Positions 1 to 43,082 of a DNA stretch of 43,082 nucleotides are shown piece after piece. Every line of letters begins with the position of its first letter. Positions within the stretch are counted from its first letter, which is position 1. A program made the translations under genes and the position numbers. Where the stretch lies: positions 1-43,082 of the forward strand of contig JAJZEV010000105.1 of the NCBI GenBank assembly GCA_021805665.1, given 5' to 3'. The notes beneath the pieces were generated by a model, which did no database searches, was not told where the DNA came from, and saw only the letters and a program-made list of their open reading frames with translations. This stretch comes from Pseudomonadota bacterium. GTDB taxonomy: Bacteria; Pseudomonadota; Alphaproteobacteria; Acetobacterales; Acetobacteraceae.

Positions 1-1
1 G

Positions 2-370
2 GCGCCTCGGCGGGGGCGCGGCGGCGGGGCGATCGTGGCGCTGTCCGGCATCTCCACCCATATCGGAACGCCGAACCGGTGCCATGTCTCGGCCTCGAAG
101 GCCGGACTGGAAGGGTTGATGCGGGCGCTGGCCATGGAACTGGCACCGGAGCGGATCACTTGCAACACGCTCGCGCCGGGCGCGGTCGATACGGTGCGCG
201 GGGCGGCGGCCGGCGCGATGCCGCAAACGATGACTGACCCGGGCATTCCGCTGGGCCGCAAGGCCGCGATGCAGGAGATTGCGGCCACCGTTCGCTTCCT
301 CGCCGGGCCGGAGGGGCGCTACATCACCGGGCAGACGCTGCATGTGAACGGCGGCGCGTTTTTAGGCTGA
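2..370 (+). CDS. SDR family oxidoreductase, C-terminal part (5' end outside window)
   Basis: Translation ...SASKAGLEGLMRALAMELAPERITCNTLAPGAVDT...EIAATVRFLAGPEGRYITGQTLHVNGGAF is a typical SDR C-terminal half. The frame continues to the window edge, so the 5' boundary is not visible. Confidence 0.85.
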   Translation, partial: APRRGRGGGAIVALSGISTHIGTPNRCHVSASKAGLEGLMRALAMELAPERITCNTLAPGAVDTVRGAAAGAMPQTMTDPGIPLGRKAAMQEIAATVRFLAGPEGRYITGQTLHVNGGAFLG

Positions 371-413
371 TCCGCGTCCGCGCGGGTTCCAACGGGTTCG
401 GAAGCAAACCGGT

Positions 414-590
414 TCAGTAGTGATAGTAGCCCCCGTGGCCACCGAACAGCAGGAACAGGATCACGATAACGACCAGCAGCGTCAGGCCGCCGCCGTAATG
501 GCTGCCGCGATAGTAGCCGGAACGGTAGCCGTAGTAGCCACCCCCGCCGAACAGCAGGAACAGGATCACCAGCAGCAGTATCAGACCCAT
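414..590 (-). CDS. 58-aa Gly/Tyr-rich small membrane peptide with internal duplication (DUF3309-like architecture)
   Basis: Reverse strand reads MGLILLLVILFLLFGGGGYYGYRSGYYRGSHYGGGLTLLVVIVILFLLFGGHGGYYHY*, with two hydrophobic segments each followed by a G/Y-rich tail. Too short for the supplied ORF track. Confidence 0.7.
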   Translation of the reverse strand: MGLILLLVILFLLFGGGGYYGYRSGYYRGSHYGGGLTLLVVIVILFLLFGGHGGYYHY

Positions 591-701
591 GGCGTTTACC
601 CTTCGTTAACCGATCGTCGCTACGCTGGGTTGAACCGTCACGGTGGCTCCCGGTTTGGCGTGGTCTCGCGGCAGTGAACCCTTTTTGGTAAATACCCCGG
701 C

Positions 702-1712
702 ATGACACTTCCTGTTTGGCACCCCGAAAGCCTCGCTGCCCGCATGCCCTTCCTGCGGCGGCGGTCGGCCGTTACCCGCCGGGTGCGGGGGTTTTTCGAG
801 GCTGGGGGCTATACGGAGGTGCAAACGCCCTATCTGGTGCCCGCACCGGGGGAGGAGGTGCATTTGCGGGCGTTTTCGACCGTGTGCGAACATCCGGACG
901 ATCCGGATCGGACGCTATGGCTGAACACCAGCCCGGAATTCGCCATGAAGCGCCTGTTGGTGGCCGGCGCCGGCCCAATTTTCCAATTCGCCCGCGTGTG
1001 GCGCAACGGGGAGTTCAGCCCGCTCCATTCCCCCGAATTCACCATGCTGGAATGGTACCGCCCGGACGCCGGTATGGACTCGCTGATCGAGGAAACCACC
1101 CGGCTGATACGATCCGTCATGGCTCCGTATGTGCAATGCCGTGGGATTCAAAACGACCTGACCGGGGATTTCGAACGCCTGACTGTAGCCGATGCCTTTA
1201 CCCGGTATGTGGGGGTGGATTTGCTGGGGATCGGTGAGGACGCGCTGAGCCTCGCCGCGGCAGCTGGGGCAAGGTTGCGAGAGGGCGAAACTTGGGAGGA
1301 TTTGTTCTTTCGCCTGATGCTGGAACGCGTCGAACCCAACCTTGGCCGCACCCGACCGACCTTTCTGACCCACTGGCCCGCCGCGCAGGCGGCGCTCGCT
1401 CGGCGGGATCCGGCGGACCCGCGGGTGGCGGAACGGTTCGAATTGTTCGTATGCGGGATCGAACTGGCCAATGCGTTCGTCGAACTGACCGACCCGGTGG
1501 AACAGCGTGCCCGGTTTATCGCCGATCGCGCGCGCCGGCATGCGATGTATGAGAAGGATTGGCCGCTTGACGAGGATTTTCTCGCCGCGCTGGCCCACGG
1601 GATGCCGTCATGTGCTGGAATCGCGGTCGGATTCGACCGTCTGGCGATGATCGCGTCTGGCGCGGATCGTATCGGACAGGTGTTGTGGCTTCCGCCTGAT
1701 GACCTCATATAG
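702..1712 (+). CDS. epmA: EF-P (R)-beta-lysine ligase / GenX-PoxA family class II aaRS paralog
   Basis: 336 aa. Class II LysRS-like core without the anticodon-binding domain (FFEAGGYTEVQTPYLVPAPG..., SPEFTMLEWYR, GIELANAFVELTDP, GIAVGFDRLAMIASG). Confidence 0.9.
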   Translation: MTLPVWHPESLAARMPFLRRRSAVTRRVRGFFEAGGYTEVQTPYLVPAPGEEVHLRAFSTVCEHPDDPDRTLWLNTSPEFAMKRLLVAGAGPIFQFARVWRNGEFSPLHSPEFTMLEWYRPDAGMDSLIEETTRLIRSVMAPYVQCRGIQNDLTGDFERLTVADAFTRYVGVDLLGIGEDALSLAAAAGARLREGETWEDLFFRLMLERVEPNLGRTRPTFLTHWPAAQAALARRDPADPRVAERFELFVCGIELANAFVELTDPVEQRARFIADRARRHAMYEKDWPLDEDFLAALAHGMPSCAGIAVGFDRLAMIASGADRIGQVLWLPPDDLI

Positions 1713-1739
1713 CCGGTAAATGTCGAGTGGAGCGATGGG

Positions 1740-2111
1740 ATGCGCCGGTACGGAGTTCTGCTGTTGGCCGCTGCGCTTGGCGGTTGTACCGGTGGCCTCG
1801 CGGCGCGTCAGGCTGAACTGTCCCAATGGGTCGGCCGTTCGGAAACCGAGTTGGTGTCGGCCATGGGGGCCCCGAACCGGACCTATGACAGTGGCGGGAT
1901 GAAATTCCTGACGTATGAGGACCGGCGAACCGAAATCAGCGGCGGCACACCCTATTTCGGCGAATTCGGCCCATACTGGTACGGCGATGGCTTCGGCATG
2001 TATGGCGGGGGCTTCCCACCCATGGCATCTACATGGGTGTGCGACACGACGTTCACCGTGGCCGACAACGTCGTGCGGGCATTCAGCTTACGCGGGAATG
2101 CCTGCGGGTAA
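1740..2111 (+). CDS. putative lipoprotein
   Basis: 123 aa. N-terminal signal with lipobox-like LLLAAALGGC; G/Y/F-rich centre; two C-terminal Cys. Confidence 0.65.
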   Translation: MRRYGVLLLAAALGGCTGGLAARQAELSQWVGRSETELVSAMGAPNRTYDSGGMKFLTYEDRRTEISGGTPYFGEFGPYWYGDGFGMYGGGFPPMASTWVCDTTFTVADNVVRAFSLRGNACG

Positions 2112-2137
2112 CGCAATCGCCCCGACGCAGCCTTGTA

Positions 2138-3571
2138 TTACTTGACCATCGCCACGCGCAGCGCGTTCGTATTGCCGGACTGGCCGAAGGGCACCCCGGC
2201 CGTCACCACGATTTCTTCCCCATGGGCGGCAAAGCCCTCGGTCAAGGCAACGCGCGCGGCTCTGGCCACGGCTTCGGTCATGGAATGGACGTCCGGTGTC
2301 ACGACGGCATGCACCCCCCAGACCACGGCCATCAGCCGCGCGGTCACCTGGTTGGGCGTCAGTCCGATGACCGGTGCTGCCGGCCGCTCCCGCGCGACAC
2401 GCAATGCGGTGCTGGCGGAGGCGGTGAAAGCGACGATCGCCTTGGCGCCGATGGTGTGCGCGACCTGGGTCGCGGCCGAGGCGATGGCGTCCGCGGCGTT
2501 CTTTTCCGGCGGCAGACGGGACGCATCGATCAGCGCCCGCCAGTCGGCATCCTGTTCCACGCGGGCGACGATGCGGTCCATCATATTGACCGCCTCATAG
2601 GGATACTGGCCGGCGGCGGTTTCACCCGACAGCATGACCGCATCGGCGCCATCGAACACTGCTGTTGCTACGTCCGATGCCTCCGCCCGGGTTGGGGCCG
2701 GCGCGTTAATCATGCTTTCAAGCATCTGGGTGGCGACGACCACCGGCTTGCCGAGGGCGCGAGACATCCGGACGATGCGTTTTTGCGCCAGCGGCACTTC
2801 CTCGGGCGGCAGTTCCACGCCCAGATCGCCGCGGGCCACCATCACGGCGTCGGTCAGCGCCAGGATTTCCTCCAGGTTGTCCAGCGCCTGCGGCTTTTCC
2901 AGCTTCACCATCACCCAGGCGCGGCCGGCGATCAGGCGCTTTGCCTCGATCACGTCCTCCGGGCGCTGGACGAAGGACAGGCCGATGTAGTTGGCGCCGT
3001 GGGTAACGGCGAACTCCAGATCCTCCCGGTCCTTTTCCGTCAGGGCAGGGATTGGCAGCACCACGTCGGGGACATTCACACCCTTGCGGTCGGACAGCGG
3101 GCCGCCGACCACGACCTCGGTTTCCAGGGCATCGGGCCGTTTGTGGATGACGCGCAGGCGCAGCTTGCCGTCGTCCAGCAGCAACGAGGAGCCGATGGAG
3201 GCCGCCGCGATAATCTCGGGATGCGGCAGGTTCACGCGCTGAACGTCGCCCGGTGTGGCGTTGAGGTCGAGGCGGAATTTCTGGCCAGTTTGCAGGTGAA
3301 CGCGGCCGCCGCCGAAGACGCCGACGCGCAGCTTGGGGCCTTGGACGTCGGCCAGGATGCCGATGGGGCGGTCGAACTTTTCTTCCAACTCCCGGATCAT
3401 GGCGAAGCGGGCGGCGTGGTCTTCATGCGTGCCGTGGGAGAAATTCAGGCGGAACACATCGGCGCCGGCCTGGAACAGGCGTGTCATCACCTCCAGCGAG
3501 GAACTGGCCGGACCGAGCGTGGCGATGATTTTGGTGCGACGGCGGCGACGCATTTTTGGGCGGAGAGACAT
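2138..3571 (-). CDS. pyk: pyruvate kinase
   Basis: 477 aa. RRRRTKIIATLGPASSS, FRLNFSHG, MVARGDLGVELPPEEVPLAQKRI, ATQMLESMI, DGADAVMLSGETAAGQYP. Confidence 0.97.
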   Translation of the reverse strand: MSLRPKMRRRRRTKIIATLGPASSSLEVMTRLFQAGADVFRLNFSHGTHEDHAARFAMIRELEEKFDRPIGILADVQGPKLRVGVFGGGRVHLQTGQKFRLDLNATPGDVQRVNLPHPEIIAAASIGSSLLLDDGKLRLRVIHKRPDALETEVVVGGPLSDRKGVNVPDVVLPIPALTEKDREDLEFAVTHGANYIGLSFVQRPEDVIEAKRLIAGRAWVMVKLEKPQALDNLEEILALTDAVMVARGDLGVELPPEEVPLAQKRIVRMSRALGKPVVVATQMLESMINAPAPTRAEASDVATAVFDGADAVMLSGETAAGQYPYEAVNMMDRIVARVEQDADWRALIDASRLPPEKNAADAIASAATQVAHTIGAKAIVAFTASASTALRVARERPAAPVIGLTPNQVTARLMAVVWGVHAVVTPDVHSMTEAVARAARVALTEGFAAHGEEIVVTAGVPFGQSGNTNALRVAMVK

Positions 3572-3589
3572 GGACGATCCCTTGGTTGT

Positions 3590-4879
3590 TCAGGCGATTA
3601 AGATGGCCCTGATATCGTTAACATTGGTGAGCGTCGGGCCGGTGACGATCAAGTCGTTTAGTGCGCCAAAGAAGCCATGGCTGTCATGGCCCGCCAGCAT
3701 GGCGCGCGCATCGATCCCGATTGCCCTGGCGCGGGACATTGTATCTGGCGCCAGCAGCGCGCCGGCGATTTCATCCATGCCGTCGATGCCGTCGGTGTCG
3801 CCGGCAGTGGCCCAGATTCCGGCCGCGCCGTCCAGGGCGATGGCGAGACCCAGCAGGAAGGTGGTGTTGCGTCCGCCGGCCCCGGCGGGTTTGCCGGTCA
3901 TGGCGACCGTGGTCTCGCCGCCGGATAGCAGAACGGCAGGACGGGCGACGGGTTGGCCATGAGTCTGGATGGAACGGGCGATGCCGGCCATGACGGTGCC
4001 CATCTGCGCTGCCTCGCCCTCCAGGGCATCGCCCAGGATCACGGGGGTCAGGCCGAGGGTGCGGGCTTTGGCGGCCATCGCATTAAGGGCCATCATCGGG
4101 GTGGCGATCATGCGGAAGTCGATGTTTGTCAGACTGCCGGGTTTCGGGGTCTCGTCGTCGTCCCGAGCGAGGCGGGCGGCGACAGCGGGTGGGGGGGCGA
4201 TGCCATATCGGGCGATCACCGCGCGGGCCACAGCGAAGGTTGTGGCGTCGGGCACGGTGGGGCCGGATCCGATGACCGCCGGATCGTCGCCCGGCACGTC
4301 GCTGATCGCCAGGGTGACCACGCGGGCCGGCGCTGCCGCGGCGGCCAGCCGGCCGCCCTTGATCGCGGAGAGGTGCTTCCGAACCGCATTCATCTCCGTA
4401 ATGTTCGCCCCGCAGGCCAGCAGTTCCCGGTTGATCGCCTGCTTGTCGGCCAGGGTCAGGCCGGGAACCGGGGCGGCGAGCAAGGCGGATGCGCCGCCGG
4501 ACATCAGGGCGATGACCAGGTCGTCTTCGGTCAGGCCTTGCACACGCTCCAGCAGCCGTTTCGCGCCGCGTTCGCTGTTGGCGTCGGGGACGGGGTGGGA
4601 TGCCTCGATGACCTCGATTCGCCGGGTCGGGACGGCGTGGCCATAGCGGGTCACGACGGTGCCCTGAAGCGCGACGTCGGGCCAGGCGTCTTCAAGGGCG
4701 GCCGCCATGACAGCGGCGGACTTGCCGCCACCGACCACGATGCAGCGACCGCTGACGGGTTTGGGCGGCAGATGGCGTGCCAGCACGGTGCGCGGATCGG
4801 CCGCGGCGACGGCGGTGTCGAACAGATCCCGCAACGCGGCACGGGCAGATGTGTCGTTCCAGGGGGCCTCCCGGGGCAT
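3590..4879 (-). CDS. ttuD: glycerate 2-kinase (TtuD/GckA, MOFRL family; often annotated hydroxypyruvate reductase)
   Basis: 429 aa. VVGGGKSAAVMAAALE, LMSGGASALLAAPVPG, LSGGETTVAMTGKPAGAGGRNTTFLLGLA, TDGIDG. Adjacent to pyk, as in ttuD/ttuE clusters. Confidence 0.93.
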   Translation of the reverse strand: MPREAPWNDTSARAALRDLFDTAVAAADPRTVLARHLPPKPVSGRCIVVGGGKSAAVMAAALEDAWPDVALQGTVVTRYGHAVPTRRIEVIEASHPVPDANSERGAKRLLERVQGLTEDDLVIALMSGGASALLAAPVPGLTLADKQAINRELLACGANITEMNAVRKHLSAIKGGRLAAAAAPARVVTLAISDVPGDDPAVIGSGPTVPDATTFAVARAVIARYGIAPPPAVAARLARDDDETPKPGSLTNIDFRMIATPMMALNAMAAKARTLGLTPVILGDALEGEAAQMGTVMAGIARSIQTHGQPVARPAVLLSGGETTVAMTGKPAGAGGRNTTFLLGLAIALDGAAGIWATAGDTDGIDGMDEIAGALLAPDTMSRARAIGIDARAMLAGHDSHGFFGALNDLIVTGPTLTNVNDIRAILIA

Positions 4880-4969
4880 TCAACGGTTTCCTCTCTTTTT
4901 CCGGCGGGTTGAGTATGGCGAACCCGGGCAGGACGCGCCATCTTTGGTGTAACGGAGAAGGAGATACCC

Positions 4970-5281
4970 ATGCCGGCACCAGAACTCGATCCGACGACCC
5001 GTACGGAATTGGAGGCTGCGGCGTTCCGCAGGCTGGTCGCGCATCTGCGCGAACGCAGCGATGTGCAGAATATCGATATGATGAATTTGGCGGGATTCTG
5101 CCGGAATTGCCTCAGCCGCTGGTACCGCGAGGAAGCCGCGACCCGGGACATTGCCATCGCGGACCCCGATGCCCGGGAAATCGTGTACGGGATGCCCTAC
5201 AAGGAATGGCAGGCGAAGTACCAGAAAGAGGCTTCGGCGGAGCAGAAGGCGGCATTCGCCAAGGCGAATCCGGGGCATTGA
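4970..5281 (+). CDS. DUF1244 domain protein
   Basis: 103 aa. AFRRLVAHLRERSDVQNIDMMNLAGFCRNCLSRWYREEA...YGMPYKEWQAKYQKEAS matches the DUF1244 pattern. Strong SD (AAGGAGATACCCATG). Confidence 0.85.
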   Translation: MPAPELDPTTRTELEAAAFRRLVAHLRERSDVQNIDMMNLAGFCRNCLSRWYREEAATRDIAIADPDAREIVYGMPYKEWQAKYQKEASAEQKAAFAKANPGH

Positions 5282-5301
5282 AGACAGGGGCCATCCGACC
5301 G

Positions 5302-5352
5302 CCGCCGGGGCGTTTTCGCCGCCGGAGCGTTTTCGCCGCCGGAGCGTTTTCG
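5302..5352. repeat. three tandem copies of a 17-bp unit (CCGCCGG[G/A]GCGTTTTCG)
   Basis: ccgccggggcgttttcg / ccgccggagcgttttcg / ccgccggagcgttttcg at 5302-5318, 5319-5335 and 5336-5352. Confidence 0.95.
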
Positions 5353-5414
5353 ATTGACCGCGACGCCCCCCAAAGCTATCCCCGCCCGCCCTGTCTGAGC
5401 GGAGAATGACACCC

Positions 5415-5681
5415 ATGGCCAAACCGGTCAGCGAAGAAGAAATCAAGTCCGGCGGCGTTGCGGTCGATCGCCTGCGCAGCCTGGTCGAGCGTATCGAACG
5501 CCTCGAGGAAGAGCGTAAGGCTCTTGGCAGCGACATCAAGGATATCTACGCCGAAGCGAAGTCGGCCGGGTTCGACCCGAAAGTGTTGCGGCAGCTTATC
5601 CGTATCCGCAAGCAGGAAGCGGCTGAGGTCGAGGAGCAGGAGACGATGCTGGACATCTACCGCCGCGCGCTGGGGATGTAA
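5415..5681 (+). CDS. gapR: DUF2312 protein, GapR-type nucleoid-associated DNA-binding protein
   Basis: 88 aa. GGVAVDRLRSLVERIERLEEERKALGSDIKDIYAEAKSAGFDPKVLRQLIRIRKQE is a canonical DUF2312/GapR sequence. ATG at 5415. Confidence 0.93.
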   Translation: MAKPVSEEEIKSGGVAVDRLRSLVERIERLEEERKALGSDIKDIYAEAKSAGFDPKVLRQLIRIRKQEAAEVEEQETMLDIYRRALGM

Positions 5682-5691
5682 TCTAAGATGG

Positions 5692-5725
5692 CCGGCGGGG
5701 GGCGGTTGTGCAGAATCGCCGCCGG
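5692..5725. terminator. strong hairpin between convergent gapR and the HD-GYP gene (possible terminator, no clear U-tract)
   Basis: CCGGCGG (5692-5698) pairs with CCGCCGG (5719-5725). Confidence 0.35.
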
Positions 5726-5762
5726 TCCTCGCATTGTTGTTCCGGGGACGGGCCCGGATCGG

Positions 5763-7235
5763 TCAGCATCTGGAAACAGTGCTCCCGACGATGGCATGGA
5801 AGCCTGCCTGCACCACGGCCTCCATACGGTTGCGGGCGCCAAGAGCTTTGTATGCGATTGCCAAGTGTGCCTTGACGGTGCCGATTCCGATATTCATGTG
5901 GCGAGCAATTTCCTTAACGGATTTGCCGTCCGCTAACAGCTGAATAGCGGCGGACTGCTGCAACGTGAGGCGCGGCGGGCTGGTTCGGTACGGCGACGTC
6001 GTCGCGGGCAGGTCGGCGGCATCGGGCCATGCGCTTGTTTCGCCGGAAAACTCGGTGCCGATCGTGGCATCGCAGCCCAGCACCAGGCGGTTGAATCCGG
6101 GACGGCGCGCTATCGCGAGGCATGCATCCACCACGCATGCGTCGAACTGCACGCCCCGGCCGCGCATGATTTCCGCGAGCGCCGAGGCCTGCCCAAGTGC
6201 CGGCCGGTACGGACGATGCGACATCATCGCTTCCACGACATCGGCAACCGCGACAATCCGTGCGCCCGGCACGATATCGTTGCCCTTCAGGCCTGCCGGA
6301 TAGCCGGATCCGTCGAGACGTTCGTGATGCTGCACGACCATTGTCGCGACCGGCCACGGAAATGGAAGACCTTTGAGGATAGCATAACCGGCTTCCGCGT
6401 GGGTCTGAAGCAGCCGGATTTCGTGAACGATAAGCTGCCCGGCCTTGCAGCATATCTCCAGCGGCACCGCGATTTTGCCGATATCGTGTAACAGGGCGGC
6501 AAATCGAATTCCCTCGATCTCGCCGGCGGAGAGGGTCATCTCCTGTGCGATCGCCACCGAAAGCGCGGCGACGTGCCTTTGATGGCTGGCGGTATATGGA
6601 TCGTGGCATTCCAGTGCCGTTGAAAGCGCCTGAGCGGTATCGGTCAGGACCGACAGCGCTGTCTGATACGATGCTTGCGCTTCGTTGCGCGCTTGCCATG
6701 CGTTGAGGACGGAGCCGAGCATGTCGGCGAATTCGACGAGATGCTCGACTTCCCGGGCATCGAATGCGTCCGGGTCGGCCGATGCCACGACGATGGCACC
6801 GAAGATCGAGGCTCCGACCTTCAATGGAATGGCCGCGTGCGCTATCGGTACGATGTCGAATCCCGCGGCCCGCCAGGGCGAGGCTGATGGGTTAGCCGCA
6901 TACGTGTGGATCGTGGGACGGATCGTGCGGACGGCGGTCGCGCAGCATAGCAGGCCGGAGTTCGCCGCATCCCCGTTCCGATGCAGCGTTTCGATCGCCG
7001 ATGTTTCGATACCATAGGAAGCGATGGGCCGAAGTGTCCTGTTGGCGTCGTTCGCGGCACGAAGCGCGCAGGCCAGCGCGTAACCGCCCTTCTCGACCAG
7101 GGTCCGGCACATTCCGGACAGCAATTCCGTTTCGCTGTGTGCATGGGCGATGGTGGCGCCACCATCCATGAACGCGCGAAACGCTGCCGCGGAGTCAAAT
7201 TTACCTTCGAGTGCAAGACGGACAGTCATACACAT
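5763..7235 (-). CDS. GAF - HD-GYP phosphodiesterase - LuxR-type HTH fusion protein
   Basis: 490 aa. HD-GYP motifs LLHDIGKIAVP, HHERLDGSGYPAGLKGNDI and DVVEAMMSHRPYRPALG. C-terminal LTLQQSAAIQLLADGKSVKEIARHMNIGIGTVKAHLAIAYKALGARNRMEAV is a GerE/LuxR HTH. The N-terminal region is GAF-like. Confidence 0.9.
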   Translation of the reverse strand: MCMTVRLALEGKFDSAAAFRAFMDGGATIAHAHSETELLSGMCRTLVEKGGYALACALRAANDANRTLRPIASYGIETSAIETLHRNGDAANSGLLCCATAVRTIRPTIHTYAANPSASPWRAAGFDIVPIAHAAIPLKVGASIFGAIVVASADPDAFDAREVEHLVEFADMLGSVLNAWQARNEAQASYQTALSVLTDTAQALSTALECHDPYTASHQRHVAALSVAIAQEMTLSAGEIEGIRFAALLHDIGKIAVPLEICCKAGQLIVHEIRLLQTHAEAGYAILKGLPFPWPVATMVVQHHERLDGSGYPAGLKGNDIVPGARIVAVADVVEAMMSHRPYRPALGQASALAEIMRGRGVQFDACVVDACLAIARRPGFNRLVLGCDATIGTEFSGETSAWPDAADLPATTSPYRTSPPRLTLQQSAAIQLLADGKSVKEIARHMNIGIGTVKAHLAIAYKALGARNRMEAVVQAGFHAIVGSTVSRC

Positions 7236-7295
7236 TATTCCAGATGAAGCCGGCTGCGACGGCTGTCACCCTACCGCGACTAATGCGAAGTTGTA

Positions 7296-7309
7296 TTGAT
7301 CTGGGTCAA
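7296..7309. promoter_or_regulatory. perfect FNR/FixK-type box TTGATCTGGGTCAA
   Basis: TTGAT-CTGG-GTCAA in the intergenic region 7236-7376, 61 bp upstream of the HD-GYP gene start codon. Confidence 0.7.
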
Positions 7310-7376
7310 CGCAACCCTCGTTCCGGCAACTCCAATTCCGACAGTGCCGTGTCGATGGCCAATCGACCGTTTTCGA

Positions 7377-8309
7377 CTACAGCGAAATCTTCAAGTACGA
7401 CGCTATTTCGCCGACGATACCCCGGCGGAATGCCAGCACGCAGACCATGAAGATCACGCCCTGGGTTACTGTCACCCAGGCGCCGAACTGCGCCAGATAG
7501 TTTTCCATCGATGTCACCACCAGCGCACCGACAGCAGGGCCGAATACGGTGCCCAGACCACCCAGCAGGGTGGTCAGCACGATCTCCCCGGATGTGGAGG
7601 AATGAACATCGGTCAGCGTGGCGATGCCGAACACGAGCGCTTTTGTGCCGCCGGCGATGCCCGCGATCGTGCAGGACAGCACGAACGCGATCAGCTTGTA
7701 ATCGTCGGTGCGGTAGCCCAGCGAGGTGGCCCTCGGCTCATTCTCGCGAATGCCTTTCAGGACCTGACCGAAGGGGGAGTGAATGATGCGATGAACCAGC
7801 AGGAAGCCGGCGAGGAACACGCCCGCGGTGACCCAATACATCGTCATGTCGTTCGACAGGTCGAGGAAGCCGAACAGGTGGCCGCGCGGGACCTGCTGGA
7901 TGCCGTCCTCGCCGCCGGTAAAGGGCGCTTCCAGGCAGAAGAAGTACACCATCTGCGCCAGGGCCAAAGTGATCATGGCGAAGTAGATGCCGGAACGGCG
8001 GATGGCCAGGAAGCCCAGCACCAGACCCAGCGCGGCACCGGTCAGGCCGCCGACGGCGATGGCGATCGACGCATCGACATGCCATGCCTTCATCGTCCAG
8101 GCGGCGACGTAGCTGCCCATGCCGAAGAAGGCGGCCTGACCGAACGACAGCAGGCCGACATAGCCGATCATCAGATTGAACGAGCATGCGAACAGCGCCG
8201 CTGTCAGTACCCGCATCAGGAACACCGGATACAGGACGAACGGGCAAAGCGCGATCAGCGCCACCATCAGGACGAAGGCGATGGATTGCGCCCGGGAAAA
8301 TCCGAACAT
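7377..8309 (-). CDS. livM: branched-chain amino acid-type ABC transporter permease LivM
   Basis: NLMIGYVGLLSFGQAAFFGMGSYVAAW... and GGLGTVFGPAVGALVVTSMENYLAQFG. The ORF extends to 8327, but ATG at 8309 (MFGFSRAQ) sits just past the livH stop. Confidence 0.92.
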   Translation of the reverse strand: MFGFSRAQSIAFVLMVALIALCPFVLYPVFLMRVLTAALFACSFNLMIGYVGLLSFGQAAFFGMGSYVAAWTMKAWHVDASIAIAVGGLTGAALGLVLGFLAIRRSGIYFAMITLALAQMVYFFCLEAPFTGGEDGIQQVPRGHLFGFLDLSNDMTMYWVTAGVFLAGFLLVHRIIHSPFGQVLKGIRENEPRATSLGYRTDDYKLIAFVLSCTIAGIAGGTKALVFGIATLTDVHSSTSGEIVLTTLLGGLGTVFGPAVGALVVTSMENYLAQFGAWVTVTQGVIFMVCVLAFRRGIVGEIASYLKISL

Positions 8310-8310
8310 C

Positions 8311-9198
8311 TCAGGCAGCCTTTCCAAAGAGGCCGCGCGGCCTGACCAGCAGAACGATGACCATGACCAGGAACACCACGGTTGCCGAGGCCTGGGGGTA
8401 GAAAACCTTCGTCAGACCCTCGACGACGCCCAAGCCGAAGCCGGTGACGATGGAGCCCATGATCGAACCCATGCCGCCGATCACAACCACCGCGAACACG
8501 GTGTTGATGAAGTTGCTGCCCATGTTCGGGTTCACCGAATAGATCGGCGCGGCCAGGACTCCGGCGAAAGCGGCCAGGGCGACACCGCCGGCATAGGTCA
8601 GGGTAATCAGGCGCGGCACGTTCACGCCGAATGCCTGAACCATCGGGGCGTTTTCGGTCGCGGCCCGCAGGGTGGCGCCCAGCGAGGTTTTTTCGATAAT
8701 CGCCCAGGTGGCGATGCACACTGTCAGCGCGGCCAGCACGACCCAGCCGCGATAGTTCGGCATGTACATGAAGCCGAGGTTGGTGGCGCCCGACAGCATG
8801 TCCGGAATGCGGTAGGGCATGCCCGAACTGCCATAGGCGTTGCGGAACAGGCCTTCGATCACCAACGAGAGGCCGAAGGTCAGCAGCAAGCCATACAGAT
8901 GATCGAGTTTGTACAACCGGCTGATGACGGTCTTTTCCAGAACGATGCCGAAGATGCCCACCAGCAGCGGGGACAAAATCAGGGCGGGGAAATAGCCGAT
9001 CCCGAGATAGTTCAGCAGTATCCAGGACACGAACGCGCCCATCATGAACAGCGCCCCGTGGGCGAAGTTGATGATGTTGAGCATGCCGAAGATGACAGCC
9101 AGCCCGAGCGATAGCATGGCGTAGAATGCGCCGTTGATAAGCCCGAGCAGAAGCTGTCCGAACAACAGCGGGCCGGGAATGCCGAAGATCATGATCAT
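8311..9198 (-). CDS. livH: branched-chain amino acid-type ABC transporter permease LivH
   Basis: 295 aa. GLINGAFYAMLSLGLAVIFGMLNIINFAHGALFMMGAF..., VVIGGMGSIMGSIVTGFGLGVVEGL. Confidence 0.93.
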   Translation of the reverse strand: MIMIFGIPGPLLFGQLLLGLINGAFYAMLSLGLAVIFGMLNIINFAHGALFMMGAFVSWILLNYLGIGYFPALILSPLLVGIFGIVLEKTVISRLYKLDHLYGLLLTFGLSLVIEGLFRNAYGSSGMPYRIPDMLSGATNLGFMYMPNYRGWVVLAALTVCIATWAIIEKTSLGATLRAATENAPMVQAFGVNVPRLITLTYAGGVALAAFAGVLAAPIYSVNPNMGSNFINTVFAVVVIGGMGSIMGSIVTGFGLGVVEGLTKVFYPQASATVVFLVMVIVLLVRPRGLFGKAA

Positions 9199-9234
9199 GG
9201 TTGTTTCCCGGCCGCGCCGTTCCCCTGTTTCGTC

Positions 9235-10464
9235 TTATGCCTTGATGAAGCCGCAATGACCGTCGGCCATCGGGCGGAATGCCTCGTCGCCGGGTGTCGT
9301 GGCCACCAGTTTGTAGTAATCCCACGGTCCCTTGCTCTCTGACGGCTTCTTCACCTCGAACAGATAGGACGTGACCAGGTTACGGCCATCTTCGCGGATT
9401 TTGGAGGTGCCGAAGCAATCGTCCTCGACCGGCATGGCTTTCATGCGGTTGACAGTGGCGACGCCGTCCTTCTTCGCTTCGGCGATACCCATGTCGGCGC
9501 AGGCCTTCAGGTAGTGCAGCGTGGCGGAGTAGCAGCCGGCGTGGTCCATATTCGGGTAGTTCGTCGGGGTTTTCGGCAGAACGCGCTTGGTGAAAGCGCG
9601 CGTGCGCTCATTCATGTCCCAGTAGAAGCTTTCTGTCAGGTTCAGCCCGTGTGCTACGTCCAGGCCCAGGGCGTGTACGTCGCTGATGAACATCAGCAGC
9701 GCCGCGACCTTCATCGAGTTGTTCAGGCCGAACTCGTTGGCCTGCTTGATGCAGTTCACCGTATCGCCGCCGGCATTCGCCAGACCAAGGACCTTGGCGC
9801 CGCTGGCTTGTGCCTGCACCAGGAAGGATGAGAAGTCCGTCGTGCCGGGGAACGGGTATTGTGCCGCGCCCAGAACCTTGCCGCCCGCGGCCTTCACCAG
9901 GGTGGAGGTGTCGCCCTGCAACTGCTTGCCAAACGCATAATCGGCGGTGACGAAGTACCAGGAATCACCGCCGGCCTTCACCATCGCGCCGCCGGTGGAT
10001 TTGGCCAGCATGAACGTGTCGTATGTCCAATGGACGAAATTCGGCGAGCACTGTTCGCCCGTCAACGCCGAACTGGCCGCGCCGGAGTTCAGGAAGACCT
10101 TGTTTTTCTCGCGTACGACCGATTGCAGGGCCAGCGCGACCGAGGATGTCGGCACGTCGAGCAGCATATCGACGCCGTCTCGGTCGAACCACTGGCGGGC
10201 GATGGACACCGCGAGATCCGGCTTGTTCTGGTGGTCGGCGGCGATGACTTCGACATCCATATCCCTGGTGGCGACGCCGAAATCTTCCAGGGCCTGCTTG
10301 GTGCAGACCACCGAGGTCGCGCCGCCGGTGTTGGCGTATGGGCCGGACATGTCGTTCAGCACACCGATCTTGAGCTTCGGCTTCTGGGCACGTGCAGGGC
10401 GAACCAGCGGCAGTGTGGCTGCCACGGCTGCGCTTGTCAGCGCGGAACGGCGAGATAATAGCAT
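9235..10464 (-). CDS. ABC transporter substrate-binding protein, LivK/Leu-Ile-Val-binding family (Tat-like signal)
   Basis: 409 aa. MLLSRRSALTSAAVAATLPLVRPARA leader, then KLKIGVLNDMSGPYANTGGATSV... periplasmic-binding type I. Confidence 0.92.
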   Translation of the reverse strand: MLLSRRSALTSAAVAATLPLVRPARAQKPKLKIGVLNDMSGPYANTGGATSVVCTKQALEDFGVATRDMDVEVIAADHQNKPDLAVSIARQWFDRDGVDMLLDVPTSSVALALQSVVREKNKVFLNSGAASSALTGEQCSPNFVHWTYDTFMLAKSTGGAMVKAGGDSWYFVTADYAFGKQLQGDTSTLVKAAGGKVLGAAQYPFPGTTDFSSFLVQAQASGAKVLGLANAGGDTVNCIKQANEFGLNNSMKVAALLMFISDVHALGLDVAHGLNLTESFYWDMNERTRAFTKRVLPKTPTNYPNMDHAGCYSATLHYLKACADMGIAEAKKDGVATVNRMKAMPVEDDCFGTSKIREDGRNLVTSYLFEVKKPSESKGPWDYYKLVATTPGDEAFRPMADGHCGFIKA

Positions 10465-10548
10465 CTGTTAACCCCTAATAACCTTCTCTTTGAACGGCCG
10501 CCGGTTCGCCGGCAGGCGACGCGCTTATCCTGGATTTTCCCGTATATT

Positions 10549-11244
10549 TTAGACGCCCAGATACTCGTGCAGCTTGTCCATGCTGGTTTCGAGGAGGTGG
10601 TTTGGAATCATGTCCACGATTTTGCCGTGTTCCATGACGTAGTGGCGGTCCGCGACCGTGGCGGCAAAGCGGAAGTTTTGTTCCACCAGCAGCACTGTGA
10701 AACCGCGATTCTTGATTTCCCGGATCGTGCGGCCGATTTGCTGGACGATGACGGGTGCGAGGCCTTCGGTCGGTTCGTCCAGCAGCAGCATCTTCGCGCC
10801 GGTCCGCAGGATTCGGCCGATGGCCAGCATCTGTTGCTCCCCGCCGGACAGCTTGGTTCCGTGCGCGGTCTTGGCGCGTTCGCGCAGGTTGGGAAACAGG
10901 GTGTAGATTTCCTCCACGGTCAGTCCGCCGGGGGCGACGATCGGGGGCAGCATCAGGTTTTCGGTGACTGACAGGGATCCGAAGATACCGCGTTCCTCGG
11001 GGCAGATGGCGATGCCGGCCCGGGCGATCTGGTTCGGCATCAGGCCGACCATTTCGTTGCCGCGGAATTTCACGCTGCCTTCGCGGCGCGGCACCAGGCC
11101 CATGATGGACTTCATGGTCGTGGTCTTGCCGGCACCGTTACGACCGAGCAATGTAACGACTTCGCCTTCGCGGACCTCGAAATCGACGCCGTGGAGAATG
11201 TGGCTTTCGCCGTACCAGGCGTTCAGGCCTTTGACCTCAAGCAT
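10549..11244 (-). CDS. livF: ABC transporter ATP-binding protein LivF
   Basis: 231 aa. Walker A GRNGAGKTT, signature LSGGEQQMLAIGR, Walker B MLLLDEPTEGLAP. Confidence 0.95.
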   Translation of the reverse strand: MLEVKGLNAWYGESHILHGVDFEVREGEVVTLLGRNGAGKTTTMKSIMGLVPRREGSVKFRGNEMVGLMPNQIARAGIAICPEERGIFGSLSVTENLMLPPIVAPGGLTVEEIYTLFPNLRERAKTAHGTKLSGGEQQMLAIGRILRTGAKMLLLDEPTEGLAPVIVQQIGRTIREIKNRGFTVLLVEQNFRFAATVADRHYVMEHGKIVDMIPNHLLETSMDKLHEYLGV

Positions 11245-11989
11245 CGGCGGTCCCCAGGTAGGCTGCGATCACTTCGGGGTTTTTCGATACCGTTTCATAA
11301 GAACCCTCGGCGAGAACCTTGCCGCGGGTCAGCACGGTGATTTTGTCGCAAAGGCCTTCGACCACGGACAGGTTGTGCTCCACCATCAATATAGTACGGC
11401 CCTGGCGGATACGGGCGATCAGTTCGACGATGCGGTCAACGTCGCCATGCGCCATACCGGCGGTGGGTTCGTCCAGCAGCATCATTTCCGGATCGAGTGC
11501 CAGTGTGGTGGCGATTTCGAGCGCGCGTTTCAGCCCATAGGACAGATCGGCGACGACAGAGTCGGTGTAGGACGACAGGCCGACATCGAACAGCAGTTGG
11601 TGCGCCCGGTCGTCATAGACCTTGAGCACGCTTTCCGAGCGCCAGAAGTCGAAGCTGGCGCCGCGGGCGCGTTGTAGGGCGAGGCGCACGTTTTCCAGTG
11701 CGGTCAGATGCGGGAAGACCGCCGAGATCTGAAAGCTGCGGATAAGCCCCAGCCGCGCGACCATCGCGGGTTTCATCCCGGTGATGTCGCGGCCCTTGAA
11801 TTTGATCTTGCCGCGTGTGGGCGGCAGGAAGGAGGTCAGCAGGTTGAAGCATGTCGTCTTGCCGGCGCCGTTGGGGCCGATCAGGGCGTGGATATTGCCT
11901 GTTTCCACGCGCAGATCGACGCCATCGACGGCCACGAAGCCGCTGAATTCACGCGTTAGACCTTCTGTCTCCAGGATGGTGTCTGTCAC
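11237..11989 (-). CDS. livG: ABC transporter ATP-binding protein LivG (GTG start at 11989)
   Basis: VTDTILETEGLTREFSGFVAVDGVDLRVETGNIHALIGPNGAGKTTCFNLLTSF...MMLLDEPTAGM. The upstream part of the 366-aa ORF does not look like LivG sequence. Confidence 0.9.
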   Translation of the reverse strand: MTDTILETEGLTREFSGFVAVDGVDLRVETGNIHALIGPNGAGKTTCFNLLTSFLPPTRGKIKFKGRDITGMKPAMVARLGLIRSFQISAVFPHLTALENVRLALQRARGASFDFWRSESVLKVYDDRAHQLLFDVGLSSYTDSVVADLSYGLKRALEIATTLALDPEMMLLDEPTAGMAHGDVDRIVELIARIRQGRTILMVEHNLSVVEGLCDKITVLTRGKVLAEGSYETVSKNPEVIAAYLGTADA

Positions 11990-12241
11990 CCCCGGACGTC
12001 TCCTTCGTTGGAATTGGTTCCAGTATGCGGGGCGTTTTGCATAGTCCGACGCGCCGCGCAAGGCGCTCCGAGCATCTGAAATGCGGATACGACACGATTT
12101 AGGGGCGGGCGGCGGCTGTCGTTGGGTGCCGATGCGGGATGGCTGGTACGTCGATGGCGGGATTTGCGGGCCGCGTGCATGGACGCATGAGCTGAACCAT
12201 CTCCGGCTTCGCGGCGAAGGCGGCCGGCGCGCATCACGTGT

Positions 12242-12275
12242 CCGGGAGCCCGGTGGACGAAGGGTCCCGGTTTTT
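12242..12275 (+). terminator. candidate rho-independent terminator (or attenuator) in the divergent intergenic region
   Basis: CCGGGAgCC...GGgTCCCGG stem (6 bp + mismatch + 2 bp) followed by TTTTT at 12271-12275. Confidence 0.45.
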
Positions 12276-12536
12276 GTGACGTAATCGTTACAATTAACAG
12301 CAATAAATTTGATAGCAAAAAATGTCGGAAATCGCATCGAACAATTTTATAACTGCCCTAAATATAGTGCATTATGGATCATAGCTGACAATATATGTTA
12401 CCGTCTTGAGGATATTCGTTGCGAAATAAACTCTTCTAAAAATAAGTATTGCGAGTGCCAAAACGTCCGGGCCAGACAGTCACTTATGCGTGATCGAACG
12501 GCGGCCCGTCCGGTGCCGTTCTTACAGGAGGTCCCG

Positions 12537-12839
12537 GTGCAATTACCCCGCGTTTCCGTCAGAGTGCCAACAGGCTTTTCATTCGATGTCCCGGATTTGC
12601 TGATGCTTCGGGCCTGGGCGGATTTCCACGAATTGCGTATGGCCATCGATCTGGACGTCTGTGCGGACGGCGAGGAATACGAGGAACTGCTGGGTCTTTA
12701 CGACAAGGATCGGGCGTTTCGGCGCTGGATGATCTGGCGGTCCTGCGAAGGGATCATGGTGCAGCCGGCAATGGGCCGTCGCATGCTGTTCGACTTTATG
12801 GCCGACGCGCTGGAATTGATGATCCCGGCGGGAGAGTAG
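12537..12839 (+). CDS. uncharacterised 100-aa protein
   Basis: Perfect SD AGGAGGT (12526-12532), 4-nt spacer, GTG at 12537. Translation MQLPRVSVRVPTGFSFDVPDLLMLRAWADFHELRMAIDLDVCADGEEYEELLGLYDKDRAFRRWMIWRSCEGIMVQ... No family recognised. Confidence 0.65.
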   Translation: MQLPRVSVRVPTGFSFDVPDLLMLRAWADFHELRMAIDLDVCADGEEYEELLGLYDKDRAFRRWMIWRSCEGIMVQPAMGRRMLFDFMADALELMIPAGE

Positions 12840-12939
12840 GGGCGTCAACTGGCGGCTTGCGGTTCGGCGGCCCCGATGTTTTTCCGGCCGCCTTCAGTCC
12901 GTTCTTGTTTTGTCCGCGCGGGCGGTCTAACCTCCCGGC

Positions 12940-13137
12940 ATGTTCGATCCCTCCCCCGAAGCGGTGCCCGATGAGGAACTCGAAGCCGTGCTGACTGCCG
13001 CGCTGCGGTCGTCGGGCGGTCAGCTCACGCGGCCAGCCGAGTGTTTCATGGCCGCCGCGTCCGCCCGGCATCTGGTGGACAGGCTGGCGCTGGCCGGACT
13101 GCGCGTTGTACGATTCCCCACCCGGCGACTGACATAG
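12940..13137 (+). CDS. small hypothetical protein (65 aa) immediately upstream of the amidohydrolase
   Basis: MFDPSPEAVPDEELEAVLTAALRSSGGQLTRPAECFMAAASARHLVDRLALAGLRVVRFPTRRLT. Ends 9 bp before the next CDS. Confidence 0.5.
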   Translation: MFDPSPEAVPDEELEAVLTAALRSSGGQLTRPAECFMAAASARHLVDRLALAGLRVVRFPTRRLT

Positions 13138-13146
13138 GGGCCGCGG

Positions 13147-14634
13147 ATGGATCGTGTCATCGTTTCAGGCGGCCTGGTTCTGGTCAGCGGGGAAGGCAGC
13201 GCCCGTCTGGCCGATCTGGTGCTGACGGGCGACTGTATCGCGGCGATCGTTCCGCCGGACAGCGCCCGGGGTGACCGCACGATCGATGCCAGCGGCAGGC
13301 TGATTATCCCCGGGCTGATCAATGCACACACCCATGGCCATGGCGGGCTGGGGAAGGGTGTCGGGGATCGCTGGTCGCTGGAACTGCTGCTGAACGCCGG
13401 CCCGTGGGTCAATGGCGGACGCGGGGACGACGATCGCTATCTCTCCACGCTGCTGACCGCGATCGAGATGATCCGCAAGGGCTGCACCGCCTGTTACGAC
13501 CTGTCGGCGATGCTGCCGGTTCCCAGCGTTCAGGCGCTGCACGAGGTCGGCCGGGCATACGCGGATGTGGGGATGCGGGCCGTAGTGTCGCCGATGGTGG
13601 CGGATCGCAGCTTCTATCAGGCGATTCCCGGCCTGCTGGACGCGTTCCCGCCCGAATTGCGTTCGCTGGCCGAGGCGATGCGGTCTGCTCCGGCGGAAGC
13701 GACATTGGCCCCGATTCGCGAGGCCGCCAGGTCTTGGCCGTTTCCCACCGACCAGATCCGGCTTGGCATCGCGCCGACGATCCCGCTGCATTGTTCGGAT
13801 GCGTTCCTGACCGGGTGCCGCGATCTGGCCGACGCGTATGGACTGGCGGTGCAGACCCATCTGGCGGAGTCGCCCGTGCAGCGGGCCGGTGCGCTTCAAC
13901 ACTATGGTATGCCTCTGACCGAACATCTGGACCGGATCGGACTGCTGGGGCCGCGCTTCAGCGGCGCCCACGCCATCTGGATCGACGATGCGGAGATCGA
14001 GCTGATCGCCCGCCACGGCGGGGCACTGGCGCATAACCCCGGATCGAATCTGCGTCTGGGAAACGGCATCGCCGATATGCGGCGGGCCATTGCCGGCGGG
14101 ATTCGCGTGGGGGTCGGGACCGATGGGTCCTCGTCGTCCGACAACCAGAACATGTTCGAGGCGATGCGGCTGTCGGCCTACGTCTCCCGCGTGTTCGACC
14201 GGCCGCTGGAGGACTGGATCGGCGCCCCCGAAGCGTTGCTTCTGGCCACCGAGGGCAGCGCGGCGGTACTGGGAATGGCCGACCTGATCGGCCGGATCGC
14301 GCCGGGCTACAAGGCCGATCTGGTGTTCCTGGACCTGGACCACGTCAACCTGGTGCCGCTGAACAACGCGGTGAACCAGTTGGTGAATACCGAGGACGGG
14401 GCGGCGGTGCGCGACGTGATGATCGGTGGCCGGTTCGTACTGAAGGACGGGGTGTTGCCGGGTCTGGATTGGCCAGGGATCGCCCGTCGCGCCCGGGATG
14501 CCGCCACCCGGCTGTCAGCGGCGAACGCCGAAGCCAGATTGGCTACGGAGCGGCTGGCCCCGGTGGTGAGCCATTTTTGCGTGGGGCTGGGACGCCGCGC
14601 GCACGATTTGCCCCGAAAACTGGCTGTTTGTTAG
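13147..14634 (+). CDS. amidohydrolase superfamily deaminase/chlorohydrolase-like protein (TrzA/AtzA/SAH-deaminase-like)
   Basis: 495 aa. PGLINAHTHGHG, LAVQTHLAES, AHAIWIDDAEIELIARHGGALAHNPGSNLRLGNG, VGVGTDGSSSSDNQNMFEAMR. Confidence 0.88.
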   Translation: MDRVIVSGGLVLVSGEGSARLADLVLTGDCIAAIVPPDSARGDRTIDASGRLIIPGLINAHTHGHGGLGKGVGDRWSLELLLNAGPWVNGGRGDDDRYLSTLLTAIEMIRKGCTACYDLSAMLPVPSVQALHEVGRAYADVGMRAVVSPMVADRSFYQAIPGLLDAFPPELRSLAEAMRSAPAEATLAPIREAARSWPFPTDQIRLGIAPTIPLHCSDAFLTGCRDLADAYGLAVQTHLAESPVQRAGALQHYGMPLTEHLDRIGLLGPRFSGAHAIWIDDAEIELIARHGGALAHNPGSNLRLGNGIADMRRAIAGGIRVGVGTDGSSSSDNQNMFEAMRLSAYVSRVFDRPLEDWIGAPEALLLATEGSAAVLGMADLIGRIAPGYKADLVFLDLDHVNLVPLNNAVNQLVNTEDGAAVRDVMIGGRFVLKDGVLPGLDWPGIARRARDAATRLSAANAEARLATERLAPVVSHFCVGLGRRAHDLPRKLAVC

Positions 14635-14708
14635 CGGAATATTAAGCAATATGGCCCCGGAATGGGGTTTGCGCTAATGTGTGAAATTCAAGATTAGGGA
14701 CTCGGTCG

Positions 14709-15233
14709 ATGGCAGGTTCGGTGAACAAGGTGATCCTGGTGGGCAATCTGGGGAAGGACCCGGAAGTGCGGAACACCCAGGACGGCAGCAAGATAGTCAA
14801 CCTGACCCTGGCGACCAGCGAAACGTGGAACGATCGCGCGTCCGGTGAGAAGAAGGAAAAGACCGAGTGGCATCGGGTGGTGATCTTCAACGATCGCACC
14901 GCCGATGTTGCGGAGCGGTTCCTGAAGAAGGGCGCGAAAATCTACGTCGAAGGCTCTTTGCAGACCCGCAAGTGGACAGACCAGCAGGGGCAGGAACGCT
15001 ATACGACCGAGGTGGTGATCGGGCGCTTCAACGGTCAGCTTACCATGCTGGATACCAGGGCCGGCGGCGGTGAAGGCGGTGGGTCCGAAGGCGGATTTGG
15101 CGGTGGCGGCAGCAGCTACACCCCGCGCGAGCGCGCTCCGGCCGCCGCTCGGCCGGCTGCTCGCGGCGGATCGGGCGGTCCGTCCTGGGACGCGCCGAAG
15201 GGCGGCGACCTGGACGACGAAATCCCGTTCTAG
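14709..15233 (+). CDS. ssb: single-stranded DNA-binding protein
   Basis: 174 aa. [38 protein letters not shown]...EWHRVVIF... Gly-rich linker and terminal DDEIPF. Confidence 0.97.
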
Positions 15234-15252
15234 CCGACAGCGGGTTCGGCGA

Positions 15253-15289
15253 AGGCGGCTGTTCTCAACCGGGAATGGCCGCTTTTTTT
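15253..15289 (+). terminator. rho-independent terminator downstream of ssb
   Basis: GCGGC (15255-15259) / GCCGC (15278-15282) stem followed by seven T residues. Confidence 0.7.
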
Positions 15290-15393
15290 ATGGGCGAAAT
15301 GCGGTGTTTCGATCGCCGGTTTGATCTGTCTGCTGTTCAACCGGCGAACGGGGCACGAAAATGGGGCCATCGACCTATAATGGGGGACGCCCA

Positions 15394-16422
15394 ATGATCA
15401 TCGACGTTCACGGCCACTACACCACCGCGCCCAAGGCGCTGGAAGCATGGCGCAACCGCCAGATCGCCGGAATCAAGGATCCGTCCGCGATGCCCAAGGT
15501 CAGCGAGCTGAAAATCAGCGACGACGAACTGCGGGAGAGTATCGAAACCAACCAGCTCGCGAAAATGAAGGAACGCGGCAGCGACCTGACCATTTTCAGC
15601 CCGCGTGCCAGCTTCATGGCGCACCATATCGGCGATTTCAACGTATCCTCGACCTGGGCGTCGATCTGCAACGAATTGTGCTATCGCGTCAGTACGCTGT
15701 TTCCGGATCATTTCATCGGCGCGGCGATGCTGCCGCAATCGCCCGGTGTCGATCCGAAAACCTGCATTCCGGAACTGGAGCGTTGCATCAAGGAGTACGG
15801 CTTTGTCGGCATCAATCTGAATCCAGACCCCTCCGGCGGCCACTGGACTTCCCCACCGCTATCGGACCGGTCATGGTACCCGATCTATGAGAAGATGGTC
15901 GAATACGACATCCCAGCGATGGTGCATGTCAGCACAAGCTGCAACGACTGCTTCCACACCACCGGCGCGCATTATCTGAATGCCGACACGACGGCATTCA
16001 TGCAGTGCCTGACGTCGGATTTGTTCAAGGACTTCCCGACGCTGAAATTCCTGATCCCGCACGGCGGCGGCGCGGTGCCGTATCACTGGGGGCGGTTTCG
16101 CGGGCTGGCGCAGGAGATGAAGAAACCCCTGCTGACCGAGTTGCTGCTGAACAACATCTACTTCGATACCTGCGTGTATCATCAGCCCGGGATCGACCTG
16201 CTGACCAAGGTGATCCCGGCCAGGAACATCCTGTTCGCCAGCGAGATGATCGGCGCGGTGCGCGGCATCGACCCCGAAACCGGGTTCTACTATGACGACA
16301 CCAAACGGTACATCGAGGCATCGACCACCCTGTCAGCCGAAGCCAAGGCAGCGGTGTACGAAGGCAATGCCCGACGTGTGTTCCCCCGGCTGGATGCGGC
16401 GTTGAAAGCGAAGGGGAAATAA
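15394..16422 (+). CDS. ligJ: 4-oxalomesaconate hydratase-like amidohydrolase (ACMSD superfamily), LigJ
   Basis: MIIDVHGHYTTAPKALEAWRNRQIAG...GINLNPDPSGGHWTSPPLSDRSWYPIYEKM...HVSTSCNDCFHTTGAHYLNADTTAFMQ...FASEMIGAVRGIDPETGFYYDDTKRYIE. The ORF opens at 15361, but 15394 gives the family N-terminus. Confidence 0.88.
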   Translation: MIIDVHGHYTTAPKALEAWRNRQIAGIKDPSAMPKVSELKISDDELRESIETNQLAKMKERGSDLTIFSPRASFMAHHIGDFNVSSTWASICNELCYRVSTLFPDHFIGAAMLPQSPGVDPKTCIPELERCIKEYGFVGINLNPDPSGGHWTSPPLSDRSWYPIYEKMVEYDIPAMVHVSTSCNDCFHTTGAHYLNADTTAFMQCLTSDLFKDFPTLKFLIPHGGGAVPYHWGRFRGLAQEMKKPLLTELLLNNIYFDTCVYHQPGIDLLTKVIPARNILFASEMIGAVRGIDPETGFYYDDTKRYIEASTTLSAEAKAAVYEGNARRVFPRLDAALKAKGK

Positions 16423-16500
16423 GCCTCGTTATCGCTCGATTTGATGCAGATCATGTCCGCTGCCGGGGGGCGATGGCAACCAGATCTGGAGGTACCGTTC

Positions 16501-17421
16501 ATGGCATTTGAAAAAACTCCCGGCTGGCTGGATTGGTATGCTGGTCCATCGAAGCCTTCATTCCGGGTGCCCGTGGGCGCTGTCGATGCGCATTGCCATG
16601 TATTCGGGCCGGGCGGCGCATTCCCCTTCGCGCCGGAACGAAAATACACGCCCTGCGACGCGTCGAAGCAGCAACTGTACGATCTGCGCGACTATCTCGG
16701 TTTCGCCCGCAACGTGGTCGTGCAGGCAACGTGCCATGGCGCCGATAACCGCGCGATGGTCGATGCACTGCTGCATTCCGGCGGCAAGGCCCGGGGCATT
16801 GCCACCGTGCGGCGGGATGTCGCCGATGCCGATCTGCACGCAATGCATGCGGCTGGCGTGCGCGGCGTACGCTTCAACTTCGTCAAACGGCTGGTCGATT
16901 TCACCCCCAAGGACGAATTGCTGGAAATCGCCGGCCGGATCGCGAAGCTAGGCTGGCATATCGTGATCTATTTCGAATCGGTCGATCTGCCCGAACTATG
17001 GGATTTCTTCACCGCTCTGCCAACCACGGTGGTGGTGGACCACATGGGCCGGCCCGACGTGGCCAAACCGATCGACGGGCCGGAATTCGCGCTGTTCCTG
17101 CAATTCATGGCACAGCACCCGAACGTATGGTCGAAGGTTAGCTGTCCGGAGCGCCTGTCGATTTCTGGCCCGCCGGCGCTGAATGGCGAACAGAACTCCT
17201 ATCGCGATGTCATCCCATTCGCCAGGCGTATCGTCGAGACCTTCCCCGATCGCGTGCTGTGGGGCACCGACTGGCCGCATCCAAATTTGAAGGACCACAT
17301 GCCGGACGACGGGCTGCTGGTCGATTTCATTCCGCACATCGCCACCACGCCGGACCTGCGGCACAAGCTGCTGGTGGACAATCCGATGCGCCTGTACTGG
17401 CCCGACGAAACAGGAGAATAG
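16501..17421 (+). CDS. ligI: 2-pyrone-4,6-dicarboxylate hydrolase (LigI-type amidohydrolase)
   Basis: GAVDAHCHVFGPGGAFPFAPERKYTPCDASKQQLYDLRDYLGFARNVVVQATCHGADNRAMVDAL...VVVDHMGRPDV...VLWGTDWPHPNLKDHMPDDGLLVDFIP. Confidence 0.92.
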   Translation: MAFEKTPGWLDWYAGPSKPSFRVPVGAVDAHCHVFGPGGAFPFAPERKYTPCDASKQQLYDLRDYLGFARNVVVQATCHGADNRAMVDALLHSGGKARGIATVRRDVADADLHAMHAAGVRGVRFNFVKRLVDFTPKDELLEIAGRIAKLGWHIVIYFESVDLPELWDFFTALPTTVVVDHMGRPDVAKPIDGPEFALFLQFMAQHPNVWSKVSCPERLSISGPPALNGEQNSYRDVIPFARRIVETFPDRVLWGTDWPHPNLKDHMPDDGLLVDFIPHIATTPDLRHKLLVDNPMRLYWPDETGE

Positions 17422-17422
17422 C

Positions 17423-18379
17423 GTGAGCGAAACGATCAGGGTTGCCTTGGCGGGTGCCGGCGCGTTCGGGATCAAGCACCTCGACGGATTGAAGAACATC
17501 GCCGGCGTGGAGGTCGTGTCGCTGGCAAGCGATGGAATCCAGGCGGCCCGGGCGGTTGCCGATACATACGGCATTCCTCACGTCACGATCGATCTGGCCG
17601 AAACCCTGGCCCTGAAGCATGTGGACGCCGTGATCCTGGCAACCCCGACGCCGATGCATGCCGAACAGGCAATGGCGTGCCTCCGGGCGGGCAAGCATGT
17701 GGAAGTCGAAATTCCGATGGCGGACTCGCTGGCCGATGCGCAGGCGCTGGTTGCCTTGCAGCAAAGCACCGGCCTGATCGCCATGTGCGGCCACACAAGG
17801 CGGTTCAATCCCAGCCACCAATGGGTGCGGCGCAAGATCGTTGCCGGCGAATTCAATATCCAGCAAATGGATGTGCAGACTTATTTTTTTCGGCGCACCA
17901 ATATGAACGCCTTGGGCCAGCCCAGAAGCTGGACCGATCATCTGCTGTGGCACCACGCCGCCCACACGATCGATCTGTTCCAGTATCAAACCCGCTCGGC
18001 CATCGTGAAGGCAAACGCGATCCAGGGGCCGATCCACCCGAAACTGGGGATCGCGATGGACATGTCGATCCAGCTTCAGGCCGCGAACGGGGCGATTTGC
18101 ACGCTCAGTCTGTCGTTCAACAATGACGGGCCGCTGGGCACATTCTTCCGTTACATCGGCGATACGGGAACCTACCTCGCCCGCTATGACGATCTGTTCA
18201 CGGGAAAGGAAGAACCGATCGACGTGTCGAAGGTCGATGTCTCGATGAACGGAATCGAATTGCAAGACCGCGAGTTCATCGCCGCGATCCGCGAAAAGCG
18301 CGAACCGAACGCCAGCGTGGCGCAGGTGTTGCCGTGCTATCAGGCGATGCACGCGCTGGCCCGGCAGTTGAACGGCTGA
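17423..18379 (+). CDS. ligC: 4-carboxy-2-hydroxymuconate-6-semialdehyde dehydrogenase (Gfo/Idh/MocA family), LigC
   Basis: 318 aa, GTG start. VALAGAGAFGIKHLDGLKNI, EVEIPMADSLADAQALVALQ, CGHTRRFNPSHQWVRRKI, DHLLWHHAAHTIDLFQYQT. Adjacent to ligI. Confidence 0.9.
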   Translation: MSETIRVALAGAGAFGIKHLDGLKNIAGVEVVSLASDGIQAARAVADTYGIPHVTIDLAETLALKHVDAVILATPTPMHAEQAMACLRAGKHVEVEIPMADSLADAQALVALQQSTGLIAMCGHTRRFNPSHQWVRRKIVAGEFNIQQMDVQTYFFRRTNMNALGQPRSWTDHLLWHHAAHTIDLFQYQTRSAIVKANAIQGPIHPKLGIAMDMSIQLQAANGAICTLSLSFNNDGPLGTFFRYIGDTGTYLARYDDLFTGKEEPIDVSKVDVSMNGIELQDREFIAAIREKREPNASVAQVLPCYQAMHALARQLNG

Positions 18380-18384
18380 CCGCG

Positions 18385-18430
18385 CCGGCCCGGCCAGTTA
18401 CCGAACCGCCCGGGCCGGTATCTTTTTCCT
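18385..18430. terminator. bidirectional terminator hairpin between convergent ligC and ccoS
   Basis: CCGGCCCGG (18385-18393) / CCGGGCCGG (18410-18418) followed by TATCTTTTTCC on the + strand. Overlaps the ccoS 3' coding end. Confidence 0.65.
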
Positions 18431-18583
18431 GGCTGGCGCGTCGTTCGGATCATCGAACAGGATCCGGTTCGCGGCGCCGTCCATGTCGTCGTATTGCCCG
18501 GATCGCAGCGACCACATGAAGAACCACAGGCCACCGGCAGCGATGGTCAGACTGATAATCAGCAGAAACAGAATGACGGTCAT
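18398..18583 (-). CDS. ccoS: cbb3-type cytochrome oxidase assembly protein CcoS
   Basis: 61 aa. MTVILFLLIISLTIAAGGLWFFMWSLRSGQYDDMDGAANRILFDD. Confidence 0.95.
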   Translation of the reverse strand: MTVILFLLIISLTIAAGGLWFFMWSLRSGQYDDMDGAANRILFDDPNDAPARKKIPARAVR

Positions 18584-20985
18584 TGTTTCGCGTCCCGATT
18601 CAAGCGCAGGCTGTTCACCATGACCATCAGTGAGGAACTGGACATCGCCGCCGCCGCCAGCCAGGGCGTCACCAGCCCGGCGGCTGCCAGCGGCACCATC
18701 GCGATGTTATAGCCGATCGACAACGCCAGATTCTGTCGCATAACCGACTTCGCCCGCCGAGCGGTGCGGAGCGCGATGAGGATGGGTTCGAGTTTGGTGC
18801 CTTGGAATACCAGATCGGCGACGGTCTGGCTGACATCCGCCGCCGTGGCAGGAGATGCGGACACCGACGCGGCGGCCAGCGCAGGGCTGTCGTTGATTCC
18901 ATCCCCCACCATCAGCACCTTGCGGCCCTGTTTGGCCAAAGCCTCGATGGCGGCGACCTTATCGACCGGGTTGCATCCCGCCTGCCAGTCGTCGATCCCA
19001 AGCTGGTCCGCGATGCGTTGCACCTGTTCGGTTCGGTCGCCGGAGATCAGCTTCACCGTCAGGCCCATGTTGCGCAAGCGCCCGACGATCTCGGCGGCAT
19101 CCAGACGCGGGCGTTCGTCGAAGCGGAAGCGAACCGGTGCTTGTCCGGGGCGGCACAACCATATTTCAGGCCCATCCGCCATACCCTCCGCCACCCCGCA
19201 GAAGGCTCTGCTGCCCAACCGCACGTCGCCTGCCGCCAGACCTTGACCTGGATGTTCCACCACCCCTTCGGCGGGCACCACCGAACCGGCGGCCGACACC
19301 AGCGCCCGGGCCAGCGGATGGCGGCTGGAAACCGCGATCGATGCTGCCTCTCGCAGAGCGGCCGGGTCAGGGCAGCCGCACAAACCGGGCAGGGGGTCGG
19401 TCAATGTGCCGGTTTTATCGAACACGACAGTATCGACATCTGCCAGTCGTTCCAGCGCAGTGGGGGATTTCAGCAGCATGCCGCCGCGGAACAGGCGGCT
19501 GGTCGCGATGACCTGTACGGCCGGGACCGCGAGTGCGAGTGCGCAGGGGCAGGTGATGATCAGTACCGCGCTCGCGGTCAGCAACGCCTGTTCTGCTGGC
19601 GCGCCCATGGCGAAAAACCACCACAGGAAGGTTAAGAGGGCGCATAAATGGACGGCGGGGGCGTATCGTTGGGCGACCCGATCGGCCAGGACGACAAACC
19701 GGCCGCGGCGGGATTCCGCCGCCTCGATCAGCCGTACACATTCGGCCAGCAACGTCGCGCCGCCCGTTGCCGTTGTGCGGATCGTCAGCGTGGCGCCCAG
19801 GTTCAGCGTTCCGGCATAGACAACGGTGCCTGCCGTGGCCTCCACCGGCACGCTTTCGCCCGTCACCAGACTGGTGTCCAGCATGGCGGTGCCGCTTGCC
19901 AAAATGCCGTCCACGCCGATCCGTTCGCCGCTCGTCACCAGCACCATGTCGCCCTCGGCCACCTGCTCCTGCCCCGCTCGGCGTATCGAACCATCGGGCT
20001 GCAACACCGCTACATCCGCCGATCGCAGGGCCAGCAACTGTTCGGCCGTGGCTCGCGCCTGCCCACGCGCCCTGTGGTCCAGCACGCGCCCGACCAGCAG
20101 GAAGAACAGCAGCGTGACGGCGGAGTCGAAATAGGTGTGGTCGCGGCCCTGGATGGTTTCCATCAGACTCAGGCCGGTGACCAGCCAGACGCCCAGGCTG
20201 ACCGGCACATCCATGTTGGTGCGCCGCTGCCGCAGCGCCGCCAGGGCCGATGCGAAGAACGGCCGTCCGGCATAGGCGATGGCGGGCATGGCAATCAGCG
20301 CCGATACCCAGTGCAGCAGTGCCATGGTCGCCGGCCCGATCGGGTCGATGACATGCCCCTGGCCAGCCCAGATGCCGACCGAGATCAGCATCGTGTTGCC
20401 GGCTGCGAACCCGGCAACGGCCAGCGAGCGCATCAGCATGCGTCCGGTGCGGTCGCGGGCCGCGGCCAAGGCCGGCACGTCGAACGGCACCAGCCGATAG
20501 CCCAGGGTCTCGATCCTGCCTACCAACCGGTCGGCATCGTCATTGGTGCCGTTCCAACCCAGCCGTAGGCGGCGGGTCGTCATGTTCACGCGCCCGGCGG
20601 TGACGGCGGGTTCCTTCGCCAGCACGGATTCGATCAGCCACACGCAGGCGCCGCATTGCAGGCCGTCAACGGCCAGGGTCAGTTCCTTGGTGCCGTCCGG
20701 TTTGGCGACGATGTGGCGGGCCAGATCCCATCGTTCCGCCGGTTCGGGCCGCAGCGCCCGGGATCCGGCATCCAGCAGGCGTTGGGCGTAGTAGCGGCCA
20801 AGACCCATGCCCTCGATGATGTCCCGGGCCGAGGCGCAGCCGGCGCAGCAGTACATCTGTCCCGTCGGGACGGGCGATCCGCAATGGGCGCAGGCAGCGG
20901 TAACCGTCGGTCGGCTGCCTTCAGCGGGCTCGCCAAGAAAAGCCGTGGATGGCATCCCGGCGATCGGGGACACGGCCGCGCTCAT
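18580..20985 (-). CDS. ccoI: cbb3 oxidase-associated copper-translocating P1B-type ATPase CcoI/FixI
   Basis: CAHCGSPVPTGQMYCCAGCASA, VDGLQCGACVWLIE, ITCPCALALAVPA, VFDKTGTLTDP, VGDGINDSPALAAA. ATG at 20985 preferred over the 21033 ORF start because it follows the ccoH stop. Confidence 0.95.
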   Translation of the reverse strand: MSAAVSPIAGMPSTAFLGEPAEGSRPTVTAACAHCGSPVPTGQMYCCAGCASARDIIEGMGLGRYYAQRLLDAGSRALRPEPAERWDLARHIVAKPDGTKELTLAVDGLQCGACVWLIESVLAKEPAVTAGRVNMTTRRLRLGWNGTNDDADRLVGRIETLGYRLVPFDVPALAAARDRTGRMLMRSLAVAGFAAGNTMLISVGIWAGQGHVIDPIGPATMALLHWVSALIAMPAIAYAGRPFFASALAALRQRRTNMDVPVSLGVWLVTGLSLMETIQGRDHTYFDSAVTLLFFLLVGRVLDHRARGQARATAEQLLALRSADVAVLQPDGSIRRAGQEQVAEGDMVLVTSGERIGVDGILASGTAMLDTSLVTGESVPVEATAGTVVYAGTLNLGATLTIRTTATGGATLLAECVRLIEAAESRRGRFVVLADRVAQRYAPAVHLCALLTFLWWFFAMGAPAEQALLTASAVLIITCPCALALAVPAVQVIATSRLFRGGMLLKSPTALERLADVDTVVFDKTGTLTDPLPGLCGCPDPAALREAASIAVSSRHPLARALVSAAGSVVPAEGVVEHPGQGLAAGDVRLGSRAFCGVAEGMADGPEIWLCRPGQAPVRFRFDERPRLDAAEIVGRLRNMGLTVKLISGDRTEQVQRIADQLGIDDWQAGCNPVDKVAAIEALAKQGRKVLMVGDGINDSPALAAASVSASPATAADVSQTVADLVFQGTKLEPILIALRTARRAKSVMRQNLALSIGYNIAMVPLAAAGLVTPWLAAAAMSSSSLMVMVNSLRLNRDAKQ

Positions 20986-20989
20986 GAAA

Positions 20990-21451
20990 TCACTGCGCGG
21001 CCACGCGCCGGGTCGCATTGAAAACGTGGCCATTTGCCTGGACGTTCAACATCAGGTCCCATTGCCCGGTAGCCAATGCTTCGTTCGCCTGGTACCGGCC
21101 CTCGCCGACCCGATGAAAAGTCAGCACCGTCGTGGTCGGTGGCCCGACCGGACGTTCTGCTTTCGCCACGATCGTCGTGGCGGTCAGGGCCGCACCGTCC
21201 TTGCCGGTCAGCCGCAAGGTCGGGTACCGGCCGTCGCCAATCCCGGCCTCCACCTGCCAGCCGAGCGCCGCCTGTTGCCGGGCGGCCTCCAGAACCTGCT
21301 TGTATTCGTTGCTGAGGTCGAAGCCGTCCTGCCCCGCCACGCCGGGAAACGTCGTGTAGGCATCATAGACCATATAGGCGTTGACCAGGAACACGAGACC
21401 CATGGAGGCGATCAGCCAATGGGGGAACCAGCGCCATGCGGACGTATTCAT
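20990..21451 (-). CDS. ccoH: FixH/CcoH family protein
   Basis: MNTSAWRWFPHWLIASMGLVFLVNAYMVYDAYTTFPGVAGQDGFDLSNEYKQVLEAA...QWDLMLNVQANGHVFNATRRVAAQ. ATG at 21451 (4-bp overlap with ccoG). Confidence 0.92.
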   Translation of the reverse strand: MNTSAWRWFPHWLIASMGLVFLVNAYMVYDAYTTFPGVAGQDGFDLSNEYKQVLEAARQQAALGWQVEAGIGDGRYPTLRLTGKDGAALTATTIVAKAERPVGPPTTTVLTFHRVGEGRYQANEALATGQWDLMLNVQANGHVFNATRRVAAQ

Positions 21452-22908
21452 TTTCCGTATCCTTGAGGGCCCATGAACGTCGAGCGATAGACGGTCTGGC
21501 GGCCGGTGGCGGTGTCGCGCAGAATGAACTCGATCGGCTGCGAGCCATTGACCAGAGAGACCGGGCGCCCGGTCACCAAAACCCGGAACGAATCGACTTC
21601 GTCGGCGTTGCTGGGCAGGTGCAGCACTGGTTCCGGCTTGGGATCGCCCTCCGCCACCACCAGACCTGCTCCCGGCAATCCATCGACGGTAAGGTCGAAA
21701 CTGCTTTCGGTCTGGGTTTTGTTGGCAATCTTCAAAGTATAGCCGTTCCGCAGCTCGCCGCTGGCCAATGGTACGAACACCGGTGCCCGGTCGCGTTGAA
21801 CGGATAGCCCGAGGGTCGAGCGGGTCAGCAGCGCGGTGGTCATGCCGGCCATCGCGATGACCAGTACCGACAAATAGATGATCGTACGCGGGCGGAAGAT
21901 ACGGATCGGTTCGGATCGGCCGGCTTTTTTGGCGTTTTGGCGGGCCTCGGTGTCCCATGTGATGAGCCAAGGATCGCGTTTCGTCCGGTTCATGACGTGG
22001 TTGCAGGCGTCGATGCACAGGCCGCAGTTGATGCATTCAAGCTGGATGCCGTCGCGGATGTCGATGCCGGTAGGGCAGGCGGTGACACAGGCGCCGCAAT
22101 CGATGCAGTCACCGCCGGAGCGGGCCTTGCCGCGGGTACGGGGTTCGCCGCGCCATGCCTGGTAGGTGACGGTGAAGCTTTGATCGTCCAGCATCGCGGA
22201 CTGAAAGCGCGGCCACGGGCACATGTAGGTGCAGACCTGCTCCCGCGCCCATCCCGCCAAAAGATAGGTTGTCGCGGTGAACAGTCCGGTAAAGAAATAA
22301 ACCTGTGTGGATGCGGACAGTGTCCAGAATTGAAGCGTCACCGTCGGCGCATCGACATAGTACATGATCCAGGCGCCGCCGGTCCAGAACGCGATGCCCA
22401 TCCAGATTGTGTGCTTGAGCACCTTCTTCCAGATCGTATCGGCGTTCAGCGGCTGGGCGTCGCGCTGCATGCGTTCGTTGCGGTCGCCTTCGACCCAGCG
22501 TTCGACCCACATGAACAGATCGGTCCATACCGTCTGCGGGCAGGTGTAGCCGCACCACAGGCGCCCGAACAGGCTGGTCACCAGGAACAGCGTGACGGCG
22601 CCCAGGATCAGCAGGCCGGCCAGCAGCCAGATGTCCTGCGGCCATAGTTCCATATTGAAGAAATAAAACCGCTCGTGCGAGATATCCAGCAGCACCGCCT
22701 GGGTCGGGTGGCCGGGCCCGCGGTTCCACCGCAGCCAGGGCAGCAGGTAGTAGATCCCCAGGCACACGATCAGGATAGCCCATTTGACCTGACGGACCCG
22801 CCCGTGGACCGTCTTCGGGTACACCCGAAGACGGTTGGCGAAAAGGTGGTCTCCGGCGGCCTCGTGCTCGATCTGAAGCCGCCGGTCCTCTTTGCTGATG
22901 CGTGACAC
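21448..22908 (-). CDS. ccoG: cytochrome c oxidase accessory Fe-S protein CcoG (FixG/RdxA)
   Basis: 486 aa. GYTCPQTVWTDLFMWVERWVEGDRN, CTYMCPWPRFQSAMLD, CIDCGACVTACPTGIDIRDGIQLECINCGLCIDACN. Confidence 0.97.
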   Translation of the reverse strand: MSRISKEDRRLQIEHEAAGDHLFANRLRVYPKTVHGRVRQVKWAILIVCLGIYYLLPWLRWNRGPGHPTQAVLLDISHERFYFFNMELWPQDIWLLAGLLILGAVTLFLVTSLFGRLWCGYTCPQTVWTDLFMWVERWVEGDRNERMQRDAQPLNADTIWKKVLKHTIWMGIAFWTGGAWIMYYVDAPTVTLQFWTLSASTQVYFFTGLFTATTYLLAGWAREQVCTYMCPWPRFQSAMLDDQSFTVTYQAWRGEPRTRGKARSGGDCIDCGACVTACPTGIDIRDGIQLECINCGLCIDACNHVMNRTKRDPWLITWDTEARQNAKKAGRSEPIRIFRPRTIIYLSVLVIAMAGMTTALLTRSTLGLSVQRDRAPVFVPLASGELRNGYTLKIANKTQTESSFDLTVDGLPGAGLVVAEGDPKPEPVLHLPSNADEVDSFRVLVTGRPVSLVNGSQPIEFILRDTATGRQTVYRSTFMGPQGYGK

Positions 22909-22920
22909 GGTTTTCGCCTT

Positions 22921-23790
22921 TTACTCGCCGCCGCCCAACGAGTGGACGTACAGGCTGACGGCCTTGATCGTTCCGGGGCTAAGCCTTGTGCCCCAGTTCG
23001 GCATCACCCCCTGCCGCGGCAGGTTGACCTGATGTACGATTGCCTCCCGGCTATCGCCATACAGGTGGACCTTGCTGGCCAGTTTCGGGGCGCCCATGTC
23101 GCGGTTGCCCTGTCCCTGGTCGCCATGGCAGGCGGCGCAGTTTTCGGCGAAGATTTTCGCGCCCGCCGACACGTCCTTGCCTTCGGCATGGCCGTAGAAC
23201 GTCGCCCACACATAGTCGGCGACCGCTTCGATCTCGGCGGGCTTCAGGGTGCCGTCGGCGCCGAACCGCGGCATGGCGCTGTTGCGGGCGTCGGGATCGG
23301 CGCTGCGGATGCCGTGGGTCACGGTCTGCTGGATATCGGTCAGCGTACCGCCCCAGATCCAGGCACCGGCCGCGAGCGCCGGGTAGCCCGGGTTGCCGCC
23401 GCCGCCGGCCCCATGGCAGGGCTGGCAGTTGTCGGCGAAGGTGATGCGCCCGCTGGTCAGCGCGACCTCCATCAGGGCCGGATCGGCCTTGATGGCATCG
23501 AACGGCATCGCGGCGATCTTATCCATCGAGTCCTTGCGCTGGTCGACCAGCTTGGCGACATCGGCATCCACGTTCCTGCGTGACGAATAGCCCAGCAGGC
23601 CATGAAAGTAGCCCCGGCCATAGGGGATCGACGGATACAGCACGCACAGCCCGGCGGCCCAGGCGATGCAGGCGAAGAACACATAGACCCACCATTTCGG
23701 CAGCGGGGTGTTCAGTTCTTTCAGTCCATCCCACTCATGGCCGGTGGTGTCCTGGCCGGAGATGGCGTCCTTTTCGATTTTTGTGGGCAC
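22921..23790 (-). CDS. ccoP: cbb3 oxidase diheme subunit III CcoP
   Basis: GTG start. HEWDGLKELNTPLPKWWVYVFFACIAWA; two c-type heme motifs CQPCH and CAACH. Confidence 0.97.
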   Translation of the reverse strand: MPTKIEKDAISGQDTTGHEWDGLKELNTPLPKWWVYVFFACIAWAAGLCVLYPSIPYGRGYFHGLLGYSSRRNVDADVAKLVDQRKDSMDKIAAMPFDAIKADPALMEVALTSGRITFADNCQPCHGAGGGGNPGYPALAAGAWIWGGTLTDIQQTVTHGIRSADPDARNSAMPRFGADGTLKPAEIEAVADYVWATFYGHAEGKDVSAGAKIFAENCAACHGDQGQGNRDMGAPKLASKVHLYGDSREAIVHQVNLPRQGVMPNWGTRLSPGTIKAVSLYVHSLGGGE

Positions 23791-23933
23791 TACACATCAT
23801 CCTCGAACGGAATGCGGCCTTGCTGCTCGATCTGCGCCTTGCGGCCGGGCCAGTAGGTTACGCCGACGATCCCGACGAACACGAAGAACAGGACGACGAC
23901 CAGGTAATGTTCCAGCCATTGCGACGTGGTCAT
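23790..23933 (-). CDS. ccoQ: cbb3 oxidase subunit CcoQ/FixQ (47 aa)
   Basis: [47 protein letters not shown], located between ccoO and ccoP. Its stop and start overlap both neighbours. Absent from the ORF track (too short). Confidence 0.93.
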
Positions 23934-24649
23934 TGCTGCAACCTTTCCGTGCTGGTGTCGGCGAAGTTCACCAGGGTGCCCAGCATTTGCAGGTAAGCGA
24001 CAAGCGCGTCGGCCTCGGTGACTTCATGGCCGTTGCCGGGTACGATGTTGGCTTTCGGATAGCGCCCCATCAGTTTCGCACTGTCCGCATCCGGATTCGC
24101 CTGCGTCAGCAGATCGGCCTTGGCGTTGGCGATATCCTCGTCGGTGTAAGGCACGCCGACGGTCCGCAATGCCTTCATGCGGCTTTGGATATCGTCGGTT
24201 TCCAGCGGCGTTTCGGCCAGGAAGCCGTAGTGCGGCATGATCGATTCCGGTACCACTGCCTGCGCGTTGTGCAGGTGCGCGTAATGCCAGTCATTGGAGT
24301 ATTTGCCGCCGACCCGCGCCAGATCGGGGCCGATACGCTTCGACCCCCACTGGAACGGATGATCGTACATGCTCTCGGCGGCGATGGAGTAGTGGCCATA
24401 GCGTTCGACTTCGTCGCGCAGGGTGCGGATCTGCTGGCTGTGGCACAGATAGCAGCCTTCCCGCACATAGATGTCGCGGCCCCGCAGTTCCAGCGGGGAG
24501 TATGGCCGCATGCCGTCCACGTGCTCGACAGTCGTTTCGATCGTAAACAGCGGGACGATCTCCACGATACCGCCGATCGCGATCGTCACCAGCGTGCCGA
24601 TCAGCAGGAAGATCGCATTTTTTTCGAAGAATTCATGACGGATGAACAT
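23930..24649 (-). CDS. ccoO: cbb3 oxidase monoheme subunit II CcoO
   Basis: 239 aa. [63 protein letters not shown]. Confidence 0.97.
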
Positions 24650-24653
24650 GGTC

Positions 24654-26117
24654 TCAGGCTCCTGCCAGCATGGCTGGTGCGATCAGTGGTTCGCGCGGGC
24701 GTTCGGTCGATTCGCTGGTAATGGTCATGAAGACGTTGAACACCATCATCAGTCCGCCGATCAGGAAGAACACCCCGCCAAGCAGGCGGATGACGAAGAA
24801 CGGGTGAATGGCGACAACCGATTCGACGAACGAGTATTGCAGGAAGCCGAATTTGTCGTAGGCCCGCCACATCAGGCCTTCCATGATCCCCGCGACCCAC
24901 ATCGAAACGATGTAGAGCACGATGCCCAGGGTGGCGATCCAGTAGTGCCATGCCACCAGGCGCACCGAATACAGCGCCTTGCGGTTCCACAGCACCGGGA
25001 TCAAGTAATAGAAAGATCCGAACACGATGAAGGCGACCCAGCCCAGCGCGCCGGAATGCACATGGCCGATGGTCCAGTCGGTGTAGTGCGACAAGGCGTT
25101 GACCTCGCGCACCGACATGACCGGACCCTCGAAGGTGGACATGCCGTAGAAGCCGACAGCGGTGACCGAGAAACGAAGCCCGGGGTCGGTCCGCAGCTTA
25201 TCCCACGCCCCGGACAGGGTCATGATGCCGTTGATCATGCCGCCCCAGGAGGGCATCCACAGCATGATGGAAAATGCCATGCCGACGGTCTGGGTCCAAT
25301 CGGGCAGGGCGGTCCAGTGCAGATGATGCGGGCCCGCCCAGATATACAGGAAGATCAGCGTCCAGAAATGGACGATCGACAGGCGATACGAATAGACCGG
25401 GCGTCCGGCGGCCTTGGGAATGAAGTAATACATCATGCCCAGGAAGCCGGCCGTCAGGAAAAATCCGACCGCGTTATGGCCATACCACCACTGGACCAGC
25501 GCATCCTGCACCCCGGCATAGACCGAGTAGCTTTTGGCGCTGTACCAGGAAATCGGGATTGCCGCGTTGTTGACGATATGCAGCACCGCGATGGTGACGA
25601 TAAACGCCAGATAAAACCAGTTGGCGACATAGATGTGCGGCTCTGACCGTTTCAATATCGTGCCAAGAAAAATCAGCAGATAACAAACCCAGACAACGGT
25701 CAGCCACAGGTCCAGATGCCATTCCGGTTCGGCGTACTCCTTGCTCTGGCTGAAGCCAAGGACATAGCTGAGCGCGGCCATGACTATGAAAAACTGATAA
25801 CCCCAGAAAACGAAGTTCGCCAAAGCCTCGCCGCCGAACAGCCTCGCCCGGCAGGTGCGCTGGACGACATAGAACGAGGTGCCCAAAAGCGCCGATCCGC
25901 CGAAGGCGAAAATCGCGGCGGAGGTGTGGACAGGACGCAGGCGCCCGAAATTGCTGAACGACAGCCCCAGATTCAGCGCGGGCCAGGTCAGTTCCGCGGC
26001 AATGTAACAGCCAACCAGGAACGCCACGATGGCCCAGAACAGAGAGGCCACGACAAACTTCTTCACCACCGCGTCGTTATAGACGACCCGCGGCTCTGCC
26101 AGAGCATGATCAGACAT
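24654..26117 (-). CDS. ccoN: cbb3 oxidase catalytic subunit I CcoN
   Basis: 487 aa. [86 protein letters not shown]. Confidence 0.97.
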
Positions 26118-26328
26118 GGGTATTGCCCCTTGCGGTGGCCCGCGATTCGTCGCGCCGGTCGTGGTAGCGCTTGATCAGGCCGAGATCGAACAGGACCGCG
26201 AACCCGCTTAAACAAATTCCGAAAATATACATCTCGACGTCGGCGGCTCCCGCGACGAGAAACAGGCCGACGAGACCGAAACCGGCCATCATCAGTCCGA
26301 CGATTAGATCGCTCACGTTGTTTTCCAT
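26110..26328 (-). CDS. 72-aa small membrane protein, first gene of the cbb3 operon, function unknown
   Basis: [72 protein letters not shown]. Two predicted TM segments. SD-like AGGAGAGG upstream of ATG 26328. Overlaps ccoN by 8 bp. Confidence 0.75.
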
Positions 26329-26383
26329 CTGCACCTCTCCTGTGCGGCGGACAACAAAATGGCGTTACACTGGCGGATTAACA

Positions 26384-26397
26384 TTGATCCATGTCAA
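26384..26397. promoter_or_regulatory. perfect FNR/FixK-type box TTGATCCATGTCAA in the cbb3 divergent promoter
   Basis: TTGAT-CCAT-GTCAA, 56 bp upstream of the small membrane gene and 35 bp from the divergent gene start. Confidence 0.85.
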
Positions 26398-26431
26398 TGC
26401 GCGGCCGGATGGTCTAGGCCAATCGGATGGG

Positions 26432-27163
26432 ATGCTGGAAAGCCTCCAATGGGCTAATGCTTTATGCACGTCCGACGTCGCGTTGCGCGGCGGATTGCTG
26501 GTGGGTCTGTTCATCGTCGGGGGGGCCGGCAGCGTCGTGCATTGCGGCCCGATGTGCGGTGCGTTCGTGCTGGGCCGGGTGTCGGAGCGTATGGCCCGCC
26601 TGCCGCCCGATCGGCTGTGCGAGTGGCAGCGCACGCGGAATGGGCTGCTGCTGCCGTATCATCTGGGGCGCCTGACCACCTATGCCGGACTGGGTGCGGC
26701 AGGCGCCGTTATGTTCGGTCGGCTGCCCTGGTTCAACGCGCTGTCGGCCGCGCTGCTGACATTCGCGGCCCTGACATTCTTGGGCCACGCGCTGGGCCGG
26801 TTGATGCCGATGCGCGATCCGATGCGCCTCTACGTGGGCAGGGCGATCGGGGCCGTAACCAGGCGAATCGGCCGGGGCTCGTTCGGTGGCGAGTATCTCT
26901 TCGGTGTGGCGCTGGGGTTTCTGCCCTGCGGTTTCCTCTATGCCGCCCTTGCCGCGGCGGCCGCGTCCGGCAATCCGGCAATGGGGGCCGCGGCGATGCT
27001 GATGTTTGGACTGGGTACCGCGCCTGTGCTGATGGTAATCGGGATTGCCGGCCAGGCGGCGGGGCGTCGCTGGAACCAGACGGCGATGGCGGCGGCCCCG
27101 GTGCTAATGGTGATGAATGCGGCGTTGCTGCTGCTGCTGGCGTGGCAGCGGCTCATGGCCTGA
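26432..27163 (+). CDS. sulfite exporter TauE/SafE-like, DsbD_2-type membrane protein associated with cbb3 oxidase loci
   Basis: LVGLFIVGGAGSVVHCGPMCGAFVLGRVSER...GVALGFLPCGFLYAALAAAAASGNPAMGAAAMLMFGLGTAPVLM. ATG at 26432 chosen within the longer ORF. Confidence 0.82.
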   Translation: MLESLQWANALCTSDVALRGGLLVGLFIVGGAGSVVHCGPMCGAFVLGRVSERMARLPPDRLCEWQRTRNGLLLPYHLGRLTTYAGLGAAGAVMFGRLPWFNALSAALLTFAALTFLGHALGRLMPMRDPMRLYVGRAIGAVTRRIGRGSFGGEYLFGVALGFLPCGFLYAALAAAAASGNPAMGAAAMLMFGLGTAPVLMVIGIAGQAAGRRWNQTAMAAAPVLMVMNAALLLLLAWQRLMA

Positions 27164-27186
27164 CTCGGGGCTGCGCTGCCGCGGTA

Positions 27187-28083
27187 TCATGCCGCCGCCA
27201 TGTCGGGCACCACCATGCTCATCCGCGACAGATCGGCGATCGCGTGACCGTCGGCATCCAGGGTGACCGCGTCCGCATAGCGCATGCCGAACAGGACATG
27301 ATCGGCCATGTAGTTCTTCATATCCTGGACCAGGGCGTTCAACGCCTGATCGCGGGCTTCCAGCGTCAGGAACAGCCGGGCGCCGCCGGCAATCAAGGCC
27401 GAACCGTCCTTGCCGAACAGCGGGCTGGTTTCATCGATGGTGTGCATCAGCGTCCATGGCATCACGAATAACGGCAGATGGGACTGTAACAGATGCAGGT
27501 CATGGATCCGCCGGAACGACTCGCCCTCCTCGGTTTTCTCTGCCAGCAGAACGAACATCCGCGCGTTCGCACTGGTCATGATCGACATGCGGCCGCTGGC
27601 AAGGCGCACCATCAGCGTCGGCTTGCCGTTGCGTATGGCGACCACCGCATTGTCGGCATAGGAAATTTTAGCCTTGGGGCGGGAGAAGCGAACAAACAGC
27701 ACACCCGTCACGATCGCGGTGAATGCCGTGCCGGTCACGATTTCGGCCGCCGAGACGATGTGGCCATAGGTGGTGGAAGGCGCCATCACGCCATAACCGA
27801 CCGTCGCCAGCGTTTCGATGCTGAAGAAAAACACATCGGCGAACGACCCTGACCGAGCGTTGGCCACGTCGCCGGGGCTGATGACATACAGCGTGGCGAA
27901 CAGCAGGTTGATGGCCAGCCAGACCAGGATCATCGCGCCAATGAAACCCGGCCACGACAGGCTGACGGCCATATGATAGGGATCGCGCGGGTCGAAGCGG
28001 GAAACCCCCAGCTTCCACATGCCGAACTCCGCGCGTCCGATCCGCAGCGGCTTCGGCGTACGACGGTGGTTGCGGGTCGTCAT
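27187..28083 (-). CDS. inward-rectifier K+ channel, KirBac family
   Basis: 298 aa. Pore region SGSFADVFFFSIETLATVGYGVMAPSTTYGHIV with TVGYG filter, followed by an Ig-like Kir cytoplasmic domain. Confidence 0.93.
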   Translation of the reverse strand: MTTRNHRRTPKPLRIGRAEFGMWKLGVSRFDPRDPYHMAVSLSWPGFIGAMILVWLAINLLFATLYVISPGDVANARSGSFADVFFFSIETLATVGYGVMAPSTTYGHIVSAAEIVTGTAFTAIVTGVLFVRFSRPKAKISYADNAVVAIRNGKPTLMVRLASGRMSIMTSANARMFVLLAEKTEEGESFRRIHDLHLLQSHLPLFVMPWTLMHTIDETSPLFGKDGSALIAGGARLFLTLEARDQALNALVQDMKNYMADHVLFGMRYADAVTLDADGHAIADLSRMSMVVPDMAAA

Positions 28084-28093
28084 GGGCGTCCTT

Positions 28094-29518
28094 TTACGGC
28101 GTCAGCGGGCTGATGGTTTCGATCGTTTGCGGCAAATCGTCGGTGGTCCAGCCCCCGCCCAGTGCCTCGATCAGGGACACGCTGGCAACCAGGCGGCTTT
28201 GCTGCACCGCCAGGGCCGCCTGCTGATCCGACAGCAACAGGGCCTGTTCCGTAATCACACTTGTATAAACCACCGTCCCCGCCCGATAAGCGTTCAACGT
28301 CGCCTCCACCGCTCGGCTGGTCGAATCGACCGCGATCGCTTCGGCCCTGGCCTGCTGTTCCAGAATCCGCAGACTGGATAAGGCGTCCTCTACCTGCTGG
28401 AATGCGGTCAGAACGGTTTGGCGATAGGCCGCGACAGCGGTGTCGTAATTCGCCCGGGCGGCGACGACATCCGCGGCGCGCAAGCCGCCATTGTACAGGA
28501 CTTCGTTGCCCGCCGCGCCCAGCGACCAAATCTGGTTGCTGGCGCTGATAAGCTGGCTCAGGGGGTAGCCGGCGTATTCACCGAGCACGGACAGGGAGAT
28601 GTCGGGATAGTAGGCGGCGATCGCAACGCCGATCAAGGCGTTCTCCTGCTGCATCGTGCGTTCCGCCGACGCGATGTCGGGCCGCCGCTCCAGCAGCGCC
28701 GACGGCAGGCCGGGCGGCAGGACGGGCACATCGGACGCCAGCGGTGCCGGCGCGATTGTCAGGTCGGACGGCGCATGACCGGTCAGCAATGCGATGGCAT
28801 GTTCGTATTGCTGTCGTTGCACACCCACCGCAACCGCCGTCGCCTGAACCGATTGCAGCTGTGCCAGTGCGGTGACGTAGTCGATGCTGGACGCCGTTCC
28901 CGCGCGATACTGATTTTGCGTGATGTCAAGGGCACGCTGATACGCGGCGGCCGTTTGGTCCAGCAACTGTCCCAAAGCATCCTCGGCCCGCAAATCGAAG
29001 TAATCCACCGCCAGCGTCGCTTGTGCCGATAACTGGGCGTTCGCCAGGTCCGCCGCGCTGACCTGTGCGGCGGCCGTGCTGCTTTCCACCTGCCTGCGGA
29101 TACGGCCCCACACGTCCAGATCCCACGCCGCCGAACCGGTGGTGTTGTACTGGGTGGCGCTGTGCGACAGCGAAGATACAGAGCCGGCGCCGCCGCCATT
29201 GCGGGCCGCACCGACGCCAAGCCCAACGGCCGGAAACAGGCTGGATCTGGCGACGGCGACCTGCGCTTCGGCGTTGCGGTACTGGGCTTCGAATTGCTTG
29301 ATCGTCTGGTTCGATACCGCGACCATGGTTTCCAGCCGGTCCAGTTCCGGGTCGCGATAGACCGACCACCATGTGCCCTTGGCGGCGGAATCGGCAGGAT
29401 GGACGATTTTCCACCCGGCCAGTTCCTTGAACGCCGGGGACGCCGGGGCCTCTGGTTTGTTGTAGTCGGGACCAACCATGCAGCCGGCCAAAGCAAGGCA
29501 TAGAAACAGGTAACGCAT
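28094..29518 (-). CDS. RND efflux outer-membrane factor, NodT/OprM family lipoprotein
   Basis: [33 protein letters not shown]...RRPDIASAERTMQQENALIGVAIAAYYPDISLSVLGEYAG. ATG at 29518; the upstream ORF extension is mdtC in another frame. Confidence 0.94.
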   Translation of the reverse strand: MRYLFLCLALAGCMVGPDYNKPEAPASPAFKELAGWKIVHPADSAAKGTWWSVYRDPELDRLETMVAVSNQTIKQFEAQYRNAEAQVAVARSSLFPAVGLGVGAARNGGGAGSVSSLSHSATQYNTTGSAAWDLDVWGRIRRQVESSTAAAQVSAADLANAQLSAQATLAVDYFDLRAEDALGQLLDQTAAAYQRALDITQNQYRAGTASSIDYVTALAQLQSVQATAVAVGVQRQQYEHAIALLTGHAPSDLTIAPAPLASDVPVLPPGLPSALLERRPDIASAERTMQQENALIGVAIAAYYPDISLSVLGEYAGYPLSQLISASNQIWSLGAAGNEVLYNGGLRAADVVAARANYDTAVAAYRQTVLTAFQQVEDALSSLRILEQQARAEAIAVDSTSRAVEATLNAYRAGTVVYTSVITEQALLLSDQQAALAVQQSRLVASVSLIEALGGGWTTDDLPQTIETISPLTP

Positions 29519-32500
29519 TACTCGGCGGCCTCTGGCGTCGCGGTGCCGGGGAACGCCCGATACCAGTGTCGTTTCGCGAACAGCCGGAAGCGATCCAGAT
29601 ACAGATACACGACCGGCGTGGTGTACAGCGTCAGCACCTGGCTGACCATCAGGCCGCCGACGATGGAAATCCCCAGCGGACGGCGCAGTTCGCCGCCGTC
29701 GCCGAAACTCAGGGCCAGCGGCACCGCACCCAGCATCGCCGCCGCCGTGGTCATCATGATCGGGCGGAACCGCATCAGGCATGCCTCGAAAATCGCCTCG
29801 CGCGGGGACACGCCCGGGGTCCGTTCCGCTTCCAGTGCGAAGTCGATCATCAGGATGGCATTCTTCTTTACGATGCCCACCAGCAGGATCACCCCGATCA
29901 GCGCGATAATGCTGAATTCGGTGTTGAACAGCATCAGCGCCAACACCGCGCCCACCCCGGCGGACGGCAGGGTGGACAGGATGGTGATCGGATGGATGTA
30001 GCTCTCGTACAGGATGCCGAGCACGACATAGATCGCCACCAGCGCCGCCAGGATCAGGAACGGTTCGCTGCTGAGCGATTTCTGGAACACCGCCGCCGTG
30101 CCGGCGAAGGAACCGTGGATCGAGGCCGGCATGCCAATGTCGCGCATGGCGCTGTTCACGGCGGCGGTGGCGTCGCTGAGCGATTTGCCCTCGGCCACGT
30201 TGAAAGAGATCGTGCTGGCGACGAACGGCCCCTGATGGTTGACCGACAGAGCCGTGTGACCGGATTCGAAATGGGCGAATGCGGCCAGCGGAATCATCGT
30301 TTCCTTGCTGGTGCTCACCGCCGCGCCGGACGAGGCGACCCCTTTACCGATCGAGGTCAGCGCGTTGGTCGCCGCGTTGCGGGCGGAATTGGCGGCGATC
30401 GCCGCGGCGGTGTTGGTGCTGGCCGTCGCCGGGGTCACCACGGTTCCCACCACCGCATTGGTGATTTGCGTGCCTGACGCGTTGGCCCCGGCGGTGCTGA
30501 CATAGACATCGCGCAGCGTCTCGGGGCTTTGCCAGTAACGCGGCGCCACTTCCATGATCACATGATACTGGTTCTGCGCGCTGTAGATCGTGGACACCTG
30601 ACGCTGCCCGAACGCGTCGTACAGGGTGTTGTCGATCTGGCTGATCAGCAGGCCAAGCCGCCCGGCGGTCGCCCGGTCGATGACCAGGTTGCTGTCCAGG
30701 CCACTTTGCTGCTGGTCGGAACTGACATCCTTCAGAACCGGGGAATGCTCCAGCGCCGCTGTCAGTTTCGGCGCCCATTCGTAAAGATCGGCCGTGCTGT
30801 CGGCCTGCAGCGTGAACTGATAGGCCGCGTTGCTCAACCGCCCGCCAGCGCGGATATCCTGGATCGGAACCAGGAACAGCCTGGCCCCTGGCACGGCGGA
30901 CAGCGACCGGCGCAGCCGAACCATCACGGTATCGACGCCATCGCGCTCGCTGCGCGGCTTCAGCGACACGAAGACCCGCCCGCTGTTGACCTGGCCGCGG
31001 CTCCCGCCGCCGCCGGAACCGGTGAACCCGACCGCGGTCTGGACCGCCGGATCGTGCTCTACGATAATCGCCAGCTGGCGCAGCTTCTGCTGCATCGCCT
31101 GAAACGAGATGCTTTGATCGGCCTGGATGAAGCCCATCATCCGTCCGGTGTCCTGCTGCGGTATGAACCCCTTCGGCACGACGATATACAACGCGACATT
31201 CAGCCCGATCGTGACGAACAGCACCAAAACGACCAGCAGCGGATGGCGCAGCGACCACGCCAGCGTATGACCGTACAGCGTCTGCGCCCGGTCGAACAGC
31301 GCGCGCTTCGCCGGCTTGCTCCGGTCGGGCGGCTTCAGCATCAGCGCGCACATCATCGGCGTCGTGGTCAGCGAGATCGCCAGCGATACCAGGATCGCGA
31401 TCGACAGCGTGGCCGCGAATTCCCTGAACAGGCGTCCGATGATACCGCCCATCAGCAGGATCGGCAGGAACACCGCGATCAGCGACAGGCTCATGGAAAT
31501 GACGGTGAACCCGACCTCCTTGGCCCCGCGCACGGCCGCCTGCAGCCGCGGCATACCGTCTTCGAGATGGCGGGAGATGTTTTCCAGCACGACGATGGCG
31601 TCATCGACGACGAACCCGGTGGCGACGGTCAGCGCCATCAGCGACAAATTGTCGAGGCTGTAGCCCATAAGGTACATGACGCCGAAGGTGCCGGCGATGG
31701 AAACCGGCACGGCGATCGCCGGGATCACGGTCGCCCGGGCGCTGCGCAGGAACAGAAACACCACGACGGTCACCAGTCCGATCGACAGCAGCAGCGTCAT
31801 CTCGGTGTCGTGCAGGCTGGACCGGATCGTAACGGTGCGGTCGTTGGCGACCAGCATATCCATGTCGCGCGGCATTGCCGCCATCAACTGCGGGATCGCC
31901 GCCTTTACGCTGTCCACCGTGTCGATAATGTTGGCCCCGGGCGAACGGAACAGGATGACCAGCACGGCCGGCTGGCCCTGCGACAGCCCCAGATTGCGGA
32001 CGTTTTCCACCGAGTCCGTGACGTCGGCGACATCCGACAGGCGAACCGCCGAACCGTGGCGATAGGCGACTACCAGCGGCAGGTAGTCTTCCGCATGGTT
32101 GGCCTGATCGTTGGTGTAAAGCTGGTAATGGACGATCGGCGAATCGATCGCGCCCTTCGGGCTGTTGGCGTTGGCCGAGGCCAGCGCGGCACGCACATCC
32201 TCCAGCCCGATTCCATACTTGTACAGGGCGGTGGGGTTAAGCTCCACCCGCACTGCCGGCAGCGCCGCACCGCCGATAATGACCTGGCCGATGCCGTCGA
32301 TCTGCGAGAGTTTCTGCGACAGCACGTTGGTGGCCGCATCGTACATCTGTCCGCGCGTCAGCGTTCGCGAGGTCAGCGCCAAAATCAGAACCGGCGCATC
32401 GGCCGGATTGACTTTCCGGTAGATCGGGTTGGCGCGCAGGCTGGTCGGCAGGTCCGCCCTGGCCGCGTTGATGGCGGCCTCCACGTCGCGGGCGGCCCCG

Positions 32501-32805
32501 TCGATGTCGCGGTTCAGGCCGAATTGCAGCACGACCTCCACAGTCCCGACGGAACTGCTGGACGTCATTTCCGTCACGTCGGCGATTTGTCCCAGATGCC
32601 GTTCCAACGGTGCGGCCACGCTGCTGGCCACGGTTTCCGGGCTGGCGCCGGGTAACTGCGCCTGAACCTCGATCACCGGGAAATCGACCTGCGGCAGCGG
32701 CGAGACCGGCAGTTTGAAGAACGCGAAAATGCCCGCCAGCGCGATGCCGATGGTCAGCAGCGTGGTCGCGACCGGGCGGGCGATGAATGCGGCGGACAGG
32801 TTCAT
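29518..32805 (-). CDS. mdtC: RND multidrug efflux permease, MdtC-like
   Basis: [68 protein letters not shown]..., [27 protein letters not shown]-type C-terminal transmembrane block. ATG overlaps the mdtB stop. Confidence 0.93.
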
Positions 32806-35800
32806 TCCGCCGGGCTCGATTCCGGCTTGCTCCCGCCGGAGGGGCCACGCAGCCGTAACGCCAGCCGGTCGAACATCAGATAGATGACCGGCGTGGTGAA
32901 CAGCGTCAGCACCTGGCTGACAATCAGCCCGCCGACGATGGCCACGCCCAGCGGCCGGCGCAGTTCCGATCCGGTTCCGTTGCCCAGCATCAGCGGCAAC
33001 GCGCCCAGCAGCGCCGCCATCGTGGTCATCAAAATCGGGCGGAATCGAAGCAGGCACGCCTGATGGATCGCCTCGCGCGGCGATTTGCCCTCCATCCGTT
33101 CAGCCTCCAGCGCGAAGTCGATCATCATGATCGCGTTCTTCTTCACGATGCCGATCAGCAGGATGATGCCGATGACAGAGATGATATCGATGGTGTCGCC
33201 AGCGATCAGCAGCGCCACCAGCGCCCCCACGCCGGCCGAGGGCAGGGTGGACAGGATCGTGACCGGGTGGATGAAACTCTCGTACAGCACCCCCAATACG
33301 ATGTACATCGTCACGATCGCCGCCGCGACCAGCAGCAGTTCGTTCGATAACGATGCCTCCAGTGCCGAGGCCGCCCCCTGGAACGCGGTCACGAAACTGA
33401 CCGGCAGGCCGATATCCTGCTCCGCCTTGCGGATGGAAGCGACGGCCGCCCCCAGCGAAGACCCCTTCGCGGTATCGAATGAAATCGCGGTGGCGGGAAA
33501 CTGCGCCAGATGGCCGATCTGCAGCGGGCCGGGCTTTTCCACCAGCTTGACGAACGAGGTCAGTTGCACCTGGCCGGTGGTGGACGCCGCCGATGGCAGG
33601 CGGATCGCCGCCAGCCCGTCCAGCGAGGTCTGCAACGACGGGTCCGCCTCCATGATCACACGATACTGGTTAGACTGGGTGTAGATCGTGGAAATGATCC
33701 GCTGTCCGAACAGATCGTACAGCGCGTTATCGACCGTCGCCGGCGTGATGCCGAACCGAGCCGCCGTTGCGCGGTCGATGACCACCTCGATCGTGCGGCC
33801 CTGCTGCTGAAGGTCGCTGGCGACATTGTCCAGGTCCGGCGATTCGTTCAGCTTTGCGATCAGCTTCGGAACCCACTCGTTGAACGCCGACAGGTTCGGG
33901 TTTTCCAGCACGAACTGGTACTGCGTGCGGCTGACCGAGGCGTCGATCGTTAAATCCTGCACCGGTTGCAGATACAGCGAAATGCCGGGCACGCCCGCTG
34001 TTTCCTGTTGCAGGCGGCGGGAAATCCCTGTCGCATCCAGGGTGCGGTCGTCTTTCGGCTTCAGGTTGATCAGGAACCGCCCGCTGTTCAGCGTTGTGTT
34101 GCTGCCGTCCACGCCGATGAACGAACTCAGGCTGACAACGTCGGGATCCTTCAGGATGGCGTCCGCCAGTGCCTGCTGGTGTTCGGCCATGGCTTGATAC
34201 GACGCACTTTGCGCCGCCACAGAGATTCCTTGCAGCAGCCCGGTATCCTGCACCGGAAAGAACCCTTTCGGAACCACCGTGTACAGCACCACGGTCAGCG
34301 CCATGGTCAGCAACGCCACCACCAGCGTTAGCGGCTGACGATCCAGCACCACGTTCAGCGCTCGGTCGTACCGCCCGATAATCCAGTTGAACCCCCGTTC
34401 GGCTTTCAGGTCGAACCTGTTGCGGTCCGCATCCGGCCTGTGGCGCAGCAGCTTGGCGCACATCATCGGCACCAGCGTCAGCGACACCACGGCCGAGATC
34501 ACGATGGTGACCGTCAGTGTGATGGCGAACTCGTGGAACAGCCGGCCCACCACATCGCCCATGAACAGCAGCGGAATCAGCACCGCGATCAGCGACACGG
34601 TCAGCGAGATGATGGTGAAACCGATCTGCTGGCTGCCCTTCAGCGCGGCGGCCAGCGGCGTTTCCCCCTCCTCGACATAGCGGGCGATATTTTCGATCAT
34701 CACGATCGCATCGTCCACGACGAAGCCGGTGGAAATCGTCAGTGCCATCAGCGACAGGTTGTCCAGGCTGAAACCCAGCAGATACATCGCCGCCAGGGTG
34801 CCGACCAGCGACAGCGGCACCGACATCGACGGAATGATCGTCGCCGGCAGGTTGCGCAGGAACAGGAATATCACGCCAACCACCAGTGCCACCGACAGCC
34901 CCAGCTCGAACTCCACGTCCGAAACCGATGCCCGGATGGTTGCCGTCCGATCGGTCAACACCGCGACGTCGATGGCCGCGGGAAGCGAGGCCTGCAACTG
35001 CGGCAACAGCGCCTTGATGGTATCGACGACCTTGATGACGTTGGCGCCCGGCTGGCGCTGGACGTTCAGGATCACCGCCGGGGTCTTGTCGGCCCAGGCC
35101 GCCAGTTTCGTGTTCTCGGCGCCGTTGACGACCTTCGCTACATCGCGCAGCCGAACCGGGCCGCCATTGCGGTAGGCGATGACCAGATCCAGGTATTGTT
35201 GCGGATCGGCGATCTGATCGTTTGCGTCGATGGTGGAAGATTGCGCCGGACCGTCGAAGCCCCCCTTGGGAATGTTGACGTTGTCATTGCTCAGGGTCGT
35301 GCGCACATCGTCGATGTTCAGGCCGTACGACCCAAGTGCCAGCGGATTGATCTGCACCCGCACCGCCGGGCGCTGTCCGCCGCTGATGCTGACCAGCCCG
35401 ACGCCCGGCTGCTGAGAGATTTTCTGCGCCAGCATCGTGCTGGCCAAATCCTGCACCCGGGTCAGCGGCAGCGTCTTAGAGGTCAGCGCCAGGGTGATGA
35501 TCGGCGCGTCGGCTGGATTGACCTTGGCATAGATCGGCGGCGTCGGCAGATCGGCCGGCAACAGATTGCCCGCCGCGTTGATCGCCGCCTGCACCTCCTG
35601 CTCCGCCACATCCAGGCTGACATCGAGGCCGAACTGCAAGGTAATCTCCGACGCGCCGGCCGAACTGGTGGAAAACATCTGGTTCAGGCTGGGCATCTGC
35701 CCGAACTGAACCTCCAGCGGCGAGGTGACGGAGGAAGTCATCACTTCGGGACTGGCGCCGGGATAGAAAGTCTGGACCTGGATCGTGGGATAATCGACGT

Positions 35801-35915
35801 TCGGCAGCGCCGAAATCGGCAGGAACTTATAGGCGGCGAACCCGACCATCAGGATCGCCGCCATCAACAGCGTGGTGGCGACCGGGCGGAGGATGAACAG
35901 GCGGGAGGGATTCAT
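32802..35915 (-). CDS. mdtB: RND multidrug efflux permease, MdtB-like
   Basis: 1037 aa. [80 protein letters not shown]. Confidence 0.95.
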
Positions 35916-36000
35916 GCGCCGCCGCCGGTTCCGCGCCGATCGGGGAGGGCGGCGAAGCGGGCCGGCGGCTTCCCTTCGCCAAGGCTACAGGCCGCCGCCA

Positions 36001-37263
36001 TCACCGAACCCCGGGCGGATGGCCAAGTCCGGGCCCGCCCTTCGCCGCGGGCAAGGAAACAACGGCACCGTCCTTCAACCGATCCGTTCCGTCCGTCACA
36101 ACCCTGTCGCCCGGTTCCAGCCCCGACAGCACCGCCTGGAAATTGCCGTCGATCGGTCCGGCCTTCACAACCCTGACCGATACCGTGTTGTCGGGATTGA
36201 TCAGATACACGAACGTCCCCGGCTCCCCGCGCTGAATGGCCGGCACCGGCACCCGGATCGCGTTCTTCAACGTGTTGACCAGCAGGCGGGCATTCACGAA
36301 CTGATTCGGATACAGCATCTCATCGGGGTTCGCGAAAATGGCGCGCAAATTCAGCGTGCCTGTGGTGGTGCTGATCTGGCTGTCCAGCGCGGACAGCGCG
36401 CCGGTTGCCAGCAGCCTGGTATCCGACCGGTCATAGGCCTCCACCGACAGCGATGCGCCGGCCCGCAGGCGCTGGACGATGTCCGGCAGGTCATCCTCCG
36501 GCACGGCGAACACCACCGAGATCGGCTGGATCTGCGCTATCACCACCAGTCCCGTCGCGGTCGCGGTGTTGGGTGTGACATAGTTGCCCATATCGACCAG
36601 CCGCAATCCGACCTGACCATCCAACGGCGAGACGATATGACAATACTCAAGGTTGAGTTTGGCATTGTCCACCGTGCCCTGGTCGGTTTGTACTGCGCCA
36701 GCATATTGCTGCACCAGGAATCGCTGGTCATCCACTTGCTGCTGGGCGATCGAGTCTTGCCGGCCCAGCGTCTGATAACGCTTCAGGTCGGTTTGCGCCT
36801 GTGCCAGCAAACCCTGGTCCTTGGCCAGCGTGCCCTGCGCCTGTTCCAGTGCGGCGATATACGGGCGGGGATCGATCTGTGCCAGGAAGTCCCCCCTGCG
36901 GACCACCTTGCCCTCCGTATAGCCAATTTCCTGCAATTCGCCGGCGATCTGCGTTTGGACCGTCACGGTATCGAGCGACGTAACAGTGCCAAGCTCATCC
37001 AGCACGATCCGCACGTCGCCTCTGTCCGCCGTTGCGAAGCCAACCGGTTGCGGCGCGGCGGCGGCGCGCCCTGGTTGGGTCGTCCGCGGGGCCTGTGCTG
37101 TCTGGTGCTGGTGCCATAAGTACCAGCCGCCGCCGCCCGTGCCGGCCGCGATCAGCAGTGTCAGCAGCCAGTAGCCGCCGCGCGAACGCGCCGCCGTCCT
37201 GGTTTCCCGCGAAACAGGCGCCTGCTTCAACTGTGTGTCCGACCGTTCAACACGTTCGTCCAT
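36001..37263 (-). CDS. mdtA: RND efflux periplasmic adaptor, MdtA-like
   Basis: 420 aa. N-terminal TM, VTSLDTVTVQTQIAGELQEIGYTEGKVVRRGDFLAQIDPRPY, VPVPAIQRGEPGTFVYLINPDNTVSVRVV. Confidence 0.95.
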   Translation of the reverse strand: MDERVERSDTQLKQAPVSRETRTAARSRGGYWLLTLLIAAGTGGGGWYLWHQHQTAQAPRTTQPGRAAAAPQPVGFATADRGDVRIVLDELGTVTSLDTVTVQTQIAGELQEIGYTEGKVVRRGDFLAQIDPRPYIAALEQAQGTLAKDQGLLAQAQTDLKRYQTLGRQDSIAQQQVDDQRFLVQQYAGAVQTDQGTVDNAKLNLEYCHIVSPLDGQVGLRLVDMGNYVTPNTATATGLVVIAQIQPISVVFAVPEDDLPDIVQRLRAGASLSVEAYDRSDTRLLATGALSALDSQISTTTGTLNLRAIFANPDEMLYPNQFVNARLLVNTLKNAIRVPVPAIQRGEPGTFVYLINPDNTVSVRVVKAGPIDGNFQAVLSGLEPGDRVVTDGTDRLKDGAVVSLPAAKGGPGLGHPPGVR

Positions 37264-37310
37264 GGGCGGTCACGTCCTTCGTCGGTTCAGGCGCCGCACG
37301 GCCGCCGCGC

Positions 37311-37339
37311 TTGGCATACGGCACCGGGTACGGTGCCAA
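37311..37339. promoter_or_regulatory. nested palindrome, candidate operator upstream of mdtABC
   Basis: TTGGCA...TGCCAA outer arms and GGCACC-GGGTAC-GGTGCC inner arms, about 48-76 bp upstream of the mdtA start. Confidence 0.45.
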
Positions 37340-37631
37340 CAAGCCAACGCCCCCGGCGCGTTACGGTAATTTTTGGTTCGTTACACGGCGACACGCCAGG
37401 TCGGAAAACCGCGCCCACCAATACAGTCGGCTATATCGTGTCTGACACCTCCGTGGCGAGGCCTCTCTTGGTGAAGTTTTGTACCGCGAGCCCCCCGGTT
37501 GGCGAAGCCCCCTTGACGAACGCACCCGGACGGGCGTTTGCCCCCTGTATATCCATCGTGCGGAGGTGTCTGTTGCATGGGCGGGACCCTGCCGGTAACG
37601 TCCGCGCCGTTTAACAAGGGGTAGTATTCTC

Positions 37632-38261
37632 ATGGACATGACGGGCGAGCGACGAATTCCGGCTCCGCGCCAAACCGTATGGGAAGCGCTCAACGATACG
37701 GACGTGCTGAAATCCTGCATTCCGGGCTGCGAAAGCCTGGAAAAGCTCGATGACGATCAGATGAAGGCGACCGCGGCCATCAAGGTGGGACCGATCTCCG
37801 CCCGGTTTTCCGGCAAGGTGCAACTCACCGATATCGACCCGCCGAACGGTTACCGTATCAGCGGCGAGGGGCAAGGCGGCGTCGCCGGTTTCGCCAAGGG
37901 CGGCGCTAATGTAGCATTGACCGACGACGGCGACGGGACACTTCTCAGCTATCAGGTGAACGCCCAGGTCGGCGGCAAGCTGGCGCAGTTGGGCGGACGC
38001 CTGATCGATGCCACCGCCAAGCAGATGGCCGACGCCTTCTTCGACCGGTTCAGCAAGCAGGTGCAGGCGATGGTGCCGGCCGCCGCCGACGCGGTTCCCG
38101 CCGCTGCCGCCGAACCCCTGCCGGCGGCATCGCAGCCCGCATCCGCGATCTCTGTCTGGGCGCTGATACCGCGCGAACCGTTCGGCATGCCGATCGCGGC
38201 CTGGCTGGGCGGGGCCGTATTCGCCCTCATGGTGCTGCTCATGCTGGGAAGCATGCTCTAG
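37632..38261 (+). CDS. coxG: CoxG-like SRPBCC protein (carbon monoxide dehydrogenase subunit G family)
   Basis: 209 aa. MDMTGERRIPAPRQTVWEALNDTDVLKSCIPGCESLEKLDDDQMKATAAIKVGPISARFSGKVQLTDIDPPNGYRISGEGQGGVAGFAKGGANVAL, plus C-terminal TM. Confidence 0.9.
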   Translation: MDMTGERRIPAPRQTVWEALNDTDVLKSCIPGCESLEKLDDDQMKATAAIKVGPISARFSGKVQLTDIDPPNGYRISGEGQGGVAGFAKGGANVALTDDGDGTLLSYQVNAQVGGKLAQLGGRLIDATAKQMADAFFDRFSKQVQAMVPAAADAVPAAAAEPLPAASQPASAISVWALIPREPFGMPIAAWLGGAVFALMVLLMLGSML

Positions 38262-39157
38262 TGACGGCGCTTCCGGAAAAGGTCGCGGATACCGAACATC
38301 TGCTCGCCGCCAACGGCTACATCGCCGACCTGGAACTGGCGACCACGGTGCATCTGGCGTTAACCATGCAGCGCCCGCTGTTCCTGGAGGGCGAACCCGG
38401 CACCGGCAAGACCGAGATCGCCAAGGTGCTGGCAACCGGCCTGAACCGCCGGTTGGTCAGGCTGCAATGTTACGATGGTATGGACCTCTCGGCCGCGGCC
38501 TATGAATGGGACCACGCCCGCCAGTTGATGGCCATCCGGCTGGCGGAGGCAGCGGGGCAAACCGACCGCACCGAACTGTCCAGCAACATCTATACGCGGG
38601 AGTTCCTCCAGGCCCGCCCGCTGCTGTCCGCGATCGACCCGGATCTGCCGCCCGCCGTGCTGCTGATCGACGAACTGGATCGCGCCGACGAACCGTTCGA
38701 GGCGTTTCTGCTGGAACTTCTGGCCGACTTCCAGATCACCGTGCCCGAATTCGGCACCGTTCGCGCCCACACCCGACCCGTGGTGGTCCTGACATCGAAC
38801 CGGACGCGGGAGGTGCATGACGCGATCCGCCGCCGTTGCCTGTATCACTGGGTCGATTACCCCGATACAACCCGCGAACGCGCCATCCTGGCGGCGAAAG
38901 CCCCGGAGGTTCCGGCGCATCTGGCCCGGCAGGTGGTCGATTTCGTCCAGCGTCTGCGCGGCGAGGAACTGTTCAAGCTGCCCGGCGTGGCCGAGACGAT
39001 CGACTGGGCGCAGGCGCTGACCTACCTGAACAAAACCGAACTGACCGCAGGGGATGTCGATGAAACCCTCGGCGTCCTGCTAAAATACCAGGACGACATA
39101 GCCAAGGTTCGTGGGGCAGAGGCGGCTCGGTTGATCGCCGAGTCCGCGGCGGCATAA
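38261..39157 (+). CDS. coxD: MoxR-family AAA+ ATPase, CoxD-like
   Basis: 298 aa, GTG start overlapping the coxG stop. PLFLEGEPGTGKTEIAKVLA, YDGMDLSAAAYEWDHARQLM, VLLIDELDRADEPFEAFLLELLADFQITVPE, VVVLTSNRTREVHDAIRRRCLYHWVDYP. Confidence 0.9.
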   Translation: MTALPEKVADTEHLLAANGYIADLELATTVHLALTMQRPLFLEGEPGTGKTEIAKVLATGLNRRLVRLQCYDGMDLSAAAYEWDHARQLMAIRLAEAAGQTDRTELSSNIYTREFLQARPLLSAIDPDLPPAVLLIDELDRADEPFEAFLLELLADFQITVPEFGTVRAHTRPVVVLTSNRTREVHDAIRRRCLYHWVDYPDTTRERAILAAKAPEVPAHLARQVVDFVQRLRGEELFKLPGVAETIDWAQALTYLNKTELTAGDVDETLGVLLKYQDDIAKVRGAEAARLIAESAAA

Positions 39158-39221
39158 ATAACCGGACACCCGGGGGCGCGAAAAGCTTCTTTTCCGCCAC
39201 CGGTTCCCTATAATCGTTAAC

Positions 39222-40337
39222 ATGCCATTCGACGTTCATGACTTTCCCCTGGCCGCCCGGACGGATCGTGCCGAAACCCGTCAAGGTCGCCGCATGGTCG
39301 CTGCCTGGCTGTTCACCGTTGCCGCCATGATCCTGGCGATGATCGTGCTGGGCGGCGCCACCCGCCTGACCGGGTCGGGCCTGTCGATCATGGAATGGGC
39401 GCCGTTGCTGGGCGCGCTGCCCCCGACGACGGACGCGGAATGGCAGCGCCTGTTCGGACTCTACCAGAAGATACCGCAATACACCTTGGTGAATCAGGGC
39501 TTCGGTATCGACGGCTTCAAGCATATTTTCTGGCTGGAATGGACCCATCGGCTCTGGGGCAGGCTGATCGGGGTTGTCTTCCTGCTGCCGCTGCTGTGGC
39601 TTGGAGTGACCGGCCGCATTCAGCGCCGCCTGCTTCCCCGGCTGGGTCTGCTGTTTCTGCTGGGCGGGCTGCAAGGCGCGGTTGGGTGGTTCATGGTGGC
39701 ATCCGGCTTCATGCCGGACTCGACCGCTGTCTCCCCCTATCGGCTGGTTATCCATCTGGTCCTGGCGCTGACGTTGTACGCGGCAATCGTCTGGACCGGC
39801 CTGTCCACGCTGCACCCGGCGCGCACGCGGCCAATGCCGCCGAATCATCTGCGTCCGCTGGCGTTCGCTGCGCTGGGGTCGGTTTGCCTGACCATCGTGG
39901 CCGGGGGCTTCACCGCCGGGCTGCATGCCGGCCTGACCTATAACACCTTCCCGCTGATGGACGGCCACTGGGTGCCTGACGGCTATACCATGCTGCATCC
40001 GTTGCTGCGCAACTTCACCGAAAATGTCGCCGCGGTGCAGTTCGACCACCGTCTGCTCGCAACTGTTACCCTGGCGCTGCTCTCCGTCCTCGCCGTCGCC
40101 GGATGGCGCTCCGGCCTTCCGCGCGGGCTGGCGATCTGCCTGGGCGCTGCTGTTGTTGGGCAGTATGCCCTAGGGGTGACCACATTGCTGATGGTTGTTC
40201 CGGTCCCCGTTGCCACGCTGCATCAAGCGGGCGCGGCCATCCTGCTGACGGTCCTGCTGGTTCTGGTGCATTACCTGTCCGCCGAATCCCGGCCGCTTGC
40301 CGCCAAACCGCCGCCAGTCGAAATATCCCCCGTATGA
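39222..40337 (+). CDS. ctaA: heme A synthase (COX15/CtaA, proteobacterial type)
   Basis: 371 aa. GGATRLTGSGLSIMEWAPLLGALPPTTDAEWQRLFGLYQKIPQYTLVNQG, FWLEWTHRLWGRLIG, GGFTAGLHAGLTYNTFPLMDGHWVPDGY, VQFDHRLLA. Confidence 0.96.
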   Translation: MPFDVHDFPLAARTDRAETRQGRRMVAAWLFTVAAMILAMIVLGGATRLTGSGLSIMEWAPLLGALPPTTDAEWQRLFGLYQKIPQYTLVNQGFGIDGFKHIFWLEWTHRLWGRLIGVVFLLPLLWLGVTGRIQRRLLPRLGLLFLLGGLQGAVGWFMVASGFMPDSTAVSPYRLVIHLVLALTLYAAIVWTGLSTLHPARTRPMPPNHLRPLAFAALGSVCLTIVAGGFTAGLHAGLTYNTFPLMDGHWVPDGYTMLHPLLRNFTENVAAVQFDHRLLATVTLALLSVLAVAGWRSGLPRGLAICLGAAVVGQYALGVTTLLMVVPVPVATLHQAGAAILLTVLLVLVHYLSAESRPLAAKPPPVEISPV

Positions 40338-42586
40338 CCATCGAGCCAACGGTCAGCCTGGAGGCCGTTTTCGATGCGATCCCGGTCGGTCTGGGTGTTG
40401 TCGATGCCGAACGCCGCATCGTACTGATGAACCGGGCGTTCCGGGACTCGCTGGGTCTGCCGGCCGACGGAATTCCCCCGGGCACGCCCGTCGAGGAGGC
40501 TGTCAGGGCATCGGCATTGCGCGGAGTCTATGGTCCGGGGGATCCAGATGCCCAGGTCAAGGCGGTCATGGCCCCCGATCGCAGCCAGTCCGGCCGGCTG
40601 CGGCGGCGGACTTTCGCGGGCAAGAGTCACGATCTGTTCAATAGCCCGCTGCCGGGCGGCGGTTATGTTGTCAGCGCGGTCGAGACAACAGCCCTTCTGG
40701 CCGCCCGGGCGGACGCGGAAACGGCCTTGTCCCGCACCGCCACCGCCCTGGCAACACTGCGGATCGGCTTGGCGATCTTCGATCCGCAACATCGGTTGCT
40801 GCTGGTGAACCCCGGCTTCGCGGCGCTGCTGTCGCTTCCGCCGGATCGGCTGTCCGTCGGAACCAGCCTGGATGCAATGCTGGCGCTGATGGAAACCCGC
40901 GATGAGTTCGCGGGCCCGGACGGAATGGCTTTCGTCGGCGCCCTGCGCGGCGCGGCATCCGGACATCCCTGGGCCGCGCGCCGGTTGCGGGCCGATGGGC
41001 GGTCGATCGACATCATGGTCGATCCCTTGCCCGATGGGGGCTGCACCATCGCTGTCAACGACATCACCCCGCAGGCCCGGGCCGAGGACGAAGCCCGCCG
41101 CCGAGCCCTGCTGTTGCAGATGGTGCTGGTGAATGTGCCGCATGGGATCTGCGTTTATGGCGCCGATCATCGCGTCGCGATGCTCAACGACAACTACAAT
41201 AAGATCATGGCGGGAGAGCCGCTTCAGGTGGGCGACTTGCTCTCGGATGTGATTCGCCGCCGGGCAGGGTCGGGCGAATATGGCGAGGGCGATCCGGAAG
41301 TCATCATCGCCTCGCAAATGGCTTATAATATCGCCCGCCCGCAGCAGCATCGGCGGGTACGATCCGACGGTGTTCCGATCGACGTACGCACCGCACCGAT
41401 GCCGGATGGCGGCCATATCACCGTCGTCACCGATATCTCCGCGCTGGTGCAGGCCGAGACCGAATTGCGCCGCAAAGCGGACGACATGGCGACGATGCTG
41501 GACAATATCCGCCATGGCATCATGCTCTGGGGCCAGGACCGGCGCCTGATCGCCAGCAACCGGGTCGCAGCCGACCTGCTGGATCTGCCGCCCGGCGTAC
41601 TGGTGCCCGGCCAGAGCGAGGCGGAGGTAATCACAGCACTGGCCATCGGGGGCCATTTTGGGATGGCCGGGATCCATGCCCCTATGGCCCGGGCGCTGGG
41701 CACGATGGATCGAAGCACCCCATTCGTGCGGGAAGCGGTGACGCCTTCGGGGCGTATCGTGTTCGCGCAATCCAATCCGGCGCCGAATGGCGGCTGGATT
41801 ACCACGTTCAGCGACATCACCCAGATGCGCCAAACCGAACGGGAGCTGCGGCGCGCCAAGGAACTCGCTGAATCGGCGAACGTGGCAAAGTCGCGTTTCC
41901 TGGCGACCATGAGTCACGAACTGCGCACGCCGCTGAACGCGATCATCGGCTTTTCCGATGCCATGGCCAGTGAAAACGCCGATGTGCCCGCGGCCCTGGT
42001 CGCGGAATACAGCGGCCAGATCGGCAATGCCGGCAAACAGCTTCTGTCGTTGATCAATATCATCCTGGATGTCGCCCGCATCGAAAGCGGCCAGTTCGAA
42101 CCGGGCGGCGAGGTCATGAGACTCTGCCAGTTGATCCAGATAGCCGTTCGCCAGGCGGATGCCGCGGCGCGGGAGGCGGGGGTGGCGATAACCGTCCGGC
42201 TGCCCGACGATTTGCCCCGGCTGCGCGGCGACGAAAAGCAGATCGCACAGGCGGTGTCGCAACTGGTGTCGAACGCGGTGAAGTTTACGCCGCCGGGCGG
42301 TGCGGTGACGATCGAAGCCGGTGTGACGCCTGAAGGCGAGATGGTCGTGATGGTTTCCGATACCGGAATCGGCATCCCAACCGCCGATCAGGAACGTGTG
42401 TTCGAGCCGTTTATGCAACTCGACGGATCGTTGTCGCGGCGATATCCCGGTGCTGGCCTTGGCTTGTTCATCGCCCGCGCGATCGTGTCCGCCCATGGTG
42501 GCCAGTTGTCGCTGACCAGCGAACCGGGGGCAGGGACCACGGCGCGCATCGCATTGCCCAAGGCACGGATCGTCGCCGCATCATAG
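40334..42586 (+). CDS. sensor histidine kinase with four tandem PAS (PAS_7-like) domains
   Basis: ATG at 40334 overlaps the ctaA TGA. Four repeats of the form (I/N/L)xxGxxxxDxxxRxxxxN. HisKA SRFLATMSHELRTPLNAIIGFSDAM. HATPase VSDTGIGIPTADQERVFEPFMQLDGSLSRRYPGAGLGLFIARAIV. Confidence 0.92.
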   Translation: MTIEPTVSLEAVFDAIPVGLGVVDAERRIVLMNRAFRDSLGLPADGIPPGTPVEEAVRASALRGVYGPGDPDAQVKAVMAPDRSQSGRLRRRTFAGKSHDLFNSPLPGGGYVVSAVETTALLAARADAETALSRTATALATLRIGLAIFDPQHRLLLVNPGFAALLSLPPDRLSVGTSLDAMLALMETRDEFAGPDGMAFVGALRGAASGHPWAARRLRADGRSIDIMVDPLPDGGCTIAVNDITPQARAEDEARRRALLLQMVLVNVPHGICVYGADHRVAMLNDNYNKIMAGEPLQVGDLLSDVIRRRAGSGEYGEGDPEVIIASQMAYNIARPQQHRRVRSDGVPIDVRTAPMPDGGHITVVTDISALVQAETELRRKADDMATMLDNIRHGIMLWGQDRRLIASNRVAADLLDLPPGVLVPGQSEAEVITALAIGGHFGMAGIHAPMARALGTMDRSTPFVREAVTPSGRIVFAQSNPAPNGGWITTFSDITQMRQTERELRRAKELAESANVAKSRFLATMSHELRTPLNAIIGFSDAMASENADVPAALVAEYSGQIGNAGKQLLSLINIILDVARIESGQFEPGGEVMRLCQLIQIAVRQADAAAREAGVAITVRLPDDLPRLRGDEKQIAQAVSQLVSNAVKFTPPGGAVTIEAGVTPEGEMVVMVSDTGIGIPTADQERVFEPFMQLDGSLSRRYPGAGLGLFIARAIVSAHGGQLSLTSEPGAGTTARIALPKARIVAAS

Positions 42587-42670
42587 GCCGGCACCGACCG
42601 GGAATGGCCTGGTGGTCAAAATGCCCCGGACGTACCATGTATCGAACCGACATCAACCGAGGATCCCCGC

Positions 42671-43082
42671 ATGAGCGCCATCGCCGCCACCGACAAGCTG
42701 TTTTTCGAACGGGCGGATGCCGCGCTGGACCAGGCTGCCGCCGAACATATCGTCGGTCAGGCATTGCGCGGCAGCGATGATGGCGAACTGTTCCTGGAAT
42801 ACCGCGAAAGCGAGTCGATCAGCCTGGACGACGGCAATATCAGGGCCGCCAATTTTGACTCCGGCATGGGGTTCGGCCTGCGTGCGGTTGCCGGAGAGGC
42901 GACCGGCTATGCCCATTCCGGGGAAATTTCGGAAGAAGCGCTCCGCCGGGCCGCCGCGACCGTGTCTGCGATTGCCGCCGGGCACGCGGGTGTGGCGGCG
43001 GAACCGCCGCGTGCGACCAATGCCAGGTTGTATTCGGATGCCAACCCGTTGCGGTTGATGGATTTTTCGGCCCGTACGTCGC
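42671..43082 (+). CDS. tldD: TldD-family metalloprotease (TldD/PmbA), N-terminal part, truncated by window end
   Basis: MSAIAATDKLFFERADAALDQAAAEHIVGQALRGSDDGELFLEYRESESISLDDGNIRAANFDSGMGFGLRAVAGEATGYAHSGEIS. Confidence 0.92.
   Translation, partial: MSAIAATDKLFFERADAALDQAAAEHIVGQALRGSDDGELFLEYRESESISLDDGNIRAANFDSGMGFGLRAVAGEATGYAHSGEISEEALRRAAATVSAIAAGHAGVAAEPPRATNARLYSDANPLRLMDFSARTS

Follow-up and report, generated by a model that had tools for sequence, protein, structure and literature searches.

We propose, with a probability of roughly 85%, that the box at positions 7296–7309 of the window (the whole stretch of 43,082 nucleotides that was analysed) is a class II operator through which FixK, at the end of a FixLJ-FixK cascade, is predicted to drive an HD-GYP-LuxR gene under low oxygen. 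The proposal is read from the DNA sequence and concerns the following features.

7296–7309, minus strand: FixK/FNR-type box, recognised by its sequence, its presence in 4/4 orthologous promoters and its rarity by chance.
5763–7229, minus strand: GAF-HD-GYP-LuxR gene (open reading frame opening at ATG 7235), supported by the reading frame, Pfam, dN/dS and the sole HD_5 match in the genome.
7377–8309, minus strand: livM-type branched-chain amino acid permease (Pfam PF02653), the upstream neighbour, whose end borders the intergenic region.
26384–26397, plus strand: another box of this class, located 56 bp ahead of a small open reading frame leading into ccoN (cbb3 oxidase).

On the plus strand the window holds TTGATCTGGGTCAA at 7296–7309, which in the direction of the gene (minus strand) reads TTGACCCAGATCAA. 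This sequence fits the 14-bp inverted repeat TTGA-N6-TCAA, whose preferred form is TTGAY-N4-RTCAA. The first-pass annotation had called the site a perfect palindrome; an FNR/FixK-type box is indeed present, but only its TTGA/TCAA arms are fully symmetrical, and the fifth pair sets T opposite G. The site is an ordinary one-off FNR/FixK box, which is a usual form of such boxes. It lies in a gap of 141 bp (7236–7376) that separates the end of livM from the HD-GYP gene, both of which are on the minus strand. Because an alignment of the orthologues shows the second ATG of the reading frame to be conserved, we placed the start at ATG 7229, probably the conserved start, rather than at ATG 7235. The short intergenic setting described at first thus stands, whereas the distance of 61 bp given with it becomes 60 bp to ATG 7235 and 66 bp to the probable start at ATG 7229. 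The livM gene is also the upstream neighbour in the two relatives that carry the gene, G019 (MAG ZJ7.bin13) and G005 (MAG UBA8620, deposited as Acetobacteraceae). Membership of the box in a liv operon was considered and rejected: the site lies beyond the end of livM, and no box follows those livM genes of the same genus that occur without the HD-GYP gene. On its other side, the HD-GYP gene faces a convergent gapR-like (DUF2312) gene at 5415–5681, which is found downstream of it in G019 and G005 as well.

The frequency of the box was compared with chance expectation using a first-order Markov model of the window. Under this model TTGAY-N4-RTCAA is expected 0.07 times in the 43-kb window, where it was observed twice, and about 0.0008 times in the 141-bp intergenic region. 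In the assembly as a whole (4.55 Mb), we counted 17 copies of TTGAT-N4-GTCAA and 15 of TTGAT-N4-ATCAA, whereas the reversed control patterns gave 1 and 0, and the looser core TTGA-N6-TCAA was found 55 times versus 14 for its control pattern. The commonest spacer of the symmetrical boxes, CCAG/CTGG (6/15), is also the spacer of the box at 7296–7309. The genome-wide scan that had been suggested as a check, carried out here with pattern searches rather than a full weight matrix, showed that the box class is strongly enriched and precedes FixK-type genes.

The second box in the window precedes ccoN, identified by NCBIfam TIGR00780 (724 bits), so that the same-class site first assigned to the cbb3 operon at 26384–26397 was confirmed. 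Other boxes precede cbb3, hemN, ppsA, universal stress protein and CBS genes and, further off, phaC, according to gene calls made with a simple codon-usage script, not a full annotation. About 350 bp separate the box TTGATGTACGTCAA (L007:1501–1514; contig C124:3768–3781) from a protoglobin-MCP gene downstream (L007:1862), possibly a chemoreceptor that senses oxygen and is controlled in the same way. On contig C165, a divergent cytochrome c-like gene and ppsA (PEP synthase-like) are separated by a region with two boxes spaced 47 bp apart (L009:1501–1514 and 1548–1561), the sole tandem case among the loci examined. A cluster of three boxes with hemN, FtsH and CBS proteins and a universal stress protein (L085:1–9965, contig C336) looks like a low-oxygen stress island.

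To follow the box across relatives, we searched for orthologues among 59 relatives, in 386 genomes belonging to the class and in the GTDB contig set. The full GAF-HD-GYP-LuxR architecture was found in four copies from three genomes (one in our own genome, two in G019 and one in G005), and in all four copies a box lies 65–66 bp before the conserved ATG. Its sequence is TTGACCCAGATCAA in our genome and, identically, in the first G019 copy, TTGACCCCAATCAA in the second G019 copy and TTGATGTCGATCAA in G005. This footprint comprises four sequences from three genomes, two of the sequences coming from one MAG with 7% contamination (G019); the named gene-bearing genomes are metagenome assemblies, and the second G019 copy is on a 2.5-kb contig. 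That copy (L057, G019:C579) comes with a box of its own and with a livM that shares 99% identity with the one in the window, and represents either a paralogue or a contaminating relative. The G005 copy (L029:1492–2913) ends about 20 residues early in the LuxR domain, after the recognition helix, and its G+C content of 56% is lower than that of the others.

Because the whole intergenic stretch is 70–76% identical between our genome and G019, these two genomes alone are weak evidence, and the same identity speaks for a box that arose by chance or was kept through recent common descent only, with no function. We regard such an origin as very improbable. In G005 the flanks are only 45–50% identical and the spacer has changed, yet TTGA and ATCAA are retained; the interval is expected to hold 0.0008 such sites; and the box is absent wherever the gene is absent. 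The last point comes from same-genus genomes in which the HD-GYP gene does not follow livM: TTGA-N6-TCAA was found within 500 bp after the same livM in 0/25 regions, these being the regions with enough downstream sequence. With the box at 4/4 genes and in 0/25 gene-less regions, the presence of the box thus follows that of the gene. No FixK-type box was seen in the promoters of HD-GYP relatives without the LuxR domain. More distant HD-GYP relatives (about 100 other loci) were also considered and set aside; two of them have a core within 300 bp upstream (L097, TTGACAACTTTCAA; L160, TTGAAGCAAATCAA), and neither core fits TTGAY-N4-RTCAA on both sides. Phylogenetic footprinting, which had been suggested as a further check, spoke for the site.

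The protein encoded downstream of the box has three recognisable domains.

6705–7142, minus strand: GAF_2 domain, residues 32–177 (Pfam PF13185, E=1.3e-13).
6138–6629, minus strand: HD-GYP domain, residues 203–366 (Pfam PF13487, E=3.2e-37), which aligns to 4mcw and 4r8z.
5808–5969, minus strand: LuxR/GerE helix-turn-helix, residues 423–476 (Pfam PF00196, E=1.5e-10), the domain with the lowest dN.

The HD-GYP motifs HDIGK (250), HHERLDGSGYP (303) and VADVVEAMMSHRPYRP (330) are intact, with the conserved His and Asp residues of HD and the GYP present, and the best sequence match among solved structures is a cGAMP phosphodiesterase. The C-terminal GerE helix-turn-helix scores 40.9 against a cut-off of 23.5 bits. 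Values of dN/dS among the orthologues range from 0.20 to 0.37, which indicates purifying selection, and the LuxR DNA-binding domain, with a dN of 0.039, is the most constrained of the domains. Assignment to the NosR-family response regulator phosphodiesterases (NF053512) was rejected, as the match reached 108.5 versus 400 bits, covered the HD-GYP part only and lacked the receiver domain. The gene product is predicted to be an HD-GYP phosphodiesterase fused to a predicted LuxR DNA-binding domain, and this fusion suggests a c-di-GMP enzyme that may act directly on promoters.

A candidate regulator is encoded on contig C25, where fixL, fixJ, a single-receiver FixT-like gene and fixK form a cluster; a box is located where fixJ ends, before the FixT-like gene. 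FixJ passes the NCBIfam cut-off. FixL is below its cut-off (637 versus 850 bits), as is FixK (217.8 versus 300 bits), whose best match is the Caulobacter FixK model. The recognition helix of FixK is TIETVSR, which we take to be typical of TTGA-reading FNR-type proteins, and the protein is highly conserved across the three species that carry the gene, with identities of 96% in G019 and 92% in G005. The receiver-only gene between fixJ and fixK (L076:6667–7035), with the box before it, is weakly FixT-like (46 bits, cut-off 150) and possibly encodes a feedback regulator of FixL. Among the PF13545 matches in this 94.5%-complete genome we found no Fnr/FnrL with an N-terminal cluster of four cysteines, and control by an Fe-S Fnr/FnrL was provisionally set aside on this ground. 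Since no such protein was found, we name FixK of the FixLJ-FixK cascade, rather than a generic Fnr, as the likely regulator of the HD-GYP-LuxR gene.

The box could instead be read mainly by another member of the CRP/FNR family, in which case the gene would respond to NO, redox or some other signal, not to oxygen through FixLJ. Such a protein might be one missing from the assembly (Fnr or NnrR), given its 94.5% completeness, or the FtrB-like CRP/FNR protein of contig C88 (best NCBIfam match FtrB, 149 bits; recognition helix QENLSR), which is encoded downstream of its own box and could compete. We consider this unlikely: the boxes of the genome precede classical FixK genes as well as the FixT-like and fixK genes, FixK itself accompanies the HD-GYP-LuxR gene in each of the three species, and a four-cysteine Fnr-type protein was not seen.

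The direction of the predicted FixK control can be judged from the layout of the promoter, in which one further feature was recognised.

7268–7273, minus strand: -10-like hexamer TAGGGT, 22 bp downstream of the box, with a predicted transcription start near 7261.

The intergenic box occupies an activator position relative to this predicted -10 element. At 22 bp after the box, the hexamer reads TAGGGT in our genome and in the first G019 copy and TAGGCT in the second, while G005 has TAAGAC at 21 bp. When the 27 other box-gene pairs of the genome were examined (leaving out the 7296–7309 site), a gap of 22 bp, out of all gaps between 8 and 44 bp, stood out with the highest counts both of TA and of a second-position A. 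FNR-family proteins can repress, and a FixK that occupied the box and kept the gene off in microoxia would also suit the weak match of TAGGGT to the -10 consensus (3/6 bases); a simple generic sigma-70 scan detected neither a full consensus promoter nor a terminator. Repression nevertheless seems to us quite unlikely. A spacing of 22 bp between box and -10 is that of class II activators, which makes activation likelier than repression, and this activator arrangement is enriched among the box promoters of the genome. Moreover, the listed box-bearing genes of Bradyrhizobium diazoefficiens are mostly activated by FixK2 (PMC9104804). The best reading of the sequence is a predicted class II promoter activated by FixK.

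Because the box is real and is kept in every close relative found with the gene, low oxygen very probably induces the HD-GYP-LuxR gene, as far as sequence can tell. By analogy with homologues, low oxygen would lead the haem kinase FixL to phosphorylate FixJ, which would raise FixK. FixK would then bind 7296–7309, an operator in which the box would take the place of the -35 region (class II), recruit RNA polymerase and have a single gene, GAF-HD-GYP-LuxR, transcribed. Its product is a predicted c-di-GMP hydrolase and DNA-binding protein, so that oxygen shortage would lower c-di-GMP and also supply a second-tier transcription factor, gated by the ligand of the GAF domain or by c-di-GMP turnover. 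The oxygen control of a c-di-GMP effector put forward in the first-pass annotation is thus supported by the boxes at FixK genes, the footprint and the predicted FixLJ-FixK cascade, while the word effector gives way to a predicted phosphodiesterase-LuxR fusion.

The HD-GYP-LuxR gene stands apart among the c-di-GMP genes of the genome. It carries the only HD_5 match, and is thus the sole HD-GYP gene; the other c-di-GMP-domain matches are 6 GGDEF, 5 EAL and 2 PilZ. The idea that boxes are general at c-di-GMP genes was rejected, as TTGA-N6-TCAA is absent from the loci examined for these other matches, which leaves the HD-GYP-LuxR gene as the sole box-bearing one among the turnover and PilZ receptor genes. 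Tentatively, and at somewhat less than an even chance in our estimate, oxygen in this lineage may control c-di-GMP via one dedicated gene, with FixK driving the sole HD-GYP protein, itself a LuxR-type DNA-binding protein. If this is true, the enzyme made at low oxygen would act as a trigger, reading or degrading c-di-GMP and passing the outcome directly to promoters, and a single protein would connect the FixLJ-FixK oxygen cascade with transcription controlled by the second messenger. Whether a cell swims or settles is influenced both by oxygen limitation and by c-di-GMP. The case offers a single gene, a single box and a single regulator for testing, and the many same-genus species without gene and box provide natural controls.

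The box, the FixLJ-FixK cascade and HD-GYP enzymes are each well known, whereas the wiring of FixK to an HD-GYP-LuxR gene appears to be undescribed: a literature search for HD-GYP with LuxR, FNR or FixK, with subscription papers mostly outside it, returned no account of such control. A close counterpart is the FixLJ-FixK2 system of B. diazoefficiens (PMC9104804). It shares the type of cascade and the class of imperfect 14-bp palindromic box. In the rows of its target table consulted, the start of the box ranges from -22 to -203 relative to the start codon (PMC9104804); that at 7296–7309 begins at -74 or -80. The FixK2 list includes hemN2, ppsA, phaC2, a universal stress protein, a CBS protein and a response regulator, and the overlap with the genome studied here comprises cbb3, hemN, ppsA, universal stress protein and CBS genes and a FixJ-like regulator (PMC9104804). 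The response-regulator box of B. diazoefficiens, TTGACCTGGATCAA, is identical to the box before the FixT-like and fixK genes here, and unlike here, no HD-GYP or other c-di-GMP gene is named in the part of the FixK2 target table consulted (PMC9104804). With the Caulobacter FixLJ-FixK-FixT system (PMC7078487) our genome shares fixL, fixJ, a single-receiver FixT-like gene and fixK, although the receiver here reaches only 46 bits against the FixT cut-off of 150 and immediately precedes fixK. A connection of FNR-type regulators with biofilms is already known from SinR of Agrobacterium, where low oxygen is tied to biofilm maturation (SinR/FnrN) through a canonical FNR-type site that precedes a regulator gene (PMC4018554); unlike the regulated protein here, SinR is itself of the FNR family and no HD-GYP enzyme is involved (PMC4018554). 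Finally, the HD-GYP domain can be aligned over its full length with the structures 4mcw (PmGH), 4r8z (PA4781) and 5z7c (cGAMP phosphodiesterase), with HDIGK and HHExxDGxGYP present. A Tyr stands here where 4mcw has Glu in the DPETQNH stretch, and the metal content may differ; unlike in these three structures, the HD-GYP domain is joined here to a GAF domain and, at the C-terminal end, to a LuxR helix-turn-helix.
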